Source: a virus. Taken from it: a stretch of 64,000 bases of DNA. How positions within the stretch are numbered: the stretch's first letter is position 1; each line of letters begins with the position of its first letter. Location of the stretch: the IMG/VR virus record IMGVR_UViG_3300025104_000001, positions 1-64,000 of that record; one strand, given 5' to 3'. This document shows, piece by piece, positions 1 through 64,000 of this stretch. The notes beneath the pieces were generated by a model. It made no database searches. It was not told the origin of the DNA and worked only from the letters and a program-made list of their open reading frames with translations. The position numbers and the translations under genes were made by a program.

Positions 1-1
1 A

Positions 2-1060
2 GATGCGCTAGAGGCAAAAGAACCAGACGCTATTCGCCGTTTCCAAAAGGCAATGAAGCTCAAGATGGTTACGGGCAAGGGTTATTTTTGTTTCATCGAC
101 AAGATCAATGCCAAGCGTCCCGAGATGTATAAGCGTCTAGGTTTGTTTGTCAAGGCATCCAATCTTTGCGACGAAATCACCCTGTTTGCTGATGACGAGC
201 ACACGTTCACCTGTGTTCTTTCATCAATGAATGTTGCTAAGTATCCAGAGTGGAAAGATACAGATGCTGTATTCTGGGCAACGGTGTTCTTGGATTGTGT
301 CGCGGCTGAACTCATTGAACGAGGTCAGAACATCCCTGGTCTAGAGAAAGCAATTCGCTTCACCCAAAAGGGACGGGCCTTGGGTCTTGGCCAATGCGGT
401 TTCCATACTCTGTTGCAAGAGAAGATGATTCCGTTTGAAAGTTTTGAAGCCCATATGCTTAGTCAGGAGATTGCAAGACACATTTGGGAAGAATCTGAAA
501 AGGCTTCCCGTGATATGGCAATCGAGTTAGGTGAGCCTGAATGGTGCAAAGGAACAGGTCTTCGCAACACTCATCGTATCGCTGTGGCCCCAACAAAGTC
601 AACAGCCCTCCTAATGGGTGGCGTTTCAGAAGGTATCAATCCTGATCCTGCAATGTCATTCACACAAAACACTGCTGGTGGTGAAGTTGATCGCTTGAAC
701 CCAGTATTGCTAAAGCTAATGAAAGAGAAAGGCGTCTATACCAAGAAGCATGTTCAAGAGATCACTGACAAACAAGGTTCTGTGCAGCATGTGTCTTGGC
801 TAACAGATGAGGAAAAAGCTGTATTCAAGACCGCCTTTGAAATCAACCAAAAGGCTATCATTCGTATGGCGTCAGCTCGCGGTCGCTACATCGACCAATG
901 GCAATCATTGAATCTGTTCTTTGCAGCGGACGAAGACCCTGCTTGGATTGCAGAAGTTCATAGCGAAGCTTTCCGCGACCCCAATATTCTTGGACTATAT
1001 TACATCTACACTCAAGCGGGTGTCCAAGCCTCAAAGGGGGAATGCGAGGCTTGTATGTGA
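2..1060 (+). CDS. nrdA: Ribonucleoside-diphosphate reductase alpha subunit, C-terminal part (5' end outside window)
   Basis: Large subunit of class I ribonucleotide reductase, which makes deoxyribonucleotides for phage DNA synthesis. The frame is open from base 2, so the gene starts upstream and about 352 C-terminal residues are visible. Class I signatures are present: the SNLCDEI segment with an active-site cysteine, a GLGQCGFH segment, and a C-terminal CEACM tail whose CxxC pair re-reduces the active site. A thioredoxin-like gene follows 36 bases downstream, the usual redox partner arrangement in T4-like phages. Seen: the motifs and open frame. Known: family role. The beta subunit is not in the window. 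Confidence 0.95.
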   Translation, partial: DALEAKEPDAIRRFQKAMKLKMVTGKGYFCFIDKINAKRPEMYKRLGLFVKASNLCDEITLFADDEHTFTCVLSSMNVAKYPEWKDTDAVFWATVFLDCVAAELIERGQNIPGLEKAIRFTQKGRALGLGQCGFHTLLQEKMIPFESFEAHMLSQEIARHIWEESEKASRDMAIELGEPEWCKGTGLRNTHRIAVAPTKSTALLMGGVSEGINPDPAMSFTQNTAGGEVDRLNPVLLKLMKEKGVYTKKHVQEITDKQGSVQHVSWLTDEEKAVFKTAFEINQKAIIRMASARGRYIDQWQSLNLFFAADEDPAWIAEVHSEAFRDPNILGLYYIYTQAGVQASKGECEACM

Positions 1061-1096
1061 GTTGGTATAGGTTTTAAAATAAAGGAGTTTGTTAAA

Positions 1097-1348
1097 ATGC
1101 AATTGCTAAAGTTTCAAGCCTCATGGTGTCAACCTTACAAGATGCTTTCTAAGACGATGGAAGGCATCAACCATCCTCTAATTGAAAGCAAACAAGAGAT
1201 TGATATTGACGAGGACATGGGGAAAGCCAAGCAATACCATATTCGGGGTGTCCCTACTTTGATCTTGAATGATGATGAAGGCAAAGAAGTGAAGCGCCAA
1301 TTTGGTTACATGAGTGAGTCCCAAATTCTGAAATTCCTAGAGGGTTGA
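1097..1348 (+). CDS. Thioredoxin-like protein with a monothiol WCQPY active site
   Basis: Small 83-residue thioredoxin-fold protein, probably a redox helper of the ribonucleotide reductase just upstream. It has the family landmarks: an N-terminal strand ending in SWCQPYKM (Cys11), and the GVPTLIL segment with the cis-proline. A good ribosome-binding site (AAGGAG) precedes the ATG. The odd point is that canonical thioredoxin has WCGPC; here the second, resolving cysteine is a tyrosine (codon TAC). It cannot act as an ordinary dithiol reductant by the usual mechanism. It could work by a monothiol or glutathione-dependent route, or as a chaperone. The fold is clear; the function is inferred. Confidence 0.85.
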   Translation: MQLLKFQASWCQPYKMLSKTMEGINHPLIESKQEIDIDEDMGKAKQYHIRGVPTLILNDDEGKEVKRQFGYMSESQILKFLEG

Positions 1349-1350
1349 CT

Positions 1351-1358
1351 GATAAATA
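1351..1358 (+). promoter_or_regulatory. Putative late promoter GATAAATA
   Basis: One mismatch from the T4 late -10 box TATAAATA, 28 bases before the ATG at 1387. Its placement suggests late expression of the following two genes, which fits the capsid-targeting-like N-terminus of the first. Confidence 0.55.
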
Positions 1359-1386
1359 TTCTTAGAACTCTTTAGGAGTATTTCAC

Positions 1387-2457
1387 ATGCTAATATCATT
1401 CGGCGAATTTCTAAACGAGGGTGGCAACGTCAAAATCGGTGACGTGGAAGCCACCCGTATCAATCTCAAGGAAGTAGACCGAAAAGACATCGTAAGGATG
1501 CTTGAAAGGTCTCTTGCCGTTATCAACGCTCACTACAAACGTTTTTCGGGTGAGCCTCTTTGGGTCAAAGAACTATTCAAGTCAAAGAAGTTCCTATCTG
1601 GTTCTTCTTTGCATTTCTTCGACCGTAAGATTCCAGACAAAGTATTCGTTGAAAAGAAACCTACTGTTGGTGACATTGATACTCAAATCAACAAGTCCAT
1701 GGCTGAACAGGTAAAGAAGTGGCTCGATTCATTGCATGGCACCAAGCTAGGGTATCTAACATTCGTTGGCTACAAATCTTCTGCGGGCCAATATATCACT
1801 TTGTGGACGATTGACAAATATAACCTGAACATTCAGATTGACCTAGAGCTGGTTGATTATGAAAACAATATGCCTACTGCATGGAGCTCATTCTCTCATA
1901 GCTCATCTTGGGCAGACATTCAGGCATCAATTAAGGGCGTGTTCCACAAGTACATTCTCCGTGCTTTGACAAGCAAGAACATGAGAGAAATTACTTTGTT
2001 GAAGGGTAAGAAGGAAACGCCTACAAAAATAATGACAGGCGAACATTCATTCTCCGTTGCATTGGGTCTTCGTCGGAAACTCCAACAAACAGAAACTCCT
2101 GGCGTGTATCGTGAGATTGCAACCAAAGACTCAAAATACATTACCGACCTGCAGGAAATCTTCAAGACTCTATTCGGTCATTTGCCCAATGCTTCAGAGC
2201 TGGAGCAATTTGAATCTTATGTAGGCGTTTTGAAACTTATCAAGAAGTATTTTACCCCGTCAGAAATTGATAACGTAATTCTAGGATTCTCTTTGCTTCT
2301 ATGGGGCCAAGGCGCACAAGGCCTAGTTCGTGGAAATCCAGAAGAAGATTTTGAGACAAAAAAGGTAGCCTATGATATGATGTTGAAGGAATTGGGTAGA
2401 AAACAACCCAAGGAAGTAGACGCAATGATTGATTCTTACTACAAAGCTTACAAGTAA
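1387..2457 (+). CDS. Nucleotidyltransferase-like protein with capsid-targeting-type N-terminus
   Basis: 356-residue protein of unknown function. A Pol-beta-type nucleotidyltransferase pattern is visible: GSS at 72-74, DID at 96-98 and IDLE near 151-154 as the possible third carboxylate. The family transfers nucleotides to proteins, nucleic acids or small molecules; the substrate here is unknown. The first residues (ISFGEFLNEGG) resemble T4 internal-protein leader peptides, with a possible prohead-protease cut after FLNE. A late-type promoter lies just upstream. The next gene starts on the base after its stop codon, so the two are probably co-translated. The fold is moderately supported; packaging into the head is inference. 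Confidence 0.6.
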   Translation: MLISFGEFLNEGGNVKIGDVEATRINLKEVDRKDIVRMLERSLAVINAHYKRFSGEPLWVKELFKSKKFLSGSSLHFFDRKIPDKVFVEKKPTVGDIDTQINKSMAEQVKKWLDSLHGTKLGYLTFVGYKSSAGQYITLWTIDKYNLNIQIDLELVDYENNMPTAWSSFSHSSSWADIQASIKGVFHKYILRALTSKNMREITLLKGKKETPTKIMTGEHSFSVALGLRRKLQQTETPGVYREIATKDSKYITDLQEIFKTLFGHLPNASELEQFESYVGVLKLIKKYFTPSEIDNVILGFSLLLWGQGAQGLVRGNPEEDFETKKVAYDMMLKELGRKQPKEVDAMIDSYYKAYK

Positions 2458-3774
2458 ATGGCATCAACTGGTCTAACCAAATTCAACAAATACTTCAGGG
2501 GTAAAGGCGAGGTTGAAACCTTTGCTAAGGGTGAAAAAGGCAAAGACGTCACCGTCTATGAATCTGTTGATGGCAACAAGAAAGTAGATACCTTGAAAGA
2601 CGGTACGCCCATTACCGTTATTGTGGGAAAGGAGTTTCAGAAGCGTTACTTCATCAAATACAAGGGCGGGATGGGTTACATCAGTGACAATAACACGGGT
2701 AAGCCCATCCCTTCCAAGTCAAAGGTGAATGCAGAGCTTTCACGAATTACCGCAAGCGACTTCATCGGAGGCGGGAAGTCCGTCAAATTCAAGTTCATCG
2801 ACCAAGAAGTCGAATGCATGGAATTCATTTCAAAGGATCAGCTTGCGAATTCCATCATTGATTCGATGAAGAAAGTTCGAGGTGTCAGTGACGAGGTTAG
2901 AGAAACTTTTGAACCTTGGCTAAAGGGCAACTTGGGTGACTTTCATTGGGTTACTGGCGTGGCGCCTGAAGAGAAAAACAAATTCGGCGTATACTTCGGC
3001 GAATTGTTCATCGGACTATTTGCTCTTGCAAACAAGACCGCGAATCATGTTACACCCACTCCGTGGCGTGGTAAGGTCAAACGATTCTTGATGCCAACCG
3101 ACCCTTCATTCTCCGGCGTTGATTCGTTCATCGAGTTGGAAGATGGAGAGATTGTTCCGATCTCAAACAAATTCGGTACAGGTGCTGCTGCTTCATTCTT
3201 CAGCAACCTCCTAATCAAGGGTTTGCAATATCACAAGAAACTCCCCAAGTGTATCTTCAAAGACATTGTAGAGACCGCTTTGGACATTGGTGTAACGATT
3301 CAACACCTTGAGAAGAAACAAAAAGCAAAGCCAATTCTTTATGAGTACGGCATTCGTCATGTATTGGGTTTGAACAAGCAGCAGGTTAGAGACACCTACG
3401 AAGTTTTCACGGCCATCAAAATGAAAAAGAATTTTGATGAGAAAAACCTCGTCATTTCAGCTATTGCCAATCGCCGAGGTGTAGACAAACGTATCGTAGA
3501 TTTGCTTGAAGATTCGGTTACCGCCTTTTTCTGTCGAGAGATTGCCGATATGTTGGAAGGCGACAAGGTTAGCATGGACACTATGAAGGAAATCCTTGCA
3601 GGTAAGAGTTATTGGCAGGCCAACCTTCAGATGAACGATTGGGAGAATGGTAAGGTGAAATTCAAGCTGGTCAATTCAGGTTCAGCCAAGCTACAAATCA
3701 TCGGCTCAAAGGCTGCTATGAATGACGTTGAAGCGAAGCAGGGAATGATCAATTATCGACTAACCGTTGGATGA
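2458..3774 (+). CDS. Conserved phage protein of unknown function, possible SH3-like N-terminus
   Basis: 438 residues, not assigned to a characterised family. The N-terminal 80 residues (VTVYESVDG, KRYFIKYKGGMGYI) look like a small beta-barrel of SH3 type; the rest is mixed alpha/beta with no recognised catalytic motif. The start is an ATG directly after the TAA of the preceding gene, indicating translational coupling. The pair may be partners, since one has a nucleotidyltransferase signature and this one could be its target, antidote or structural companion. That is speculation. It reads away from two hairpins near 3785-3875. Confidence 0.55.
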   Translation: MASTGLTKFNKYFRGKGEVETFAKGEKGKDVTVYESVDGNKKVDTLKDGTPITVIVGKEFQKRYFIKYKGGMGYISDNNTGKPIPSKSKVNAELSRITASDFIGGGKSVKFKFIDQEVECMEFISKDQLANSIIDSMKKVRGVSDEVRETFEPWLKGNLGDFHWVTGVAPEEKNKFGVYFGELFIGLFALANKTANHVTPTPWRGKVKRFLMPTDPSFSGVDSFIELEDGEIVPISNKFGTGAAASFFSNLLIKGLQYHKKLPKCIFKDIVETALDIGVTIQHLEKKQKAKPILYEYGIRHVLGLNKQQVRDTYEVFTAIKMKKNFDEKNLVISAIANRRGVDKRIVDLLEDSVTAFFCREIADMLEGDKVSMDTMKEILAGKSYWQANLQMNDWENGKVKFKLVNSGSAKLQIIGSKAAMNDVEAKQGMINYRLTVG

Positions 3775-3784
3775 AGAGCAGAAC

Positions 3785-3875
3785 TGGCCCACCCAGCACA
3801 CTCTTTAAAAATGTTTTAGATGGGCCAAGTCTTAAGAAGAATCATTCTTGGTGGTCATTGTAGCACACGACCACC
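3785..3875. terminator. Two hairpins between convergent genes
   Basis: TGGCCCA (3785-3791) pairs with TGGGCCA (3821-3827), and GGTGGTC (3850-3856) pairs with GACCACC (3869-3875). They sit between a plus-strand and a minus-strand gene that converge. Neither has a strong T-run, so a role in termination or mRNA 3' protection is only likely by position. Confidence 0.35.
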
Positions 3876-3886
3876 GAATTCTTATA

Positions 3887-4321
3887 TCATTCGTTCAGCA
3901 GTTTCGGTGAATCAACCTTCTTTGAGCCGTTCACAACCAACTTCTTAGAAAAACCAGAAACGCGCTTTAGTTTTACGGTCAACATACCGTTATCCAAATC
4001 TGCCGATTCTGCTTCTAGGTGTTTGCTAATACGGAAATCCAACTGGAATTTTCTGCGAGCGATGCCATGCTGAATAAAGTCATAATCTGTAGGGCGTTCT
4101 TTTACGGAACCTTTAATGCGAAGATTGTCGTCCGTAAATTCAACATCTAATTCATCTTGGTCGTATCCTGCCACAGCGACTTCAATTATCACTTCATTAC
4201 CATCTTTAGATCGAAGGATGTTGTAAGGAGGAAACGACTGTTTGGAAGGAATGAACACTGCCTGATTTAAAAACTCGTCAAGCGCGCTAAAGGTTTCAAA
4301 AGGTGATTTATATAGAGACAT
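3887..4321 (-). CDS. Small heat-shock protein (Hsp20/alpha-crystallin family)
   Basis: ATP-independent holdase chaperone that binds unfolding proteins. The 144-residue product has a short N-terminal arm, an alpha-crystallin domain (VAGYDQDELDVEF, then DNGMLTVKL in the place of the usual ENGxLxI strand) and a short tail. The chosen ATG at 4321 has a perfect GGAGGAG ribosome-binding site; an upstream in-frame ATG would lie in the promoter region. A perfect late promoter (4399-4406) lies upstream, so it is probably made during virion assembly. Hsp20 genes recur in T4-like phages, especially marine ones, but the client is unknown. Confidence 0.9.
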   Translation of the reverse strand: MSLYKSPFETFSALDEFLNQAVFIPSKQSFPPYNILRSKDGNEVIIEVAVAGYDQDELDVEFTDDNLRIKGSVKERPTDYDFIQHGIARRKFQLDFRISKHLEAESADLDNGMLTVKLKRVSGFSKKLVVNGSKKVDSPKLLNE

Positions 4322-4398
4322 ATCTCCTCCTTTGAGCAAGATAGTTACGATGAAATGGTCATCGCAGCCAATCAGTTCTAAATGAACCTGATACACAT

Positions 4399-4406
4399 AT
4401 TTATAC
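4399..4406 (-). promoter_or_regulatory. Late promoter TATAAATA
   Basis: Exact T4 late box on the minus strand, upstream of the small heat-shock gene, and back-to-back with another late box on the plus strand at 4428. Confidence 0.75.
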
Positions 4407-4427
4407 AAGAAATCTCTTTATTCCGGT

Positions 4428-4435
4428 ATAAATAT
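4428..4435 (+). promoter_or_regulatory. Late promoter TATAAATA
   Basis: Exact late box on the plus strand in the divergent intergenic region, reading towards the ligase-like gene at 4543. A second, early-type -10 (TATAAT, 4471-4476) lies between this box and the gene, so it may be expressed both early and late. Confidence 0.65.
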
Positions 4436-4542
4436 TCAAAATCTTATAGATTCAACCTAGTAGTTTCCGTTATAATGTCTATAAGAAAGGATGTTGACAT
4501 TAGTCTGGATGTTGGCGCACCAAGAGACTTAGGGGTACAGTA

Positions 4543-5433
4543 ATGGGATTCGAGAAGTATCTACAAGAGGCTGAGATTGCAGCATCAAAACGCAAAGGCA
4601 TAATGCATCTAGAAAAAGCCAAGCCATCGGAGTTCTTAGAGCTCGCCCGTGACATTATGAAATCAGGCAACGGGCAAATGAAAGACGTGAAAATCAGCTT
4701 GAAGGTTGACGGTGCTGGTATTCGTTTCGGCAAAGACTCTCAAGGTCGATTCTTCTTTGAAACATCACGCTCTGGCCCTATTCAACAGAAGAAGGCATTT
4801 ACAGCGCACGCTTCACAAAAGGATGGCGTAGACCTAACCAGAGCCAACCATTATGATGATATGTATGACCACATCGAAGCTTCGAATCTCTGGAAAGATT
4901 TGCCTCCAGATACGAAGGTTGTGGCTGAAATATTGTATAATCCGATGGCAGAGATTCTACAGGATAAGATCAAGTTTGTTTCTGTCGCCTATGACAAGAG
5001 CAAGTTGGGTTCTCTAATGACCATCATCCCGCTTGATGTTGTTGTCTCATCCACGGGCAAGACGCATGATGACAAAGACAAGATCATCGAAGGTCTCTTG
5101 AAGAAATCGAATTCTGAAATCAAGGTCGAAAGTGCGAACCTACAAGGAACAACGCTTAATGTCGAAACAATCCTCAAGCCAATCTTTGCACTTGGTTCAG
5201 ACATTGATAGCGTTCTGGCTTCTCGTAAGGCTAGCGACAAAGCGAAGAAAGAACTCTATCAGATCGTGATTCAAAATGTCAAGGATCAATTGGCTAAATT
5301 CATCTTGAATCACCCTGAGATTGTAGGAAAGGATAAATTCGGCCCAGAGATTGAAGGTTTGGTTCTTGACTTGGGTAATAGACAATTCAAGGTGACGACT
5401 TCAGCATTTAAGGCATCGAAGCAAAAGGTATAA
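4543..5433 (+). CDS. Covalent nucleotidyltransferase (RNA/DNA ligase-like)
   Basis: 296-residue protein with the motif set of ATP-dependent ligases and capping enzymes. KVDG at 54-57 supplies the AMP-accepting lysine, with Arg61 nearby; VVAEILY at 126-132 fits motif III, EGLVL at 271-275 motif IV, and FKVTTSAFK near the C-terminus motif V. Such enzymes seal nucleic acids through a lysyl-AMP intermediate. T4 RNA ligases work with PseT, and a PseT homologue is present at 51.0 kb. The N-terminus MGFEKYLQEAE resembles a capsid-targeting peptide with a cut after YLQE, so it may be carried in the head. Substrate (RNA or DNA) is undetermined. Confidence 0.65.
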   Translation: MGFEKYLQEAEIAASKRKGIMHLEKAKPSEFLELARDIMKSGNGQMKDVKISLKVDGAGIRFGKDSQGRFFFETSRSGPIQQKKAFTAHASQKDGVDLTRANHYDDMYDHIEASNLWKDLPPDTKVVAEILYNPMAEILQDKIKFVSVAYDKSKLGSLMTIIPLDVVVSSTGKTHDDKDKIIEGLLKKSNSEIKVESANLQGTTLNVETILKPIFALGSDIDSVLASRKASDKAKKELYQIVIQNVKDQLAKFILNHPEIVGKDKFGPEIEGLVLDLGNRQFKVTTSAFKASKQKV

Positions 5434-5434
5434 C

Positions 5435-5944
5435 ATGAAAACATTTGTGACGTCCGACTCGCACTTCGGGCACCGAAATATCATTAAGTATTGTAATAGA
5501 CCGTTTAAATCAGTAGAGGAGATGGATTATGCCTTGGAGTCTATTTGGAATAGCTTGGTCGGCCCTGAAGACATTGTTTTTCATCTTGGTGATGTTACAC
5601 TTGCTGGTCCTGATAGGTGCGGCGATCTTCTTAATCGTCTGAACGGTAAAAAGATTCTGATTGCAGGGAATCATGACAGAAAATCAATTCAGAACCTCGG
5701 ATGTTGGAAGAAGGTTTGTGAGAACTTCAATTTCAACTACAAAGGCATAGATGTTCATATGCAACATGTGCCGTGGGTCAAGATGAACCCAGGGCATTTG
5801 TACTTGCACGGCCATTGCCACGGAACATTGGGTACGTGGAACAAAGGTCAAATTGACGTAGGTGTGGATTGTTGGGATTATGCGCCTGTTGAGTTGGAAG
5901 AGCTAATAGAATTCTGGAGAACAATGAAAAATGACAACGATTAA
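5435..5944 (+). CDS. Calcineurin-like metallophosphoesterase
   Basis: 169-residue single-domain phosphoesterase. All metal-binding motifs are visible: DSHFGH (8-13), LGDV (51-54), GNHD (78-81) and GHCH (126-129). It is expected to bind two divalent metals and cleave a phosphodiester or phosphomonoester; the compact form resembles YfcE/phage families whose substrates are mostly unknown. It starts one base after the ligase-like gene stops, so both are likely one operon and could act on the same nucleic-acid end. A bidirectional terminator follows. Confidence 0.85.
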   Translation: MKTFVTSDSHFGHRNIIKYCNRPFKSVEEMDYALESIWNSLVGPEDIVFHLGDVTLAGPDRCGDLLNRLNGKKILIAGNHDRKSIQNLGCWKKVCENFNFNYKGIDVHMQHVPWVKMNPGHLYLHGHCHGTLGTWNKGQIDVGVDCWDYAPVELEELIEFWRTMKNDND

Positions 5945-5996
5945 AGGAATGGTATATGATTCGTTTGGTTTGCCTGCATTTTGTCTAGACAAAAGG

Positions 5997-6024
5997 AAAG
6001 CTCCGAAAGGAGCTTTCTCTTTTT
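5997..6024. terminator. Bidirectional intrinsic terminator
   Basis: Eight-base stem AAAGCTCC/GGAGCTTT with a GAAA tetraloop, followed on the plus strand by CTCTTTTT and flanked by A-rich sequence that gives a U-run on the minus strand. It separates the convergent phosphoesterase and Dps genes. Confidence 0.85.
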
Positions 6025-6027
6025 GAA

Positions 6028-6456
6028 TCATGTCTTGGTTGATTTAAGTTTCCACGCAAATTTATCCAATTGTGAGATGATTTCTTGAACCATGTTTGAG
6101 GACGTTTCGTCTAGAGAATTCAAAAGCTTAGTAAGATCTTCAGTGGATAACAATTTCAATACCATATCAATGTTTCTATCTTCATCTGATGAGGGTGAAG
6201 GTATTTTAGACCCCTCGATACTAATTAATGCTTTATCGTTGATAGCCATAATTCTTTCTGCTATCACGTCAATTTGCTCATTTGAATAGTCGTAAATCTC
6301 TCCAAAAAGAGCATGAAGTTCTAAGAAGTTCTTTCCCCTAACGTTCCAATGCGCTGATTGCGATGCTCTTCTAATATCCTCTAATTTAGTCAAAATTGAA
6401 GATAGTTTTTTAGACGCATCTCTTTCTTCATTCAAAAACCTTGTAAAGCTTTTCAT
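6028..6456 (-). CDS. dps: Dps-like ferritin-family protein with capsid-targeting-type N-terminus
   Basis: 142-residue Dps/ferritin fold protein. Dps proteins form dodecamers that oxidise iron with peroxide, store it and can shield DNA. The ferroxidase residues are all present with exactly the E. coli spacing: His36 (AHWN), His48 (ELHALF), Asp63 and Glu67 (IDVIAERI). The N-terminus MKSFTRFLNEE closely resembles the MKTYQEFIAEA type leader of T4 internal head proteins, with a plausible gp21 cleavage after FLNE. It lies beside the major capsid gene. This suggests a Dps packaged inside the phage head, where it could protect DNA or act on entry. Family is sure; packaging is inferred. Confidence 0.85.
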   Translation of the reverse strand: MKSFTRFLNEERDASKKLSSILTKLEDIRRASQSAHWNVRGKNFLELHALFGEIYDYSNEQIDVIAERIMAINDKALISIEGSKIPSPSSDEDRNIDMVLKLLSTEDLTKLLNSLDETSSNMVQEIISQLDKFAWKLKSTKT

Positions 6457-6505
6457 TTTCGTCTTCCGTTCTTATCTAAGGGCTTCTCAATATCCATTTC
6501 TAGAC

Positions 6506-6532
6506 AAAAAAGAGCCCTTGCGGGCTCTTTTT
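6506..6532. terminator. Intrinsic terminator after gene 23
   Basis: Eleven-base stem AAAAAGAGCCC/GGGCTCTTTTT with loop TTGC, giving a U-run in both directions. It lies just past the capsid stop codon (minus strand) and upstream of dps. Confidence 0.9.
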
Positions 6533-6550
6533 GATGAAACAACATGCAAA

Positions 6551-7939
6551 TTACATGATGTTCTTGACTGCAGCGATACGGTAGTAACCGTTCTGACGAG
6601 TCCCACCATTGTAGAATGGGTTTGCGACCTTACCATAACGAGTTTTGAAGGCTAGCTTTGGCTGGAAGCTGGCTTGGTCAACTGCACGGTACATTTGTAG
6701 TGGAACGTATGGGCAGTAGAAGTAACCTGCATCGAATGGGCTGTCGCCTTTGTAGCCAACCATGAAGAAGTTAGCTTGTGCATAAGGATCAACATACACC
6801 TTCATACGGCCACCGATGGTACCAACGAAAGTTGACTGGGTCCAATCGGAAGTAACGTTCACTTCTAGAGCGCTTGTTGAAAGGATGTTTGCCATCGCTA
6901 GAGCGGATGCCACGTCTGCGGAAACCACTAGGATGTTGCCTTTACCACGACGAGTGTCAGTGGCGATCTTGTTTGCATCGCGCTCGATCTGGAAGTGTAG
7001 GCCCTTGAAACGTTCTGCTGACCAACGACCATCTGCATCGGCTTGTAGGTCGAACACACCAGGCATTGTGGTATCTTCAACTGCACCTAGCTTAGCCTGA
7101 GCATATAGGGTACGTAGGAATTCCCGGTTGATTTCTGCAAGGATCTCGTTGCTTAGAACGTTTGCCAATTCAGTTTCTGCATCAAGACCATGAACTGCTT
7201 GCATGTCTTGTGCCAATTCAACTGAATACTCAGCCTTCAATGCACGAGTCACTGCAGTAACGCTGATCTTTTCGATTGACACTGCCATTTGAGCAGAAAT
7301 GTCACCTTCGCCTGTTGCAACATCGACGCCGCCGCCGGTGTTTGCCGCGAACGCGAGGTTCACTGCAGTAGCGGTAGCAGTAGCGTTTGCGCTTAGTTCA
7401 AAGGTTGTACCGTTGGTGATAGATGCCACTGTTGCGCCATCTGGAACACCCGCACCGTAAACCAACATACCAACACGTAGGTCGGAAGTGTCAGCCACGG
7501 TAACCGTTGCATCGCCAGCGGTTGTAGCAGCAGCCTTAACGCCTGCAAACATACCTTCGCTGTGAGTGCCTTGACCTGAGAAGTTGGTCAATGCTTCATT
7601 GAACAGTGCTTCTGGGCCTGATTGGTTGTTGTAACGGCTACGTAGAGCGAACACCAAACCAGTAGGCATTGACATTGGCTGAACACCGGCAATGTCGAAA
7701 GCGATCATTGATGGCATTGCACGGCGTACTAGACCGATTAGGACTGGATCCCACTTTGACACACCGCCGGTCACGTTGGTTGGGGTTGCCTCATGTAGGT
7801 GCTTGTTGTTCTCTTGGTTCTCTAGTAGAACAGCAGTGACGGCTTTACGATAAGGATCGCTAATTGGTGCTAGGTCAGCATGTTCCAACACTGGTGCCCA
7901 CTTTTTCACTAGAGCATCTTCTTGAAGAAAATTTTCCAT
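6551..7939 (-). CDS. 23: Major capsid protein gp23
   Basis: 462-residue precursor of the hexameric head shell subunit. T4-type landmarks: an acidic leader, the processing site HLHE/ATPTNVTGG after Glu50, then WDPVLIGLVRRAMP and a C-terminal RQNGYYRIA segment. The gp21 protease should remove residues 1-50. Residues about 143-197 form an extra module (VGMLVYGAGVPDG...) absent from the T4 core fold and shared with the sheath protein of this phage; it is probably exposed on the capsid surface. An exact late promoter is 37 bases upstream of the ATG and a strong terminator follows, matching its role as the most abundant product. Confidence 0.98.
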   Translation of the reverse strand: MENFLQEDALVKKWAPVLEHADLAPISDPYRKAVTAVLLENQENNKHLHEATPTNVTGGVSKWDPVLIGLVRRAMPSMIAFDIAGVQPMSMPTGLVFALRSRYNNQSGPEALFNEALTNFSGQGTHSEGMFAGVKAAATTAGDATVTVADTSDLRVGMLVYGAGVPDGATVASITNGTTFELSANATATATAVNLAFAANTGGGVDVATGEGDISAQMAVSIEKISVTAVTRALKAEYSVELAQDMQAVHGLDAETELANVLSNEILAEINREFLRTLYAQAKLGAVEDTTMPGVFDLQADADGRWSAERFKGLHFQIERDANKIATDTRRGKGNILVVSADVASALAMANILSTSALEVNVTSDWTQSTFVGTIGGRMKVYVDPYAQANFFMVGYKGDSPFDAGYFYCPYVPLQMYRAVDQASFQPKLAFKTRYGKVANPFYNGGTRQNGYYRIAAVKNIM

Positions 7940-7975
7940 TTTTACCTTCCTATGTTAAAAAAATGAATTCTATGT

Positions 7976-7983
7976 TATTTATA
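7976..7983 (-). promoter_or_regulatory. Late promoter TATAAATA of gene 23
   Basis: Exact T4 late box on the minus strand, 37 bases upstream of the capsid start codon, in the short gap after gene 22. Confidence 0.85.
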
Positions 7984-7990
7984 GTTTCAA

Positions 7991-8854
7991 TTATTTCTTA
8001 ACAGATTTTGAAATCATGCTTGCATATGCTTGGATGCTTGCAGGAATTTCTTGTTTCTGTTCAGAGATAATCTCTTCTTTCTGTTCTTCTGAAACAGACG
8101 CATCATTCTTGAAGTATGCCTCCTTAATTAGGGTGACACCTTTCTCGAATTCCTCGGCGGTTTCAAATTTCTTTGATTCAACAAGACCCTTTAGTTTTTC
8201 AACGTCAAGTTCCGTCATGCCTTCAGTAATCTTCTTGAATGCCAATTGGCGTCGAGCTTGGTCTAGCTCTTCGCTAATTACCACATTCTTCCTTGCAAGT
8301 GCTTTGACGTCCTCTTCCAAAGCTGCAACCTTTTCCATTAGTTCGTCAACCATAGAGGTTTGTTCTTCTGGAATGTTGAAATTGTGCTCAAGGAATAGGT
8401 CACGCAAACCACCGATGAAACTTTCCATAATGTCAAGTTTCACTTGTTGTTTCAAAGCAACTTCATTCTTGGAAGCCCATTCTTCAACAACATAGCTCAA
8501 GTAAGCATCAGCTTCTTCCTTCAACTCGGCTTCTTTGGCGTCGATTGCAGACTTCATTTCTTCTTCAAGTTTTGCCTTGATTTCAGAAACTCTCTTATCT
8601 GTTTCGTAGCCTACAGCAGCCTCGAATAGAATCTTTAGCTTGTCCTGTGCCTCCTCTGAAAGTTGAGTGCCTTCAAACATAGCAACCAAGTGCTGTTGAT
8701 AGCCTTCTTCTTTCAACTCTTTTTCTTCTTCATCGTCTTCATCGTCTTCGTCATCTTCCATATCTTCAGTATCGGAAGTTTTTGCTTCCTCTTCAGATAG
8801 GAGTTCCTTCAACGCTTGAAGTCTTTTTTGCTTTTCGTCTTCAGATAGTTGCAT
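7991..8854 (-). CDS. 22: Prohead core scaffolding protein gp22
   Basis: 287-residue scaffold that fills the prohead and directs capsid assembly, then is degraded by gp21. It is almost all charged helix and coiled coil, with an extreme acidic run (Asp/Glu) around residues 30-45 and several LxE-type protease sites such as LLSE. The start is ATG 8854 (MQLSED), preceded by GAGGA at good spacing; a TTG 15 bases upstream lacks this. Position between 21 and 23 is exactly as in T4. A late-type box lies inside the end of gene 21. Confidence 0.93.
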   Translation of the reverse strand: MQLSEDEKQKRLQALKELLSEEEAKTSDTEDMEDDEDDEDDEEEKELKEEGYQQHLVAMFEGTQLSEEAQDKLKILFEAAVGYETDKRVSEIKAKLEEEMKSAIDAKEAELKEEADAYLSYVVEEWASKNEVALKQQVKLDIMESFIGGLRDLFLEHNFNIPEEQTSMVDELMEKVAALEEDVKALARKNVVISEELDQARRQLAFKKITEGMTELDVEKLKGLVESKKFETAEEFEKGVTLIKEAYFKNDASVSEEQKEEIISEQKQEIPASIQAYASMISKSVKK

Positions 8855-8885
8855 TTGGTGTATCCTCAAAAGTTAGAAATTCCGT

Positions 8886-9545
8886 TCAATGTTTATTTAT
8901 CAATTGTGCTAAAACATTCTTAACTGACTCAAGCATTGCTTTTTCTCTTTCAGCGCGATTAGCAATGCGCTTTGCTCGTTTCTTGGCTTGCAAGAAAGAA
9001 ACAAATTCCTCATAAAGCAACGTATCATGCAAAAGTGCATCCAATGCCTGTTCATTTTCATAAACTGCTGTAACCAGAGCCTTGGGGGCTGAAGGGTTCA
9101 TAACTGCATCAACAGTGTGTAATTTGAAATCTTCACAAACCTCTGAAACGCCTTCTTTCAGGGTTCTTACTGAACCCGAACCTCTGGTAGATACACCCAA
9201 CACCACGCCACCTTCCAACATGGCTTGCATGATTTTACCGCATGGGGTATCCAGCACTTTAGCTCGACCGATGTAATCTTTGCCTTGTTTTGTCATTGAT
9301 TCAATCAAGATCGCTACACGGTCTGGATTGATTTGAGGGCTATTGGGGTGAGACAATTCACCAACCGCTCTCTTAGTATTTACATATTCGGAAACGAAGG
9401 AATTTACTTCTCTATCAAGGATGCTTTCTCTGTAGATACGCCTGTTCTTGTTTATCACTTCGGCTTGTGCAAACACGCCTTCGATAAACCAAGCTTGTCC
9501 TTCTTTCTTGCTTTCTGCAATTAGTTCGTTTTCGATTAATAGCAT
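8886..9545 (-). CDS. 21: Prohead core protease gp21
   Basis: 219-residue serine protease that matures the prohead by cutting scaffold, capsid precursor and internal proteins. The herpesvirus-assemblin-like catalytic set is visible: His66 in VGELSHP, Ser119 in GVSTRGSGS, and the DAVMNPSAP segment. A likely self-cleavage site, ELIAE, occurs at residues 7-11, and the basic C-terminal tail may be trimmed too. It is the enzyme expected to process the capsid-targeting-like leaders seen on several genes here. Ends with codons that double as the gene 22 promoter. Confidence 0.95.
   Translation of the reverse strand: MLLIENELIAESKKEGQAWFIEGVFAQAEVINKNRRIYRESILDREVNSFVSEYVNTKRAVGELSHPNSPQINPDRVAILIESMTKQGKDYIGRAKVLDTPCGKIMQAMLEGGVVLGVSTRGSGSVRTLKEGVSEVCEDFKLHTVDAVMNPSAPKALVTAVYENEQALDALLHDTLLYEEFVSFLQAKKRAKRIANRAEREKAMLESVKNVLAQLINKH
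8894..8901 (-). promoter_or_regulatory. Putative late promoter GATAAATA of gene 22
   Basis: One mismatch from TATAAATA, embedded in the last codons of gene 21 and 40 bases before the gene 22 start. The coding sequence of 21 and the promoter share the same bases. Confidence 0.6.
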
Positions 9546-9547
9546 TT

Positions 9548-9880
9548 TTATTTTCCGTATAGTGTTTTCATGCGAACCTTAGAGCGAATCATCGATCTCT
9601 TGGCTTTTATTTTGCGTGCCGATTTACCAACACGCCAAGCCTTACGAGCGGCTCTTCTTCTCGCTCTTTTTTCTTTTTGGGTCATCCTAACGAATTTGAT
9701 TCGATTGCCTTGGCGAACAACCTTATAGCCTTTTCGTTTCACTTTCACTTTACGGACAATCTTGCCCTTGCGAACAACTCGCTTCATTGCAACTTCATCA
9801 AGAAATTCGAGATGATGTGAAGCCTTCCAGTTTTCTAAAAGAGCATCCAGTTTAGCAAGAATTTCTGATTTGTCGAACAT
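9548..9880 (-). CDS. 68: Prohead core protein gp68
   Basis: 110-residue minor core protein. The first 30 residues are mildly acidic and end in HLEFLDE/VAMKR, a good gp21 cut site; the remainder is extremely basic (KGKIVRKVKVKRKG and an Arg/Lys-rich tail). After cleavage the basic part could stay with packaged DNA. Order 67-68-21-22-23 is conserved in T4-like phages and supports the assignment more than sequence identity alone. Confidence 0.85.
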   Translation of the reverse strand: MFDKSEILAKLDALLENWKASHHLEFLDEVAMKRVVRKGKIVRKVKVKRKGYKVVRQGNRIKFVRMTQKEKRARRRAARKAWRVGKSARKIKAKRSMIRSKVRMKTLYGK

Positions 9881-9881
9881 A

Positions 9882-10349
9882 TTATTTCTTCAACCCTACG
9901 TTTCCGCAAGCTGTAACGTCAACTGAATATGAACCATCTTGGCCCTTAGTTGCAACAACTTTGCCGTTCATTTTTAGAACGCCCGTTTCGTTGTCAAAAT
10001 CAAATTCTTGATCTAGATAATTGTTGTCAGCAAACCAATTCAAAACAGCATCCATGTCCTTCAGTTGGAGAGGTGCTTCGCTTTCCTTGACTCCCAACAT
10101 CTTTTCAAGGGCTTTCTCGGTCACGACCACCAAATCCTTAGAACCCATTTCCTTAACGAAAGCCTGTGCTTTAGCCTTTGATGCAAATGGGCCACCCACA
10201 ACATCTTCAGTTTCTTTGTCAAACACGAAGAAAGCTTCTTCGTTTAGCGAATCAAACATTGCCTGGGCCATTTCGTGGCGCAACATCTCAATCTTCTCGT
10301 GAGCTTTTTCTTGAAGGCTCAAAACAAGTTGTTCTTTGTTGAATAGCAT
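9882..10349 (-). CDS. 67: Prohead core protein gp67-like
   Basis: 155 residues, about twice T4 gp67 (80). The N-terminal half is helical and ends in DSLNEEAF, a plausible protease site. The C-terminal half contains a compact alpha/beta segment (FFVFDKETEDVVGGPF, SKAKAQAFVKEM) that T4 lacks. Assignment rests mainly on position between portal gene 20 and gene 68. An exact late promoter sits 29 bases upstream. Role expected: internal core component shaping the prohead. Confidence 0.75.
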   Translation of the reverse strand: MLFNKEQLVLSLQEKAHEKIEMLRHEMAQAMFDSLNEEAFFVFDKETEDVVGGPFASKAKAQAFVKEMGSKDLVVVTEKALEKMLGVKESEAPLQLKDMDAVLNWFADNNYLDQEFDFDNETGVLKMNGKVVATKGQDGSYSVDVTACGNVGLKK

Positions 10350-10377
10350 GCGTAATTCCTTAGTTCAATTTTTTGTT

Positions 10378-10385
10378 TATTTATA
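10378..10385 (-). promoter_or_regulatory. Late promoter TATAAATA of genes 67-68-21
   Basis: Exact late box on the minus strand in the gap between gene 20 and gene 67, 29 bases upstream of the start codon. Confidence 0.85.
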
Positions 10386-10397
10386 TCAAAGACAAAA

Positions 10398-11939
10398 TTA
10401 GAATCTGCCTCCACCCATTCCTTCTTCAGGATCGGGTTTAGGTTCATTCTTGATTTGAGAATCAATATCTTTGATTTCTTCATCCGTTAGTGAAAGGACG
10501 TTCTTCTTAATCCATTCTTGAGAGAAGTATTTACCAACATATGGGTCAAGCTGTTGCATCAATGCAGCGCGGGACTGCCACATCTCATTAAACATCAACT
10601 CATCCCAATAAGAGTCTGTCTGCCACTTGAATGACAAATGAGCAGAAATTTCATCAAAATCAGAGTCATCCATAATCTTCTTAGTGATGACCTGAATCTT
10701 CAACAATTGAACGAACGTCTCAGAGAACTTAGAGCGTAGGTAATTGATGAATTTTGAGAACTTAACTTCTTCTCTAGTGATTTCGGCGGAACGTCCCAAA
10801 TTGAACGTTGCTTCACTTTGTAGGCGAGATATTGGAATGTTCAATGATTTGAACAGCTTTTTGTAGAAGTATTCTACGTCTTCCAATTCGCCTAAGTTTT
10901 GACCGCCTTGCAATGTAGTGACTTCTGTACCTCTGCCACCTTCACGACGAGGCAACCAATAGTCTTCCAACATTGAAAGAACATTTCTTTGATTCTTAAT
11001 TTCACCTGTATTAGTATCATAAACCATCTTGTTCTTAAAGCGGTTCATAATACCTTGTAAATATTGCTCTGCCTTGGTCTTAGGCAAGTTACCAACATCT
11101 ACATAGAAGATTCTACGTTCAGGTGCTCTTGCTAGGCGATAAATGACAAGCGAATCTTCCAAAAGGCGCAATTGATTTGCTGCCTTAAGTGCTTTGTCTA
11201 GGTGTGAAATTGCAATGTTGGTTCCGTCTTCTTTTTCTCTGAATAGACCGCTATTTGAATAAGCGATTGCATCAGGATGAACCTTAATTGCTTGCTTTGT
11301 TTGGGTTACGGAGTTACCATAATTGCCTCTGCCTGCAATATAGGAATTGTAAAGGTAATAAACGTCTTTAATGCGTTCAATTTCAATACCTTGCTCATTA
11401 CGAATCTTCTCGGTTTCAACAACCTTTTTGATTGTACGAGGATCAATCCATCTAACACCAATTAGCCCGTTTGCTGGGTTTTTTGAATCCACAATGCCAT
11501 GATAATAATGTTTGCCGTCTATATACCATTGGCGGAATTTATCAGTTGCTGTTCTGTTGAAATTCATCAAGCCAAGAATGTAATTAAATTCTTCTCGTAG
11601 CCTTACTGCGATTTTTTCAGGCAACTTGGTTGATTTAGGAACTTGCAATGAAACGGGAAAATTCACAAAATCAGTTACAATTGCTTCATTCACAATTTCC
11701 TGGATGGCCCAATCCACCTCTGGTCTTGAGGCCAATTCTCTCCAAGATTCAATTAGTTCTTTCTCATTTGTATTACCTTGATCAACAAATTGTATTGCTT
11801 GACTGATAATACCACCCGAGTTCAAAACAATGGTATCATCCAAATTTGGAGGCGCAAATGATTCTTCCTTCTTTTCAGGAATCTGAATTTCTTTTTCGCT
11901 TTTTTTATCAAATTGACTGAAAAAATCAAATAATGCCAT
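10398..11939 (-). CDS. 20: Portal vertex protein gp20
   Basis: 513-residue portal subunit; twelve copies form the ring through which DNA is packaged and to which the tail joins. T4-type segments are present, including FNLGRSAEITREE near the clip/stem region and a long helical stem. The start is ATG 11939 (MALFDFFSQF) with GGAGACAC just upstream; an earlier in-frame start lies inside a perfect hairpin and is unlikely. The C-terminus is Gly-rich (GMGGGRF). It is the first gene of the head-assembly run. Confidence 0.95.
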   Translation of the reverse strand: MALFDFFSQFDKKSEKEIQIPEKKEESFAPPNLDDTIVLNSGGIISQAIQFVDQGNTNEKELIESWRELASRPEVDWAIQEIVNEAIVTDFVNFPVSLQVPKSTKLPEKIAVRLREEFNYILGLMNFNRTATDKFRQWYIDGKHYYHGIVDSKNPANGLIGVRWIDPRTIKKVVETEKIRNEQGIEIERIKDVYYLYNSYIAGRGNYGNSVTQTKQAIKVHPDAIAYSNSGLFREKEDGTNIAISHLDKALKAANQLRLLEDSLVIYRLARAPERRIFYVDVGNLPKTKAEQYLQGIMNRFKNKMVYDTNTGEIKNQRNVLSMLEDYWLPRREGGRGTEVTTLQGGQNLGELEDVEYFYKKLFKSLNIPISRLQSEATFNLGRSAEITREEVKFSKFINYLRSKFSETFVQLLKIQVITKKIMDDSDFDEISAHLSFKWQTDSYWDELMFNEMWQSRAALMQQLDPYVGKYFSQEWIKKNVLSLTDEEIKDIDSQIKNEPKPDPEEGMGGGRF

Positions 11940-11948
11940 AGTGTCTCC

Positions 11949-11984
11949 AATAGATTGGAGGGGATTTGTTCCCTCCAATCTATT
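11949..11984. other. Perfect 14-bp hairpin between genes 19 and 20
   Basis: AATAGATTGGAGGG pairs perfectly with CCCTCCAATCTATT around an 8-base loop. It lies 10 bases upstream of the gene 20 start codon, close to its ribosome-binding site. There is no U-run on the minus strand, so it is more likely an mRNA processing or translation-control element than a simple terminator. Confidence 0.6.
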
Positions 11985-11988
11985 TATT
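11981..11988 (-). promoter_or_regulatory. Putative late promoter AATAAATA of gene 20
   Basis: One mismatch from the late box. Transcripts starting here would begin within the hairpin at 11949-11984. Confidence 0.4.
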
Positions 11989-12010
11989 TCAGAGATAGAT
12001 CATTCAGAGA

Positions 12011-12529
12011 TCACTTGACCTCATCTGTCTGCCAGTACTGGTAGGCCAAAGTTACAGTAAACTCTTCAACCTGGTCTGTGGAATCAAAAGACAAGTCAAC
12101 TGGAGAAACGTTTGTCGGAAATGCGCCAATCAACTGATAAGTTTTTAGCGCACTGCCATCACGGCCCAATTGAGTAATGTATAGATCAGCCCAATAGTTG
12201 TTAGGATTCACGACCCCTAAGTTGCCTTCGTGGGTGTTCAATAGAGCCATCCAACGCTCGAAAGCATTACGGATTGAGAAGTCAACATCGTTGATGATGG
12301 TCAAGGTCATTTCTTCAAATGTCCGATCACCTGCAACTTTGATTTGACGGCCCATGTAATAGACGTCGATTGGGTTTACCACGTCTGCAGGCAATTGTGC
12401 GCCTTTGCATAGGTATTCCATTTTACGACCAGCGTCACCGCCAACCGCCCCTGGGAAAATTTGTGTGACTCTGAAAAGGGAAGGACGTGCACCACCCTGG
12501 AAGTTTGCTTTGAAGTCGTTGATGTTCAT
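12011..12529 (-). CDS. 19: Tail tube protein gp19
   Basis: 172-residue subunit of the inner tail tube, polymerised as hexameric rings inside the sheath. Recognised by the N-terminal INDFKANFQGGARPSLF segment and the C-terminal EFTVTLAYQYW, both typical of T4-type tubes. Length matches T4 gp19 (163). Located directly after the sheath gene 18, as in T4. Confidence 0.96.
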   Translation of the reverse strand: MNINDFKANFQGGARPSLFRVTQIFPGAVGGDAGRKMEYLCKGAQLPADVVNPIDVYYMGRQIKVAGDRTFEEMTLTIINDVDFSIRNAFERWMALLNTHEGNLGVVNPNNYWADLYITQLGRDGSALKTYQLIGAFPTNVSPVDLSFDSTDQVEEFTVTLAYQYWQTDEVK

Positions 12530-12553
12530 TTTACCTTCCTAATTTCCTGATTA

Positions 12554-14464
12554 TTAAGCAATCTCTTCGAAGGCAACACCTGTTGGGGTTGCCACAAAAT
12601 TCAACTGAATAAAGTTGATTGAACGTGCAGGCTTGATGTAGATATCAGCGACAAACCCGTTTGAATCAATAACTTCTGGAGTGTTGTTTGTTGTATCGCA
12701 AACAACTTTGAAGCCCGTTACACCACGGCGTCCTTGAATGTCACGAAGGAATGGCTCAACCATACCAACGAAACGACCACGGGTGAAGGTGTCGTTGAAT
12801 TCAAACATTTGATACTTGGCAGCAGTAGCGATTGCCTTCTCTAGAACGATAAACAAACGGCGCACGTTGATGCGGTCGAATGCACTTGGCTTAGCCTGCA
12901 ATGTCTTGTCACCGAATAGGATAACACCTTCACCAACTTGGCTGGTTACTGGGTTAACGCCATTCACATACAAGGTGTCGCGTTCTGCCTTAGCACCTGG
13001 GTTGTAAGCCAGCTTGATAACGTTCTTGATGAAGCCACGGTTCAAGCCTGCTGGTGAGTACCAAGGATCGGCAACACTGTCAGTGTATGCACACAAACCT
13101 GCAATGTCACCTGATAGTGGAACCCAACGCATCTGGTCATTGTAACGGTCATACATTAGCTTCCAGCCGCTATCTAGAACGGCATATGAGCTTGATGTTA
13201 GTAAATTGCGGAAGTTCAAGATTGCTTGTAGTTCATTCCCCTTATTGTTCACCACAGCATTACGTGGGGGTGAAATCAGTGCAATGCAATCCTTACGAAC
13301 GTTCGCCACGTTTTCGATAACGTAGTTTGAAAGGGCTTGCTGGTCATCTTGGTTGTCTAGACCAGCAACGATCACCAGTGAAACGTCGATTGCCTCTGCC
13401 CTGCTGAACACTTCGTAACCAGCCATGCGCTTGCCAACTGTCACGCCTGTGGTGTTATCAGAAACACCGCCTGTTAGAACCACGCTAACTGGAGCGCTTA
13501 GTGATGAGAAGTTTGAACTTGAATCACCACCCCAGCCTGAAACCTCGTGGGTACCGCCGAACCAAACATACTTGGAATTGCGATTTAGAACATCTGAGTA
13601 GTAAGAAGAAGCGCCTGTATAATCCTTGGCGTCGTAAGCCTTTGATAGACCAACATAACGCTCTAGAACTGTACCAGCAGTGCCTGTCCAAAGACCTAGT
13701 TCGTCAACAACAACCAAGTGCAACTCATCGTTTGAACCACCCTTGGATGCAACGTATGAGCTTGTACCGGGAACACCGGTGTAAGATGTGAAGGTCAACG
13801 CCACATTTGCGCCGGTTGCTGTAGCAGGAGCGGTCAAAGTGATTTTGGTTGCAGAGTCAATTGATAGAATCTTTGCGCCCGAAGGGATGCCAACACCTGT
13901 TACTGACATGCCAACCACTAGGTTGGCTGTGCTTTGTGGAGAAACAAAAGTCACCACATCAGAATTATTGGTGGTAGAAGCGGTCTTATTCAAGGTTACT
14001 GAAGAACCGAACAATGAACGATATTCCCACGTTTCAAAGGTTGCAGAGTCTGCAAATGAAACACGAATTGAATTGCCGAGAGTGCCTGGATATTTGGCGA
14101 TAAACTTCACGCCAGTTAGACCCGAAACCTTTGATTCATAGTCAATGCTGTTTTCGATAACAGGCGCAACAGTGCCACCATTATAAGCGTTTGTGGCTGA
14201 ATTCCCAACCACACGAACAACGCGAAGGTTGTTTGAATATGCCAAGAAAGATGCTGCAGTGAAAAAGTCTGTGGCAGTGTCTGCATCGGGTTCTCCGAAG
14301 ATAGAAACCAAAGTCTTTTCGGAGTCAACGATTGTTGCCTCGTTCACCGGGCCCCATTTGAATACACCAGAGAAAGCCCCGATAGAAGTGGCTACGGCTG
14401 GCACAATCAGTGTAAGGTCGGTTTCCCTTACTTCCACTGACGGAGAAAGACTGAAAATTGCCAT
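12554..14464 (-). CDS. 18: Tail sheath protein gp18
   Basis: 636-residue contractile sheath subunit. N-terminal SPSVEVRETDLT and the C-terminal domain (FNDTFTRGRFVGMVEPFLRD and following) are typical. Residues about 156-226 carry an inserted beta-rich module (LVVGMSVTGVGIPSG) that matches an insertion in this phage's capsid protein. It lies in the region where T4 gp18 has its outward-facing domains, so it is likely surface-exposed. A late-type box lies upstream at 14509. Confidence 0.97.
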   Translation of the reverse strand: MAIFSLSPSVEVRETDLTLIVPAVATSIGAFSGVFKWGPVNEATIVDSEKTLVSIFGEPDADTATDFFTAASFLAYSNNLRVVRVVGNSATNAYNGGTVAPVIENSIDYESKVSGLTGVKFIAKYPGTLGNSIRVSFADSATFETWEYRSLFGSSVTLNKTASTTNNSDVVTFVSPQSTANLVVGMSVTGVGIPSGAKILSIDSATKITLTAPATATGANVALTFTSYTGVPGTSSYVASKGGSNDELHLVVVDELGLWTGTAGTVLERYVGLSKAYDAKDYTGASSYYSDVLNRNSKYVWFGGTHEVSGWGGDSSSNFSSLSAPVSVVLTGGVSDNTTGVTVGKRMAGYEVFSRAEAIDVSLVIVAGLDNQDDQQALSNYVIENVANVRKDCIALISPPRNAVVNNKGNELQAILNFRNLLTSSSYAVLDSGWKLMYDRYNDQMRWVPLSGDIAGLCAYTDSVADPWYSPAGLNRGFIKNVIKLAYNPGAKAERDTLYVNGVNPVTSQVGEGVILFGDKTLQAKPSAFDRINVRRLFIVLEKAIATAAKYQMFEFNDTFTRGRFVGMVEPFLRDIQGRRGVTGFKVVCDTTNNTPEVIDSNGFVADIYIKPARSINFIQLNFVATPTGVAFEEIA

Positions 14465-14507
14465 TGTTTACCTCGTTTAATGTTGATTATAGTGAAATCC
14501 TACTGGG

Positions 14508-14729
14508 TTATTTATTGTTTACCACTTTTTCGTAAATCTCAACAATAAGCGCCCTTAGGTCTTTCACTTCGTTCTTTAGTGAATTGAATTCGCGTTCCCT
14601 ATCTCGCTCTCTCATTAGATCGAGTTTGCGCTTTCGATAACGTAGCAATTCTTGTTCGTCTTTGTTAAGGATGGCTCCTGTTATGCTATCCCTAACTAAA
14701 CTCTCATTTCCTTTAACTTTTAATTCCAT
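14508..14729 (-). CDS. Small conserved protein of T4-like phages
   Basis: 73 residues: a short N-terminal segment (LKVKGNESLVRDSITGAIL) then a charged helix rich in Arg/Glu, likely coiled coil. Small genes with this N-terminal pattern recur beside structural genes in T4-like phages, but no function is known to me. It lies between sheath and the DUF4815-type giant protein and is probably late. The late box for gene 18 overlaps its last codons. Confidence 0.6.
   Translation of the reverse strand: MELKVKGNESLVRDSITGAILNKDEQELLRYRKRKLDLMRERDREREFNSLKNEVKDLRALIVEIYEKVVNNK
14509..14516 (-). promoter_or_regulatory. Putative late promoter AATAAATA of gene 18
   Basis: One mismatch from the late box, 44 bases upstream of the sheath start and inside the end of the small upstream gene. 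Confidence 0.45.
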
Positions 14730-14747
14730 TATGAACCCCCAAAACTA

Positions 14748-17700
14748 TCAACTCGCAACTGCAATAGCTCTTAGTTCTTTGATTGAAGGTCGTCTGACGC
14801 TATTCCTTCCTTTTAGAACAATTTTGATCTGGAATTCATCAAATTCTGGAATATCGTCAACTCGTCTTTCGTGTTCAGTATATGTCTCATTGTCATATGA
14901 CACCGCAACATTCAAAGGAGCTATCTTAGTCCATGTTTTTGTTTCCAGATCTCTATTTTTTGCTGTTCTGTAATAAACCTCAATATCGTCTGCTTCTAGC
15001 TTGTTTTCGGTTGTGAAGATTCTCAACGAATCAGCAGCAGTCTTCAAACGAATTGTCCGGGTAACGATCTTACTTGCAGCCTTGCCATCTGCCATATTTG
15101 CAGCGTTTTCATTGTCATTTGAAGGTTTGTTCAATGCCAATGATGCAACAACCACAGAGTTCTCACTCAAGCTTAGTACAGGAGCAACATAGTCGTTTGC
15201 TGTTGTAATGGTGGCTTTGATCTGAATGCTCTTAGATGTTTCGTTCTCAGCAGTTTGAACCAAGGCCACTTCTTGCAGCGCATTCGAGTCCTTGTTCTTC
15301 ACTTGTTGTTCTTTAATCTGAACTTTAGGCGTTTGACCGCCATCAAAATCCTTACCAGTAATTAGGTTCGCAAAATAACGAACATTTGACTCTGGTGGAA
15401 CGAACTCATCAGCCAATAGACGATACATGTAATAATTGATGTTGGAATCAATATAGACATAGCGACCCACATCTTCAAAGTAACCTGTCTTGTTTGCAGG
15501 TGTTGTCACTTCAATTTTGTAATGATTGATGTCTACAACTTCCTTGACAACGTGATTGCCGTAGATCTCGCTCATTGGGATGTTGTTGAACGCCGTTGCG
15601 GGGCTTGCTGAATTGCTTGTTGAACCAACTGCGTTCTCTGGTTGAATCTTAACAATGCCATTCACTTCCATGCCATGGTTGTCGTGTCTCACAGTAATGA
15701 AACGACTACCTGATGTTGTATAGAAGTTTGACAATTGAACACGGCGACGTGCTGCACGACCGTCGTTCTCGAAAATCCAATCCGCTGAAACAGAAGTATT
15801 GAACTTGGCTCGGTAAATGCGGAACTTAATGTCTTCCAATTGGAACGGTGTCCATGTTGAAGCGTTCTGAGACTTAAACAATGAACCCAATGATGGTTGT
15901 TCGCCAACAACCCGATCCTCGTTCACAACCTTTTCTCCCAAGCGTGATATCCATACATGATATCTTGAAGACTTACCGAAGACCACGAAACAGAACTCTT
16001 TGCCTGCTGGAATCCAGATTGGCTTGTCGAATACAAAGGCGGTTGCTGCGGTTGAATCATCGGAAACGTTAACTTGGTCTGGACTCAATCCCACTAGAGA
16101 ACCAGGAATTCTCTCATTGACGGGATAACCGTTATACATTTCACGGAGTTCAAGGAACACTGGCGCCACGGGGTCTTTCTTCCAGAAGAATAGTTCAACC
16201 TTGGTAATGAACATGCCAGCGGCTGGTACGTTGCCAGTGAAGAATGATTGTGCCAATGGGTCGTCGCCGCCACCGCCGTCGAAGACTGGTTGAAAGCCTA
16301 GGTTTGTGAAGGTTGTTGTTTGACGGTTCACTGTAGTGACACGGTTCACTGTAGTAACACGATTGATAGTGTTGACCGTGGTGTTTGTAATGTCAATAAC
16401 TTCCTGCATTGTTCTCAATGTGCCGTTTGCGGTGTATGTAGCAGATGCTTCACACTCTACTGCCGCATCGGGGAACTGAAGAACGTTAGTATCGGCGATA
16501 GCGAAAGTCTTTGAGCCAGTTGAGAACCGACCCGGAGGAATTTGGAAGTCACCCATTAGGCGACCCATAGGGTCTGATACCAAAGGATCGCCCCATGCAC
16601 CCGCAACCTGGGTCACAGGGTTAACTGGCCTGCAGAATTCGTTCACATCAACCGCATCAAATGAAGCCCAATAACGAGTGTTTGGCTTGGATGCTTTCAC
16701 TTCAAAACGAACAGTTCTTGAACGCATGAAAGGAATAACACTGGTACCAATCAAACGGGTTGAACGTGCTTCAGTTGAGGTTGTTACTGATGATGTTGTG
16801 GTTGTAGTGTCGGATCCAACATCACGAGTTGATTGGCCCACAATCACTGTCTCTGGAGCAGGTGCTGACCATCCGAAGAAGCCTGAAACCGAACGTGAAG
16901 AATTAACCACGTTAATGGTATTGTTCACCACAGTGCTCTCATTCACGATGGTTCGAGATAGGTTAGTGATGTTTGTAACAGAAGGCGCCCACTCTGTTTC
17001 AATCCAAGTATCATTTGATGGAGTCAAATTCATGCTTGGATTCCATTTGATGATAAGGTATGGGTTGATTGTTTCTGTTGCAGTGGCGAATGGCTGCTGA
17101 ATTTCAACGACTTCGGTGTATGGTAGGAACACCTTGTCGCCCTTGATAACAAAGTTAGATGATCTGGTTTGATTCAAAACGAGATTAATGTTATCTGAAT
17201 ATTCTAGTGGAATGACCTTGTTCTGCTCAGGAACCAAAGTAGCCTGAAATCCACCGTCAAATGGACTGAATACACCAAAGTCTTGGAAGTCGGATACAAA
17301 GAAACCCGACTTGAAGCGATCTAGACCGTTTGCGTCGGTGATCTTCATCTCCTTTGTCTCTAGTTCCTTCAATGTCAATGTTGTGTAGTATTCTAGGTTT
17401 TCGATACGGCGCTCTAGCTTACCAATGTCTCTCATTGTGTAGCGGCGGTTATCATCTTTCTTATACTTGACGAAAGCAGCCTGACGAGTGTAAGCAGGGA
17501 CAATCAATGTCGCCAATGACATTGCATCCACAGGGGTTTCAGGGTAACGAGTGACACCCGGAACACCGTAGATATACCTGATTTCACCGTTCTTGTAGTA
17601 AACGATACGATCCCAACGGTCTACGAAATATGCAGCGTCATAGATGATCGCCTGTCCTGATTGCGGGGCCCAAACGTTTCTTACTTCTGGGAAGAAAGGC

Positions 17701-20318
17701 TCTGCGGCAGACACTGCAGTATTCACGTTAATAACAGCGTAAACTGTGCCAGTGTATGTAGAGTTAGCAGATGCTACAATCTTCTGGGAGTCAATTGATG
17801 TAACTGTCGTGCCCGCAGCAAATCCATTGCAATGAACCCGTGACAATGGAGCAATGACGTTTGAATAATCGTGCTCCAAGAGGATGTTAGGTGAACCGCT
17901 TGTAACTCGGCCACGTAGGATGAAGAATCCATCGCGTGGGGTTTGACGGAAGTCCAAATAGTCTGATAGGATGTAGGTTTTCTCTTTTGTTGAGAATGTT
18001 GGGATACGACCGATATGAGTTGTGTCGTTTTCATCAACAGGATTATCCCTCAATGATGTATATGAGTCAACCGTGAACACTTCACCTGGGCTGTGTAGGA
18101 AATAATCATACACCACAAGCAATTGACCTGATGGAACAGCGAAGCCCGATTTTGCCTTCAATAGGGTGTTCTGATAGAAGTCAAGAGTGTCGTTGTTCAC
18201 CAACTCAAAATATTGACCAATGTCCGTGTCTGAGGTTGTTGCGGGTGTTGAAAGGTTAGCTGAGACATAGACATGTTTCAGCTTGTAGACGTCCTTGTGT
18301 GCCAATGCAATATGACGTGCTGATGGGACAGCGATTGCGGTGCTACCTTCAGCCAAAGTCTTTGTCTTAACAGAAATAGTCTTGTTCAATGTCGCGCTTA
18401 CAGAGAAGATCGCGTTTGGATAAGAGACGTTGTTGATGACAAGACGCTTACCTTCGTTCTCAATATTTACGATGTTTGAGAAGTAGGCGTTGTCAATTGC
18501 TGTATGTGCTGCAACGGGTTGGCCCGTGAAAACACCGTTTCCTAGGTAATCATAAACGCCGTAGCCTGAAGCGTTTGTGGTGATTGTCACGTTGAAGGCA
18601 ACGTCTGTTGACAATTCAAGGTTACCCGAAGCATCCCTTGTTGTTTTGATGTTAGAGATGCTCAAAGGAATCAAATCACCTGCGCCGCCAGGGAAGGTTT
18701 CCTTGAATTCAATTTTTGCCACATAACCTGAAGCTGCACCCTTCACAACCTGGGTTGCGGTGTTGAACACAGGGGCTGATGATGCTTTCTTGACGTAGAG
18801 AATCTTGTTTGCGCCATCCCACGCATAAGGCGCATATCCTGCATGAGATGTTAGTGGCATGCCATCAGTAACGTTGAAGTTTGACACCACGTTGTCTAGA
18901 GTCACCTTCTGCAAAACGGGACCGTTCTTTAGATCATTTAGCTTCCAACCACCTAAATGCTGCCAACCGTATGTCGAGCTTTGTGATAGGAAGAATGAAC
19001 CGAATAGCTTGAAGATCGTCCGACCCGAGATGTTGATTGCTTCCATGTGCTTTGGAATGCAATAGCCTATGATAGGTGCAGTGTTTTCTTGACCCGTCGT
19101 TAGCCAAAGGATTGGGTGACGAGAAATGTCGATGAATTCGTTACCAGGAGCAAGGTAGATGCATTCTCCGTTTTCGTTGACCTGAATAACATTGTTTGAG
19201 AACTTGATAGCGTCTGGGGTGCGGGCCTTGTCTACTTCAAGGTAAAGGCTTGAATGGTTCTCTACTTCAAATCCCTTGATATACGCCTTGCCTTCACTGA
19301 TTTCAATAGCCATTAGGTTGTCATCGCCGCCATCCGCTGCGCTACGGAAACCTGTTGGGTTACGGTCATCTTTCAAATGGTCGATAACCTTGATGTCTAA
19401 GCCGAATACGGCGTAGTCGCCTGATTCATCGTAAGTGCGACGAGCAAGGGTTTCTTCTAGAACGTTGTATTGGGAGTTTGTCTTTGAAACCTTCAACCAG
19501 TTGTTCTCAATACGAACCAGCTCTAGGAAGTCTGTATCTTCATCGTCCAGAGCAAGGGTTGAAAGCTCAAGGTGAATTGACATACGGTCAGCACCGGGAG
19601 CACCTTCATTAGGGGCACCCGTTGCATTGTCAAACAATGAAGGATCATCGTAAGCAGTAACAATCTCTTTCTTGACAATGAAACCCGCCTTGGCATTTAG
19701 GTTAGTATAGTTCCAACCAATCAAAGTAGATTGGGTTTCAGTGTGGACGAAATACCCATCCACATAGAACACACCCGATTCAACAGTCAAAAATGTTGCA
19801 CGACCTGTACTAGGTTCTCCACCTGGTCCTTGAGCAGCAACGGCAATTGAAATTGTAGGTTCGCCTTCAACAGCGATGGTTAGGTCTGATGAAAACACTG
19901 TAACGTTTACCACCTCACCGGCAACGGTCTTTGTGGCTGAATTGGTATATGAAATGATGGCAAGAATTTGACTACCCAGTGCCTGTGTCATCAAAACAGT
20001 GGCTTCTAGGTTGGTAGCACCAACTGTCTGAAGAAGTTTCTTGCCTACCAATTTTGTAAGCAATTCGGGGTCGTTATCCAAGTTGTTCAAGATGACGTAG
20101 GATGCATTGCGGTTCAATTTTGATTGACCAGGGATAACCATTGAACCATTCTTGAACATATGAGAACCCAAGCGAGCAATTTGCTGTTGGAGAATCTCTT
20201 GCATTTGGTTCATTTCTCTTGCCTGAACCGACACGCCAGGCTTGAAAAGGATTTTATGGAAACCCTTTTCCTTAGAGTAGTCATCGAAATATGGCTTTGC
20301 TGAAAAATCTACTGCCAT
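14748..20318 (-). CDS. Giant DUF4815-type structural protein, likely baseplate-associated
   Basis: 1856 residues, intact. The N-terminus (YFDDYSKEKGFHKILFKPG, VQAREMNQMQEILQQQI) is the DUF4815 signature found in virion proteins of marine T4-like phages, where it is thought to serve the baseplate or fibre attachment. Other features: a helical KLERRIENLEYYTTLTLKELE segment, a low-complexity Thr/Asn/Val stretch with repeated NRVTTVNRVTTVN, and a module near 17.73-17.92 kb resembling the insertion in capsid and sheath. The C-terminus is a beta-sandwich-like domain. Placement between sheath and gp8 supports a tail role; the exact position in the virion is inferred. Confidence 0.8.
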   Translation of the reverse strand: MAVDFSAKPYFDDYSKEKGFHKILFKPGVSVQAREMNQMQEILQQQIARLGSHMFKNGSMVIPGQSKLNRNASYVILNNLDNDPELLTKLVGKKLLQTVGATNLEATVLMTQALGSQILAIISYTNSATKTVAGEVVNVTVFSSDLTIAVEGEPTISIAVAAQGPGGEPSTGRATFLTVESGVFYVDGYFVHTETQSTLIGWNYTNLNAKAGFIVKKEIVTAYDDPSLFDNATGAPNEGAPGADRMSIHLELSTLALDDEDTDFLELVRIENNWLKVSKTNSQYNVLEETLARRTYDESGDYAVFGLDIKVIDHLKDDRNPTGFRSAADGGDDNLMAIEISEGKAYIKGFEVENHSSLYLEVDKARTPDAIKFSNNVIQVNENGECIYLAPGNEFIDISRHPILWLTTGQENTAPIIGYCIPKHMEAINISGRTIFKLFGSFFLSQSSTYGWQHLGGWKLNDLKNGPVLQKVTLDNVVSNFNVTDGMPLTSHAGYAPYAWDGANKILYVKKASSAPVFNTATQVVKGAASGYVAKIEFKETFPGGAGDLIPLSISNIKTTRDASGNLELSTDVAFNVTITTNASGYGVYDYLGNGVFTGQPVAAHTAIDNAYFSNIVNIENEGKRLVINNVSYPNAIFSVSATLNKTISVKTKTLAEGSTAIAVPSARHIALAHKDVYKLKHVYVSANLSTPATTSDTDIGQYFELVNNDTLDFYQNTLLKAKSGFAVPSGQLLVVYDYFLHSPGEVFTVDSYTSLRDNPVDENDTTHIGRIPTFSTKEKTYILSDYLDFRQTPRDGFFILRGRVTSGSPNILLEHDYSNVIAPLSRVHCNGFAAGTTVTSIDSQKIVASANSTYTGTVYAVINVNTAVSAAEPFFPEVRNVWAPQSGQAIIYDAAYFVDRWDRIVYYKNGEIRYIYGVPGVTRYPETPVDAMSLATLIVPAYTRQAAFVKYKKDDNRRYTMRDIGKLERRIENLEYYTTLTLKELETKEMKITDANGLDRFKSGFFVSDFQDFGVFSPFDGGFQATLVPEQNKVIPLEYSDNINLVLNQTRSSNFVIKGDKVFLPYTEVVEIQQPFATATETINPYLIIKWNPSMNLTPSNDTWIETEWAPSVTNITNLSRTIVNESTVVNNTINVVNSSRSVSGFFGWSAPAPETVIVGQSTRDVGSDTTTTTSSVTTSTEARSTRLIGTSVIPFMRSRTVRFEVKASKPNTRYWASFDAVDVNEFCRPVNPVTQVAGAWGDPLVSDPMGRLMGDFQIPPGRFSTGSKTFAIADTNVLQFPDAAVECEASATYTANGTLRTMQEVIDITNTTVNTINRVTTVNRVTTVNRQTTTFTNLGFQPVFDGGGGDDPLAQSFFTGNVPAAGMFITKVELFFWKKDPVAPVFLELREMYNGYPVNERIPGSLVGLSPDQVNVSDDSTAATAFVFDKPIWIPAGKEFCFVVFGKSSRYHVWISRLGEKVVNEDRVVGEQPSLGSLFKSQNASTWTPFQLEDIKFRIYRAKFNTSVSADWIFENDGRAARRRVQLSNFYTTSGSRFITVRHDNHGMEVNGIVKIQPENAVGSTSNSASPATAFNNIPMSEIYGNHVVKEVVDINHYKIEVTTPANKTGYFEDVGRYVYIDSNINYYMYRLLADEFVPPESNVRYFANLITGKDFDGGQTPKVQIKEQQVKNKDSNALQEVALVQTAENETSKSIQIKATITTANDYVAPVLSLSENSVVVASLALNKPSNDNENAANMADGKAASKIVTRTIRLKTAADSLRIFTTENKLEADDIEVYYRTAKNRDLETKTWTKIAPLNVAVSYDNETYTEHERRVDDIPEFDEFQIKIVLKGRNSVRRPSIKELRAIAVAS

Positions 20319-20352
20319 CGTATGTCCTTTTCTAATATCTAACCGTTGCTTT

Positions 20353-20360
20353 TATTTATT
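20353..20360 (-). promoter_or_regulatory. Putative late promoter AATAAATA
   Basis: One mismatch from the late box, 35 bases upstream of the giant structural gene and overlapping the gp8 gene end region. Confidence 0.45.
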
Positions 20361-20363
20361 GGC

Positions 20364-21635
20364 TCAGAAACTGAAAATTGGTCTTGCTTCCACATTGTCC
20401 GCAATCGACTTCGTTCTCGGATCGAAATATGCCTTGAATATCACGGACCCGCTAATCTTAAATGTCTCATTCGTCACTGTTGATACAGTCCCCGTTGCTG
20501 AACTTGTCTCACCTGTCACTACTCCTGAAGGAACACCATCAAGGCCTGTTAGGTAAAGAGTATCTGCTTCAATGTAAGTGATATATCCGTATCCACCAGA
20601 GAACGTTACCCTTTCGCCTACTACAAATGATCCGCTTACACCCGTCAGCACAACTGTAGAAGTGTTTGCATATCTATAATCGGTTGCGAAAGAATTGTTC
20701 ATCAATTGGGGGTCAGCAACCAACAGAAGTTTTCTAAAGGTCAAATCGCCTTTGATGAGACCACCTTCGTTGCCTTCAATTGTACAGGTTGCCATTACAT
20801 GTGAAGCATAGAGCTCTTCGGCAGGATTGTAACCGTGGCCGAATACGGGAGATAGCACGGCTGTTGCAAATGCACCTGTTCCAGGAACTGCTTGGGGGTC
20901 GGTGATGATAACATTTGCCCAAGTGTAACCTCGGCCTTTATTAGTTACTGAAATCGAAGTGATTGCGCCTGTTGTTGGGTGAATTGTGAGTGATGCTGTT
21001 GCGCCTGTTCCGTCGCCTACAATCGTAACGGTTGTTCCCACGCCATATTTAGAACCACCTTGGACAAGATCAATTCTGTCTATTGTTCCGGGGACAGCCG
21101 CAACCTGTGAAGCATATTGATTTTCGTATCCGACCTCAGATGTGAAGATTTCCTTCACTGGAATCCAATCAGGTGTTAGGAACTTCAATAGGTCGTCACC
21201 GTTAACTGAGAACATATAGCGCCAGACATAACCATCTGCTGTCTGAAAGGGAACGGTATTCACCAGGTTGGGTTCAACTGTAGAAACCGCACCGTTATTG
21301 TTTGAAATGCACTTGTAGACGTGATTGGAACTTGTCAAACAGTAGAAGTCTTTATTCGCAATGAGAGGGTCTCGGTCATTCCATTGGGTGAAAACCTTTT
21401 CTTCCCAATTGACTCTACGAATCACCAAAGAGAAGTTTGACTCAAGAACCTTTTTAGCGAACACCGTCTCATTGAAGTCATTTACAAGGTTGTATGCTGA
21501 CTCTTGAATACCCGTAGGCGCAAGATCAGGAGAACCCCAACTGAAGGTCCTACCTAGAAATGCATAAATGCGTCTGTCTAAGCAATACTGAAGAAAATTT
21601 CTTGCTGAGATAAGAGATAGTTTGTAATTTTTCAT
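20364..21635 (-). CDS. 8: Baseplate wedge protein gp8
   Basis: 423-residue wedge component (T4 gp8 has 334). Shared landmarks are DGYVWRYMFSV, the FRKLLLVADPQL segment and the C-terminal ARPIFSF. The extra length comes from inserted beta repeats: one with GVGTTVTIVGDGTGATA / NKGRGYTW and one with SFVVGERVTFSGG / VVTGETSSATG. Such inserts are common in wedge proteins of cyanophage-like T4 relatives and may bind fibres. A late-type box and two tandem hairpins lie upstream. Confidence 0.88.
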   Translation of the reverse strand: MKNYKLSLISARNFLQYCLDRRIYAFLGRTFSWGSPDLAPTGIQESAYNLVNDFNETVFAKKVLESNFSLVIRRVNWEEKVFTQWNDRDPLIANKDFYCLTSSNHVYKCISNNNGAVSTVEPNLVNTVPFQTADGYVWRYMFSVNGDDLLKFLTPDWIPVKEIFTSEVGYENQYASQVAAVPGTIDRIDLVQGGSKYGVGTTVTIVGDGTGATASLTIHPTTGAITSISVTNKGRGYTWANVIITDPQAVPGTGAFATAVLSPVFGHGYNPAEELYASHVMATCTIEGNEGGLIKGDLTFRKLLLVADPQLMNNSFATDYRYANTSTVVLTGVSGSFVVGERVTFSGGYGYITYIEADTLYLTGLDGVPSGVVTGETSSATGTVSTVTNETFKISGSVIFKAYFDPRTKSIADNVEARPIFSF

Positions 21636-21665
21636 CCTAATATCCAGAGATTCGTTCCATGTAGA

Positions 21666-21673
21666 TATTTATG
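21666..21673 (-). promoter_or_regulatory. Putative late promoter CATAAATA of gene 8
   Basis: One mismatch from the late box, 31 bases upstream of gp8 and directly after the tandem hairpins. Confidence 0.55.
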
Positions 21674-21675
21674 AG

Positions 21676-21731
21676 GAAGGGGCCCAAGCCCCTTCGTTTG
21701 CATATGTAGTGAAAGGGGCCTAAGCCCCTTT
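21676..21731 (-). terminator. Tandem near-identical GC-rich hairpins
   Basis: GAAGGGGCCCAAGCCCCTTC (21676-21695) and AAAGGGGCCTAAGCCCCTTT (21712-21731) are near-identical hairpins 16 bases apart. They insulate the early dsbA-folE operon from the late gp8 operon. The tandem copy looks like a duplication. U-runs are weak on the minus strand but present on the plus strand. Confidence 0.65.
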
Positions 21732-21739
21732 GTTTATTC

Positions 21740-22021
21740 TCATTCCTTGACGTTTAGCTCCACGACTGTTTCATAGAGCGTCTCGAAATTGTTTTGTTCA
21801 TCAACCACATCCTTGAAGTTCTGGCGATGATATGTTCGAGCCATTCGATTCAGAAACTTCTTGGGAATTTCAAACTCTTCTGCCAGAGCTGCAATCTCGT
21901 CTTTGATGAGATCCTTCTCGGCCTCAATACGAGTCATTGACTCTGATACCGTTCGCATAACACGGCGAATCTTCTCACGATCTGCGGGGCTGGATGGGAT
22001 AATAACTTGCTTGGTGCTCAT
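21740..22021 (-). CDS. dsbA: DsbA-like double-stranded DNA-binding protein
   Basis: 93-residue helical protein matching T4 DsbA (89 residues), which binds dsDNA near late promoters and assists late transcription. The C-terminal half is diagnostic: IPKKFLNRMARTYHRQNF followed by an acidic NNFETLYETV tail, matching the KFNRLLKIYH region of T4. The ribosome-binding site AAGGGGAATC precedes the ATG. It is in an operon with folE, ending at the tandem hairpins. Confidence 0.82.
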   Translation of the reverse strand: MSTKQVIIPSSPADREKIRRVMRTVSESMTRIEAEKDLIKDEIAALAEEFEIPKKFLNRMARTYHRQNFKDVVDEQNNFETLYETVVELNVKE

Positions 22022-22036
22022 AATGATTCCCCTTGA

Positions 22037-22717
22037 TTAGTTCATGCCGTTTGCAATCGCCATGAATTCAGCGCGCACCGTCGGATTGCTCTTGAAGGCA
22101 CCGCTAATGTAACTAGTCACAGTTTCAGAGTTTTGATCCTCGACTCCACGACTAATGACACAATAGTGACGTGCTTTGATTGCAACTGCCACATCATCTG
22201 TTTCCAGAATGAATTTCAGAGTTTCCGCAATCTGTTGGGTCAGGCGTTCTTGAACCTGAGGACGGCGGCTGAAATATTCCACAATACGGTTCATCTTCGA
22301 TAGACCCAGAACCTTCTTGTCGGGAATGTATGCTACAGTTGCCAGACCGTCAATTTGCACAAGGTGATGCTCACAATCAGACATGACTCGGATGTTGCGT
22401 TCCACGACCATTTCATCATAGTGCATCTTGTTTTCGATTGTCGTACATTTCGGGAAGTTCTCTGGCTTGAGACCCCAAAACTTCTCGAGGACAAACATCT
22501 TAGCCACTCGCTTAGGAGTATCGACTAGACTGTCATCGGTCAAATCAAGACCGAGGAAAATCATAACATCTCGAATGAGAGGTTCGATGACTGAAATCTT
22601 GTCTTGTTCGGAAATTTGCAGTTTGTTTGTGGTAGGCGTATGAATACCCAATGAACGTAGATGATTCTCTACTGCTTGGCCCAGACTTGGGTCCGTCTTT
22701 GTTTTGTTAAATGCCAT
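22037..22717 (-). CDS. folE: GTP cyclohydrolase I (FolE), first step to 7-deazaguanine
   Basis: 226-residue enzyme converting GTP to dihydroneopterin triphosphate. Zinc and catalytic residues are visible in SDCEHHLV and ARHYCVISRGVED; the VDTPKRVAKMF motif is also typical. In phages it rarely serves folate alone. Here queE is 1.1 kb upstream and queC plus a TGT-fold dpdA-like gene lie at 44.8-47.9 kb, so it most likely feeds preQ0 synthesis for DNA modification. QueD, the second step, is not in this window and may be elsewhere or host-supplied. Confidence 0.95.
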   Translation of the reverse strand: MAFNKTKTDPSLGQAVENHLRSLGIHTPTTNKLQISEQDKISVIEPLIRDVMIFLGLDLTDDSLVDTPKRVAKMFVLEKFWGLKPENFPKCTTIENKMHYDEMVVERNIRVMSDCEHHLVQIDGLATVAYIPDKKVLGLSKMNRIVEYFSRRPQVQERLTQQIAETLKFILETDDVAVAIKARHYCVISRGVEDQNSETVTSYISGAFKSNPTVRAEFMAIANGMN

Positions 22718-22746
22718 TTGTTCCCTTTCCTTAAACGAGAAACATT

Positions 22747-22776
22747 ATTGTAACACAATTTACACGGACATGCTAG
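22747..22776 (-). promoter_or_regulatory. Early promoter CTAGCAT-N17-TACAAT for folE-dsbA
   Basis: -35-like CTAGCAT (22770-22776) and -10 TACAAT (22747-22752) with 17-base spacing, a variant of the recurrent early element of this phage. It overlaps the end of the dexA pseudogene. Confidence 0.5.
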
Positions 22777-23303
22777 TGAAAAAAATCTATGAGGTATTTA
22801 GCTTGGGCGATTGAATCGTCTAGCGCATTGTGGTGAACGCCTTCATCACGCTCAATGTCCACACCGAAAACATTACACACTGTCCGTCCATCATAGACAT
22901 TGTAATATTTCCATGGCATCTTGCCAATCCCTAAAACCTTCATCATTGCTACCTGAGTGATAGGTACATCAAAATGAGGTCCCCTGGCCCATAGGGGTTC
23001 ATTGCGCTTCTTGGACAGATACTCGAAGAACATATTGAGGGCTTCTGCTGCAGGTTTTGCGGTTTTCTGAATACCTCTCAACGCCGCAGGGTTTTGCTCT
23101 CGCCATCATTGAAGTGTATCTTTGTCGTATGTCAAACCATGACGTAGAGAATCTTGTGCATCAATGGTCACATAGAATTCATCATAGATCCGCTTTTGGT
23201 CGATGTTGAAACGGCACGCGCCAATGCTCAAAATAGCACACCCCGGCTCTTTGCCCAAGGTTTCAATGTCAAACATCACGCCATTCAAATGACTAAAACT
23301 CAT
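22773..23303 (-). pseudogene. dexA: DexA-like 3'-5' exonuclease interrupted by one in-frame TGA
   Basis: Reading straight through one stop gives a complete DEDDh exonuclease of about 176 residues. Exo I is FDIETLG, exo II GPHFDVP and exo III HNALDDSIAQAKYL. The stop TGA (23106-23108) sits in TLQ-stop-WREQNP, where T4 DexA has a tandem tryptophan (TIEWWKNQSPEA). The change is therefore TGG to TGA. No frameshift is needed. Either the gene is inactivated, or TGA is read through or suppressed, or the base is a sequencing error. DexA degrades ssDNA and is dispensable in T4. No opal-suppressor tRNA was found in the window. Confidence 0.85.
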
Positions 23304-23309
23304 AGAAAA

Positions 23310-23786
23310 TCAATCCTCGACAACATCGTTCCAACTATACCCATTGAAAACAAGCTCACGCCCGTTGATTGAATCAATGACGTTCTCAAGGTAATAGTCG
23401 TCCCAAGGCTTGCCTGTTTGAATTGTAACGTGGGGTGAATAGAATTCCCGGGAGTGTTTCGCCCCTAGTTTCTTAAGCCTTTCATGTTCCGCCTGTAAAT
23501 CGGCGCTTTCCAAGGTAATAACGAGAGAGTCTTCGTTCTTACCGTAGAGCTGGATGTCCTTCATTCTTGCTCTGAAGGTTTTTGTTTTCGGGTATGATTT
23601 TTCAGCGGGCGAGTCGTACTTGCTATACATCACAATGCAATGTAGATCATCATAATTGCATTCTGTTCCCAAGACATCAGCAACTGCCGTGATGATGTCT
23701 TTGGAACGTTTGTTTGGCACAACGCTCACATAAAGTCCAGATTTTCCCGTCCAACCATTACGAATCAGCTTTTCTACAATCTGCAT
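23310..23786 (-). CDS. Acb1-like 2H phosphodiesterase (candidate anti-CBASS protein)
   Basis: About 158 residues in the 2H phosphoesterase style. Counted from the start chosen here, the first motif is LHCIVMYSK (His49) and the second is SPHVTIQTG (His119, Thr121). T4 Acb1 (gene 57B), which degrades cyclic nucleotide signals of CBASS immunity, has FHTTLMYS and PHVTL at these places, and the flanking MYS and beta patterns match. The first motif here is H-C-I rather than H-x-T, so a usual catalytic threonine is replaced. ATG 23786 is preferred because GAGGA lies 7 bases upstream; an ATG at 23804 overlaps the queE stop. Family placement is probable, activity uncertain. Confidence 0.65.
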   Translation of the reverse strand: MQIVEKLIRNGWTGKSGLYVSVVPNKRSKDIITAVADVLGTECNYDDLHCIVMYSKYDSPAEKSYPKTKTFRARMKDIQLYGKNEDSLVITLESADLQAEHERLKKLGAKHSREFYSPHVTIQTGKPWDDYYLENVIDSINGRELVFNGYSWNDVVED

Positions 23787-23800
23787 TGACTTTTCCTCAA

Positions 23801-24685
23801 TCATGAGCCGATAACATTCCCAAATACGTATGTATGGTTTCTAGTTGCGACCATATAGCCACGCTTCATTGCCTCATTCGAGATTTTCGCAATGGTAGAA
23901 CCTTCTTGTTGTTCCTTCGTTGCACCAACAGGCATTACCCAGATGTGCCAATCACTAGGAATTATGGGGATAATCTGCTTCATATACATGTCTAACTCTT
24001 CCCAACATGCATCAGTGCCGTTCACCACAAACTTCAACCAACCCGAGGCTTCCTCAAAATAATCCTCCAAGAGCTTGACGTTCACTGCATTACGTTCGCC
24101 TGAAACGGAGAACAGCTTAGGCGACACGCTAAGATAGAGGTCTGCGGTTGTTGACATGCTATGGAAGTCTTTGAAAGGCTTTGTTCCATTCGTCTCGATT
24201 GTGATCTGAAGCGGAGACATGTCACGCTCCTTGAATTCATCACAAATCGCCTTCATCTGTTTTTGCCAGAGCATGGGTTCGCCGCCTGTAAAACATAGCT
24301 GAACTTTTTGATTGGTTACGGGATGCCTCCAAAAGCCGTTTTTATTATCGGCCTTGAGACCAAGGTTTGCTTCACCCAAAGCGATCAGTTTGTCCACAAG
24401 CTCTCTGACGGACTTCTTGTGAACAAGAGAATCAAACCTCTTAGACCACGAGTATGACGAATCACACCCATGCTCGAAAACAGGCAGTTCTTCAAGGGTC
24501 TTGTACTTGCTGATATCAATTGTCTTGTACGGAAGAACGTAGGTTGATTCGTCCATAGGATTCTTCTGACCGAACCCGTTGCATTCTAGGTTGCAGCCGA
24601 AGAACCGAACCCAGATTGTGGGCATGCCAGCGAAACCCGCTTCGCCTTGAAAAGATGTGAAGATTTCACTGTACTTGATATCCAT
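23801..24685 (-). CDS. queE: 7-carboxy-7-deazaguanine synthase (QueE), radical SAM
   Basis: 294-residue radical-SAM enzyme that contracts carboxy-tetrahydropterin to 7-carboxy-7-deazaguanine. Seen: FTSFQGEAGFAG start, GCNLEC at 30-35, TGGEPML for SAM binding, TIETNGT and the VMPVGAT C-terminal region. The cluster cysteines are unusual: Cys31 and Cys35 are followed not by a CxxC continuation but by about 38 residues before GCDSSYSW (Cys74). This suggests an inserted loop between the second and third ligands, as in some other QueE subgroups. Works between FolE/QueD and QueC in preQ0 synthesis. Confidence 0.92.
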   Translation of the reverse strand: MDIKYSEIFTSFQGEAGFAGMPTIWVRFFGCNLECNGFGQKNPMDESTYVLPYKTIDISKYKTLEELPVFEHGCDSSYSWSKRFDSLVHKKSVRELVDKLIALGEANLGLKADNKNGFWRHPVTNQKVQLCFTGGEPMLWQKQMKAICDEFKERDMSPLQITIETNGTKPFKDFHSMSTTADLYLSVSPKLFSVSGERNAVNVKLLEDYFEEASGWLKFVVNGTDACWEELDMYMKQIIPIIPSDWHIWVMPVGATKEQQEGSTIAKISNEAMKRGYMVATRNHTYVFGNVIGS

Positions 24686-24718
24686 GAAAGACTCCTTGAA
24701 AACTGCATTATAGCAGAC

Positions 24719-25327
24719 TTAAGCCATCAATGCAAGGTCAAATTTTTCTTTGAGAATGTCAGAACAAATCTTGACGCGTTCCTCAAAATCTGTTACTTCT
24801 TTCGGCATGACGAAGTACTTATCTTTCGGCAAATACCTGTCTGCGACGTTCAGGAACACCTCGTTCAGAGACTCTTGGATGTCTAGAGAGCAGCTACCCG
24901 CATCATCTTCAAAAGGAATCCCTGGCTGAATGATAAAGGTGAAGTCGATAGAATCGAAATGTTGACGAATCATGCCAAGGTGTGACTCAAAGGCACGAAA
25001 GTCTTCTCGTCCTGCCTTGAAGTCACCCAAGAGGTTGCTAAGGAAGAACTCTGAGTAACAGTAGACGTCAAACGCTGAACGGTCAAAAACAGAGTATTGT
25101 TCGCCTCGCATAATCTGCTGGGTCACATGGTTGCAAATCACGTTTTGCTGAACAATGCGCCAATAAAACCCATCCTTGCCTCGGAGACTTTCTGCTTCCT
25201 TGACAGAGCGTTTCTTAAAGGTCTTCTCGACCCTAGTATAATACATGATGAGATCATGGTCTACTGCAATACGCTCTGCAAGAGTAGTCTTGCCTGTACG
25301 ATGAGCGCCGCTGAAACAAATTTTCAT
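24719..25327 (-). CDS. P-loop NTPase, nucleotide/NadR-type kinase-like
   Basis: 202 residues with a Walker A GAHRTGKTT (7-15) at the very N-terminus and a lid-type Arg/Lys-rich region. It resembles small AAA_28/NadR-like kinases often found beside nucleotide-metabolism genes in phages. A DRSAFD segment could be the Walker-B/substrate region, as in deoxynucleoside kinases (DRS). Located upstream of queE on the same strand, so it might phosphorylate a nucleoside or modified base precursor. The substrate is not predictable from sequence. Confidence 0.7.
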   Translation of the reverse strand: MKICFSGAHRTGKTTLAERIAVDHDLIMYYTRVEKTFKKRSVKEAESLRGKDGFYWRIVQQNVICNHVTQQIMRGEQYSVFDRSAFDVYCYSEFFLSNLLGDFKAGREDFRAFESHLGMIRQHFDSIDFTFIIQPGIPFEDDAGSCSLDIQESLNEVFLNVADRYLPKDKYFVMPKEVTDFEERVKICSDILKEKFDLALMA

Positions 25328-25360
25328 CGTTGTTTCTCCTTTATGCCACTTTCACCCAAG

Positions 25361-26055
25361 TCACTCACGAATAGCGGCCTCCTGCTGCTCCAGCCTCTTG
25401 AACTCGATCACCCATACCCAAGGGTTGGCGACCCAGCTTTCGGGGCCGTTGATCATCTCCCAGGCTTCTCGGAAGGCGTGCCAAGGTGCGTTGTGTCGCG
25501 TGTATCGCTCGGGCGCAAACCACCCAAACTCATCAAAAAACACGGCTTCACCGTCGCCGAAGGCGTGCCATTTGCCGTCCACTCGCCGCACACCCTCCGC
25601 TACAGCGTCCGCCTCGCTGATGTCCTGCAACCGCTCCACACGCACGCCGGTCACTTCGAGGGTGATGCGCGACAGTCTGCGAGGCATGTGGATGCTTGGC
25701 GACCAGCGCCCACCACTCGGATCGTCTGCATCGGCCCGATACACCGTCTTGGCGGGTCGGCAAGGAATGCTGACGCTCGCCTCCCAGCAGTAGTCGGCTG
25801 GCTCGTGGATGAACGCCTCCCTCACCCACAGCCTGTCTCCGGGCCGCCCGTAGGGGGCAGCGGTCTCCAGGACTTCAGGTAAGGGCTTCCGCTTGATAGG
25901 TCGATGAACCGCTGGGCCCACAACCCGTCTCCATCATCGAACCAACCGATGCAGTCTGCTGAATAGCGCTTCACAACCCGCCTCGTTTGGGTCTTGGCGC
26001 CCGCCAGAATCACCCGGACCATCGGCGCGCTGAAGAGGATGGGACGCTCTTTCAT
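25361..26055 (-). pseudogene. Lambdoid 'morphogenetic protein'-type gene, frameshifted, in GC-rich island 1
   Basis: The N-terminus [13 protein letters not shown] and [12 protein letters not shown] belong to a widespread temperate-phage family of unknown function. The C-terminal part ([15 protein letters not shown], then FREAWEMINGPESW) continues in another frame. A one-base loss in the C5 run near 25,850 would explain the switch: adding one C joins the frames into a normal protein. Base composition is far richer in GC than the flanking phage DNA. Start ATG 26055 has AAGGAG and overlaps the previous gene. Probably a recently imported, decaying gene. Confidence 0.75.
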
Positions 26056-26297
26056 GCTTGCTCCTTCATCGCCAGGATGGCGGCGGAAATGTTGGTACCC
26101 GGACAACTGTCCGTGTACTGCCCCTCGAACTCGAACGCACACTCCTCAAGCGTGACGTTGCGGACGAGGGCAGCGAACTTCAAGAGTTCCTCCGGAGAAA
26201 TAACAAAATTGCCCTCGTCCCAGTCAGTTGGTGGGCTTGTGAATCCGTCATACCCGCCAGCTTTTCGCGCCATCTCGATGACATCGGTTATCGTCAT
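26052..26297 (-). CDS. Small prophage-type accessory protein (island 1)
   Basis: 81 residues: [11 protein letters not shown] start, then [21 protein letters not shown] and a [16 protein letters not shown] tail. The layout matches short accessory proteins common in temperate phages of GC-rich proteobacteria (FAALVR...AI.ALK). Function unknown. GC-rich, with a good ribosome-binding site (GAGGAG), overlapping by 4 bases with the frameshifted gene downstream. Part of the imported island. Confidence 0.7.
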
Positions 26298-26366
26298 GTC
26301 TTCTGCTCCTCAAGCACACAAAGTACGGCGCTCAGCGTGGAAACCACTTCACATCAAAGCGCAGCT

Positions 26367-26450
26367 CTAAAGCCCCACCACAGCCTCCACCACAGCCTCA
26401 ACGTCTACCTTGTTCATCATCAGATCTCCAGTGCGTTCGTCTTGAATCAT
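26367..26450 (-). CDS. Chimeric mini-ORF at island 1 junction
   Basis: A 27-codon frame whose first codons (MIQDER) match the start of the gene at 48836 (MFQDEA) together with its promoter and leader. After codon 6 the sequence becomes GC-rich island DNA encoding VDVEAVVEAVVGL. It therefore looks like the 5' stub of a native gene replaced by the import. It may be translated, but a function is doubtful. Confidence 0.4.
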   Translation of the reverse strand: MIQDERTGDLMMNKVDVEAVVEAVVGL

Positions 26451-26480
26451 GATCTAGGTTCTCCGTTCAACAATGAACGC

Positions 26481-26510
26481 ATTATAAGGCAAGAATCATA
26501 CCATGTCTAG
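26481..26510 (-). promoter_or_regulatory. Early promoter CTAGACA-N17-TATAAT
   Basis: -35-like element 26504-26510 and -10 26481-26486. The promoter and the following 40 bases are nearly the same as those at 48776-48837, in opposite orientation. It would transcribe the imported island. Confidence 0.7.
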
Positions 26511-26554
26511 TATGTTTTTGAGAATTTTTACTCGAATATCAAAGTTTGACATGT

Positions 26555-27481
26555 CTACTCCTCACAAGACCCATTCTTCAACCCAGTGGTTGACTCTTGT
26601 TCTCCATTATAAACGTGACCCGGGATTAGCTGACGATGTTGAATCCAACCACGGAAGTTACCTGACCACAGTTGCATGTCTGCGGTCATATGAGTGACTC
26701 CCAACTCCTTCCAATGCTCTGGTTCATATGGGGAACAAGTCTTATCCATAGGCTTAGCTTGATGTTCAAAAGGAGAAGCATGAACAGGTTTTGTCTCCAC
26801 TAGACGACGATAGATGTCTTGTGCTTTTTCAAGACTTTTGTCTAGCTTACGATACGAAACCTGAGCGCAACACGATGAGGAGATAGCCAACGCTTCTTCT
26901 AGGCTATGATCTTGTGAATCAGTCCAATGACCTTGCATGTAATACGGGACATGCCAATCATTGTATCCGAGTTCAAATGGGTCTGAATTAGCTACAGCTT
27001 CTAGCATGGCTTCTGCAAGAGCCTTGATTTCAGGTTGTGCGTCTTTGTGAGCACGGAGATAGAAGAAGTTACCAATTTCGGTTGTCGTCATCACAACCTT
27101 GATGATTTGGAACGGTTCTAGGATACGATTGATGATTTGCTTATGTGCGCCTTCTTCATTCATTAAAGCGGCAATTCTGCAGGCCTCACCCCTTGCTTCA
27201 TCCCAAAGGGACTTTACTCGAGCAAGATTGGGTTCTTGAAGTTCCTCATTGGCTTGCATGCCTGGTTGGTTCTTGCCCCAATGAACCGGCTTTGCTGGAT
27301 TTGTTTGCACCAGCTCAATCATAGACTTGACGGGAATGGCTCGGCTTGATGCTGCGTTTCGTGAGAACATTCGGTGGGTAAGGAGCTCCGCGTGAATGAA
27401 ACGGGGATACTCCAACTCAAAGGTTGTAAGCCGAACACCTGCGGGTGAAATTGAATCTGCGATGATGTTTGCTTTAATCAT
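26555..27481 (-). CDS. thyX: Flavin-dependent thymidylate synthase ThyX
   Basis: 308 residues. Makes dTMP from dUMP using FAD, NADPH and methylene-THF. The ThyX signature RHRxxSxNxxSxR is seen as HRMFSRNAASSR at about 36-47; DMQLWSGNFRGWIQHR near the C-terminus matches the second conserved region. ATG 27481 is chosen for its AAGGAG box; a start 18 bases upstream lacks one. T4 itself uses ThyA-type td, so this is a non-orthologous replacement. A strong hairpin lies 28 bases upstream of the start codon. Works with NrdA and dCMP deaminase in dNTP supply. Confidence 0.93.
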   Translation of the reverse strand: MIKANIIADSISPAGVRLTTFELEYPRFIHAELLTHRMFSRNAASSRAIPVKSMIELVQTNPAKPVHWGKNQPGMQANEELQEPNLARVKSLWDEARGEACRIAALMNEEGAHKQIINRILEPFQIIKVVMTTTEIGNFFYLRAHKDAQPEIKALAEAMLEAVANSDPFELGYNDWHVPYYMQGHWTDSQDHSLEEALAISSSCCAQVSYRKLDKSLEKAQDIYRRLVETKPVHASPFEHQAKPMDKTCSPYEPEHWKELGVTHMTADMQLWSGNFRGWIQHRQLIPGHVYNGEQESTTGLKNGSCEE

Positions 27482-27508
27482 AAAACTCCTTGGTAACAAA
27501 ATGAACTA

Positions 27509-27531
27509 CCACGAAACTAAAGATTTCGTGG
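27509..27531 (-). promoter_or_regulatory. Hairpin in the thyX leader
   Basis: Perfect 8-bp stem CCACGAAA/TTTCGTGG with a 7-base loop, 28 bases upstream of the thyX start codon, in a leader of roughly 170 bases after a possible -10 (TATAAT, 27658-27663). The leader also holds a 22-codon open frame. It could control thyX translation. Confidence 0.4.
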
Positions 27532-27716
27532 TTTCGGACTTCGTAGACTCTGTTTTACCAACAGACGCCTCCATCCGTTTTTGTTTAGAGTCCGACTTGG
27601 TTCCCAAACCAGACTTAATATACGACTAAAGATCGTGTATTTTTCTCGCTAACTCTTATTATAAAAGGCTGTCAGACATCATATCAGACAACCTTCCTAA
27701 AATCAAGATTTTATTC

Positions 27717-29156
27717 TTATACCGTCAGCCCATCAATGTCATAACGAGGAGAGCTGATTGTCTTCAGCATCACGCTTTCTGGCGTGATTTCCTCTGCCTT
27801 AAGAACGCTTTGCATGATTGCAGGGCTGAACCCAGTAATCATAGTTGTTCCGTTCTCATCAGACTTAACTTGGATGTTTTGACTACGAGCGTTCACGTTC
27901 CAGAAGATGATGTTAGGACGAACATAACCCGCCCTTTCAAACTTCTCATTGATAGCTTGGTAGTTTGTTACCATCTTCTTCCTACCAGAGCAATCTTCCG
28001 AACTCGTAGCGGCGTTGAATTCCATATCTGAGATGATGATGATGTACTCAGGCATGTCGCTTTGAGGTACATTGTTCTCTACAGCAGAGTTCAACAGCAA
28101 ATCAAATGCTGCTTGAATATCAGTAGAACCTCCCCAAGGCAATTTACGAACATAATCCACTTTTTCCTTGATGGTCTTCTGATCGATGTTTGCCCACTTC
28201 GGAGCAGTCTCAAACGTCATCGCCAAGTTCTTGAAGTGACCTTCTTGACGTTCAGCCAAGTAGATACCCAAGGAGATTGCAACGTCCATGCATGACACTT
28301 TACCAAAACCACCTGCAGGACAGTTCATAGAACCAGAAACGTCAATCATAGGAAGCATCTTGGATGCACCATCCAGATAGTCTGGCAGTTCCTTCCATTG
28401 TGCGTCTGCAACTTCAGCATCGCCGAATTGTGCAGTTCGAATAACATCATAAGGGTACAACGCCGAGGCTTTGGCTTTCACCTTGCCGTTTGCAAGAGCT
28501 TCCTTGTATGCAGAGAACCTCTCTTTAGCGTTACGGGCAAAAGCGTTTGTATAGCGAGCCATTGCAACAGAAGGCACTTGGGAGAAATTGATTTCATCCC
28601 ATTGTTTAGCGCACATCTTAGTCTCAACAGTGTTGGAAGTTTCAACCAACAGCTTACGATATGCTTTAGGGCTCAACTTCATCAAACCACGGATGATGGC
28701 AGCTTCTTTACCTTTGCGAGGCAACCACTTTGCAATCAACCCTGCATTGACAGATTTGGTTTCCATAGCAACCTTAAGTTGTTCAGCCAAGTGGAAACGG
28801 ATTTGGGTTGGGATTGCATCATGACACAACAGAGGAACCAAATCGTCAAAACGACCTAGCTCGGGGATCTTACCGCTCAACATGATTGAAGCGACTGCGC
28901 GCTTATCGTTCTTAGCCAACCAATCCATGATTGTACGGAATACCAAACGTTCGCCTGGGCCGCCACGAGCGTCACGCGCCCATAGCAAGATACGTAGCGC
29001 AGTGACAGGGTCCTCGGCATATGCCAGAATGAACTTCTCTAGTGCGTCGTTAGGATTGTTTCGTGCAGAACCGATAACAGCGAACAAGTCAACGTTACGG
29101 TTTAGGGAAGTTGCCAGAGTCTTTGCTCCATTGGCAGTGAAAGCCACGTTTGACAT
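27717..29156 (-). CDS. DUF2828 / TROVE-vWA-like protein
   Basis: 479 residues. The N-terminal two thirds are helical repeats (ILLWARDARGGPGER, LPRKGKEAAIIRGLMKL) like Ro60/TROVE modules. The C-terminal third is a von Willebrand A domain with the metal-binding MIDAS motif MIDVSGSM near residue 270, then GGSTD and IIIISDMEF. The family (DUF2828) occurs in phages and eukaryotes. Ro-type proteins bind small structured RNAs, so an RNA-related role is possible. No experimental function is known to me. It stands alone with its own GGAG site and flanking gaps. Confidence 0.85.
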   Translation of the reverse strand: MSNVAFTANGAKTLATSLNRNVDLFAVIGSARNNPNDALEKFILAYAEDPVTALRILLWARDARGGPGERLVFRTIMDWLAKNDKRAVASIMLSGKIPELGRFDDLVPLLCHDAIPTQIRFHLAEQLKVAMETKSVNAGLIAKWLPRKGKEAAIIRGLMKLSPKAYRKLLVETSNTVETKMCAKQWDEINFSQVPSVAMARYTNAFARNAKERFSAYKEALANGKVKAKASALYPYDVIRTAQFGDAEVADAQWKELPDYLDGASKMLPMIDVSGSMNCPAGGFGKVSCMDVAISLGIYLAERQEGHFKNLAMTFETAPKWANIDQKTIKEKVDYVRKLPWGGSTDIQAAFDLLLNSAVENNVPQSDMPEYIIIISDMEFNAATSSEDCSGRKKMVTNYQAINEKFERAGYVRPNIIFWNVNARSQNIQVKSDENGTTMITGFSPAIMQSVLKAEEITPESVMLKTISSPRYDIDGLTV

Positions 29157-29387
29157 AATAATCTCCGCAGGTTGTTTATGATTTCAAGAGATGAATTGCT
29201 GAAAGCAACCTTTTATACAGGAACGCTGTGCACTAAGCACTCATGAGGGCTCACGCTCTAACCCAAAAGCATACAAAGGCATGCTAGATCTAAGTTTTAA
29301 TATGTCGGGTTCTTGATCTGCTTGCTGAAACGTTCCTTATTGCGTGAAAAATACACGATCTTTAACCGGGTATTAGTTCATTATATA

Positions 29388-29648
29388 TCAATCTTGTGCC
29401 TTATAAAAAGAATTTTTTTGTTGATTAACACCTGCTTCAAAAGCAGCTTCCAGCCACTTTACCATCATTCTAGTGGCAGCTTGAAAGTCCTTTGCTCCGT
29501 CAAACATGTAGATCAGAATGTCATCATAGAAACGCTCTGACCTAAATCCGAATCCTTCAATTTCGTGAAACCACCTGAAGAAATCAGTCCCAGAGGCTTC
29601 GGTAATATTTTCCGAACAGGGTCGTTCCACGTCGAATGCGTTCTTCAT
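29388..29648 (-). CDS. Hypothetical protein
   Basis: 86 residues from ATG 29648 (MKNAFDVERPCSEN), ending in a helical KWLEAAFEAG segment. The start overlaps the end of the upstream gene by 65 bases; an AAGGA lies 10 bases before it. A longer frame exists but would overlap the neighbour by over 230 bases and is not convincing. No recognised domain. It is the last gene before a 230-base gap in which I see no gene. Confidence 0.5.
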   Translation of the reverse strand: MKNAFDVERPCSENITEASGTDFFRWFHEIEGFGFRSERFYDDILIYMFDGAKDFQAATRMMVKWLEAAFEAGVNQQKNSFYKAQD

Positions 29649-30273
29649 GCTTACGAATTCCTTCATAGTCGCACTTGTATGTATGGTTAGGGCCGCGTTC
29701 CATTTTGAACAGCTTGGGCTTGCCGTTCTCGTTCCATTCACAGGGCTCCCACTTAATGTCAAACTCACCAGAGCGATAATGTTCTTCCCAGTCGTTGTCT
29801 GGGTGAAGTTGCTCAAACGCCCAAATCATTTCATCAAGAACCCAATCCCAGCGCTTATGGTGATTGGCGTCAATGTCATATTCATTCTCTTTGGCAGGCG
29901 CTGAAGTTGAACGGAGTTCTTCCGGAACATCCTCATCATCAACGTGAGGTGAACCATGTTTGGTAGCCTTCAGTTGTTTCAGCATAGGTAGAATGATGAG
30001 GGCTAGATTGGCATCCATATTCCATGTGTCATACTTGTCAATACGAACCTTGACCTTACGTTTTCTCTTGGAGTTAATCCACTGGCAGAGTTTCATAAGC
30101 CAAGAATCGTTTCCGTCCTTATCTTCTGCAAGCCAAGTGCCAAAATCATGCACCCAGTCTGGATGACGCATGATTCCATATTCATCAGGAACCTTCTTAA
30201 CCCAAAAGCAAAGCTTCTCAGCAATTTGATAAGGTCCAACCCAATTTACATAAGGGCCAATTTCTACTTTCAT
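29584..30273 (-). CDS. Conserved phage protein of unknown function
   Basis: 229 residues, very rich in Trp, Tyr and charged residues (VEIGPYVNWVGPYQIAEKL, HHKRWDWVLDEMIWAFEQ). I recognise the pattern as a conserved unknown of many myoviruses but no catalytic motif is evident. The start ATGA overlaps the stop of the small membrane protein upstream, so three genes from 30553 form a tightly coupled operon. Confidence 0.75.
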   Translation of the reverse strand: MKVEIGPYVNWVGPYQIAEKLCFWVKKVPDEYGIMRHPDWVHDFGTWLAEDKDGNDSWLMKLCQWINSKRKRKVKVRIDKYDTWNMDANLALIILPMLKQLKATKHGSPHVDDEDVPEELRSTSAPAKENEYDIDANHHKRWDWVLDEMIWAFEQLHPDNDWEEHYRSGEFDIKWEPCEWNENGKPKLFKMERGPNHTYKCDYEGIRKHEERIRRGTTLFGKYYRSLWD

Positions 30274-30416
30274 TTTGATGCCACCATATAAAGTCCGATG
30301 TTAGCGAAAGCATAACCCGCATATGCGAGCAACATGCCGGTATTGCCTTTCATGCCTTGCTCTAGAGCAACGTAGGCATAAATGATGCCCGTTAGAATAA
30401 TAAGCCATCCACTCAT
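30270..30416 (-). CDS. Small membrane protein
   Basis: 48 residues: MSGWLIILTGIIYAYVA, a short polar turn, then MLLAYAGYAFANIGLYMV, i.e. two predicted membrane helices. It is linked by ATGA overlaps to both neighbours, which is strong evidence that it is translated. Small two-helix proteins like this are frequent in phage early regions. Function unknown. Confidence 0.7.
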   Translation of the reverse strand: MSGWLIILTGIIYAYVALEQGMKGNTGMLLAYAGYAFANIGLYMVASK

Positions 30417-30553
30417 CGCTGTTTCCTTTCACAATTGCATTCGCTACGACCTTGGTTGCAATCGCCACTACAACCGTCAGTTTTTTCAGATATATGGTAC
30501 ATAGTGACAATAAACAAAACGAAACATATAACGCTAGCAACAATTTCAAACAT
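30413..30553 (-). CDS. Small membrane protein with cysteine-rich tail
   Basis: 46 residues: one hydrophobic segment (IVASVICFVLFIVTMY) then a polar tail with four cysteines (DGCSGDCNQGRSECNC). Stop overlaps the next start as ATGA. The tail could bind metal or form disulfides if exported. Too short for family assignment; translation is supported by the coupling. Confidence 0.6.
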   Translation of the reverse strand: MFEIVASVICFVLFIVTMYHISEKTDGCSGDCNQGRSECNCERKQR

Positions 30554-30564
30554 GATATTCTTAC

Positions 30565-30780
30565 TTAGAATAGTGCCTTAGCGGCACCAAGCATATAAAT
30601 CGCAAGCAAACCCGTATTGACAACAATCAAGGAATTTTCTTTGATCCTGACTGCAAAAATCAACCACAGGACGCTACCCGCATTGAAAGCCCAAACATTC
30701 AAAGGATAGGTGTTCAAGGATGTCAAAAGAGCACCCGCAATCGTCAAGACTGTAGCGCTCCACTTCAAAAACGAATTCAA
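30565..30780 (-). CDS. Small integral membrane protein
   Basis: 71 residues with three predicted membrane helices and a conserved-looking PLNVWAFNAGSVLWL segment. It resembles small PnuC/SWEET-like half-transporter proteins found in phages, but this is only a pattern match. The start overlaps the stop of the upstream gene by 4 bases. Confidence 0.65.
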   Translation of the reverse strand: MNSFLKWSATVLTIAGALLTSLNTYPLNVWAFNAGSVLWLIFAVRIKENSLIVVNTGLLAIYMLGAAKALF

Positions 30781-30977
30781 GTGATTTCCTTACAATCAGA
30801 AACTTTGAGAACACCTTCAGTCACAATGACTCCGCCTTCAAGTCGTTGATACAACTCGGCAGTCTCTTTGATGTAGAAATGCATGATCTTACCCTTTTCG
30901 GTAATCAGAGTGAAGGGCATAGGATCTTTCTGAACTTGTTCCATGAATAGATTTTCGTTGTTGTTCATCGTCTTCAT
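30777..30977 (-). CDS. Hypothetical early protein (SH3-like/WYL-like fragment)
   Basis: 66 residues from ATG 30977, ending TEGVLKVSDCKEIT. The segment PFTLITEKGKIMHFYIKETAELYQ is compact alpha/beta. A GGAGG ribosome-binding site lies between the promoter -10 (30984-30989) and the start codon. It begins the membrane-protein operon. No function recognised. Confidence 0.6.
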   Translation of the reverse strand: MKTMNNNENLFMEQVQKDPMPFTLITEKGKIMHFYIKETAELYQRLEGGVIVTEGVLKVSDCKEIT

Positions 30978-30983
30978 GCCTCC

Positions 30984-31012
30984 ATTATAACATGGTTTCA
31001 GACGATGTCTAG
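30984..31012 (-). promoter_or_regulatory. Early promoter CTAGACA-N16-TATAAT
   Basis: -35-like 31006-31012 and -10 30984-30989, seven bases from the start of the first gene of the membrane-protein operon. Typical TATAATG-GAGG-ATG compact layout. Confidence 0.75.
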
Positions 31013-31018
31013 GACTTT

Positions 31019-31661
31019 TTATCCGAGAGCATTGCCATAGATGAGGTGAAGACCGCGGAGCACTTTGTCCAAGTTGTTCCAGCCTCGGAAAACCGACCAC
31101 AACTCAATGTGGTCAACCGCTACGTGGGTGGCCCCACGATCGTAAATCAAAGACTCCGGGCTCCCAACATCCGCTGGTAACTTCGTTCGTACCCAAGGGC
31201 CATAGTCATCTGAGCGACGCTTATACTGGGCAACGAGCCGCCCTTTTCGGGCGGCGTGAGCGGCATCTTGAATAGCCTGCAGCGCCGTATGGATTTCGGC
31301 GGGAGCAGGAGTGATGTGAGGCATGTCATATGATGTCCGGATGCGTTGCACGGTGTCAAAATTGGACCAGCCAGACCTAGCCTGCCACCCCAAGTACATA
31401 ATAGCACAGCGCTTCAATGTTTCGTTTTCGCGTGCAAGTGCATCCCGCTCTTCAAGCAGCTCGCGGATCGTGTCGGGGTTGCAAGCGGCGATCAGATGGG
31501 CGTCTGCCTTAACGTCTTGGGCGGTTCGGCAATGGCGGACTTCGGCCAGAAACCCGTTCGCTCTTTACAAACGTCCCGCTATTGGTAGGGCAAACCCGCC
31601 ACGGGCCCGGCGTCGGCCCCTTCGCTAGTGCCTTGCGGATTTCCTCGTAACGGTCAGCCAT
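31019..31661 (-). pseudogene. Ead/Ea22-like prophage protein, frameshifted, in GC-rich island 2
   Basis: Start MADRYEEIRKALAKGPTPGPW and the later DAHLIAACNPDTIRELLEERDAL are the two hallmark parts of the Ead/Ea22 family of temperate phages. They lie in different frames: the first ends in KSERV and the second resumes as FLAEVRHCRTAQDV. One surplus base in a GGG near 31,555 explains the shift. The remaining C-terminus (TPAPAEIHTALQAIQDAAH and on) is open. GC-rich relative to neighbours, start overlapping the gene upstream. Decaying import of unknown function. Confidence 0.75.
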
Positions 31662-31893
31662 TGCGGTTCTCCTTGAACAGTACAGCTTTGGCCTCCTTCA
31701 GCACTTGCATCGGCGTCTCGGGGTCAAACCCCAGGCGGCGATACGTGTCCGCTGATGGAAACCACGAAACCATCGCAGCCAAGGCCTTTCGCAGCCGCTC
31801 ATTCTCGGCTTCCAGCGCGTCACGCTCTGCCATCAGAATCTTGGCATCAACGTCCTTCATGCACATCTCGATAAAATCACCGGTGTTCATCAT
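31654..31893 (-). CDS. Small prophage-type protein (island 2)
   Basis: 79 residues: short leader, a coiled-coil stretch (ILMAERDALEAENERLRKALAAM) and YRRLGFDPETPMQVLKEA. Found in style with accessory genes of GC-rich temperate phages. Expressed from the early promoter at 31921-31949 with AAGGAAAC before ATGATG. Stop overlaps the Ea22-like start. Function unknown. Confidence 0.65.
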   Translation of the reverse strand: MMNTGDFIEMCMKDVDAKILMAERDALEAENERLRKALAAMVSWFPSADTYRRLGFDPETPMQVLKEAKAVLFKENRNG

Positions 31894-31920
31894 GTTTCCT
31901 TTCGTTTACCGTATGACTAC

Positions 31921-31949
31921 ATTGTACAGCAAACAAAAGGGCCGTCTAG
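31921..31949 (-). promoter_or_regulatory. Early promoter CTAGACG-N16-TACAAT
   Basis: -35-like 31943-31949 and -10 31921-31926. A native phage promoter that drives the imported island 2, repeating the arrangement of island 1. Confidence 0.65.
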
Positions 31950-31967
31950 CCTCTTTGTCAAAAAATT

Positions 31968-32441
31968 TCACGACCATTGAACCCCGCCGCTAACGACAAA
32001 GTTCTCAACTTTCAGCTTCACAAAGGTCATACCCTCGTCATCATGAGCCTGACGCTCGATCTCGGCGTTCACTTCAGCTTCGGTTTCATATACCTCGGGA
32101 AAAATATCTAGTCTGATGTAGCCATCTTGGATAAATCCAATCACCCAACCCTTCTTTTGCCCTCGTGCTTGAGCCTTAGCAGTCTCAATAAGCTTAGAAG
32201 CTTCGATTGCTTTTTTTGCCAAATCTTCATGCTTCACATAATCAGACTTGACCCAATTGGTTTTATACTCACGCTTGAGTTGCAGGTTGTAACGGCGAGT
32301 ACCATTCCGAACGCTACCAGACAGGATAGCGAAGGAACCGTCCTTCTTATTGCTCAGCAGTTGACTTGTTTCAGTGTTGAAAAAGTAACCATCAGAGATT
32401 TGACGGAAACCTTCCAAAGAGTTAACAGGGATAAGAGCCAT
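31968..32441 (-). CDS. Hypothetical protein
   Basis: 157 residues. N-terminus MALIPVNSLEGFRQISDGYFF, a basic middle (TRRYNLQLKREYKTNW, a KKAIEASKLIETAKAQARGQKKG helix) and an acidic tail. No recognised domain. Composition matches the phage background, unlike the island just downstream. An early-type promoter lies 50 bases upstream. Confidence 0.65.
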   Translation of the reverse strand: MALIPVNSLEGFRQISDGYFFNTETSQLLSNKKDGSFAILSGSVRNGTRRYNLQLKREYKTNWVKSDYVKHEDLAKKAIEASKLIETAKAQARGQKKGWVIGFIQDGYIRLDIFPEVYETEAEVNAEIERQAHDDEGMTFVKLKVENFVVSGGVQWS

Positions 32442-32490
32442 TTCACATTCCTTTCAGAGTTCAGAGCAATAACAACCAACGAAAATTTAT

Positions 32491-32518
32491 TTTATAGGAA
32501 GGTCCTTGGGAAGTCTAG
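32491..32518 (-). promoter_or_regulatory. Early-type promoter CTAGACT-N15-TATAAA
   Basis: -35-like 32512-32518 and -10 32491-32496, about 50 bases upstream of the gene starting at 32441; spacing is slightly short. Confidence 0.45.
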
Positions 32519-32534
32519 AGGTTGTTGCTGGTTT

Positions 32535-32597
32535 CTTGTATAACTTGTATAACTTGAATAACTTGAATAACTTGTATAACTTGAATAACTTGTACTA
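32535..32597. repeat. Tandem repeat, seven 9-bp units
   Basis: Seven consecutive units CTTG(T/A)ATAA with unit 7 degenerate (CTTGTACTA). Two unit variants alternate: T T A A T A. It lies just upstream of an early promoter and next to a decayed endonuclease. No gene covers it. It may be replication slippage or a protein-binding array. Confidence 0.85.
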
Positions 32598-32737
32598 TTC
32601 ACACATTGATTACTAGTTCTTTTTCAAGTTTCATCTCATGGGGAAAACTGCTCCAAGTGCAGGAGCACTATATAATTTAACATTCACCGATTTACCGTAC
32701 TCTACCCAATCCACTGATAGATGGGTAATTCCTTCTT

Positions 32738-33096
32738 TTACCATGTTGAACCTAAAGTATAACCTTTATATTTTATCCACCTAGATGGGGTAACCCCATC
32801 TAGTCCTCGTTCTTTTGCTAATTTACTCTGTCGTATTTTAAATTCTTCTGTGTAGGGATGCCCTTTTATTGATTTACCCTTATTTGGGTTAATTGGAATA
32901 TCAATACCTAATTCTCTTGCTTTAATGTATTGATTACTTTTTTAGCACCGGGTGGGTGCTTGTTTACACTGTTATGGAAAGATTCCTTTTCAAAATTTGA
33001 AATTCTTCTATTCGGATTTTGTTTACAATATCTCTCATGATTTATTTTTGAATTATTATTCTTACATTCTTTGTTGCAAAAATTACATATTAGCAT
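32738..33096 (-). pseudogene. HNH-type homing endonuclease remnant
   Basis: Starts MLICNFCNKECKNNN, a short zinc-knuckle (C..C..H..C) found at the N-terminus of phage HNH homing endonucleases, followed by SNFEKESFHNS. The frame then breaks at an A6 run near 32,940; the next frame continues SNQYIKARELGIDIP and GHPYTEEFKIRQSKLAKERG, typical of the same family, and ends KYKGYTLGSTW-stop. The HNH catalytic core is not found. It abuts a truncated tRNA, a common insertion site. Non-functional in the sequence as given. Confidence 0.7.
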
Positions 33097-33120
33097 TTTA
33101 TTATTCTTATAATTACATTT

Positions 33121-33205
33121 TGTAAATTCGTTGCCGTAGACCACTTGGCTAATCCAGCACAATATGCCATAGGCGGCTGCTCTACCAACTGAGTTAAAAG
33201 AATGA
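33121..33205 (-). pseudogene. Two tRNA 5'-half remnants next to the HNH relic
   Basis: A D-arm-like stretch AACTCAGTTGGTAGAGCAG (complement of about 33178-33196) is followed by a second 5' half starting GCTGGATTAGCCAAGTGG (33158 downwards) that has acceptor strand, D-arm and the start of an anticodon stem. Neither has a T-arm or matching 3' acceptor strand. The second breaks in the anticodon region just before the endonuclease relic. Confidence 0.5.
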
Positions 33206-33209
33206 ATTT

Positions 33210-33284
33210 TGGTGGAGCTGCGGGGAATCGAACCCCGAACTGCGCCTTGCAAGGGCGCTGTGTTCCCAATTATACCACAACCCC
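33210..33284 (-). tRNA. tRNA-Ala (anticodon TGC)
   Basis: Acceptor GGGGTTG/CAGCTCC, D-arm, anticodon arm GCGCC-CTTGCAA-GGCGC with anticodon TGC, T-arm CGGGG-TTCGATT-CCCCG, A73 and encoded CCA. 75 bases, no defect seen. Reads GCA and related alanine codons. Confidence 0.92.
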
Positions 33285-33320
33285 AAAAATCTACATTGTT
33301 TTGTATATATTCAAAACGTT

Positions 33321-33396
33321 TGGGATGACCCACGGGATTTGAACCCATACTGCCAAGGTCACAACATAGAGTTCTAATCATTACACTAAAGTCACC
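33321..33396 (-). tRNA. tRNA-His (anticodon GTG)
   Basis: Anticodon loop TTGTGAC with GTG; T-arm ATGGG-TTCAAAT-CCCGT. The extra 5' G (G-1) can pair with C73, the identity feature of histidine tRNA, and CCA is encoded. The anticodon stem has one mismatch and the D stem is weak. Confidence 0.8.
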
Positions 33397-33407
33397 ACTA
33401 AGCGTTT

Positions 33408-33484
33408 TGGAACGGTTAGTCAGATTCGAACTGACACTTCGGATTTGGAAGACCCGCGTGCTAGCCGTTAAACACTATAACCGC
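33408..33484 (-). tRNA. tRNA-Gly (anticodon TCC)
   Basis: Acceptor GCGGTTA/TAACCGT, D-arm GTGT...GCAC, anticodon arm CGGGT-CTTCCAA-ATCCG, T-arm GTCAG-TTCGAAT-CTGAC, U73 as usual for glycine and an encoded CCA. Confidence 0.93.
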
Positions 33485-33497
33485 ATTGAATATAACA

Positions 33498-33577
33498 GGA
33501 TGGCTCCTACTTTTTGATTAAAGAGAGAAATCGAAACTCTCAACCAGTATATCTTAAAATAACTGCTGTAACCATCC
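33498..33577 (-). ncRNA. tRNA-like element lacking a D-arm
   Basis: Bounded by a 7-bp helix GGATGGT/GCCATCC of tRNA acceptor type. Inside are a possible anticodon loop TTTTAAGA (TAA), a hairpin GAGAG...CTCTC around TTTCGATTT, and a weak CTTT/AAAG hairpin at the T-arm position. No D-arm is visible. It could be a decayed class II (Leu-type) tRNA or a stable RNA like T4 species 1 and 2. Confidence 0.3.
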
Positions 33578-33588
33578 TTAAATTTTTG

Positions 33589-33659
33589 TCTCCGAAGAAG
33601 GAATCGAACCTTCGCCTCATGGCCCCAAACCACGCACGCTACCATTACACCACTCGGAG
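33589..33659 (-). tRNA. tRNA-Pro (anticodon TGG)
   Basis: Acceptor CTCCGAG/TTCGGAG beginning with C1-G72 as in bacterial proline tRNAs, anticodon arm CGTGG-TTTGGGG-CCATG, T-arm GAAGG-TTCGATT-CCTTC, A73. CCA is not encoded (CAA follows). Short D-arm. Confidence 0.88.
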
Positions 33660-33677
33660 TGATTTCCATTTTTCTAC

Positions 33678-33729
33678 GGTGACCGCTACCAACTCGCTAC
33701 TGAGTTGTATCACAGTTAGTTGGATCACT
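33678..33729 (-). ncRNA. Short structured element between tRNA-Pro and tRNA-Tyr
   Basis: GTGATC pairs with GGTCAC at the ends and CAACTC/GAGTTG forms an inner 6-bp hairpin. It is about 50 bases, too short for a tRNA and without an anticodon arm. May be a tRNA relic or a processing signal. Confidence 0.3.
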
Positions 33730-33750
33730 GCATATGATACTTTTAATCAG

Positions 33751-33843
33751 TGGTGCGGTAGGTTGGATTCGAACCAACAGTGTTTACCACGAGGGACCGG
33801 ATTTACAGTCCGGGGATGCACACGCCATAGCATCAACTACCGC
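33751..33843 (-). tRNA. tRNA-Tyr (anticodon GTA)
   Basis: 93-base class II tRNA: acceptor GCGGTAG/CTACCGC, anticodon arm CCGGA-CTGTAAA-TCCGG, long variable arm, T-arm TTGG-TTCGAAT-CCAA, A73 and encoded CCA. Confidence 0.93.
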
Positions 33844-33854
33844 ATCTTTGTCGT

Positions 33855-33922
33855 CACCATTTCAAAACACAATATCGGTCCGGGATTCTAACCCATTTCT
33901 AATTTTGTGTTTTGAAATGGTG
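33855..33922. repeat. 18-bp perfect inverted repeat between tRNA-Leu and tRNA-Tyr
   Basis: CACCATTTCAAAACACAA (33855-33872) and its exact complement (33905-33922) enclose 32 bases. The right arm overlaps the CCA end of tRNA-Leu. The loop contains GGGTTAGAATCCC on the minus strand, a T-arm-like hairpin with an altered T-loop. It is likely a tRNA relic or an RNA-processing structure. Confidence 0.75.
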
Positions 33923-34002
33923 CCCCTAGCAGGGTTCGAACCTGCACTCCTTTCGGAAGCGGATTTTGAGTCCGCCGAGTCTACCAGTTCCTCCATAGGG
34001 GC
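33918..34002 (-). tRNA. tRNA-Leu (anticodon CAA)
   Basis: 85-base class II tRNA: acceptor GCCCCTA/TAGGGGC, anticodon arm GCGGA-CTCAAAA-TCCGC, variable arm TTCCGAAAGGAG, T-arm TGCAGG-TTCGAAC-CCTGC, A73 and CCA. First tRNA of the cluster after the promoter. Confidence 0.94.
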
Positions 34003-34042
34003 AACAAAACAACCTCTAGACTTTTAAAGAACGTTTCGTCTC

Positions 34043-34060
34043 GGACGTTTGTTAACGTCC
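34043..34060 (-). other. Leader hairpin of the tRNA operon
   Basis: Perfect 7-bp stem GGACGTT/AACGTCC with a 4-base loop, between the promoter and the first tRNA. Possibly an RNase processing or attenuation site. Confidence 0.45.
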
Positions 34061-34074
34061 TCAACATGTATCCC

Positions 34075-34103
34075 ATTATATCAGAATTCTTCGCTGACAA
34101 CAA
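34075..34103 (-). promoter_or_regulatory. Putative promoter of the tRNA cluster, TTGTTG-N17-TATAAT
   Basis: -10 at 34075-34080, -35-like 34098-34103 inside the end of the upstream gene; sits 73 bases before tRNA-Leu. Confidence 0.5.
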
Positions 34104-34368
34104 CTTCTTGCTGATTCTTGAAAAATTCTTTTTCCCCAATCACGTGTCGCTTTTCCTGAATCGTAAGTTTGCCGAAGAACTTACGCGGGTTGCCACACAA
34201 GACACAATTGCTATTCCCACAGGTTACAGTATTTAGCTTATGAAGTCTATGCCCGACACGCTTACCTTTCAACCCCAGCCACTTGGCGATCTTCATCTGT
34301 CTTGCGATATGGCGTTCATCGTTTGCAAGACGCTTGCTGTGTTTCAACCTTTGTTCTACATCGCTCAT
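34081..34368 (-). CDS. Small conserved phage protein with CxxC-type metal motif
   Basis: 95 residues, basic. Central CGNSNCVLCGNPRK is a likely zinc-binding knuckle (CxxxxCxxC). N-terminal helix rich in Arg/Lys (RHIARQMKIAKWLGLKGKRVGHR) suggests nucleic-acid binding. I have seen this pattern as a conserved unknown in many large phages; no function known to me. Its end contains the putative tRNA promoter. Confidence 0.65.
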   Translation of the reverse strand: MSDVEQRLKHSKRLANDERHIARQMKIAKWLGLKGKRVGHRLHKLNTVTCGNSNCVLCGNPRKFFGKLTIQEKRHVIGEKEFFKNQQEVVVSEEF

Positions 34369-34503
34369 ATATCTTTCTCCTTGTACGTCGGAGACCCATT
34401 GAACCCTATTATAGGGGCAATTTTCGCTTCACAACAAAAACCATACGGGGTTCTTAGACATTCATTTGAACCACCAAGACCCACACCCCATCCAATCTCT
34501 AAC

Positions 34504-34920
34504 CTAAATCTTTTCTACCTCGACACCTAGCTGCTGAAGAAACTTGATACCATCATCAGAACGATACTGATTTCTGTACCATACCTTCCTGAACCCTGAC
34601 GTCTTGATGGCTTTGGCACATTCGACGCAAGGCGCATGGGTCACAAACAAATCCGCACCGAGAGCACTCTGACCGTCCCGTGCCATTTTGTAGATTGCGT
34701 TTTGTTCTGCATGAATGACCTCAGGCCTTGTTACAGTAGAACCGTCTTCATTCTGTGTCTCACAGACGTTATCAAACCCCGGCGGTGTGCCGTTGTAACC
34801 CACGCTAAGAATACGATGGTCTTTCACAGCAACAGCACCGACCTTGAGCCTTGTAGCGGTTGAAGTCTTGGCAACAACCTCTGCAATCTCAATGTAAAGG
34901 TCTACGAATTTCCGTTTCAT
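34504..34920 (-). CDS. cd: Deoxycytidylate (dCMP) deaminase
   Basis: 138 residues. Converts dCMP to dUMP, the substrate of ThyX. Zinc and catalytic motifs: HAE at 70-72 and PCVEC at 97-101; GYNGTPPGFDN is the typical substrate-binding loop. T4 gene cd is the counterpart (193 residues); this is a shorter form. Works with nrdA and thyX to raise the dTTP pool. Confidence 0.95.
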   Translation of the reverse strand: MKRKFVDLYIEIAEVVAKTSTATRLKVGAVAVKDHRILSVGYNGTPPGFDNVCETQNEDGSTVTRPEVIHAEQNAIYKMARDGQSALGADLFVTHAPCVECAKAIKTSGFRKVWYRNQYRSDDGIKFLQQLGVEVEKI

Positions 34921-34964
34921 TAGGAATGTGCAAAATACGCAATTTTGTTCAAGATGACGGACAA

Positions 34965-35237
34965 TTAGGCGGTCAAGTCTTTTTCACGTTTTGTGGAGTC
35001 ACTTTTTTGTTTTGGTGGAATCTTACGAAGCCATGATGCCGAAAAGTCTGCAAATTTTCCCGAGCCTCCAAATTCAGTCACCAAACCTTGACCTTCACAT
35101 TGCCAGATTCGTCCAAACTCCGGATGCTCACCTTTCAATGCACGAACGGTGACGATCTTTCCTCGATTGGGACTATCTGTCCCGAAAGCGCCGCCGATTA
35201 CTTCACATACATCACCTGTCTTGATTGGTTCTTGCAT
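34965..35237 (-). CDS. Small beta-barrel-type phage protein
   Basis: 90 residues. Pattern GDVCEVIGGAFG...NRGKIVTVRAL...WLRKIPP resembles a KOW/SH3-like small barrel seen in accessory phage proteins. Function unknown. It lies between dCMP deaminase and the odd tRNA-Arg, same strand. The polar Lys-rich tail may be disordered. Confidence 0.6.
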   Translation of the reverse strand: MQEPIKTGDVCEVIGGAFGTDSPNRGKIVTVRALKGEHPEFGRIWQCEGQGLVTEFGGSGKFADFSASWLRKIPPKQKSDSTKREKDLTA

Positions 35238-35273
35238 TTGTGTTTCTGTCCCTCATGCAAATACCTTTGTGAA

Positions 35274-35357
35274 TGGCACCCCCTGGAGGAATCGAACCTC
35301 GTGCCGTCCATCCTTCACTAAGGAACGGTTTAGAAGACCGTTGAAGGGACAGGGGGT
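35274..35357 (-). tRNA. tRNA-Arg (anticodon TCT) apparently without a D-arm
   Basis: Acceptor ACCCCCT/AGGGGGT, G73 and CCA are intact; T-arm GAGG-TTCGATT-CCTC; anticodon arm AACGGT-CTTCTAA-ACCGTT with TCT. Between acceptor and anticodon arm there are only 8 bases (GTCCCTTC) and no D-stem or GG loop. Between anticodon and T-arm are 22 bases that can fold as CCTT/AAGG, or pair GTCC with GGAC. Overall 84 bases. Either an aberrant tRNA or a decayed gene. Confidence 0.6.
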
Positions 35358-35440
35358 TTAATTTACAAAGGTATTCATACAACTAAGTTTTATGATATTC
35401 GTTTCACCATAGACGCATTGTTCTTCTTACTATATCTTCT

Positions 35441-35695
35441 TTAAAACATTTGAGCAATCAAAGGCGTTTCATCGAGTTCTTCGACGATGTTGGAGTAGTT
35501 ATTCTTAATGTATCGTTCCAACACCTTCTTCTTGGACTTACCATTAATAGACTTCACGTCGATAATAAAAGGATACATGCTTCTATCTTTGCGGTAAGCA
35601 GGTTCAAACTCATAGACATACCAAGTGTCTTCGGGACCTTCCCAACGAGACTTAGGAACAAACTTGTACTCAACCTTAACTGCTTTGTCGATCAT
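35441..35695 (-). CDS. Hypothetical protein
   Basis: 84 residues from ATG 35695 (MIDKAVKVEYKFVPKSRWEG). A longer frame to 35737 would need TTG. Contains PEDTWYVYEFEP and a Lys-rich helix (KSKKKVLERYIKNNY). No known domain. Sits downstream of the RuvC-like gene in the replication-recombination operon 37612-35441. Confidence 0.55.
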   Translation of the reverse strand: MIDKAVKVEYKFVPKSRWEGPEDTWYVYEFEPAYRKDRSMYPFIIDVKSINGKSKKKVLERYIKNNYSNIVEELDETPLIAQMF

Positions 35696-35749
35696 TTTGT
35701 ATTCAATGTGCTCCAATGCCTCTATTATGCGGCACAAAAGTTGCTTTGT

Positions 35750-36286
35750 CTACAACCCCGTTCTTGCTATTGCGTAACTGTCTACTATATCATGCGCAGG
35801 GGAAGCAAGTTTGCTCATTTGCATCCATTTTACAATATCTATGCCTTCTTTGTCAAGTAGGGTTTGCACCATGGCTTCCTTGTTGGCGTTGCCCTTTCCT
35901 GTCCAGTGCTTCTTGACCGCCGTGGGTGCAATGATTTCAGGATGCAACCCAAACGACTTCTTGAGGTGATATTTCAACAAGCCAGCATTCTCTGCAATGT
36001 TGAACAACATGCTACCTCGTGCCCCGAAAGCGTAACCTTCTAGGATGATCTTAGAGCCAGCTTCCCAATGCTGTTGTATTTTCTCAACAGACCATTTTGC
36101 TAGGGTTTCATAGCGATCAACGTTATCTGCCCAGTCCTTTTGGATAAGCGTACCCTCATAATTCAGAGCCTTTACACAGACCTTCTTGTTTGCATTTGCA
36201 AAATAGAAAAAGGATGATTTGAAGTCATCCCCTAGAACGCAAATTGATGGACTGGTATAAGAATAGTCTATACCAAATATCTTCAT
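35750..36286 (-). CDS. RuvC-like Holliday-junction resolvase
   Basis: 178 residues with an RNase-H fold layout: GIDYSYTSPS at the N-terminus (first acidic residue Asp7), ILEGYAFG (Glu near 83), and AHDIVDSYAIA near the C-terminus supplying the last carboxylates. PTAVKKHWTGKGNANKEAMV matches the RuvC segment for DNA binding. T4 uses endonuclease VII (gp49) for this task, so a RuvC-type protein would be a second or replacement resolvase. Start overlaps the preceding stop (ATGA). Confidence 0.8.
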   Translation of the reverse strand: MKIFGIDYSYTSPSICVLGDDFKSSFFYFANANKKVCVKALNYEGTLIQKDWADNVDRYETLAKWSVEKIQQHWEAGSKIILEGYAFGARGSMLFNIAENAGLLKYHLKKSFGLHPEIIAPTAVKKHWTGKGNANKEAMVQTLLDKEGIDIVKWMQMSKLASPAHDIVDSYAIARTGL

Positions 36287-36615
36287 TTTTCTTTCAGTGA
36301 TTCAGCAAGAAGCTCTCCCTTTTCGTCAAGAGACTCGGATGCTTCTTTCATCAGTCGATAGGCTTGGAACACAGCGACGTTACGCCAATCGTCACCGTAC
36401 TTTTCACGAAATTCTTCTTCACGTTGGAGAATAGCTTGTTTGAGTTTTTCGTATTCCTTGCGCACCCGAGCAGGGAATGAATTCACATCTTTCTCAAAAA
36501 AGAATTCCACATATGAAGTATCATTCGGAGGCGTCCATGGTCCTGAAGTATAATCTTCATCTAACCCAAGTTCTCTTTTTATACGACGCAGATACACGAG
36601 TTTGTCTATTAACAT
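36283..36615 (-). CDS. Hypothetical helical protein
   Basis: 110 residues from ATG 36615 (AGGA upstream); an earlier start lies deeper in gene 61. Mostly charged helix (EYEKLKQAILQREEEFREKYGDDW) with a Tyr/Phe-rich N-terminal part. The start lies 59 bases inside the end of the primase gene, so it is translationally coupled. Function unknown; a recombination or replication accessory role is suggested only by context. Confidence 0.6.
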   Translation of the reverse strand: MLIDKLVYLRRIKRELGLDEDYTSGPWTPPNDTSYVEFFFEKDVNSFPARVRKEYEKLKQAILQREEEFREKYGDDWRNVAVFQAYRLMKEASESLDEKGELLAESLKEK

Positions 36616-37612
36616 CGGAATTAATCCTTTTCCATTTGGCATACTCCATCATTGCTCTAACATGATGGAAAGTTCTTTTCTTGATTAAGGCATTAACATC
36701 AATGCCGTCTTCCACCATTCTATTTATATCCTTTTGCTGAATGTCATTCGGAAAAATAACAACCCTTTCATTTTGCCGAATTGCATTAGCCATGTATCTG
36801 CAAATATTCACATTACGAGGTTCGTTGTCCCAAATATGAATTGCATTCTTGATACCAAGATTGTATTTCTGATATGCCAGAAGGTTTGCGTCCAATGTTG
36901 CAATGCAATTGTCTAGGAACAATGAATCAATGGCGCCCTCAACTACATAAACAGGTTTTGTGTAATCCAGATCACCCAAACCAAATATCTTGGGATAGCT
37001 CTCGTCAATCTTCAGTGTAATATAGCGAAGCTCTGAACTTTTGAAAGCACGGGCAATCAGAATCTTAAGGTTGCCAAATTTATCTGTTTCTGTCAAGATG
37101 ATTCGAGGGTCGGCCGGGACTGTTTGCTCGAGACCAATCTTCTCAACAAAATCACGAAAGTTAGATGTGTACCAAAACTTCTTGTATTTCTCTTTAGGAA
37201 TTTTGCGTGACTTCAGATATTCAACAGCAGGGTGAATCTTGGACAGCTCTGATATTGGAGTAAGATATTTCGTCCAATCTTTGAGTTCTTCTGGCTCTTG
37301 TTTCTTTTCCTCAACCTTAGATTCTTCTCGTTCGCCTTTGAACGATTCGAGTACATACTCCTTATAGAGTCTCGGGTTTAGGAATTTCAGGAACGTCTTG
37401 AATTTGTGATTCTCTCCGCAATTGTGACACTGAAACGACAACAGACCCGTCTTGTCCTTGTATATGTAGCCACGCGCCTTTGCTTCGCTCTTTTCAGAGT
37501 CGCCGCAATACGGACAACGGAAATTCCACAACAGATTGCCCTTTTGCTTAAAGCGATCTAATTGTGAAGCTACAAACGATAAGAACTTTTGCTGAATGTA
37601 AAGATGTTCCAA
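36557..37612 (-). CDS. 61: DNA primase gp61
   Basis: 351 residues, same length class as T4 gp61 (342). Makes RNA primers with helicase gp41. N-terminal zinc ribbon: Cys33-Cys36 (RCPYCGDS) and Cys62-Cys65 (QCHNCGE). TOPRIM-like core: VVEGAIDSLFLDNC and a later HIWDNEPRN segment with metal-binding acidic residues. In T4 gene 61 lies in the replication cluster; here it is on the minus strand with a resolvase downstream. Confidence 0.95.
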   Translation of the reverse strand: MEHLYIQQKFLSFVASQLDRFKQKGNLLWNFRCPYCGDSEKSEAKARGYIYKDKTGLLSFQCHNCGENHKFKTFLKFLNPRLYKEYVLESFKGEREESKVEEKKQEPEELKDWTKYLTPISELSKIHPAVEYLKSRKIPKEKYKKFWYTSNFRDFVEKIGLEQTVPADPRIILTETDKFGNLKILIARAFKSSELRYITLKIDESYPKIFGLGDLDYTKPVYVVEGAIDSLFLDNCIATLDANLLAYQKYNLGIKNAIHIWDNEPRNVNICRYMANAIRQNERVVIFPNDIQQKDINRMVEDGIDVNALIKKRTFHHVRAMMEYAKWKRINSDVNRQTRVSASYKKRTWVR

Positions 37613-37646
37613 GGTTCGCTACTCCTACATGAACCTTGAGAATACA

Positions 37647-38111
37647 TCATTTTTCCTTGTCTGTCAAGGTCTCTTCTTCTTCTTTCCTTTTGCGACGAAC
37701 CATGCCTAAGGGCTTAGGTGAGTCTGTTGAAACAGCAGAGCCTGTCACGTTGGTTGGTGTTTCCTCATGCATGTTGAAGATTGCTTCCTCAATCATTGCC
37801 CATTCACGTTCAGAAATATCTAGCTCTTTCAAACCTTCTTTCAATAGCAACAATGATGCGGTGGCTGCCGCAAGCCATGATTTGCCGCCTGGAACCGTTC
37901 CAAGCAAACGCTTCAGGTTGAACACTATTCGGTGCAAATATGTGAATGAATCTTTCTCTTCAGATGTTTTCAAGTCTCTGAAACGACGAAGGCGTTTGCC
38001 GTCCTTGTCGATTATACCAAACTTGAAAGCTTCTTGCTGTTCCCAAGGGGTAGTTAGAAGTTTGATGATTCTTAAGGCGTATATAAAGTCGCCCATTCTT
38101 GTAATGTTCAT
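37647..38111 (-). CDS. Conserved T4-family protein with PTNVTG tail
   Basis: 154 residues. N-terminal RIIKLLTTPWEQQEAFKFGIIDKDGKRLR is a pattern conserved in many T4-like phages, often annotated as a virion-associated unknown. The C-terminal half contains MHEETPTNVTGSAV, nearly the same as the capsid processing site HEATPTNVTGG of this phage, then a basic tail. This suggests a common protease or capsid-binding element. Starts overlapping the previous stop. Structural role likely but unproven. Confidence 0.65.
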   Translation of the reverse strand: MNITRMGDFIYALRIIKLLTTPWEQQEAFKFGIIDKDGKRLRRFRDLKTSEEKDSFTYLHRIVFNLKRLLGTVPGGKSWLAAATASLLLLKEGLKELDISEREWAMIEEAIFNMHEETPTNVTGSAVSTDSPKPLGMVRRKRKEEEETLTDKEK

Positions 38112-38497
38112 AATTCCAAATCTTTGAGAATTATTTTTTGAAATGACTTGTTGATTCGTGTCGGATCAAATTTGATTTTTAGATTGGGGTTGACAACCAC
38201 ATGGCTCTCAATACCCCAAACCGTATTTAGAAACGTCATCACTAAATCATGGTTGTTAGGATGTGACAGAAGAAATAAACTCTTTGCTACAAACTCCACA
38301 CCGAAGCAATTACATGCAATAATAAAATTATTGAAAACAAGACGAGTAGAAAACCTTCCAGTCTCGGAAAATTTTTCAATTTTCCCCGCGACTCTTTTGA
38401 TAAGCGCAAGGTCTTGTTCAAATTCTTCATCCGAGAAAACGGGATTTCTATATAATTTCGCCGCTGTCAGCTTGTAACTGCTTAGAGTGATTTGCAT
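38108..38497 (-). CDS. Conserved T4-family protein (DUF7207-like)
   Basis: 129 residues, helical: TAAKLYRNPVFSDEEFEQDLALIKRV then RFSTRLVFNNFIIACNCFGVEFVAKSLFLL. Counterparts occur in T4-like cyanophages beside the preceding gene, so the two are a conserved pair. No catalytic motif. Coupled to both neighbours by overlapping start and stop codons. Confidence 0.65.
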   Translation of the reverse strand: MQITLSSYKLTAAKLYRNPVFSDEEFEQDLALIKRVAGKIEKFSETGRFSTRLVFNNFIIACNCFGVEFVAKSLFLLSHPNNHDLVMTFLNTVWGIESHVVVNPNLKIKFDPTRINKSFQKIILKDLEL

Positions 38498-38892
38498 TAT
38501 TCTTTGTCTAGTTCCTCGAAGTATTCGTCATCCATTTCCGTTTCCCAAACGTATTGGAGCTCCATATCAATCTCATATTCACCATCCTCAGAGTCTCGGT
38601 AATAGGTGACAACCAAATTGTATTCGCTTTGGTCACCTTCCTTATAGACTGGGATAATGAAACTAATTGCTTCTTGGGCTGAAGAATCTTCCAAATTGAT
38701 GCGAATATTTTCCACATCGTCATAATTCAAATACAACCCCTTTGACCTCAACAATGAGTCGGCATGCTCGATAAACTTAATGACCTCACCATAATCAGTG
38801 AATGTCTTTTCACAGAAAATGGTTAGTTGGTCATTGATGGCGTCTAGTTCGTCACTGAAATCATCATCAAGATCATAGGTTTCATGCAACAT
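38497..38892 (-). CDS. Acidic hypothetical protein
   Basis: 131 residues from ATG 38892, preceded by GAGG at short spacing; the longer frame starts inside the neighbour. Strongly acidic throughout (DLDDDFSDELDAIND, DSEDGEYEIDMEL). Could be an acidic chaperone or DNA mimic, but no domain is recognised. Part of the conserved run 39779-37647. Confidence 0.6.
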   Translation of the reverse strand: MLHETYDLDDDFSDELDAINDQLTIFCEKTFTDYGEVIKFIEHADSLLRSKGLYLNYDDVENIRINLEDSSAQEAISFIIPVYKEGDQSEYNLVVTYYRDSEDGEYEIDMELQYVWETEMDDEYFEELDKE

Positions 38893-39193
38893 TTTTACCT
38901 CTACCTCTACGCTTAGCCTTTGGTGCTTCTTCTGCAATTACTTCTACGGGTTGTTCGTCTGCAATGGCGGCTTCCCCTTGGACTGTTTCATCAATCACGG
39001 CATCTTCCACGACTTCTGAAATCACGGCTTCAGCAGTAGGGACCTCGACCAATTGTTCTTCGACTTTGGGAAGAGGTTTAACACCGCCACGAACTGAAAC
39101 AAGCAATTCGCCTGTTACTGGATGACGCCAGCCACGGTCGCTCGGCACAGCATCGGGGCACCAGCTTGGCGGAAAATTAACAATATTCCTCAT
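38882..39193 (-). CDS. Conserved T4-family protein with Ala/Glu-rich tail
   Basis: 103 residues. First 40 residues (FPPSWCPDAVPSDRGWRHPVTGELLVS) are a compact motif conserved in T4-like phages; the rest is low-complexity Val/Glu/Ala with a final basic KAKRRGRGKNVA. Composition suggests a linker to a DNA- or protein-binding tail. Function unknown; neighbours suggest a late or virion-related role. Confidence 0.6.
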   Translation of the reverse strand: MRNIVNFPPSWCPDAVPSDRGWRHPVTGELLVSVRGGVKPLPKVEEQLVEVPTAEAVISEVVEDAVIDETVQGEAAIADEQPVEVIAEEAPKAKRRGRGKNVA

Positions 39194-39779
39194 TTAGCAT
39201 ATCTCCTAGAAAGTTTTCCAATAGTTCATCCAATTCTTCGTTTAGGACGTCCTGTAGTAATTTATACAATTCTTGGGTGTCCTTTTCCGATGCTTTCTTA
39301 GGCATGCCTTTTCTGAATGATGCATAATCACCCACCTTGACAAAACCTCTCATCTTGGAAGCACTCATGCCTGTTGCATCATCGGCGTCAGGGTCGCGTT
39401 CGCCTGCGCTAATCAATTCAACAACATCAAAGCGTGTCTTGTTACGTTCGGCTATGTCTTTGTAACCTTCCATTCGGTCAGAGCCAGCAAAGAAGTAAAC
39501 TTCTTTGAATCCGTTGTTTGCAATCCAAGTGAATGCATTGATAGGTGTCTTGACATTTGGATCATCCACAAATGTCACTTCAGGAAAGAACTTCTTTGCC
39601 ATTTTGATTTTCACATCAAACGGCAAAGGGTTCTTTTTCTTATCAACGGTTCTAGACAGGAACAATACAGGCATGCCACCTATCTTCTTAGCATGTGCAA
39701 CCAATTTGTCTATAAGTAACTGATGACCTGATGTTGGTGGATTCATCCTACCAAAGGCAAATACAATCTTATCTTTCAT
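39177..39779 (-). CDS. Nucleotidylyltransferase (NMNAT/cytidylyltransferase fold), late-expressed
   Basis: 200 residues from ATG 39779. The N-terminus FAFGRMNPPTSGHQLLI carries the (H/T)xGH-type nucleotide motif, and SASKMRG is the ISSTxxR-like motif, both typical of adenylyl/cytidylyltransferases. A late-type box at 39814-39821 would initiate transcription downstream of the longer frame's ATG (39812), supporting the shorter start. The C-terminal helix ends NFLGDMLNEEYC with protease-like LNE. A late nucleotidylyltransferase is unusual and may be carried in the virion. Confidence 0.75.
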   Translation of the reverse strand: MKDKIVFAFGRMNPPTSGHQLLIDKLVAHAKKIGGMPVLFLSRTVDKKKNPLPFDVKIKMAKKFFPEVTFVDDPNVKTPINAFTWIANNGFKEVYFFAGSDRMEGYKDIAERNKTRFDVVELISAGERDPDADDATGMSASKMRGFVKVGDYASFRKGMPKKASEKDTQELYKLLQDVLNEELDELLENFLGDMLNEEYC

Positions 39780-39813
39780 TAGTGTTATCCAGTCATGGTT
39801 GATGTTTTTCATT

Positions 39814-39821
39814 TATTTATC
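39814..39821 (-). promoter_or_regulatory. Putative late promoter GATAAATA
   Basis: One mismatch from the late box, 35 bases upstream of ATG 39779. Likely drives the conserved run down to 37647. Confidence 0.55.
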
Positions 39822-39937
39822 AATGGTCCCCTTATGTCACCTAATATATCATCCCCACCCCATCCCCCATTGATAATCTGCTATAGTTTGAAAATTCTTC
39901 AATAAAATCAACAAGTTAACTTAGATCGTGCTGTGAC

Positions 39938-39966
39938 TTGATATTGTTTGAAACATGCCTTATAAT
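39938..39966 (+). promoter_or_regulatory. Sigma-70-type promoter of gene 55, TTGATA-N17-TATAAT
   Basis: -35 39938-39943 and -10 39961-39966, ideal 17-base spacing, 31 bases before the gene 55 start. Divergent from the late promoter at 39814. Confidence 0.75.
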
Positions 39967-39996
39967 AAGACATCTCGAATAAGAACAGGAGTTAGT

Positions 39997-40593
39997 ATGA
40001 GCACAGAGAAAAAAGCTGGACGCAATTATGTGGACAATGAAAAATTGTATGAATCTTTTTTAGAGTGGCATGCTAAACGTGCTGAGGCTGCTGAACAAGG
40101 TTTGGAAGAACCGCAACCACCAAAGTATATTTCGGAATGCATTGTGCTTATACCTACACGTTTAGCGTCCAAAGGAAATTTCTCGGGCTATTCATTCAAG
40201 GAGGACATGATTGGAGACGCTATTGAGAATATCATCCAATATTACAGAAACTTTGACCCAACAAAGTCTAAGAATCCGTTTGCATATTTCACACAGATCG
40301 CCTATTACGCCTTCCTGCGTAGGATCCTTCGAGAGAGGAAACAATCATATATCAAGCATAAGCTGATTCAAAACAGCGACATCTTGGATAGCATCGTCAC
40401 TCAAGAGCATGATGACAGTATCGACTATCATGTATCGATTGTTGAGACTATGAAGATGAACCTTCGCCCTGAGCTTGAGGAATATTTCGAGAGAAAGAAA
40501 GGCGTCAAGGCAAAGAAGATTGGTAAATCGATTGAGGACTTGCTAGAGGAAGAGCTGCAAGAAGTTGTGGAGGGCCCCGATGACGAAGCGTAA
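39997..40593 (+). CDS. 55: Late-transcription sigma factor gp55
   Basis: 198 residues (T4 185). Directs host RNA polymerase to TATAAATA promoters. Landmarks match T4: NYVDNEKLYESFLEW at the N-terminus, KGNFSGYSFKEDMIGDAIENI, NFDPTKSKNPFAYFTQIAYYAFLRRI and RERKQ, corresponding to sigma region 2. ATG 39997 has AGGAG at 5 bases; the earlier in-frame ATG overlaps the promoter -10. Its target box is found before most virion genes in the window. Confidence 0.95.
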   Translation: MSTEKKAGRNYVDNEKLYESFLEWHAKRAEAAEQGLEEPQPPKYISECIVLIPTRLASKGNFSGYSFKEDMIGDAIENIIQYYRNFDPTKSKNPFAYFTQIAYYAFLRRILRERKQSYIKHKLIQNSDILDSIVTQEHDDSIDYHVSIVETMKMNLRPELEEYFERKKGVKAKKIGKSIEDLLEEELQEVVEGPDDEA

Positions 40594-41668
40594 ACTGAAC
40601 TGGGCTTTCATTACAGATCAACACTTCGGCTGCAGATCTGATAGCAAAATTTTCCACAGGCTGTTCAGGAAGTTCTACACTGAAGTTTTCATTCCGTTTC
40701 TCAAGGAGAATGAAATCAAGACTCTGTTTGTCTTGGGCGACTTCTTTGACCGCAGAAAATTCATCAACTTTGAAACTCTCAAATTGTCAAGGGAAATATT
40801 CTTTGACCCCTTAAAGGAAATGGGAATCAAAGTTCATGCCATTGTGGGCAATCATGATGTAATGTATAAGAACACAAACGCCGTCAATAGCTTGGACTTG
40901 CTTGTTAGTGAACATCATTATGACAACGTGACGGTGTATTCCGAACCTACAACGACTGTGGTTGATGATGTTAAGGTGTTGATGCTACCTTGGATCAACT
41001 CTGAGAACTATGGTCGTTCCATTGATGCAATCAAACATTCAGACGCTCGCTTTGTGTTCGGTCACTTGGAGATGAAGGGGTTTGAATACCATAGGGGCAT
41101 GGTGTCTGAACATGGTCACTGTGACGCCGATTTGCTTGCTAGATATGAGTATGTGTTCTCCGGTCACTACCATCATCGTTCAAGCCGAGGCAACATTCAT
41201 TACCTAGGCACCGCCTATGAGATGAATTGGTCTGATTACAACGACCCAAAGGGCTTTCATACCTTTGACGGACAAAAATTGACGTTTGTAGAGAATCCTG
41301 AAAAGATTTTCATTCGCTTGGTTTACGATGATATAAACCCCAGGCAAATTGAAAAGGACATTGGGGAACTAGGTTCTTTTAAAGATAAATTCGTCAAGGT
41401 GGTGATTCGGAGGAAGGAGCAACCAATCTTATTTGAACGATTCATAGACAAGATTGCAGAGACGGGTCCTTCTGACATAAACATTATTGACGAGACAAAC
41501 TCTGTCAAAGTTCTGGCTGAGGTCGGGGACGAACTTCCTAAAGACACCCTTGAGGTTATCAAGAATTTCATTTATAATGATCTTGAGACAGATTTGTCTA
41601 AGGAGCGTCTGATGCGAAAGCTACAGACAATTTATGTCGCAGCAAAGGCGTTAGCCGATGATGAGTAA
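40580..41668 (+). CDS. 47: Recombination nuclease subunit gp47 (Mre11-like)
   Basis: 362 residues. Metallophosphoesterase subunit of the gp46-gp47 end-resection complex. Motifs: TDQHFG, LGDFFDRR, VGNHD, FGHLEM and SGHYHH. Start ATG 40580 with GGAGG overlaps the end of gene 55 by 14 bases; the TTG upstream is not needed. Needed for recombination-dependent replication and host DNA breakdown in T4. Confidence 0.96.
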   Translation: MTKRKLNWAFITDQHFGCRSDSKIFHRLFRKFYTEVFIPFLKENEIKTLFVLGDFFDRRKFINFETLKLSREIFFDPLKEMGIKVHAIVGNHDVMYKNTNAVNSLDLLVSEHHYDNVTVYSEPTTTVVDDVKVLMLPWINSENYGRSIDAIKHSDARFVFGHLEMKGFEYHRGMVSEHGHCDADLLARYEYVFSGHYHHRSSRGNIHYLGTAYEMNWSDYNDPKGFHTFDGQKLTFVENPEKIFIRLVYDDINPRQIEKDIGELGSFKDKFVKVVIRRKEQPILFERFIDKIAETGPSDINIIDETNSVKVLAEVGDELPKDTLEVIKNFIYNDLETDLSKERLMRKLQTIYVAAKALADDE

Positions 41669-41671
41669 AAC

Positions 41672-43372
41672 ATGTTCTTAGTAAAAAAGATTCGATTCAA
41701 AAATTTCAGGTCATACGGCAATCAATTTACAGAGATAAACCTAATCAAGAGTGGCAGCACTGTTATCACTGCACCTAATGGCAGTGGTAAATCTACCATC
41801 TTGATGGCGATTGAATTCGCACTGTTCGGCAAAGTGTCCAACGGCATCAACAAAAACGACTTGGTCAATACAATCAACAAGAAAGATCTTGTCGTAGAGA
41901 TTGAATGTGAAACGAAGGGCAAAGAGATTCTGATTCGCCGAGGCATCAAGCCTAACATCTTTGAAATCTTCATTGATGGTAAATTGGTTGACCAAGAGGC
42001 GTCTACCAGAGACTATCAAACCCAATTTGAAGAAGAAATCCTGGGGTTCAACATCTCTAGCTTCCGCCAGGTTGTTTCAATCAGCGGCGGTTCATACACC
42101 CCGTTCCTTTTGCTATCTGCGGGGCAACGTAGAAAGATTGTTGAAGAGCTTTTGAACCTAACGGTGTTCTCTAAGATGTATATCATGCATCTTGCATCTA
42201 TTGCACAAACGAAAGAAAATCTGCAATCAGTAGAAAACGAAATCGAGAAACTACAAGCATCGCTTGCTTCATTGAAGAAGGGTCTTGAAACCCTATCAGA
42301 GCAAGAAGAAGGCTATCGGAAAACGATTGAAGAAAACATTGAAAAAGCCAACTCAAAGATTCAGGCCATCAATGACGAGATAAGAGATCAGAATGTTCAA
42401 ATCGAAAAGCTCCAATCACAAGCAGACTCTTATGAAGTAAAAATCGCCAAGAAGACCAAGCTCCAAGAGTATGGACGGGACATGAGGAAGAAGATTCAGA
42501 AGATTACAGACTTCATCTCATTCTTCCGAGATAACGATACTTGCCCAACCTGCACCCAACCTATTACTGAAGACTTCAAGGCGCAAGTCATCGAAGCTAA
42601 AGCAAATAAAAGAACAGAACTTCAGAGTAGCCTTGAAAATCTTAATGCGCTACTTCAAAAGACCGAGTCAGAAATCGAAAAGCTAGATGAAGTCCTAAAG
42701 AAGATTCGTTCTCTTGAAAACAACATCCACACAAACACAAAGCGCATCTCTGACCTTCAGGCATACATTTCAGAGCAACAGAAGATCTTGGGTAAAAAAC
42801 ATTTCAGCTCGGCAGACCTTACAGCAGAAATTAAGAAAACTTCTCAGGATATTTCTGAATTAAAAGCTCGTCGTCTAGAACTTCTTGAAGAAAAACAATA
42901 TAATGAGGTCATCAGTGCAATCATCAAGGACAACGGCATCAAGTCCAAGATCATTGCGCAATATGTGCCTCGAATGAACCAAGAGATCAACAAGTTCCTA
43001 GAGCTATTGGATTTGGGTATTTCATTCGAGATCAATGAGAATTTTGAAGAACGTATTCTTTCACGTTTCAAAGACGAACTTTCATACATGAGTTTCTCTG
43101 CGGGCGAACGTGCGAGAATTGACATTGCAATTCTTTTCACTTGGAGGGAGTTAGCTAAATTAAAGAACTCGCTTAATTGCAATCTGCTCTTCCTAGACGA
43201 GATTTTTGATGCAGTATTGGACGACCAGGGACTAGAATCATTCATAAATCTGTTAAAATATCATCTAAGTGATACGAACGTTTTTCTAATTAGTCATCGA
43301 CCCGAGGTTGTGGACAAATTTGAGAGCAATCTCCGCATTGTCAAATCTGCAAACTTTTCAAGGATAGAATAA
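41672..43372 (+). CDS. 46: Recombination nuclease subunit gp46 (Rad50-like)
   Basis: 566 residues (T4 560). SMC-type ATPase: Walker A APNGSGKST at 34-42, two long coiled coils, a zinc hook CPTC near 291-294, signature SFSAGERARI and Walker B LLFLDEIFD near 505. Partner of gp47, three bases downstream of it. Next gene begins on its stop codon (TAATG). Confidence 0.97.
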   Translation: MFLVKKIRFKNFRSYGNQFTEINLIKSGSTVITAPNGSGKSTILMAIEFALFGKVSNGINKNDLVNTINKKDLVVEIECETKGKEILIRRGIKPNIFEIFIDGKLVDQEASTRDYQTQFEEEILGFNISSFRQVVSISGGSYTPFLLLSAGQRRKIVEELLNLTVFSKMYIMHLASIAQTKENLQSVENEIEKLQASLASLKKGLETLSEQEEGYRKTIEENIEKANSKIQAINDEIRDQNVQIEKLQSQADSYEVKIAKKTKLQEYGRDMRKKIQKITDFISFFRDNDTCPTCTQPITEDFKAQVIEAKANKRTELQSSLENLNALLQKTESEIEKLDEVLKKIRSLENNIHTNTKRISDLQAYISEQQKILGKKHFSSADLTAEIKKTSQDISELKARRLELLEEKQYNEVISAIIKDNGIKSKIIAQYVPRMNQEINKFLELLDLGISFEINENFEERILSRFKDELSYMSFSAGERARIDIAILFTWRELAKLKNSLNCNLLFLDEIFDAVLDDQGLESFINLLKYHLSDTNVFLISHRPEVVDKFESNLRIVKSANFSRIE

Positions 43373-44109
43373 TGATTTCCAAACAACCAGAATATATTCT
43401 CCGAACCATGTGGGATAGAATCAAAACAACAAATGAAAATCTAGATCAAGATGAAGAAACTCTTGATGAAGTTGTTTCTGAAGATGAGCAGACATCGGTT
43501 TCGGTGTTTGACAAGTTTGCAATCATCCAACTGAATGGCCCTGTATGCGCTGAGACGGTCAATCCGATTGTGGATTTCATTGTCGGGGCAAATTTGTCAA
43601 GTGACAAGAAACTGGATTTGAACGTCATTAACCTTTTCATTGACACCGAGGGCGGCGACCTCCATTCGGCTATGAAATTGATTGATGCCATTCGTATGAG
43701 TGAAATTCCTATTCGCACCATCGGATGGGGTAAGGTGGCATCCGCTGGTCTAATCATTTTCATGACTGGCGCAGAACGTTTCATATCCGAGAACTGTTCA
43801 ATCCTTTCGCACAATGCAACCTTCAATGCGGCTCGTTACTCTGTTCGGGTGAATGACCTTTCACACCAACAAGAGTTCAAGCTCATCATTGACCGAATCA
43901 TGCGTGTCTACAAAGAATGCACCGGCAAGGATGAGAAGTATATCAAGAAGCACCTGTTGCGTGATAATGACGTCTACATGTCCGCTGCCGATGCAATCGA
44001 ACATGGCCTCGGCGACGGGTTCCTTCCAAGAGGCATGTCTTGGCTAAAAAGTTTGGTTAGACAGAGAATGACAGTCGAAGAAGTCCTTGACCCCGAGCTA
44101 AATACCTGA
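43372..44109 (+). CDS. ClpP-like serine protease
   Basis: 245 residues. The ClpP/crotonase fold is shown by LNGPVCAETVNPIVDFI, DTEGGDLHSAM, GKVASAGLIIFMTG with catalytic Ser124, and SILSHNAT with His147; GKDEKYIKKHLLRDNDVYMSAADAIEHGLGD supplies the third residue. An extra 45-residue acidic N-terminus precedes the domain. T4 has no ClpP; phage copies elsewhere process capsids or redirect host ClpX/A. Here it sits between 46 and 45, hence a replication or transcription-phase role is as likely as a structural one. Confidence 0.88.
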   Translation: MISKQPEYILRTMWDRIKTTNENLDQDEETLDEVVSEDEQTSVSVFDKFAIIQLNGPVCAETVNPIVDFIVGANLSSDKKLDLNVINLFIDTEGGDLHSAMKLIDAIRMSEIPIRTIGWGKVASAGLIIFMTGAERFISENCSILSHNATFNAARYSVRVNDLSHQQEFKLIIDRIMRVYKECTGKDEKYIKKHLLRDNDVYMSAADAIEHGLGDGFLPRGMSWLKSLVRQRMTVEEVLDPELNT

Positions 44110-44115
44110 TACAAT
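44087..44115 (+). promoter_or_regulatory. Sigma-70-type promoter of gene 45, TTGACC-N17-TACAAT
   Basis: -35 44087-44092 in the end of the clpP-like gene and -10 44110-44115, 47 bases before gene 45. Confidence 0.6.
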
Positions 44116-44161
44116 ACAGGTTCAAAAGTGTTGTACAAAAAATCTTTCATGAGGTAACATA

Positions 44162-44827
44162 ATGCAACTTTCCAAGCGTACAATCGAAGTTCTCAAGAAT
44201 TTCGCAACTATCAATCAGTCAATTGTTGTCAAACCTGGTAAGAAGCTTGCGACGATGGCAGTAGCCCGAAACATTCTAGCCGAGGCCGATGTTGAGGAAA
44301 CTTTTCCATCAGAGTTTGCGATTTACAACCTCAACGAATTCCTTTCAGCGTTGTCACTGTTCGAGAATCCCGAATTGGAGTTTGGCGAGAAGTGGGTCGT
44401 GATTCGTGAGAAGGGTGCCAAGCGCGGGGGCGTCAAGTATTTCTATTCAAACAAGGCTCTGATTGTGCATCCCACAAAGTCCATCAAGATGCCTGATGAC
44501 ATTTCTGTGGAGTTCACCGTTACAGAGGCAATCCTGACAAAAATCTCTCGCGCTGCAGGAGTGTTGGGTGTGAGTGACGTTGTGGTTGTGGGTGATGATG
44601 AAGGCATCAGCCTAATCGTTCAGGATCGTAAAAACGATTCTTCAAACGATTTTGAGATTCAGGTCTCTGACAAGGCTCAAGAAAAGCCATTCAAGTTCTT
44701 CTTCAAGCAAGAGAACCTGAAATTCATCCCGGGTGATTATGTTGTTCAAATTTCAGACAAAGGCATTTCGTCTTTCAAGAAAGCAGACGGTACAATGCAA
44801 TACGCCGTGGCTCTAGAAGCCACTTAA
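44162..44827 (+). CDS. 45: Sliding clamp gp45
   Basis: 221 residues (T4 228). Trimeric ring that tethers DNA polymerase and, with gp33 and gp55, activates late promoters. T4-like pattern: LSKRTIEVLKNFATINQSI start, ATMAVARNILAEADV, FPSEFAIYNLNEFLSALSLF and a C-terminal TMQYAVALE. Starts the operon that continues into the DNA-modification block, so clamp and modification enzymes may be co-expressed. Confidence 0.96.
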   Translation: MQLSKRTIEVLKNFATINQSIVVKPGKKLATMAVARNILAEADVEETFPSEFAIYNLNEFLSALSLFENPELEFGEKWVVIREKGAKRGGVKYFYSNKALIVHPTKSIKMPDDISVEFTVTEAILTKISRAAGVLGVSDVVVVGDDEGISLIVQDRKNDSSNDFEIQVSDKAQEKPFKFFFKQENLKFIPGDYVVQISDKGISSFKKADGTMQYAVALEAT

Positions 44828-44840
44828 CCAAGGAGACCCA

Positions 44841-46166
44841 ATGCTACACAATAATAGAATGAACTATGTGGCGTCGGGTCTTCAATTTGCCAAGTTCCTC
44901 TACAAGGATGCTCTTAAGAGCAAGGAAATTGTTGACCTGACAGGCCAGTGGCTAAAGCGTTTGGATAACGTCAACGGCCATCGCTTCAGTGTGCTGTTCA
45001 ATGCATTCACTGAGAAGAAGATGGGCCCACAGATTCAAGAGACCATCAAGCCTTATGTCTATGATGTTCATTCGGACTCCGGTGGCCTTCAGATGATTTC
45101 TCGTGGCCTTGCTGTGACGCCTGAGATCAAAAAAGAAATCTATGAAACCCAAGGTAGGTATTCAGATGTGGCTATGTCTTTTGACGAAATCCCAGTCTAT
45201 ACCTTGGTGCAGAAGTCTGAGCTGAAAGATGCGAGCAATAAAGTATTTGATAGGTCTCGTCTTGAGCCTTGCGCTAAGGCAACCGCTCGAAACATTACCG
45301 AGCAGATCCAATCATTCCTTGATAACAAGTCATCGACCCGCCCATTGGCGATCATTCAAGGGAACTGTCTAGAGACTGCTATGATTTGGTCGGATATCCT
45401 GTTTAAGGAGATTCCACAAAACATGCATGAAGTGATTGGAGGTATCGCTATTGGTTCACCTGCTCTAGGCGTCGGTGAATTGGAAGAAGTGAAGAAGGCG
45501 TTCTGGTTCACCCAGATTCCCTTTGACATTAAAGAGAAACATCTTCATATGTTGGGTGTGGGTGCAATGAAGCGATTTGTGCCTACGTTGGTGTTTGTGA
45601 AATCGGGTTTGTTCAAGGATACCTTAGTGTCCTACGATTCAACAACCCATACCAGCATGAACATCTACGGTCGCTATTACTACGGCAAGAAGCCAGGCCG
45701 TCAATATCAGATCGTCTACAATCGTGAATACACTCCAGCGTATGATGAGGTGTATGAAGACATTGTGTCTTTGCTACCAGAGCTAACCCAATGGTGTAAG
45801 AACGGATATGAATTCTTCACATTAATGAACGCCAAGCCAAAAGAATATACCAAGACGAACCCTTCACGGATTCCGCTAATCATGTCAACCGTGGCGCATG
45901 CAATTTCATGTATTTACAACTTCACCAAGCACGTTGAAGATGCACTTCATGATGACGAAATCCTATATGAGATGGTTGATGAAGAAGTAACCGAGCCGAA
46001 GTCTAAGATCAAGTATATTGACAAGACCAAGCGGAACGTCTATAATGAGCTAGGTAAAGTAAAAACCCTTGAGGATTACAAATATTGGGAATCCCATCTT
46101 GGCCGTTTCCTCAATAGCAAGCCTTCTCGTAACGGTCATACAACCTTGGATGATTTTTTCGAATGA
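44841..46166 (+). CDS. dpdA: DpdA-like TGT-fold DNA transglycosylase
   Basis: 441 residues. The tRNA-guanine transglycosylase fold is shown by VHSDSGGLQ (nucleophile region, Asp79), MSFDEIPV (Asp115, Glu116), RPLAIIQGNC and GGIAIGSPALG. The CxCxxC-H zinc site of tRNA enzymes is not visible. Phage DpdA proteins swap guanine in DNA for a 7-deazaguanine, blocking host restriction. Neighbouring queC and the distant folE/queE make this the best reading. Which deazaguanine is inserted cannot be told from sequence. The C-terminal 100 residues are extra and charged. Confidence 0.85.
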   Translation: MLHNNRMNYVASGLQFAKFLYKDALKSKEIVDLTGQWLKRLDNVNGHRFSVLFNAFTEKKMGPQIQETIKPYVYDVHSDSGGLQMISRGLAVTPEIKKEIYETQGRYSDVAMSFDEIPVYTLVQKSELKDASNKVFDRSRLEPCAKATARNITEQIQSFLDNKSSTRPLAIIQGNCLETAMIWSDILFKEIPQNMHEVIGGIAIGSPALGVGELEEVKKAFWFTQIPFDIKEKHLHMLGVGAMKRFVPTLVFVKSGLFKDTLVSYDSTTHTSMNIYGRYYYGKKPGRQYQIVYNREYTPAYDEVYEDIVSLLPELTQWCKNGYEFFTLMNAKPKEYTKTNPSRIPLIMSTVAHAISCIYNFTKHVEDALHDDEILYEMVDEEVTEPKSKIKYIDKTKRNVYNELGKVKTLEDYKYWESHLGRFLNSKPSRNGHTTLDDFFE

Positions 46167-46567
46167 GCATCGGATATGATCTTGACGGAGTTCTAATCTC
46201 CGATTTGTACTGGCCTGATGGCATGTCTCTTGAAGATTTTCTTAAGATGCGTGCTTCAGAGCCGTATGCCAATTTTGTTCCAAAAGGAAGCTATGTCATT
46301 GTGACTGGTCGAAATTCATCAGATAGACCCTACACTGAAGCATGGATTAGCAAAAACCTTGCAAGCAATCCCCCGTATCGTTTGTTTCATGATTGTCCAG
46401 ATCATAGGCAAGGCGCAGAGTACAAGGCAAGTGTAATTAACCAGAACGGCATCAGGATTTTCATTGAATCAGATGCAAAGCAGGTTGAGTATTTGAAAAA
46501 GCATTGCCCATATTGTCGTGTTTATCATTTCGGGAGCTTTCTAAGTGAAACGTTTTATAACCTATGA
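46163..46567 (+). CDS. HAD-superfamily phosphatase-like protein
   Basis: 134 residues with the HAD nucleophile GYDLDGVL (Asp6, Asp8), threonine motif IVTGRNSS and a C-terminal FIESDAKQVEYLKKH acidic motif. Starts inside the dpdA-like stop (ATGA) and overlaps the next gene, so it is certainly part of the block. It could dephosphorylate a nucleotide form of the modified base or its precursor. A DNA-modification role is inferred only from the operon. Confidence 0.78.
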   Translation: MSIGYDLDGVLISDLYWPDGMSLEDFLKMRASEPYANFVPKGSYVIVTGRNSSDRPYTEAWISKNLASNPPYRLFHDCPDHRQGAEYKASVINQNGIRIFIESDAKQVEYLKKHCPYCRVYHFGSFLSETFYNL

Positions 46568-47027
46568 GGAAATGACTGCTCTGTTAGATGAGCAGATTCC
46601 CAAGATTGAAGCATACGGGTTTGATGAAATCGTTGCTGTGGTTCGTGGTGGTTTGACCGCTGCGCACTACATTGCAAAACAACTTCGCTTACCTGTGGGT
46701 GTTTACTACCCATCAAATGATGCATATTCTACACCTCGTTTGATCCTAGCCAAGAAGAAGGCGGGCAAACTGTTGTTTGTGGAGGACCTTGTTGCGCAGG
46801 GTCGTACTCATGCCGAGCTATATAAGTTCATGAAGGGCTTTCCAGAAGTCGATTGGCATTTCATGCCAGTGCTAGTGGATGGGAAGTATGAGAAGAACTT
46901 CCTTATGCAGTGTTTGAAAACAGACGACTGGATTGTGTTCCCCTACGAAAAGTATGATAAAATGCAGGAAGGTGACAGGGGTCTTTTCCGGATGAATTCA
47001 GATGTTTATGGGGTAGCAAATGGGTAA
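46545..47027 (+). CDS. Phosphoribosyltransferase-like protein
   Basis: 160 residues. PRTase type I fold: VVRGGLTAAHYIAKQL, then the PRPP loop LLFVEDLVAQGRTH. GTG start at 46545 with GGGAG upstream, overlapping the HAD gene by 23 bases. Such enzymes couple a purine-like base to PRPP. In this block it might convert a 7-deazaguanine base to its nucleotide, or salvage guanine released by exchange. Both ideas are inference. Confidence 0.8.
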   Translation: MKRFITYEEMTALLDEQIPKIEAYGFDEIVAVVRGGLTAAHYIAKQLRLPVGVYYPSNDAYSTPRLILAKKKAGKLLFVEDLVAQGRTHAELYKFMKGFPEVDWHFMPVLVDGKYEKNFLMQCLKTDDWIVFPYEKYDKMQEGDRGLFRMNSDVYGVANG

Positions 47028-47940
47028 GAAGATTGTTGTTTTGCACAGTGGTGGTCTTGACTCTACAGTGATGTGGCGTCTAGCGAAAGAGGACATTCGC
47101 AATGAGGTGATCGCCGTATATTTTGACATTGGACACGACTACGCTTGGAAAGAAAAGGCGCAATTGCCGCCGGGCGCACACATCCATGATATGACTTGGT
47201 TCAAAGCCGAAGGCAAAGGCAAGGCGGGCAACGCCATGAATAACATCTTCATTCCTGGTAGGAACATGATGTTTGCTACAATCGCTGCATGTAAGTATCT
47301 GCCTGACGAGATTTGGATGGGCGCGCTCATGGGTGAAATCCATGACCAAGCAACCGACAAGAACCTAGAATATCTCCATCGACAGAACGATATTCTTAGT
47401 TATGTTCTATCGCCCTTCGGAAAAGTGAAGGTGGTGTTTCCTTTCGTAGAACGCCAGTGGGGTAAGCTGCAAGTAACAAGGTGGGCATGCCAAAACGGTA
47501 TGCAACAAGAGATTCTCGCATCGAGTTCATGCATGAGCGGTGAAGCAGGAAATTGTGGTCGTTGCGGCGTTTGTTTGCGCCGTGCAGGCATTTTCCCTCA
47601 ATTAAACATGGAAGAAAGCTACAACGTTGATCCTTGGACAGCCCCCGAGAACCGCAAGCTGATCCACGATTTGATTGTTGCTGAAATCAATCAAGACGAT
47701 TCCCATTATGACCGCTTCCGTAGGGAAGAGATCATCCCCACTCTAATCCGAAACCACAGCGGAAAATCTTTGCAGGAAATTTTGGAGCTTTATACGGATG
47801 GGGCTACTCAAGCTAAGGAAGAAGTTCTACAAGAAACTCCTCAAGAATCCGGGCCTAATCAAACGGAAATGAACCAAGACCAGACCTCGACAAGCACCCA
47901 CAATCCAGACGCACCTCCTCAAGTCACCCATGTTGTTTAA
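47020..47940 (+). CDS. queC: 7-cyano-7-deazaguanine (preQ0) synthase QueC
   Basis: 306 residues. ATP-dependent conversion of carboxy-deazaguanine to preQ0. PP-loop SGGLDST at 10-16; zinc cysteines 171, 179, 182 and 185 (SCMSGEAGNCGRCGVC). The enzyme proper ends near residue 235; the last 70 residues are a low-complexity Gln/Thr/Pro-rich tail not needed for catalysis. Overlaps both neighbours. With FolE and QueE this gives three of the four preQ0 enzymes. Confidence 0.94.
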   Translation: MGKKIVVLHSGGLDSTVMWRLAKEDIRNEVIAVYFDIGHDYAWKEKAQLPPGAHIHDMTWFKAEGKGKAGNAMNNIFIPGRNMMFATIAACKYLPDEIWMGALMGEIHDQATDKNLEYLHRQNDILSYVLSPFGKVKVVFPFVERQWGKLQVTRWACQNGMQQEILASSSCMSGEAGNCGRCGVCLRRAGIFPQLNMEESYNVDPWTAPENRKLIHDLIVAEINQDDSHYDRFRREEIIPTLIRNHSGKSLQEILELYTDGATQAKEEVLQETPQESGPNQTEMNQDQTSTSTHNPDAPPQVTHVV

Positions 47941-48790
47941 TACCGCTTACATCATCTCATACCTGCCTAATGATTCTCTCAAGGCCAGGCGCCTTGAGAT
48001 TCATAACAAACAGGTTGACTATTGGCTGGCTAAGGGTTTGAACGTCTTGGTGTATGCCCAAGGATATCAACAAGACGACTTCCGAAAGGACGTCCAGTAT
48101 ATCGTCAATACCCGAGGCGAAACCGATAGGCCCGGGCCCGCTCGTAACGTCTTGCTCCGTGCTTTTTATGATTCGGATGAAGACTTTTGTTTGTTGATGG
48201 ACAACGACATTGTTCTCTATGAGGGTGAGAAGTATTGTGATAGTGACAACCTTGTTCAAATCTTAAAAGACATTCCTCTTGAAAGCCTAGAAGGTGTAGA
48301 TGTATTTGAGCCTTTGAATCCTACACAAACACCTTTCAGTGCTTTCTATGCCGAAAAGAAGGATGTGCTAGCTAACAACCTAATCTTCAAGCGTCGTCCG
48401 AACATCTCAGGATGTTGTTTGTTCATTAGAAATTTCAAGAAGTTTGGTGAAGAGCCATTCTTCTATAATGATTGGTTTGATGAAAAGACAGGTAAGGTTA
48501 TCATGGGAGAAGATGTTGCCTTCGGTCTTAACCTCACGAAAAAGGGCAAGGGTGTCTATTCTTTGATGAATGCCGTCCGAAAGGACATGGGGTGGACGTC
48601 GAGCTCTTGGTGCAAGAGCCCTGAAATCAGAAAGCAATCATTTGAAACTCTGAAGGCGATCCTACCGACTTTGGGAGTGGGAACCAAGAACGGGAACCTA
48701 GATTGGGCAGGTTTCGCCGATCGCTACAAGATCCCACGACAAGTTCTAGCCCCCAAGAAAAAATCCGCAAGCATCCTAGACATGATGTGA
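47930..48790 (+). CDS. GT-A-type glycosyltransferase-like protein
   Basis: 286 residues. GT2/GT-A pattern: AYIISYLPNDS start, PGPARNVLLRAFYD and the metal-binding DxD as MDNDIVL (91-93), later GEDVAFGLNLTKKG like the catalytic ED. Overlaps queC by 11 bases, so it is the last gene of the modification block. T4 glucosylates its modified cytosines; by analogy this enzyme could decorate a deazaguanine in DNA, but protein or other targets are possible. Its last codons contain an early promoter. Confidence 0.7.
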   Translation: MLFNTAYIISYLPNDSLKARRLEIHNKQVDYWLAKGLNVLVYAQGYQQDDFRKDVQYIVNTRGETDRPGPARNVLLRAFYDSDEDFCLLMDNDIVLYEGEKYCDSDNLVQILKDIPLESLEGVDVFEPLNPTQTPFSAFYAEKKDVLANNLIFKRRPNISGCCLFIRNFKKFGEEPFFYNDWFDEKTGKVIMGEDVAFGLNLTKKGKGVYSLMNAVRKDMGWTSSSWCKSPEIRKQSFETLKAILPTLGVGTKNGNLDWAGFADRYKIPRQVLAPKKKSASILDMM

Positions 48791-48805
48791 TTCTTGCCTT
48801 ATAAT
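48776..48805 (+). promoter_or_regulatory. Early promoter CTAGACA-N17-TATAAT
   Basis: -35-like 48776-48782 and -10 48800-48805; leader near-identical to that at 26481-26510. Drives the small gene at 48836. Confidence 0.75.
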
Positions 48806-48835
48806 GCAGTCATTGTTGAACGGAGGACCTAGATC

Positions 48836-49060
48836 GTGTTTCAAGACGAAGCTCTCAAAGAACTTCAAGCTCGTAACGAGGCGCGTGTCAAACAAATGAT
48901 TGAGCAGATGGGCACAAAGTATCTGTGCCATCCTGCAAATTTCATCACCAAGGCAAAGTTCAAGAAAGACCTGCGTAAATCCAAAAAGAAGGCGATGTCG
49001 ATGTCTAAGGACAAGAACCTAAGTTTCGTAGTGCAAAACACTCCAGAAGGTCAAATCTGA
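48836..49060 (+). CDS. Small basic early protein
   Basis: 74 residues from GTG 48836, eight bases after GGAGGA. N-terminal helix MFQDEALKELQARNEARVKQ and a Lys-rich middle (KAKFKKDLRKSKKKAMSM). Looks nucleic-acid or protein-binding; function unknown. The promoter, leader and first codons exist as a second copy at 26440-26510 joined to foreign DNA. Confidence 0.6.
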   Translation: MFQDEALKELQARNEARVKQMIEQMGTKYLCHPANFITKAKFKKDLRKSKKKAMSMSKDKNLSFVVQNTPEGQI

Positions 49061-49143
49061 ACGAGAAAAGAAGGTTGGCAAGGAAACATAAGCCAAGGTG
49101 CAAGAACAGTCACAAGAATTTTTACAAACTATCTAATTTTTTG

Positions 49144-49171
49144 TAGACAAGTCGCAAAAACTTCATATAAT
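49144..49171 (+). promoter_or_regulatory. Early promoter TAGACA-N16-TATAAT
   Basis: -35-like 49144-49149 and -10 49166-49171; upstream of a small membrane gene and tRNA-Met. Confidence 0.65.
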
Positions 49172-49203
49172 AAAGACGTCAACAAGCAAACGAGGACAGT
49201 AAA

Positions 49204-49353
49204 ATGCTGAAAGACTTCATTATGTGGATGCAAGAACCCGGCAAATGGAATGACGTCATGGTTATTTGCGGTGTGGTTATTATTGTTTCTTTGATCGGCA
49301 TAATTGTCTGCGAAAAGATTGAAAAGCGTAAAGCTTGGAAAATGGGCCGATAG
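49204..49353 (+). CDS. Small single-pass membrane protein overlapping tRNA-Met
   Basis: 49 residues: short amphipathic start (LKDFIMWMQEPGKW), one membrane helix (VMVICGVVIIVSLIGIIV) and a basic tail. Its stop codon TAG lies inside the tRNA-Met gene, so the two share 10 bases and one transcript. Function unknown. Confidence 0.55.
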   Translation: MLKDFIMWMQEPGKWNDVMVICGVVIIVSLIGIIVCEKIEKRKAWKMGR

Positions 49354-49420
49354 CTTAGTGGCCTAAAGCAGCGGCCTCATAAGCCGTTGATCCTGGGTTC
49401 AAATCCCAGTCGGCCCACCA
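49344..49420 (+). tRNA. tRNA-Met (anticodon CAT)
   Basis: Acceptor GGGCCGA/TCGGCCC, D-arm AGCTTAG...GCAG, anticodon arm CGGC-CTCATAA-GCCG, T-arm CTGGG-TTCAAAT-CCCAG, A73, CCA. Could also be a lysidine-type tRNA-Ile(CAT). The only tRNA on the plus strand. Confidence 0.93.
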
Positions 49421-49446
49421 AAAATTGATTGAAGGAGGAAAGCAGG

Positions 49447-49635
49447 ATGGTGCATGAAGCAGGAAAGGGCGATGCGCCTCGTAAAGTACGAGACGACAAA
49501 GCCTATTCAGAAGGTTGGGATCGAATCTTTGGAGCTAAACGTGGCAAAGCAAAAGGAAACAATGAAGGTGAAGGTTCCCAAGCCAAGGAACCATCTAGTC
49601 GTGCCAGCGAAAACCAAAAAAGCGGGCAAACATAA
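49447..49635 (+). CDS. Small conserved phage protein (KGDAPR...WDRIFG)
   Basis: 62 residues from ATG 49447 with AAGGAGG. The pattern KGDAPRKVRDDKAYSEGWDRIFG recurs in many large phages as a short protein of unknown function; the tail is polar and disordered. Overlaps the next small gene by 74 bases, which is also a commonly associated type. Confidence 0.65.
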   Translation: MVHEAGKGDAPRKVRDDKAYSEGWDRIFGAKRGKAKGNNEGEGSQAKEPSSRASENQKSGQT

Positions 49636-49684
49636 AGACAAAAAACGTGAGATAAAATATAAGCACATTGAAGAACATGTTTAG
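49562..49684 (+). CDS. Very small basic phage protein (PRNHLVVPAK...KAGKHKDKK)
   Basis: 40 residues: VKVPKPRNHLVVPAKTKKAGKHKDKK. It matches the style of NPLV-AMRKAGSHKKS mini-proteins found beside the preceding gene in other phages. ATG with AAAGGAAAC upstream. Overlapping reading frames here are unusual but both patterns are recognisable. Confidence 0.55.
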   Translation: MKVKVPKPRNHLVVPAKTKKAGKHKDKKREIKYKHIEEHV

Positions 49685-49889
49685 ACCGAATCCTTATCCT
49701 TGGGTTGAAATCGTTGATCCTAAGCCAGAGCCCACATTTACCTTAGATCAAATCATAGAGAAAATGGTCGAGATGTTTGGTGACAATGTAGCCGATCCAG
49801 ACCATCATCCTCTTATTACGAAATATCAATTCAAGCTTGCTAAGCTTGAATTAACCCGCCAATTTGTTGTGGTGGAACCCCAAGTTTGA
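49677..49889 (+). CDS. Hypothetical protein
   Basis: 70 residues from ATG 49677 (MFRPNPYPWVEIVDPKPEP), then an acidic helix and PLITKYQFKLAKLELTR. Weak ribosome-binding site; probably coupled to the preceding gene, which it overlaps by 8 bases. Its 3' end overlaps the antisense membrane/coiled-coil gene by 39 bases. No domain recognised. Confidence 0.5.
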   Translation: MFRPNPYPWVEIVDPKPEPTFTLDQIIEKMVEMFGDNVADPDHHPLITKYQFKLAKLELTRQFVVVEPQV

Positions 49890-50219
49890 TTCGTGACGAT
49901 ATGCTTGTGCCAAGGCACGCTCCAATTCGTCGATGCGCTTGTTTGCTTCGCGTAGTTGCTCCATAAGCTCAAGATTCTGTATATGCAGATCTGAAAGCTG
50001 TTTTCTAGTTCTGTCAAGTTCGTCGCTAAGAAGCTTAATTTGTTGCATCAAGCTTTCAACTTGAGCAATCTGGATGTCGCTTTGATTTTTCTTTTCTTCA
50101 ACATCGGTTTTTTTAATCTTAAGCCAGACACCCAGAATTAAGATTCCGAGGCTGACTATGAAGCTCAAAGATGCTGGCAGATGTTGTAAGGTATTGCCTA
50201 AGTCGAGTGCAAGTTCCAT
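49851..50219 (-). CDS. Membrane-anchored coiled-coil protein, candidate i-spanin/lysis protein
   Basis: 122 residues: a short N-terminus, one membrane helix (SFIVSLGILILGVWL), then a long coiled coil (ESLMQQIKLLSDELDRTRKQL...). This is the architecture of inner-membrane spanins (Rz-type). It is alone on the minus strand among early plus-strand genes, with its own late-type box at 50249, which fits lysis timing. No outer-membrane partner with a lipobox is apparent nearby. Assignment is by architecture only. Confidence 0.5.
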   Translation of the reverse strand: MELALDLGNTLQHLPASLSFIVSLGILILGVWLKIKKTDVEEKKNQSDIQIAQVESLMQQIKLLSDELDRTRKQLSDLHIQNLELMEQLREANKRIDELERALAQAYRHESNLGFHHNKLAG

Positions 50220-50248
50220 TGAGAAGACCTAAGATAAATTCACCAGAA

Positions 50249-50256
50249 TATTTATG
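50249..50256 (-). promoter_or_regulatory. Putative late promoter CATAAATA
   Basis: One mismatch from the late box, 30 bases upstream of the membrane/coiled-coil gene and divergent from an early promoter. Confidence 0.5.
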
Positions 50257-50261
50257 AGGTA

Positions 50262-50290
50262 CTAGACAAGCACAGAACCTATGTTATAAT
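50262..50290 (+). promoter_or_regulatory. Early promoter CTAGACA-N16-TATAAT
   Basis: -35-like 50262-50268 and -10 50285-50290; clear example of the recurrent early element. Confidence 0.75.
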
Positions 50291-50314
50291 GTAGGCATGA
50301 ATGAGGGAAACATT

Positions 50315-50593
50315 ATGGACAAGACCGAATCGGAAGTTCGTCAAATTCTTATCGAAGCTATGAAGGCTCAGCTTGAGAACCCTACCAGGTCTTATTCCAA
50401 CAGTGAATCATCCTTTGTTGCCTGCCGTCTGCGTAAATCGGGTTACCCCGGAGTCGCTGCACGTTATTGGGCTTGGACTTGCGGCCCCGAGAACCGTGAA
50501 GAATTCGGTGATGAGATTTATGAGCTTCAGATGAAGCTCAAGGAAATTGACAGGGAATTTGTTATGCCTGATTGGGGTACCTATGGAACTTGA
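50315..50593 (+). CDS. Hypothetical early protein
   Basis: 92 residues. ATG 50315 follows GAGGGAAAC; an ATG at 50297 is too close to the promoter -10. Contains ESEVRQILIEAMKAQLENP and GVAARYWAWTCGPENREEF. No domain recognised. First gene of an early transcript leading to pseT. Confidence 0.6.
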   Translation: MDKTESEVRQILIEAMKAQLENPTRSYSNSESSFVACRLRKSGYPGVAARYWAWTCGPENREEFGDEIYELQMKLKEIDREFVMPDWGTYGT

Positions 50594-50671
50594 GGAACAA
50601 CATGGGTAGCCTGAGTCTGGCTACTGGGCGAACCGTGGTTATATGAATCGTTCAAGACTGGCAAAGACTGT

Positions 50672-50776
50672 ATGAACATGAACAAGATAATCCAAACAGC
50701 GTATGACCAAGGATTCGACGCTGGTCGCCGTGAGACCAAGCTGCGGGTGGAACAATCCTTGAAGAATATTTACTGA
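50672..50776 (+). CDS. Mini-protein (34 residues)
   Basis: MNKIIQTAYDQGFDAGRRETKLRVEQ forms one charged amphipathic helix. No ribosome-binding site of note. It lies in an otherwise empty gap between two early genes. Weak support, listed for completeness. Confidence 0.35.
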   Translation: MNMNKIIQTAYDQGFDAGRRETKLRVEQSLKNIY

Positions 50777-50791
50777 TCTTTGCTGATTTCT

Positions 50792-50822
50792 CTAGACGTG
50801 TTCTTTGGCTGATGCATATAAT
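50792..50822 (+). promoter_or_regulatory. Early promoter CTAGACG-N18-TATAAT
   Basis: -35-like 50792-50798, -10 50817-50822. Feeds the small gene at 50862 and pseT. Confidence 0.65.
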
Positions 50823-50861
50823 GAAGGCATACAGTGAACGAAACATCAAAAGGGGTTTGAA

Positions 50862-51032
50862 GTGAACAACGTTAAGAATTTTGCCATGGAACTGGAACAA
50901 GAAGTTCGTCAGTATATCGAAGCCGAGGGCACGGAGCTTGTTCGCCAAGCCTACAATGCACCTGAAGGTTTGACTCTGGACGAGCTGGTTGAATGTTGTG
51001 TGGGCGTAGAATATCAGAACGCTTTCAAGTAA
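50862..51032 (+). CDS. Small acidic early protein
   Basis: 56 residues from GTG 50862 (AAGGGG upstream). Acidic helices: FAMELEQEVRQYIEAEG and LTLDELVECCVGVEYQ. No known family. Six bases before pseT. Confidence 0.55.
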   Translation: MNNVKNFAMELEQEVRQYIEAEGTELVRQAYNAPEGLTLDELVECCVGVEYQNAFK

Positions 51033-51038
51033 GGAAAC

Positions 51039-51941
51039 ATGATGCGAGCAATTGTGACCGTGGGGGTTTCGGCCTCGGGTAAGTCGACTTGGGCGTCGGA
51101 CTTTATCAAAGCTGAGGCCTCCAAGGGCGTTATTTGGCAGCGCATTGAACGAGATTGTATCCGCAGGGGTATCTTGATTGAAAAGGGTATCGCTGCGGAA
51201 CTGGAATGGGACAAATGGAATTGGAAATGGGAAAAGGAAGTGAGTGAGCGCGCAGACAAAATACTGGAAGCCGCTGCTCAATCACGCGCCAACGTTATTA
51301 TCTCTGACACCAACCTGAACAAAGAACGACGGAAGAGTCTGATTCAGAAGCTCAAGGAATTTGGCTACACCGTAGACGTTCGACCCTTTCCTATCTCGTT
51401 TGAGGAAGCTGTTAAACGTGACGCCAAGCGCAAGAACGGTGTGGGCGTTTCTGTTCTGGCATCTCAGTTTGAGCAATGGAACAAGCAATTCGTCACTCAG
51501 TATGAAGGCACTAAGGGTGCTCCCAAGGCCATCATCGTTGATATTGACGGCACGTTGGCACAAATGAATCGTGACCGTGGCCCGTTTGAATGGGACAAGG
51601 TTGAACAAGACAAGCTGGATGAAGAAGTGGCAGCAATCGTCAAAGCTCTGGAAAGCTCTGGAGAATGGAAGATTGTTGTTCTGTCGGGTCGCGATGGCGT
51701 CTGCCGTCCTCAAATCGAACGGTGGCTGGCACGGCACGAAATTCGGTACAGCGACTTCTTCATGCGTGCTGAAGGCGATATGCGTAAGGATTCGGTCATC
51801 AAATCAGAAATCTTCTGGTGTGATGTTGCTCCGAAATATGACGTTAAAATGGTCATTGATGGCCGTCCTCAGGTCACCCGTATGTGGCGCAGCATTGGTC
51901 TGAAAGTGCTTCAGGTGGGTAACCCTTACATTGAATTTTGA
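51039..51941 (+). CDS. pseT: Polynucleotide kinase/3'-phosphatase PseT
   Basis: 300 residues (T4 301). Repairs RNA or DNA ends: the N-terminal kinase has P-loop GVSASGKST (9-17); the C-terminal HAD phosphatase has IVDIDGTLA (Asp168, Asp170) and VVLSGRDG. In T4 it works with RNA ligase 1 to mend tRNAs cut by host anticodon nucleases. No clear rnlA is in the window, but a ligase-like enzyme is at 4.5 kb and there are many tRNA genes. Confidence 0.96.
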   Translation: MMRAIVTVGVSASGKSTWASDFIKAEASKGVIWQRIERDCIRRGILIEKGIAAELEWDKWNWKWEKEVSERADKILEAAAQSRANVIISDTNLNKERRKSLIQKLKEFGYTVDVRPFPISFEEAVKRDAKRKNGVGVSVLASQFEQWNKQFVTQYEGTKGAPKAIIVDIDGTLAQMNRDRGPFEWDKVEQDKLDEEVAAIVKALESSGEWKIVVLSGRDGVCRPQIERWLARHEIRYSDFFMRAEGDMRKDSVIKSEIFWCDVAPKYDVKMVIDGRPQVTRMWRSIGLKVLQVGNPYIEF

Positions 51942-51988
51942 GTTGTTTTATAATTGGATTTTCAACGTAGACAAAAAGGAACACCTAT

Positions 51989-52465
51989 ATGAAAAACGAA
52001 GCCCTTCAAGCAATCAACCAAAGCCTAGAATCGCTGGCTAGTATGGTCAAATATCTTGATGCTCGCATGAATGCCCTTGAGGATCGTGTGGCCAAGCCAG
52101 TAGCTAAAGTTCGTAATGACGAAAAGAGTCCTCTGATTGTTCGGCATTCACGTTACTTTGATGGGTTCGGTGGGGTGGAAGCCAGGGGCGGCGTGACATA
52201 CGTCTTTGAACTAAACTACAAGAACCGAACCGCCAAGGTGGGTATTGCGGTGTGTTCTCTGAAGGAAAATTTCAACAAGGCCACGGGTCGCAAACTTGCT
52301 GAGGATCGTCTGAAGACCGATCCTATCGTTTTTGGGTACAGCGCGCCTAGCTATGTTGGTCTTGTGGATGCCTTTTGGGACGCTGTGACTCTTGATTCTG
52401 CTAGTATGTCTAAGGACAACCGGCGCATCATCAAAAACATCAAAACAAACTACCTGATTTACTGA
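51989..52465 (+). CDS. Hypothetical protein with N-terminal coiled coil
   Basis: 158 residues: helix ESLASMVKYLDARMNALEDRV, then a beta-rich domain (SPLIVRHSRYFDGFGG, GGVTYVFELNYKNRTAKVGIAVC). No recognised family. A -10-like TATAAT is at 51949-51954. Located between pseT and the exonuclease. Confidence 0.6.
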   Translation: MKNEALQAINQSLESLASMVKYLDARMNALEDRVAKPVAKVRNDEKSPLIVRHSRYFDGFGGVEARGGVTYVFELNYKNRTAKVGIAVCSLKENFNKATGRKLAEDRLKTDPIVFGYSAPSYVGLVDAFWDAVTLDSASMSKDNRRIIKNIKTNYLIY

Positions 52466-52469
52466 TTTA

Positions 52470-53114
52470 ATGCATACATATAACAAGGATGGAATAGGCC
52501 GTTTCTATTCTACTCCTAAAGGAGACTATCCCTCGGTTACTACTGTTCTTGGAGCTTATGGTGACGACACCGGGCTCCAAGAATGGCGCGATAAGATTGG
52601 TGCTGAAAATGCAGATCGAATCGTGAAAGAGTCAACGGACATTGGTTCTCATCTTCACTATCTTTTTGAATGTCTACTGCGAAAAGTTGACGCCAAAAAG
52701 TCGGAAACGCCCGAAGAGAAGAAAGCAGAACAAATGTTCAAGGTAGCCAAACCCAAGCTGCTAAAAATTGTTGACCAAGTTCTTTACATGGAAGAACCTG
52801 TATGGTCTGATACGTTCAGAATCGCTGGCAGGTTTGACATGCTATGCAGAACGAAAGAAGGCAAGATTGCGCTGGTAGATTACAAGAATACAAGGCGTAG
52901 CAAGTCTAAGGAAGAAATTTCCTCCTATAGACTACAACTTGCCTTCTATGTTAGAATGATTAAGGAAACGTTGGGGATAGACGTTGAAGAACAGAAGATC
53001 TTTATGGTAAATCGTGAAGGCTTCGTACAGGTATTTAACTTCTATGAACACGAAACACCTAGATCAGAGCTTGTTGCTATCAGGAAAAACTTTTGGGAAA
53101 AGTACGGTTACTAA
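52470..53114 (+). CDS. PD-(D/E)XK exonuclease
   Basis: 214 residues. RecB/Cas4-type nuclease core: GRFDMLCRTKEGKIALVDYKNTRR gives the D...D-x-K set (Asp at FDM, Asp and Lys at VDYK), followed by YRLQLAFYV, the conserved QxxxY-like motif. The N-terminus RFYSTPKGDYPSVTTVLG is typical of phage versions. Probably processes DNA ends in recombination; no iron-sulfur cysteines are seen. Confidence 0.82.
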   Translation: MHTYNKDGIGRFYSTPKGDYPSVTTVLGAYGDDTGLQEWRDKIGAENADRIVKESTDIGSHLHYLFECLLRKVDAKKSETPEEKKAEQMFKVAKPKLLKIVDQVLYMEEPVWSDTFRIAGRFDMLCRTKEGKIALVDYKNTRRSKSKEEISSYRLQLAFYVRMIKETLGIDVEEQKIFMVNREGFVQVFNFYEHETPRSELVAIRKNFWEKYGY

Positions 53115-53613
53115 ACTGTTTCTCATTATGATTCTTCTATTGGGCTCTCTAATTCCTTCACATGCTTCAAACTACAAAGCGATTGACGCCATTGAAGCCC
53201 TGTCAAATGCAAACAAAGAAATGGTTTGTCTGGCTAAGGTCATTTATGATGAAGCACGAGGTGAAACGCCTCGTGGCATGCAAGCCGTTGCCCACGTTGT
53301 TTTGAATCGAGCAAAACATCAAGACTACCCTGGTACAATCTGCGGCGTTGCATATCAAAAGCATCGTGGCGTTTGTCAATTCAGCGGAATGTGCAAAAAG
53401 AAGACTAAGCAGTTTGATGCCGAGTCTTTGAATGTAGCATATAGAGTTTTGGTTTTGAAGGACGTAAAAGACCCAACCCGAGGCGCAACACACTTTCACA
53501 ATGATACCACATCACCGCCATGGAGCAAAACATATGTCAGAACAGCAAGAATTGGAAAACACACTTTCTATAAACCAGGCTATCGACAAAATCCAAGTAG
53601 TCGAGGAGATTGA
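53044..53613 (+). CDS. SleB-type cell-wall hydrolase with signal peptide
   Basis: About 189 residues. A hydrophobic signal segment (LFLIMILLLGSLIPSHA) precedes a SleB/lysozyme-like amidase domain: CLAKVIYDEARGE (catalytic Glu), AVAHVVLNRA, YPGTICGV and CQFSGMC. Cleaves peptidoglycan; a signal peptide suggests sec-dependent export as in SAR or secreted endolysins. The start is uncertain: ATG 53044 overlaps the exonuclease gene; ATG 53128 would give a very short signal. Overlaps gene 33 at its end by 80 bases. Confidence 0.8.
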   Translation: MNTKHLDQSLLLSGKTFGKSTVTKLFLIMILLLGSLIPSHASNYKAIDAIEALSNANKEMVCLAKVIYDEARGETPRGMQAVAHVVLNRAKHQDYPGTICGVAYQKHRGVCQFSGMCKKKTKQFDAESLNVAYRVLVLKDVKDPTRGATHFHNDTTSPPWSKTYVRTARIGKHTFYKPGYRQNPSSRGD

Positions 53614-53800
53614 GAAGATGGCTCTTGAGAAGAAAATTGACTACATTTCCGCAGCCTTAGAACTCGCTCGAAAATTGGATTGGGACCCTGCTTGGATTGC
53701 TCCTTATATCACCGGATCTCTCAAAGAGAAAATCCGTGTAGAAGGTGAAGCACAGGGGCTGTTGAAAAGGACCAGTAGACCCCAGGTGTTGTTTGAATGA
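53534..53800 (+). CDS. 33: Late-transcription coactivator gp33
   Basis: 88 residues. Bridges RNA polymerase to the gp45 clamp. The core VEEIEKMALEKKIDYISAALELARKL...AWIAPYITGSLKEKIRVEGEAQGLL aligns with T4 gp33 (IIEKMVEEFGMSYLEA, IPSGIIEKIQSEA). Start ATG 53534 lies inside the hydrolase gene. Order 33-59-32 is as in T4. Confidence 0.85.
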   Translation: MSEQQELENTLSINQAIDKIQVVEEIEKMALEKKIDYISAALELARKLDWDPAWIAPYITGSLKEKIRVEGEAQGLLKRTSRPQVLFE

Positions 53801-54366
53801 CGGGACAAGAGCTTTATCAAATCTTTTTGGGAATGAAGCTCCATTTCACCCAGAAGTCCTATGACTATTTGACATATGGGCCTAAGCGGGTTGATGCGGC
53901 TTCAATGGGCAAATATTATGTCTTGTCTAGTGCCTTAGGACGAAAGTTTGCTACGAGAGAAGCTCTAGAGACTCGTCTGATTGCATTGTTCAAGAACAAG
54001 GTTTGCTGGCTGAACGAAATCTCGACGCCAGAAGCTGAAAAAGCTGAAGCCAAGCATCGCTCGGACCTTAACTGTTTTTCGTACAATTTTGAGAACCACT
54101 TGTCCTTGATTAAAGAGCAATATCCTGATATGATTAGTGTTGTTCGAGTGAACAACGCCTTCGAGGTTCCACCTATTGGGAGGATGCTACTGAACAAGGA
54201 AATCAATATCGAGACATACTGTGCACTTGATTATCTGTTGGACTTTTCAAGACACATCAACGATCTTGTCTGGAAGGCAGAGAAACTTAGGATTGAAAAA
54301 TACAAGGCTTTCTTCACACCAGATAAGGCCAAGATAGCGAAAATTGCCAAGCCTTTCTTCGCATAG
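53797..54366 (+). CDS. 59: Helicase loader gp59
   Basis: 189 residues (T4 217). Loads helicase gp41 onto forked or gp32-coated DNA. Start LYQIFLGMKLHFTQKSYDYLTYG matches KLYLMIKQHMNGKYDVIKYNW of T4; the central FKNKVCWLNEIS and C-terminal DFSRHINDLVWKAEKLRIEKYKAFF fit too. ATGA overlap with gene 33. Confidence 0.85.
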   Translation: MTGQELYQIFLGMKLHFTQKSYDYLTYGPKRVDAASMGKYYVLSSALGRKFATREALETRLIALFKNKVCWLNEISTPEAEKAEAKHRSDLNCFSYNFENHLSLIKEQYPDMISVVRVNNAFEVPPIGRMLLNKEINIETYCALDYLLDFSRHINDLVWKAEKLRIEKYKAFFTPDKAKIAKIAKPFFA

Positions 54367-54474
54367 ATATCTAGGTACATCATTGCAAACGTGGATAAAA
54401 TATGTTACACTAAACATTCAGTTGCTTACATCATGCATTTCGTGGATCATTCAATTTTTAAGGAGTAAACATTT

Positions 54475-55422
54475 ATGACAATCAATCGCTCAGCTCTTCG
54501 CCGCAGTACCGCTCAAACCCTTCTAAAGAAAATTCAAGAAGCATCAGTTAAGAAAGGCGAATCTCAAGGTTCAGACGACCGCTTTTGGCAACCCACTGTT
54601 GATAGCAACGGCAATGGTTTCGCCGTGATTCGTTTCCTTCCATCAAAGACAGAAGACACTCTTCCATTTGTCAAGACTTATAGCCATGGCTTCAAGGTCG
54701 GCTCTAAGTGGTTCATTGAAGAATGCCCTACTACAATCGGCGAGAAGTGCCCCGTTTGTGATGCAAACTCTGAACTCTGGAACAGCGGTTATGAGAACGA
54801 CAAGAAAACGGTTCGTGAGCGCAAGCGTCGCCTACGTTTCGTGAGCAATATCATGGTTATCAAGGATCCCAAAAATCCTGAAAACGAGGGCAAGATCTTC
54901 CTGTTCGGTTATGGTCAGAAGATCTATGACAAGCTAGTGACCGCCATGAATCCCCCAGAAGAATACGGCGAGGATCCTCGTGACCCATTCGGCTTTTTCG
55001 ATGGCTGTGTGGTCAAGCTGAAAATCAAGAACAAGGACGGCTATCGTAATTATGATGACACTACAGTTGAACCCGCATCAGACTTGTATGACGGTGACGA
55101 AGAAAAGCTGATGGAAGTCCTAGAGAAGATGTATGACCTCAGTGAATTCACCGATCCTAAGAAGTTCAAGTCCTATGAGCAGTTGAAGACTCGTTTTTCA
55201 CAAGTGTTAGGTGAAGATGCTCCTGCAAAACAGGACAACGATGAAGACGACGCTCCTCGTAGCACAGGTCGTGAATACGGCGCTGCTGCAAGACATAAGG
55301 ACGAGACTCCTCCGTGGGATGATGAAGAAAAGCCTAAGGCTAAGGTTGACTCCAAGCCAAAGGCAGCTGTTGAAGATGACGATGATTTGGCATTCTTCAA
55401 GTCGCTCGCTGAAGACGAATAA
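54475..55422 (+). CDS. 32: Single-stranded DNA-binding protein gp32
   Basis: 315 residues (T4 301). Zinc site His71, Cys84, Cys92, Cys95 (HGFKVGS...CPTTIGEKCPVC) matches T4 spacing. Basic N-terminal LAST-like region and a long acidic C-terminus (DDEEKPK, DDDDLAFFKSLAEDE) that recruits partners. An AAGGAG lies 8 bases before the ATG; leader of about 100 bases could hold the known autoregulatory fold, but I see no obvious pseudoknot. Confidence 0.97.
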   Translation: MTINRSALRRSTAQTLLKKIQEASVKKGESQGSDDRFWQPTVDSNGNGFAVIRFLPSKTEDTLPFVKTYSHGFKVGSKWFIEECPTTIGEKCPVCDANSELWNSGYENDKKTVRERKRRLRFVSNIMVIKDPKNPENEGKIFLFGYGQKIYDKLVTAMNPPEEYGEDPRDPFGFFDGCVVKLKIKNKDGYRNYDDTTVEPASDLYDGDEEKLMEVLEKMYDLSEFTDPKKFKSYEQLKTRFSQVLGEDAPAKQDNDEDDAPRSTGREYGAAARHKDETPPWDDEEKPKAKVDSKPKAAVEDDDDLAFFKSLAEDE

Positions 55423-55433
55423 TTAGCTGCCAT

Positions 55434-56863
55434 ATGGATAAAGATACCCTTGTTAACTTAAGTGTGCCTTCAATTGCAAAAAGGCCAGATGCTCAAAAGG
55501 CTCTGGCCTTTTTTACAGATTACCTACCAGAAGGTTCTTCGCTATCAGAGCGACATTACTGTTTGAAGAATTCACTTAAAGCTAGGCCAAAATGTGAGGT
55601 TTGTGGATCCGAGGTAAATTTCCAGCTAGGTAAATACAATCGTTTCTGCTCTAGGAAATGCAGCATTGCTTTTTACAAGAATGATGCTTCGATAAAGAAA
55701 AAGATTTCAGAATCAAATAAGAGATCAGCCGAGCAGGCTAAAGAAAAAAGAAAAGAAACCAATCTTAAAAGATACGGCGTCGAGTGTACTTTTACTACGA
55801 TTAACAATGACCGAAAAGCTAAGGGTCTAGTTTCTCCGTCTGTCTCCAAGAATGCGGATGTTTCTTCATTGCTGAGCGAATCCGTTCTGAGGGAAATGCA
55901 TCATGAGAAGAAGCTAAATTTGGTTGAGATTGCAAACGAACTGGGTGTTACCGAAAGGGCGATCTGGAATAGATTGAAGATGTTCTCAATAGAACAAATG
56001 TACTGGGGTGGTTCTTCTCTTGAGACTAGAATTTGCGACTTTCTAGAAGGCCTTGACGTGCAGTTCAAGAGGAATTACAAACCCGATTTTCTACAAGATA
56101 AAGAGATCGACATCTGGATTCCCGAATCTAAACTAGGAATAGAGATAAACGGCCTCTATTGGCATAGCGAACATAAAAGACCCAAAACATATTATCATGA
56201 TAAAGCCAAGACATGTCTTAACAACGGTGTCAGATTGATTCAATTTTGGGAGCATGAAATCATAGAAAAGGAAAAATTGGTCTTTTCTATGATTAGGAAT
56301 GCTGTTGGTAGGTCAGAAATAAAATTGAGTGCCAGAGACTGCATTGTTGTGGAGTCAACCAAAGCCGACAGAGAAACCATTAGAACATTCCTAGACGAAA
56401 ACCATCTAAAGGGCTATCATCATTATTCAAGGGCGTTTCTTTTAAAGAACAAAGATGGCGAGATTCTTTCAACCATGACCTTTTCAAAGCCGAGATTTTC
56501 GAAGAGTTCTGGGCTAGAATTGATTAGGTTTTGTTCAAAAATGAACACCACAATTCGAGGCGGGCCAGTAAATTGTGGAAACATTGTACATCTGTTCTTG
56601 AGTCTGATATAATGACCTATGCGGATTTGAGGTACTCTACAGGAAGCATTTACCGAGATGTGTTTGGTATGAAATTTGAAGGCGTAACATCACCTGGATT
56701 CTTTTGGGCAAATAGTAAACTAGAAACCAGGAATCGACTAACACTGATCAATCAGATCGTAAGAAATGAAGGTGAAACCCAGGAGGCCGCTGCCAGGAGA
56801 CTCGGGTGGTTTAAGGTTTTTGATTGCGGTAATCTGAAATTTTCCTCTAAGCGAGAAAGCTAG
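55434..56863 (+). pseudogene. EDxHD (Vsr-like) homing endonuclease, frameshifted
   Basis: Domains: a zinc-finger-like CEVCGSEVNF...CSRKC, a helical DNA-binding part with a helix-turn-helix (VEIANELGVTERAIWNRL), then the nuclease core EIDIWIPESKLGIEINGLYWHSE...LIQFWEHEI typical of Vsr-like EDxHD homing enzymes. The frame breaks at a G3 run near 56,560: ahead TTIRGGPVN, after it ASKLWKHCTSVLE continues the normal protein to 56863. One missing G would restore it. Sits between 32 and rnh, a typical intergenic homing site. Inactive as written unless frameshifting occurs. Confidence 0.82.
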
Positions 56864-56889
56864 GCAACTAGCCCTTTTTGCTTTATAAT
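56860..56889 (+). promoter_or_regulatory. Early promoter CTAGGCA-N17-TATAAT of rnh
   Basis: -35-like 56860-56866, -10 56884-56889. It overlaps the last bases of the endonuclease pseudogene, so the homing gene inserted just upstream of it. Confidence 0.65.
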
Positions 56890-56917
56890 GTAGGCTATTA
56901 CTTCGGAGGGTAGACTC

Positions 56918-57799
56918 TTGATCTTAATTGACCTATCTCAGACCCTTTTCTCGGTTATTTTTCAGAACCAGAAGAATGGCGTCAACAAAGACTTGGCACG
57001 TTCCATGATCTTTATGACGTTGCTCTCATATCGCAAACAGTTCGGTTCGAAGTATGGTGCCCCTGTTCTAGCGATTGACTCCAAGACTGGATATTGGCGT
57101 CGAGAAATTTTCGAGCATTACAAGGCCCATCGTAAGAAGGCACGAGAGGCCTCAGACATTGATTGGGATGCATTCTTTGACATTGCAAACACGGTGACAG
57201 CCGAGATTCGTGAGTGTATTCCTTGGAAAACGATCTATGTGGACAAAGCAGAGGCAGACGACATCATTGCAGTTCTGGCAATGAAGTATGGCGACATGCC
57301 CACCTTGATTGTGTCATCGGACAAGGATTACAAACAACTGCACTACAAGAAAGGCGTAGCACAATATTCGCCCATTATGAAGAAATGGATTACGACCGAT
57401 GATCCTAAGAAGGATTTGGTTGAACTGATTCTGACGGGTGACGCAGGCGACGGCATCCCTAACATTCGTTCTGACGCAGATTCGATTGTTAAGGGCAAAC
57501 GTCAAAAGCCGATCTCTCAGAAGTTCAAGGATGAGTTCCATGCAAACCCGGCACGCATTTATCGTGACCACAAGGAACGATATGACCTGAATGAAAAGTT
57601 GATTGATTTCACCAAAATCCCTGAGCACATCCAACAAGCCATCCTTGCAGAGTTTGACAAGAAGCCAGTCGGCTCTATAAATAAACTATATCAGCTTTTC
57701 GTGGCACACAAAATGCCTCGTATGCTATCAGACATCGAACTCTTTAAGGTGAAGGAATCAGACTATGCCGTTTGTGCAGAAGGCAGTTTTTTCCAGTAA
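56918..57799 (+). CDS. rnh: RNase H / 5'-3' exonuclease (T4 rnh type)
   Basis: 293 residues (T4 305). FEN-family nuclease removing RNA primers. Starts with TTG at 56918, eight bases after GGAGGG. Acidic metal ligands are seen in LIDLSQT, VLAIDSK, DKAEADDIIAVLA, VSSDKDYKQL and LTGDAGDGIPNI. C-terminal helix-hairpin region follows. Overlaps the next gene by 35 bases. Confidence 0.95.
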   Translation: MILIDLSQTLFSVIFQNQKNGVNKDLARSMIFMTLLSYRKQFGSKYGAPVLAIDSKTGYWRREIFEHYKAHRKKAREASDIDWDAFFDIANTVTAEIRECIPWKTIYVDKAEADDIIAVLAMKYGDMPTLIVSSDKDYKQLHYKKGVAQYSPIMKKWITTDDPKKDLVELILTGDAGDGIPNIRSDADSIVKGKRQKPISQKFKDEFHANPARIYRDHKERYDLNEKLIDFTKIPEHIQQAILAEFDKKPVGSINKLYQLFVAHKMPRMLSDIELFKVKESDYAVCAEGSFFQ

Positions 57800-58253
57800 T
57801 GGAATTTCCCAGGACCTAGTGGCATTGCTAGGTTCATACGGCGAAACACAAGTCAAAAAGGCTTTTGAGACGGCCAAGAATCCAGAGTATTTGATTGGCT
57901 TGATGAAGGAGGTCCTTTCATACAAGTTCATTGAACTGCCAGAAGGTAGTTATAAAAACAGCACTACCAAGGTGCCTTATCAGTCTATGGAAAGGGCATT
58001 GAAGCAGTTGAAATATTTTACTGTGGATTCGCCTTATTACGCCGATGAGCAAACAAAGTGGCGAAAGCTCTCGATCCTTTTGGAAAGCGTCACCTTTGTA
58101 GAAGCAGAGGCTATAATGAAATTGATCACCGGTGCATATGATGTTGCATCTGTCAAAGCCTTTCTCTACCCTCCCAAGAAGAAGAAAGAAGTTATCAGGA
58201 CGACAGAGGAAACAGAACCACTAAGTCAGACGTTTGTTGTCGATTCCGAGTAA
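57765..58253 (+). CDS. Conserved T4-family protein (DUF6433-like)
   Basis: 162 residues. N-terminal VKKAFETAKNPEYLIGLMKEVLSYKF and TKWRKLSILLESVTFVEAEAIMKLI match a conserved unknown of T4-like phages located near rnh or polymerase genes. The C-terminus is Lys/Thr-rich. Function unknown. Ends at a bidirectional terminator. Confidence 0.7.
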   Translation: MPFVQKAVFSSNGISQDLVALLGSYGETQVKKAFETAKNPEYLIGLMKEVLSYKFIELPEGSYKNSTTKVPYQSMERALKQLKYFTVDSPYYADEQTKWRKLSILLESVTFVEAEAIMKLITGAYDVASVKAFLYPPKKKKEVIRTTEETEPLSQTFVVDSE

Positions 58254-58257
58254 GAAC

Positions 58258-58281
58258 AAAAAGCCCCTTTCGGGGCTTTTT
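58258..58281. terminator. Bidirectional intrinsic terminator
   Basis: Ten-base stem AAAAAGCCCC/GGGGCTTTTT with a TTTC tetraloop, between convergent early (plus) and late (minus) genes. Confidence 0.9.
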
Positions 58282-58294
58282 CTACGTCCCTTTC

Positions 58295-61200
58295 TTAATC
58301 ATGCAACGCTATTACGGTTCCGGTGATTGTCTTGCCTACGTCAGCTGGATGGAATCTTAATGTTCCGTGCTGATGCAAATAAACCTCACCTTGTAGTGGC
58401 AATGCTTCCGCTTGATAGTTAGAGCGGTTCTTCGTTGTCGGGACTCCGTTCAATTGAATCTTGAAGTCTGATCCCCAATATGAATCCACCGCCAAGAACT
58501 TAGGATGGAATGAACCATTTGCAAAAGCCACTGACCCTACCCTGGAGATATAATCAGATCCGTTTTGGACAATTTCAACTGAAGGTGAAATCAATGGTCT
58601 ATTGATTTTATCGGATGAAGGTCTTTCTTGCCACATTGCAATATAGTGAATACCTGCATGGTCGGTGTAACTAAACTGATTATTAGACCAAAAAATACCG
58701 TTAGTCGTACTAGTATCAATGAAAATATTAGTTCCAACCTTACGGAACCGAACAGCATTTATGTTCGATCCTAGGTTTCCGTTCGACCAAACATCCATCC
58801 ATCTCTGGAATAATAGAGTGTCATTTGCACCAGCCAAGAATCTATAGCCGATGTCTGTCAGGTTGTTGATGACAGGTGCGCTAGTGATACCGAATACCAA
58901 TGATGGGCGCCCATAGTCTCTCATTCTAAACCATGATGGAATGTCGCGGAATACCACAACCCAATCACCAACCAATTCTTTCCTGGCGACGATTCCGCCT
59001 TGCAAGTAGTTACCCGGGAACTTCAAACGAGCACCCGAATAGTCGTTACCACTATTCTGGAATGGCTTATTGGGTAAAGGACTGATGTTGCCGTTGTAAC
59101 GGTCGATACCTTTTGTGATTCTTAGGTTGCTCATATAGCCACGGAAACCGCGCCAGTTGCCACCGAAGTTCTCACTATCCTGTAACCACATGTTCTCAAG
59201 GGAACCGGAAGGTGTATATGTGCCAGGTGTTGTGCCTGAATTCAACATAGCACCCCAAACGTAGCATGCTTCTTCAGTTCCGTTACCAGCCCAGCTTGTT
59301 GTTGGGTTTGTCGAACCTGTTGGACCCCAAGCAAAATATCTTGACACGTTGTTGGAGTTCTCTGTTGCGGTCACCCACAAGCGAACCCAACCGTTGGTCA
59401 AAACTTCTCGTCCCACAGTATGACCTGACCCAACAGTCACAAAGGTGTCGGTGTCAAAATCATACACTGAACGAGTGTCAGTATTGTTGATGCCGGTTCT
59501 CAACATGAAGTAACGACGAGTGCCCTTCTTAGCAAAGATGCTTGAAGTGTATGTGCCTTGTTGCAATGTCTTATACTGATAGAAGTTGTGAACATCAATA
59601 TTTGTGGTGTTAGGGATGAAAGCCTCCGCACTCATAACACCTGATGGGTTCGGATACTTAGTAACAGGTATAGAACCGTTTTGGAGTGTCCAGGTTGTGG
59701 TTCGTGCAAAGCGCTTACCAATATGCAATGGTCTGGTTGAAGGAAAGCCTGTTGAATCTGTCCATGTAGCAACAGATGTGCCGTTCAATGTCATTTCCCA
59801 ATTGTTGTTCGCCTTGCGAACAAGAGTAACAAAGTTCCAAGAATCAGGAATAACCGATGGGCCCGTCTGACCGAAAGTGGTGCTTCCATTCCACCATGCC
59901 AATTGGCCCTGAGTGTTTAGTGACAATGCGCCTATTTCATTTGCCGCACCTCGGAAGTCAACTAGAATCTGTTCCGTTACATTGTAGTTTGTAGGATAAA
60001 TCCACAATTCCAAGGTGAAGTTTCCAGATCCCATTGAATAACGGGTTTGTGAGGCATAGAAAATACCGCTTTCACCATCAAAGTAAGTAGTTGGTTTAGA
60101 TTCACCTGTGCCAGACCAGACAATAGGAACGTCTGAAGATGGCGCTAGTTCACCTTCAATAGCGGTCGGTGGTTGATTCCACTTCTCATCCTTCATACCA
60201 TAATCGCCCGCTTTCTCGAAGTAGTTTAGATACACCACATAGGGGTAGTAGACGTCACCATCTAACACTATAGGCTGTCCGTCATAAGTTGTATCTGGTA
60301 GAGCATCGATGTTCCAGTCCACATTAATGTCTGGGCTGTTCAAAATACCAATTTGATGTGAGCGGTCATACAGCTGAACCGTAGGCGGCGTGAATGTTGT
60401 AACCACCTCTTTTGGTTTGTAGTAAACAGTATCCCTAATCCACATCTTTGAGGAGTTATCTTTGTAATATCCGTCAAAGCAAGTGAATGTATATTGGTCA
60501 GTAGCCACAAAAGATGTGGTAGATGCCGGACCGTTCTCAAACCGTAGACTTATTCCTTTGATGAAGGGTTCGGTTGTAGTATGACCTGTCTTAGAACCAG
60601 GATGATTCTTAACCCAATTTCCACCATCCCAACCCCATAAGGTGGAGTTGAAGGTTTTCCACTGCTTTGAGCTGCCTATGAATTCATGAACACACCAGTA
60701 CAAATAGTAGTGGTTGTAAAAAAGATCTGTTGCTAAAAATCCCAATACTCTGTTCTTACCGATGAAGCAGCAGTTAGTTGCATAAATGTCGCTGTTTGTT
60801 GATCTGTCGGCGTTTTCTACCCAATCTAACATTGCTGTTCTTGATTCATTATGGGCAATGTCAATTACAGCTGGCCCGGTTGATTTAATACCGGGAATAT
60901 AAGCGAACTCTCTATATTCACCAAAATCTGAATCCCATTCATATGCATATTCAATATGACGATACCAGATGCGGTTATAGCCTGAATTTGAGCCAGGTTT
61001 CAAGCGCATGTTCACTCGAGTAGCACCTGCATTGTGTTGGAAAGGAATATACAATACGGTATCAACGTTTATTGCATATTGGGTTGTTCCTGAAATGCCC
61101 GGAGACCGGCTGGTGTATGTGTAGTATGAACCAGAACCCGAACTCCAATCATTCAAGAACATCCACTTATTTTCCAACCGAGAAACAATCATGCTCTGGT

Positions 61201-63100
61201 GACGGTTAGAATTGCGAACAAACGCCAACTGATTTCTGAGTGTGGAGTTTGTAATACCTGTCACGTTTGCTGAAATTTGGTCATACCAACAACCTGCAGT
61301 TGTGGAACCATCATTCACATCTGTGCGCTGTAATAGAAGAATCTGGGCATCGCCGTTACGAACATCTCGGTGTGGATTTACTATCAACCTTGAACAAAAT
61401 CTCCATTTGGAGTTAGTCCCTCCTTCATCAAAATTAGAGAACGAAGGATAGTTGATGATGACGTTAACCCATGTCTGGCCGCCATCAGTTGTGTAGTGAA
61501 GACCTAGGCCCCAGAAGATAGCATAAACGTTTCCGAAATTATCAACGTCTAAAGCATATACCTTAGATTGGCAACCGGGTGGCGCGCCTATATGAACCAG
61601 AGTTGTTTCTGTTTCTGTGATTGTCAGTTTCCACAAACCTGTAGATGCACATGCAACCCAGATGTTGCCGTAAGTGTCAACCTTAACGTCTTGGATGTTT
61701 GTCACAGCCAGGGACGGTGTGGTTGTGGCATCCCAAGACTCAATCTTGCCATAGTAAATGTCATATATCGTAATGCCTGTTTTATCGTAAGTGATAAAGG
61801 CCCTGTCCTCAATCCATTTTCTAACACCCGCATAATATTGGACATGCACATGGTCTGGTCTAGAATACATTATATTCTTAAGGATGTTGTCATATGTGTA
61901 CTGGGCGCCATTTGTCCAGTATTGTGAGGAGTCACGATAGGCATAAGGCAGCAGGTTCAAAATCGCGTCAGGTGATCTATGATACTCTCGGACGTTGTAT
62001 TTCATATCCGAGGCTAATTCTCCTGTCTGCGTGATATAAGCAACAAATTTTGAAGGGAAAGGTTGTTTGATTTCCGCGCCGTTCCATTGGCCTGATGCAT
62101 ACATGCGACCAGAACCCAAGGGAAAGAAGGCGGGGTCAAAGTAGTTAGAGTTCGAACTCGAAGCAGTGCCGAATACGTTACCTATGCCCGTGAAACCTTC
62201 AGGACCGCCAATCTCGGGTGTGAATTTGTCAGGGTGTAGGAGAGACACCATGTAACTAATTCGAGTACGACCCGCGCGAATAACGGTGTTCAAGAAAGTA
62301 TCTTGAATTTGATTATATTGGTTAGGGATATTATCCGGATAGTTGTAAATCTTACGAGCAGAGTACAAAGAAAGATTCAATCCATTTGGATGAACTGTTT
62401 CCTTAGAACCCAGTGAAACATATCCGCCGCTTAGAAAATTGACGTATCCGTTTGCACCCAAATCCTGTTCAATTCGGAATGGATACAATTGAATGTTGTC
62501 GTTTTGATAGAAGCGCTTTGGATTTCTATCTACGTCCAAAAGAAACTGTTCTTTAACCCAATCGTTGTTTGTTGTATCTGTCTCATCTTCAACAAGAATC
62601 AAACGATAGTAAACGTTCAAATATTCAGTGGGTGATTGATAGCAAGGTGGCGACAAATTAATTGCTGTTTTTGCATGGCTAGAATATATCCAACTTGTAT
62701 AACCAACATAAGGTAGTTGATTGTCACCTATGTTGTAACTAATTAGACAAATACAACTAATTGCTGCCGTTGAAGCAGGTGGTGGGAATAGGGAATAATA
62801 TTCCCAATATGCGGGAGATTCGGTTGTTTTTGGAAAGTATTTTTTTAGAGCTGTGCCAGTGGGCGCGTAACCTGTATAAAAGGCACTATTCTCTAGATTT
62901 CCGTAATACGGACTATACCTATTTACCATAGGATAGGTTTCGCTTCCTCTATAGAGGATGGCAAGTCGTTGAATAACAGTCTCGCCTTGAAATAGGTCAA
63001 TATATTTGTCGAGAAAGATGAAATTGTCTCTTTCTTCAACTCGCTTTTCGCCGGTATTAACATCAACGAATTCAAAAATTGCTTTACCTTTGACTTGCAT
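58295..63100 (-). CDS. Giant tail-fibre/receptor-binding-type protein
   Basis: 1601 residues, intact. The N-terminal 450 residues are of unknown fold. Around residues 470-620 is a beta-propeller-like part with WVACASTGLWKL, VYAIFWGLGLHY and an Asp-box TTDGGQTW near 540, as in sialidase-type propellers. Near 1000-1340 is a LamG/concanavalin-like lectin domain, interrupted by a second carbohydrate-binding-like domain. The C-terminal part is beta-rich. Likely binds or degrades host surface sugars. No T4 long-fibre homology is seen. Follows its partner gene with TAA-ATG. Confidence 0.75.
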   Translation of the reverse strand: MQVKGKAIFEFVDVNTGEKRVEERDNFIFLDKYIDLFQGETVIQRLAILYRGSETYPMVNRYSPYYGNLENSAFYTGYAPTGTALKKYFPKTTESPAYWEYYSLFPPPASTAAISCICLISYNIGDNQLPYVGYTSWIYSSHAKTAINLSPPCYQSPTEYLNVYYRLILVEDETDTTNNDWVKEQFLLDVDRNPKRFYQNDNIQLYPFRIEQDLGANGYVNFLSGGYVSLGSKETVHPNGLNLSLYSARKIYNYPDNIPNQYNQIQDTFLNTVIRAGRTRISYMVSLLHPDKFTPEIGGPEGFTGIGNVFGTASSSNSNYFDPAFFPLGSGRMYASGQWNGAEIKQPFPSKFVAYITQTGELASDMKYNVREYHRSPDAILNLLPYAYRDSSQYWTNGAQYTYDNILKNIMYSRPDHVHVQYYAGVRKWIEDRAFITYDKTGITIYDIYYGKIESWDATTTPSLAVTNIQDVKVDTYGNIWVACASTGLWKLTITETETTLVHIGAPPGCQSKVYALDVDNFGNVYAIFWGLGLHYTTDGGQTWVNVIINYPSFSNFDEGGTNSKWRFCSRLIVNPHRDVRNGDAQILLLQRTDVNDGSTTAGCWYDQISANVTGITNSTLRNQLAFVRNSNRHQSMIVSRLENKWMFLNDWSSGSGSYYTYTSRSPGISGTTQYAINVDTVLYIPFQHNAGATRVNMRLKPGSNSGYNRIWYRHIEYAYEWDSDFGEYREFAYIPGIKSTGPAVIDIAHNESRTAMLDWVENADRSTNSDIYATNCCFIGKNRVLGFLATDLFYNHYYLYWCVHEFIGSSKQWKTFNSTLWGWDGGNWVKNHPGSKTGHTTTEPFIKGISLRFENGPASTTSFVATDQYTFTCFDGYYKDNSSKMWIRDTVYYKPKEVVTTFTPPTVQLYDRSHQIGILNSPDINVDWNIDALPDTTYDGQPIVLDGDVYYPYVVYLNYFEKAGDYGMKDEKWNQPPTAIEGELAPSSDVPIVWSGTGESKPTTYFDGESGIFYASQTRYSMGSGNFTLELWIYPTNYNVTEQILVDFRGAANEIGALSLNTQGQLAWWNGSTTFGQTGPSVIPDSWNFVTLVRKANNNWEMTLNGTSVATWTDSTGFPSTRPLHIGKRFARTTTWTLQNGSIPVTKYPNPSGVMSAEAFIPNTTNIDVHNFYQYKTLQQGTYTSSIFAKKGTRRYFMLRTGINNTDTRSVYDFDTDTFVTVGSGHTVGREVLTNGWVRLWVTATENSNNVSRYFAWGPTGSTNPTTSWAGNGTEEACYVWGAMLNSGTTPGTYTPSGSLENMWLQDSENFGGNWRGFRGYMSNLRITKGIDRYNGNISPLPNKPFQNSGNDYSGARLKFPGNYLQGGIVARKELVGDWVVVFRDIPSWFRMRDYGRPSLVFGITSAPVINNLTDIGYRFLAGANDTLLFQRWMDVWSNGNLGSNINAVRFRKVGTNIFIDTSTTNGIFWSNNQFSYTDHAGIHYIAMWQERPSSDKINRPLISPSVEIVQNGSDYISRVGSVAFANGSFHPKFLAVDSYWGSDFKIQLNGVPTTKNRSNYQAEALPLQGEVYLHQHGTLRFHPADVGKTITGTVIALHD

Positions 63101-63991
63101 TTAGCCCCCAATTTGTCCTGTTGATAGGTCCACGTATTCCTGTATGAAGTATATATTAGGGTTGCCGCCACCGTGGGTTATAGAAGCAACATCTTCTGGA
63201 GTTAAGAATATTCTTGTAATTTCTTCATATTTTTGAGAGTACCATATGTTTTTGTTTGCATTCTGACTTATGCCGTAAACATCACTATCCGGAATACAAT
63301 ACACCGGAAATGATTCTGTTGTTTCTAATAATGAATAAACGTTAGATGACGCTTTAGGCCCATCCAACATTGCATGATCTGCAATGTTCAAATAAGGCAT
63401 CCTGTTATCAAAATGCGCTTGGAAAGGAATTATGTAATTTTCCTTTTCCAACATGGCTCTTGGACGATTGCCGATTCCACTAGAATCTGCGTTCTTATAC
63501 TCAACTTCAATGAAGAATTCATTTTCCTTTTTGCTAATGCAATGGATAGGAATTCTATATACTTCTGAATACTTGAATGGGTTTAGTAATAAATGAGGTT
63601 CTTGATTTCCACCAGGATAATCAACAATCCGCATTTTATCCAATGAGATATGGCCGCTTGGTGATTTAATCCAGACGCTAATTTTCACAATGTCTTTCAG
63701 GTCGTGGTCGAACGTGAAAGTCATATCAACCGTACCACGTCTCAATTCCTCATCTGTTAAGTTGAAATCTGTAGTTGTCAAGAATACAGCATAACAAGGA
63801 TCCTCAGGCACACTAGGTATGACCCATGACCTGTTATTAGACATTTCATATACTTGTCTAATGATGCTAGCTTTAGGATATCCGAAAATTACCCTGCCTC
63901 GCAAATGACTGATTGAATCAGTGAATTGCATGTTCTGGCCCAATTCAAACACTGTAGTGATAATAACACCACTTTGGCTTGAAATGGTCAT
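63101..63991 (-). CDS. Structural protein upstream of the giant fibre (start may lie outside window)
   Basis: 296 residues from ATG 63991, but the frame stays open to the window edge, so the true start may be further upstream. Beta-rich: MTFTFDHDLKDIVKISVWIKSP, IPIHCISKKENEFFIEVEY, and a C-terminal YFIQEYVDLSTGQIGG. It directly precedes the giant fibre gene (TAA immediately before the next ATG), suggesting a connector or trimeric partner in the same structure. No family recognised. Confidence 0.6.
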   Translation of the reverse strand: MTISSQSGVIITTVFELGQNMQFTDSISHLRGRVIFGYPKASIIRQVYEMSNNRSWVIPSVPEDPCYAVFLTTTDFNLTDEELRRGTVDMTFTFDHDLKDIVKISVWIKSPSGHISLDKMRIVDYPGGNQEPHLLLNPFKYSEVYRIPIHCISKKENEFFIEVEYKNADSSGIGNRPRAMLEKENYIIPFQAHFDNRMPYLNIADHAMLDGPKASSNVYSLLETTESFPVYCIPDSDVYGISQNANKNIWYSQKYEEITRIFLTPEDVASITHGGGNPNIYFIQEYVDLSTGQIGG

Positions 63992-64000
63992 GTTGCCGAT

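What the first reader, a model, noticed from the sequence alone, without database searches (positions are those of the whole stretch)
1387..7939. Several enzymes carry capsid-targeting-like leaders and may be packaged in the head
Dps (MKSFTRFLNEE), the nucleotidyltransferase-like gene (ISFGEFLNEGG) and the ligase-like gene (MGFEKYLQEAE) start with short hydrophobic-FL-x-E peptides. They resemble T4 internal-protein leaders cut by gp21, and core proteins here show the same cut (EFLDE, SLNEE, HLHE). They flank the head genes; two of them have late-type promoters. If so, the phage injects a Dps, a ligase and a nucleotidyltransferase with its DNA.
Basis: partly seen in the sequence, partly recalled or inferred. 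Interest (0 to 1): 0.82.

Follow-up and report, generated by a model that had tools for sequence, protein, structure and literature searches.

The report
Phage head packs nucleic-acid repair enzymes
Several enzymes of this T4-like phage, a nucleotidyltransferase, an RNA/DNA-ligase-like protein and probably a Dps, begin with the short removable tag that loads proteins into T4 heads, and comparison with dozens of related phages, some of which fuse the enzymes into one chain with cut sites between them, suggests that the virus carries a small enzyme kit inside its head to deliver with its DNA.

Summary
All three leaders exist and have the register of the T4 IPIII capsid-targeting sequence: aromatic, two residues, aromatic, I/L/V, any residue, Glu. 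Three such starts occur among 119 ORFs of the 90.8 kb record; 0.12 are expected (P about 2e-4).

Comparative evidence is much stronger. In 44 distinct homologues of the nucleotidyltransferase, the ORF opens with a 9-18 residue leader ending in [ILV]-x-E directly before an invariant GGN. Leaderless homologues start exactly at M-GGN. Most homologues are fusions of nucleotidyltransferase, ligase and HIGH-type nucleotidylyltransferase. In 38 of 38 an [ILV]xE site lies 7-15 residues before the ligase, most often at the spacing of the window ligase's own leader. Standalone ligases beside leadered nucleotidyltransferases carry leaders; those beside leaderless ones do not. Every record of 150 kb or more except one (G013) has a gp21-type S77 protease.

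Best explanation: these are packaged, gp21-processed internal proteins, in many relatives supplied as a polyprotein. Packaging and cutting are inferred from sequence; no virion data were reachable. Dps rests on its own leader alone. Function (nucleic-acid end repair during early infection) is a hypothesis. This is a new variant of the T4 internal-protein system.

The parts
1387..1419 (+). Predicted capsid-targeting leader of the nucleotidyltransferase, MLISFGEFLNE, cut predicted after Glu11 (E|GGN)
   Evidence: GGN invariant in 20 aligned homologues; leaderless homologues start M-GGN
1420..2457 (+). Pol-beta-fold nucleotidyltransferase, mature part (GS...GDID...QIDLE)
   Evidence: A2/A3 invariant residues; AlphaFold pLDDT 93.6, Foldseek best PDB hits DNA polymerase beta / Pol X, E 3.5e-4
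1351..1358 (+). GATAAATA, one mismatch to T4 late -10 TATAAATA, 36 nt before the start
2458..3774 (+). 438-aa protein of unknown function without leader; only found relative in Caulobacter phage Cr30
4427..4434 (+). exact TATAAATA late-type promoter element upstream of the ligase
4543..4569 (+). Predicted capsid-targeting leader of the ligase, MGFEKYLQE, cut predicted after Glu9 (E|AE)
   Evidence: distance Glu to conserved Arg17 is 8, the commonest spacing in fused homologues
4570..5433 (+). RNA/DNA-ligase-like covalent nucleotidyltransferase, mature part (K54xDG57, E129, E271G272, K283 invariant)
   Evidence: AlphaFold pLDDT 92.7, Foldseek best hits nick-sealing RNA ligases, E 2.8e-5
5435..5944 (+). 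Calcineurin-like phosphoesterase directly after the ligase, no leader
6427..6456 (-). Predicted capsid-targeting leader of Dps, MKSFTRFLNE, same 10-residue register as T4 IPIII MKTYQEFIAE
6028..6426 (-). Dps/ferritin-like protein, mature part; follows gp23 on the same strand
   Evidence: Pfam Ferritin 1e-10, PDB Dps 2.6e-10
6551..7939 (-). Major capsid protein gp23; propeptide of 50 residues ending HLHE|A
   Evidence: PF07068 5.7e-129
7991..8854 (-). Scaffold protein gp22
   Evidence: PF25623 1.1e-51
8886..9545 (-). Prohead protease gp21 (S77), predicted to make the cuts
   Evidence: PF03420 4.2e-39
9548..9880 (-). Basic core protein with EFLDE|V
9882..10349 (-). Core protein with SLQE|K and SLNE|E sites; TATAAATA 36 nt upstream
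39177..39812 (-). HIGH-type nucleotidylyltransferase related to the third domain of the fused homologues; no N-terminal leader, two LNE sites in its C-terminal tail
   Evidence: hmmsearch 3.4e-10, sequence

Best explanation
The leaders are capsid-targeting propeptides of the T4 internal-protein kind. During head assembly they attach the nucleotidyltransferase, the ligase and (less surely) Dps to the scaffold core; gp21 then cuts after [ILV]xE, freeing mature enzymes beginning GGN, AE and ER inside the head. In most relatives of the nucleotidyltransferase the same cargo is one long chain, leader | nucleotidyltransferase | ligase-HIGH nucleotidylyltransferase | further domains, with protease sites at joints. 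The enzymes would enter the cell with the DNA, as T4 IPs and Alt do. Shown by sequence: leaders, cut-site motifs, boundaries, covariation, the protease gene. Inferred: packaging, cleavage, ejection. Hypothesis: the pair fills and seals broken ends in nucleic acid (host or phage tRNA, or incoming DNA) before phage genes are expressed, and Dps protects or compacts the incoming or packaged DNA.
For: Register match to T4 IPIII positions 4/7/8/10 and enrichment. 44 distinct leadered homologues, position before GGN always E, P3 always L/I/V (29/13/2), against leaderless homologues beginning M-GGN. In three fusions the nucleotidyltransferase is internal and the joint still reads LME|GGN or ISE|GGN. 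38/38 fused chains have a site 7-15 aa before the ligase, 0.14 expected per window; in a second scan 48 of 50 distinct ligase loci had one, the two misses anchored at the wrong place. Six other phages (five lineages, since L016 and L018 are near-identical) with separate, leadered nucleotidyltransferases have leadered ligases: L011 MLSFKRYLTE|E, L015 MIRSFKEHLVE|D, L262 MTTFKEYLVE|S, L267 MKTFKQFLTE|S, L016/L018 MFNIDSLF[FL]E|S; X1 and Menderavirus lack both. Each of the five phages read has gp23 with its own [LV]xE|[AS]-type site. gp21 and gp23 present in all six named relatives and gp21 in nearly all large records.
Against: No proteomics. Leaders of the fused homologues (M-x-L-x-E-L-F...) lack the aromatic pair that carries T4 targeting. 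L016/L018 ligases have F rather than I/L/V at P3. P1' of Dps is Glu, seldom seen among the other sites here. Only one Dps has the leader. Vibrio, Xanthomonas and Stenotrophomonas relatives keep leaderless enzymes, so packaging is not essential to their function. Many IMG/VR records are fragments without the head region. Catalytic activity is untested. The 438-aa neighbour and the HIGH protein of this phage lack N-terminal leaders.
Confidence: 0.82

Rival explanations
1. The leader is only a conserved N-terminal piece of the nucleotidyltransferase and ligase folds, with no role in packaging.
For: It is short and the homologues are related.
Against: Leader length and sequence vary (9-18 aa) while GGN is invariant; leaderless homologues begin at GGN; the first six residues of the window model are unstructured (pLDDT below 50); the same leader sits on unrelated proteins in G049, G002, X1 and CP220.
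Confidence: 0.05
2. The proteins are cut and scaffold-associated, but act inside the prohead or virion (assembly, DNA end protection or repair of packaged DNA) and are not delivered to the host.
For: Neighbourhood of head genes and late promoters; a ligase, a Pol-beta-type enzyme and Dps all make sense on DNA.
Against: T4 IPs and Alt with the same type of leader are ejected (PMC9026906, PMC9391042); the leaderless versions in other T4-like phages presumably act in the cytoplasm.
Confidence: 0.2
3. Dps carries the motif by chance; only the nucleotidyltransferase and ligase are packaged.
For: One leader among 66 distinct viral Dps ORFs by the strict pattern; P1' Glu.
Against: Ten-residue register identical to IPIII and to the nucleotidyltransferase leader of L267 (MKSFTRFLNE vs MKSFKQFLNE); 0.12 such starts expected in the whole record; position just after gp23.
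Confidence: 0.2
4. Cargo acts on host proteins or nucleotides (for example NMPylation, NAD synthesis by the HIGH domain) rather than repairing nucleic acid.
For: Pol-beta-fold transferases and HIGH enzymes include protein- and cofactor-modifying families; X1/Menderavirus HIGH genes resemble NMN adenylyltransferases.
Against: Closest folds found are DNA Pol beta/X and nick-sealing RNA ligases; ligase motifs are complete.
Confidence: 0.35

Closest known systems
T4 internal proteins IPI/IPII/IPIII and Alt with capsid-targeting sequence (PMC9026906, PMC3012670)
   Same: Short N-terminal leader of the same register, [IL]xE cut by gp21, next to or with late head genes, T4-like phage with gp21/gp22/gp23.
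   Different: Cargo is nucleic-acid-type enzymes and Dps rather than small basic inhibitors or an ADP-ribosyltransferase; homologues form multi-enzyme fusions with internal sites.
Polyvalent proteins of phages and plasmids (PMC5512222)
   Same: Several enzymatic domains in one chain predicted to be virion-delivered, including Pol-beta-fold transferases.
   Different: In that paper release is attributed to peptidase domains carried in the chain; here the joints match the separate gp21 prohead protease of T4-like phages.
Head protein processing in giant phages phiKZ/SPN3US (PMC5694885)
   Same: Prohead protease of the gp21 kind removes propeptides from many ejected proteins.
   Different: Propeptides there are mostly over 100 residues, and I found no report of separate enzymes released from one chain.
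RlaP (RNA-ligase-associated Pol-beta) repair pairs described in jumbo phages (PMC7824862)
   Same: A Pol-beta nucleotidyltransferase working beside an RNA ligase.
   Different: No Pfam match of the window nucleotidyltransferase at E up to 1; RlaP is not described there as packaged in the passages read.

Membership tests
T4-type internal protein (capsid-targeting sequence) | N-terminal leader of 10-19 residues with targeting residues at IPIII positions 4 and 7 | tested here: met
   Dps exact register; nucleotidyltransferase (11 aa) and ligase (9 aa) same spacing counted back from Glu. The ligase leader is one residue below the stated range.
T4-type internal protein (capsid-targeting sequence) | gp21-type cut motif [L/I]xE at the leader end | tested here: met
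   LNE, LQE, LNE; conserved in homologues
T4-type internal protein (capsid-targeting sequence) | Phage encodes gp21 protease and gp22 core | tested here: met
   PF03420 4.2e-39, PF25623 1.1e-51
T4-type internal protein (capsid-targeting sequence) | Present in virions with processed N-terminus | not testable with these tools
T4-type internal protein (capsid-targeting sequence) | Ejected into the host | not testable with these tools
   needs infection experiment
ATP-dependent ligase / covalent nucleotidyltransferase superfamily | Motifs I (KxDG), III, IV (EG), V (K) | tested here: met
   K54, D56, G57, E129, E271, G272, K283 invariant in 19 sequences
ATP-dependent ligase / covalent nucleotidyltransferase superfamily | Fold similar to RNA/DNA ligases | tested here: met
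   Foldseek E 2.8e-5, prob 1.0, TM at most about 0.46; no sequence match in PDB
RlaP family | Match to the family profile in Pfam | tested here: not met
   no Pfam family at E up to 1
Pol-beta superfamily nucleotidyltransferase | GS motif, GDxD and third acidic residue | tested here: met
   G72 S73, G95 D96 D98, D152 invariant; fold hits Pol beta/X E 3.5e-4, low TM 0.31-0.54
Dps | Ferritin-like Dps fold by sequence | tested here: met
   Pfam Ferritin 1e-10, Dps chains 2.6e-10
Dps | Complete ferroxidase ligands | tested here: inconclusive
   H36, H48, D63, E67 kept, but the position that is Asp in LAh_8 and SE131 (four after H48) is Gly52 here
Polyvalent proteins | Multiple enzymatic domains in one chain | tested here: not met
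   not met by the window phage, where the genes are separate; met by most of its homologues

The most novel reading that the evidence does not exclude
A widespread group of T4-like phages packages a repair kit (Pol-beta-type transferase, ligase, HIGH nucleotidylyltransferase and variable extra enzymes) as one polyprotein that the prohead protease dismantles inside the head, so that separate active enzymes are injected at time zero; the window phage is the version in which each enzyme carries its own tag, with a Dps added.
Probability: 0.5. Interest if true: 0.85.

Novelty: new variant of a known kind. Interest (0 to 1): 0.77.

Why it matters
T4 internal proteins have been known for decades, with few cargo functions worked out (IPI, Alt). 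Here one simple signature predicts cargo in uncultured T4-like phages, names enzymes that would act before any phage gene is expressed, and predicts exact mature N-termini. The fused and split versions amount to a natural experiment that locates the cut sites to the residue. If right, phages carry pre-made ligase and nucleotidyltransferase, presumably against early host nuclease defences, and T4-like heads process enzyme polyproteins. The predictions can be checked by standard virion proteomics in isolates already in hand (Firehammervirus CP220/IBB_35 for the nucleotidyltransferase).

Tried and rejected
Nucleotide search of the phage collection with the region: no match. Single-sequence scans for ligase and Dps relatives found only a near-identical contig; profile queries were needed. 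PDB sequence search with ligase and nucleotidyltransferase profiles: nothing useful. A homologous four-gene cassette including the 438-aa protein was considered: phmmer finds only Cr30 as its relative, not the second genes of X1 or Menderavirus (the output was cut before the Vibrio query), so that idea is dropped. NAD-salvage reading considered from X1/Menderavirus annotation; only weak profile matches. PADLOC: no defence match for the four main proteins; the phosphoesterase had one weak hit. The looser M-x-L-x-E-L-F leader search works for the G026 cluster (4 vs 0.2 expected) but not in T4 or X1, so it is not used as general evidence. Late promoters upstream of homologues: exact TATAAATA in only 3 of 47 (0.14 expected). 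Literature searches found no report of packaged ligase or Dps in T4-like phages; the library holds open-access papers only.
Full report
Setting. The window is bases 1-64000 of a 90,767-base uncultured virus record. Gene content is T4-like: gp23 (PF07068), gp22 scaffold, gp21 S77 protease.

Is it more than chance? T4 IPIII needs only its first ten residues for packaging; positions 4 and 7 direct targeting, 8 and 10 direct cutting, and gp21 cuts after L/I-x-E (PMC9026906). I turned this into [FYW]xx[FYW][ILV]xE starting at residues 3-5, knowing the window leaders at the time. In T4, 3 of 267 ORFs match: ipII, ipIII and the unknown 61.1. In the window record 3 of 119 match, exactly the three named genes, against 0.116 expected (P 2.4e-4). 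Other genomes: X1 4 vs 0.21 and CP220 4 vs 0.06, G049 6 vs 0.11 (P 2e-9), G002 4 vs 0.14; pooled over nine genomes 27 vs 1.1, of which three are the window's. G026 and a part of G006 had one each, not significant. ORFs and starts come from a simple caller of my own, so counts are approximate.

Boundary evidence for the nucleotidyltransferase. Relatives in cultured T4-like phages split in two: Vibrio phiKT1024/Va1, Stenotrophomonas Ps15/Moby and Xanthomonas X1 start M-GGN, while Campylobacter CP220 starts MKLSELMFILE|GGN. A viral-contig scan gave 80 loci. Among distinct ones, 44 open with a 9-18 residue leader in which E precedes GGN and L, I or V stands two before it (29/13/2), and three start M-GGN. 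That tally used a filter for [EM]GGN near the start, but the unfiltered listing shows the same for nearly all loci; L052, L056 and L076 have the domain inside a longer protein and the joint reads KLME|GGN, KLME|GGN and PISE|GGN, and L080 is cut by the contig start. GGN is invariant in 20 aligned sequences, leaderless ones included. Removal of Met from M-GGN and removal of the leader from E|GGN would yield the same mature terminus (the first step is general knowledge of methionine aminopeptidase, not tested).

Fused relatives. Most of the 44 are chains of about 700-2000 residues: nucleotidyltransferase, ligase (KxDG), HIGH-type domain, then variable cargo such as amidoligase in L019 and an HD domain in L085. 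All 38 chains with a ligase have an [ILV]xE site 7-15 residues before its conserved Arg, 8 being most common; 0.14 per window is expected. The window ligase's own leader ends 8 residues before the same Arg. A second scan, by ligase profile, found a site in 48 of 50 distinct loci (some shared with the first set); the other two (L291, L323) were anchored wrongly in the nucleotidyltransferase.

Covariation. Where both genes are separate and the nucleotidyltransferase is leadered, the ligase is too: window, L011, L015, L262, L267, and L016/L018 with FxE. In X1 and Menderavirus both are leaderless and the ligases start within a few residues of the predicted mature end, M-LVAEKKRK and M-DASPRVGI. 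L015 has a third, HIGH gene whose leader ends RINE|IVITFGRF. A second Pol-beta-like domain appears as a leadered single gene in G049 and as a domain of the L019 chain, 38% identical.

Protease. gp21 is found in all six named relatives (W01-W06) and, among uncultured records of 150 kb or more with this locus, in all but G013; many shorter ones lack it and are probably fragments, as is G052 at 141 kb. In the five phages examined the major capsid protein itself carries an [LV]xE|[AS] site.

Enzymes. AlphaFold models are confident (pLDDT 93.6 and 92.7); the first six residues of the nucleotidyltransferase are disordered. Best structural neighbours are DNA polymerase beta/Pol X and nick-sealing RNA ligases, with low TM-scores, so they are distant members of these superfamilies. 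All ligase nucleotidyl-transfer motifs are invariant. The window phage has a HIGH-type relative elsewhere, 39177-39812(-), without an N-terminal leader but with two LNE sites in its tail.

Dps. It is a Dps by Pfam and PDB sequence. Its leader is MKSFTRFLNE, against MKTYQEFIAE in IPII/IPIII and MKSFKQFLNE on the L267 nucleotidyltransferase. Homologues in other phages have unrelated N-termini, and among 66 distinct viral Dps ORFs this is the only one matching the strict pattern (two others matched only the looser pattern used). It follows gp23 by about 95 bases on the same strand. I judge packaging likely but single-case.

Promoters. TATAAATA stands 44 nt before gp23, 36 nt before a core gene and 116 nt before the ligase; the nucleotidyltransferase has GATAAATA at 36 nt. 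This agrees with late expression.

Mechanism and limits. Packaging and cutting are inferred from sequence. T4 IPs and Alt are ejected and act at once on the host, IPI on a restriction system and IPIII on an unknown block (PMC3012670, PMC9391042). By analogy the kit here would work before early transcription. A transferase plus ligase suggests end repair of nucleic acid cut by host defence; that step is a guess (about 0.35-0.4). Virion proteomes of Campylobacter relatives exist (PMC3322345, PMC4546147), but the protein tables were not readable here.

Novelty. The targeting system is known, and multidomain injected proteins are known (PMC5512222). What I did not find reported is this enzyme cargo in T4-like heads, or T4-type protease sites dividing an enzyme polyprotein.

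Noticed in passing
T4 NC_000866, 18966-19130(-) (L176): Gene 61.1 of T4 itself (54 aa, unknown) starts MKTFKEFIKE|D, the only other T4 ORF matching the capsid-targeting pattern besides ipII and ipIII; it lies next to 61.2.
   Followed up: partly
L019, L085, L024 fused proteins: Extra domains after the HIGH domain: amidoligase (PF12224) and a second Pol-beta-like domain in L019, HD_4 hydrolase in L085, DUF6321 in L024; some sit behind further leader-like peptides such as RLFNALVRPRRVVE.
   Followed up: partly
G049:148086-155830 (L348): Four related genes with capsid-targeting starts (MLSFKEYLKE, MSISFKQFLTE, MQSFKQFLQE, MQSFKQFLVE), similar C-terminal ends, one with leucine-rich repeats.
   Followed up: partly
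G002:49551-50018(-) and 48051-49034(-) (L355): Leadered DUF5824 protein (4e-21) and a leadered protein weakly similar to the HIGH gene of the window phage.
   Followed up: partly
window 6551-7939 and 12554-14464: gp23 residues 135-229 match a stretch inside the 636-aa ORF 12554-14464 (39% identity), suggesting a shared inserted domain.
   Followed up: no
window 39177-39812(-): HIGH nucleotidylyltransferase with C-terminal VLNE|ELDELLENFLGDMLNE|EYC, possibly a C-terminal propeptide as known for Alt.
   Followed up: partly
L009:13525-15573 and L204: Cr30 682-aa protein with repeated EISKKTLGSYIKKAS-like units and NE sites; in L204 a Dps domain lies C-terminal to a long protein with similar repeats, another possible packaged chain.
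   Followed up: no
window 2458-3774(+): 438-aa protein shared only with Caulobacter phage Cr30; a D...IS.KFG pattern by eye recalls PD-(D/E)XK nucleases, untested.
   Followed up: partly
G000 record 70486-71052(-), beyond the window: ORF starting MKLFRKLPLQSYLFE|GDDD, an LxE end without the aromatic register; could be chance.
   Followed up: no
window 3887-4321(-): Hsp20 gene with TATAAATA 84 nt upstream, back to back with the ligase promoter.
   Followed up: no

What the first reader, a model, noticed from the sequence alone, without database searches (positions are those of the whole stretch)
7349..7513. Same surface module inserted in capsid and sheath
gp23 residues 143-197 (LRVGMLVYGAGVPDGATVAS) and gp18 residues 156-226 (LVVGMSVTGVGIPSGAKILS) are clearly the same domain, ending TATAxAVNLAF and TATGANVALTF. 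A weaker third copy is in the DUF4815 protein (17729-17916). One decoration domain has spread over head, sheath and baseplate, possibly by gene conversion, to bind a common ligand such as host glycans.
Basis: seen in the sequence. Interest (0 to 1): 0.75.

Follow-up and report, generated by a model that had tools for sequence, protein, structure and literature searches.

The report
Mobile decoration domain in phage virion
In this T4-like bacteriophage a small, independently folding domain of about 70 amino acids sits inside the main head protein, the tail-sheath protein and (much diverged) a very large virion protein; the same domain turns up in dozens of otherwise unrelated virion proteins of other tailed phages, so it is a widely travelling decoration module rather than a local gene-conversion event.

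Summary
gp23 (7340-7540, minus strand) and gp18 (13781-13993, minus) carry the same ~70-aa domain, about 44% identical, far above shuffles. A 49-row profile finds exactly three copies in the 90.8-kb record; the third is the DUF4815 copy at the stated place (E 1.5e-7), real but highly diverged. The modelled module (pLDDT 87) is all beta. Its clear best structural match is the capsid decoration protein of Arthrobacter phage Bridgette (8ECI, Z 10), so "decoration domain" is apt. It has no Pfam family.

Gene conversion is not supported: the two copies share no DNA similarity, fall in different parts of the module tree and have closer relatives in other phages. The module occurs in up to 59 sequence-unrelated carrier groups (capsids, sheaths, tail tubes, nozzle, adaptor, head closure, fibres) and in a few bacterial proteins that look surface-exposed. 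In gp23 it occupies the site of T4's insertion domain without detectable homology to it; a second gp23 (L259) has it there too. In gp18 it lies in a hypervariable insertion site.

Best reading: a horizontally mobile in-cis decoration module, a counterpart of phage Ig-like domains. Glycan binding is untested.

The parts
6551..7939 (-). gp23-type major capsid protein (462 aa), carrier of copy 1
   Evidence: PF07068 Gp23 E 5.7e-129; phrog_138; model matches T4 gp23 5vf3_A at Z 22.8
7340..7540 (-). module copy 1, gp23 residues ~134-200, at the site where T4 gp23 has its insertion domain
   Evidence: profile E 3e-25; strands at pLDDT 85-97 in the gp23 model; absent from 29 other full-length gp23, present at the same site in L259 gp23
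12554..14464 (-). gp18-type tail sheath protein (636 aa), carrier of copy 2
   Evidence: PF17482, PF04984, PF22671; phrog_23 E 6.8e-129
13781..13993 (-). module copy 2, gp18 residues ~158-228, in a hypervariable insertion site
   Evidence: profile E 1e-27; model pLDDT 87, six strands; fold match 8eci_1 Z 10.0; 75% identical in L030 gp18; dN/dS 0.155
14748..20318 (-). DUF4815 protein (1856 aa), carrier of diverged copy 3
   Evidence: PF16075 E 2.2e-60; phrog_358
17730..17915 (-). module copy 3, highly diverged
   Evidence: profile E 1.5e-7; 21.1 bits against 6.8 in 1000 shuffles and 10.5 in reversed ORFs; orthologue in L030 only 10 bits

Best explanation
A small (~70 aa), autonomously folding, six-stranded all-beta module sits inside the gp23, gp18 and DUF4815 proteins of this T4-like phage. 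It belongs to a promiscuous module family that moves horizontally among virion proteins of tailed phages, and the gp23 and gp18 copies were most likely acquired separately. Each copy folds on its own at a permissive, probably outward-facing insertion site and leaves the carrier's core fold intact. The phage thus carries decoration in cis on two abundant virion proteins. Shown here: homology of the copies, the confident predicted fold of the gp23 and gp18 copies, the match to a known capsid decoration protein, insertion at variable sites, purifying selection on the gp18 copy, and a very broad carrier range. Inferred: exposure on the virion surface, and function. Most likely function: weak multivalent contact with cell or particle surfaces (about 0.45), then local subunit-to-subunit stabilisation (about 0.3), then a spacer with no specific ligand (about 0.25).
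For: gp23/gp18 homology; module model pLDDT 87 with clear top PDB match 8eci_1, capsid decoration protein of Arthrobacter phage Bridgette, also found by sequence profile and hhalign 95% to its Karkharias orthologue. Absent from 29 other gp23 and all but one of the gp18 relatives aligned, so accessory. Found in up to 59 carrier groups unrelated outside the module, including capsid, sheath, tube, nozzle, adaptor, head-closure and fibre families and a few bacterial surface-like proteins. BFVD matches across phage virion proteins. 23 loci carry it in two or more non-homologous proteins. dN/dS 0.155 in the gp18 module.
Against: Surface exposure was not measured, and the gp23 core model is of modest confidence (mean pLDDT 68). 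No ligand is known or testable here. T4's own insertion domain at the same gp23 site bridges subunits (PMC3185693), so a clamp role is possible. The DUF4815 copy is so diverged that it may no longer act as a module. Low dN/dS can come from folding constraint alone, and dS is near saturation.
Confidence: 0.65

Rival explanations
1. Intragenomic spread: the domain was copied from one virion gene to another inside this lineage and kept alike by gene conversion.
For: Three copies in one genome; other contigs also carry the module in several, often neighbouring, genes.
Against: No DNA similarity beyond 18 nt; nearest relatives lie in other phages (L124 65%, L030 75%); p-AU 0.033 for one clade; a split with support 98/93 separates them.
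Confidence: 0.07
2. Structural clamp: the module stabilises the shell and sheath by bridging neighbouring subunits, as T4's insertion domain does, and has no external ligand.
For: Same gp23 site as T4's insertion domain, which bridges molecules within a capsomer (PMC3185693); extra sheath domains may cement the tail (PMC9230969); the 8ECI homologue is a decoration protein.
Against: No detectable homology to the T4 insertion domain. The same module is inserted in proteins of quite different geometry (fibres, tubes, nozzle, bacterial proteins), which argues against one clamp geometry.
Confidence: 0.22
3. Neutral filler: the insertion sites tolerate almost any small folded domain, and the module is there because it transfers well, not because it does anything.
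For: Most relatives do without it, and other modules occupy the same gp18 site.
Against: Purifying selection on the gp18 copy (dN/dS 0.155), although folding constraint alone could give this; a second gp23 has it at the same site.
Confidence: 0.15
4. Convergence: similar Thr/Ala/Ser/Gly-rich composition makes unrelated segments look alike.
For: Composition is biased and the HMMER bias term is large, e.g. 21.5 for the 22.5-bit 8eci_1 match.
Against: Shuffled and reversed controls; confident common strand order in two independent models; composition-independent structural match to 8eci_1 and BFVD matches.
Confidence: 0.02

Closest known systems
Capsid decoration protein of Arthrobacter phage Bridgette (PDB 8ECI chain 1) and orthologues such as Karkharias gp7
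   Same: Same fold (Z 10.0, 78 residues, 28% identity) and detectable sequence homology
   Different: Free-standing ~126-aa protein encoded next to the capsid gene; in the window the module is embedded inside gp23, gp18 and the DUF4815 protein
Promiscuous Ig-like domains of phage virion proteins (Fraser et al. 2006, as reported in PMC7602432 and PMC9230969)
   Same: Accessory domains found across functional classes of virion proteins (head, tail, baseplate, fibre, decoration) and spread horizontally; works like these
   Different: No Ig family matches the module; the best structural matches are not Ig domains
Insertion domain (I-domain) of T4 gp23/gp24
   Same: Same insertion site in gp23
   Different: No sequence relationship: 2.8 bits, hhalign probability 0.3%
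PHROG families with the module as a part, e.g. phrog_17105
   Same: Contain the module: phrog_17105 positions 302-366, E 1.1e-10
   Different: Whole-protein families of unknown function; none defines the module as a domain, and Pfam has no model for it
GSGYTSAPTVTF-type module found in other gp18 and in the window's gp8-like protein
   Same: Occupies the same gp18 insertion site in relatives
   Different: Different sequence family

Membership tests
Bridgette-type capsid decoration protein (8ECI) | common fold and sequence homology | tested here: met
   Z 10.0 against 7.0 for the next chain; Foldseek prob 1.00; profile E 7e-4; hhalign 95%
Bridgette-type capsid decoration protein (8ECI) | separate gene next to the capsid gene, protein added to the shell | tested here: not met
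   the copies are internal to gp23, gp18 and the DUF4815 protein; so it works like a decoration protein but is not one
T4 gp23/gp24 insertion domain | insertion at the same site of the capsid fold | tested here: met
   alignment with T4 gp23 and gp23 relatives
T4 gp23/gp24 insertion domain | sequence homology | tested here: not met
   2.8 bits; hhalign probability 0.3%
Phage Ig-like domains | Ig beta-sandwich fold | tested here: inconclusive
   no Ig domain among the listed matches, but absence from the list does not exclude it
Phage Ig-like domains | match to an Ig-type Pfam model | tested here: not met
   no Pfam family matches the module above its cut-off, and no Ig model at E 1
Phage Ig-like domains | spread over several functional classes of virion protein | tested here: met
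   capsid, sheath, tube, nozzle, adaptor, head closure, fibre; this is the sense in which it works like them
Carbohydrate-binding module | binds a carbohydrate ligand | not testable with these tools
   needs binding assays; no carbohydrate-binding family matched the module

The most novel reading that the evidence does not exclude
A non-Ig, all-beta decoration module family without a Pfam entry is a second widespread currency of virion surface modules in tailed phages, exchanged among phages and bacterial surface proteins; phages that carry it on head, sheath and other parts at once present one uniform surface to a common ligand.
Probability: 0.25. Interest if true: 0.7.

Novelty: new variant of a known kind. 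Interest (0 to 1): 0.52.

Why it matters
Promiscuous virion domains are known mainly as Ig-like folds. This family differs in sequence, has no Pfam model, and links a solved capsid decoration protein to insertions in major capsid, sheath, tube, nozzle and fibre proteins. Defining it would annotate stretches of many virion proteins of unknown function. It would also make testable the question of why phages spread the same accessory domain over unrelated virion parts, since one removable module occurs in different positions.

Tried and rejected
Pairwise comparison could not decide the DUF4815 copy; only the family profile did. tblastn of the module against phage records gave few or no hits; BLAST's low-complexity filter probably masks it, since the Bridgette segment itself matched only over half its length, so those counts say nothing about rarity. 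The DUF4815 neighbourhood had no tblastn match in phage records, so whether its copy is an insertion or an original part stays open. The alignment profiles could not seed a genome-contig scan; a consensus query of my own making was used instead and gave six bacterial loci. The two-row AU test (p 0.013) is unfair because it splits gp18 from L030; the three-row test (p 0.033) is the one quoted, and it is mild. Whether the gp23 modules of the window and L259 come from a common ancestor could not be resolved. The count of 59 carrier groups is an upper bound, since fragments of one protein can form separate groups. A search for the paper behind 8ECI in the open library failed.

Full report
Where it is. 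The window is part of a 90,767-base IMG/VR virus record. Its structural genes are T4-like: gp23 at 6551-7939 minus (PF07068, E 6e-129), gp18 at 12554-14464 minus, a 1856-aa DUF4815 protein at 14748-20318 minus, and a gp8-like baseplate protein at 20364-21635 minus. A second IMG/VR record (3300010288_000001) is 99.98% identical over this stretch, both modules included.

Noticed in passing
window 20856-21113 (minus), gp8-like protein aa ~175-260: A second, different module of the GSGYTSAPTVTF type, shared by many virion protein families (phrog_460, 2885, 708, 701). In relatives a module of this type lies in the gp18 insertion stretch where the window has the decoration module (L031, L052-L054, L058, L059).
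   Followed up: partly
window ~25361-26300: GC-rich island (GC 0.63 at 25500-25999 against about 0.44 around it) with a 186-aa ORF on the minus strand that looks like a prophage-type protein; possible recent import.
   Followed up: partly
window 27717-29156 (minus): 479-aa protein that looks like a TROVE/vWA-type protein by eye; unusual in a T4-like phage.
   Followed up: no
L152 4083-10166, L149 3924-5885, L151 3018-10169: The module occurs in bacterial proteins that look surface-exposed or secreted: an autotransporter-like protein of Loktanella and large proteins of Verrucomicrobiota-type genomes, two to three copies each.
   Followed up: partly
L118, L180, L091, L094, L196, L168, L204: Other phage contigs in which two or three non-homologous ORFs, often neighbours, each carry the module.
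   Followed up: partly
L259 4046-5512: A second gp23 with the module at exactly the same insertion site; the contig is too short to show its gp18.
   Followed up: partly
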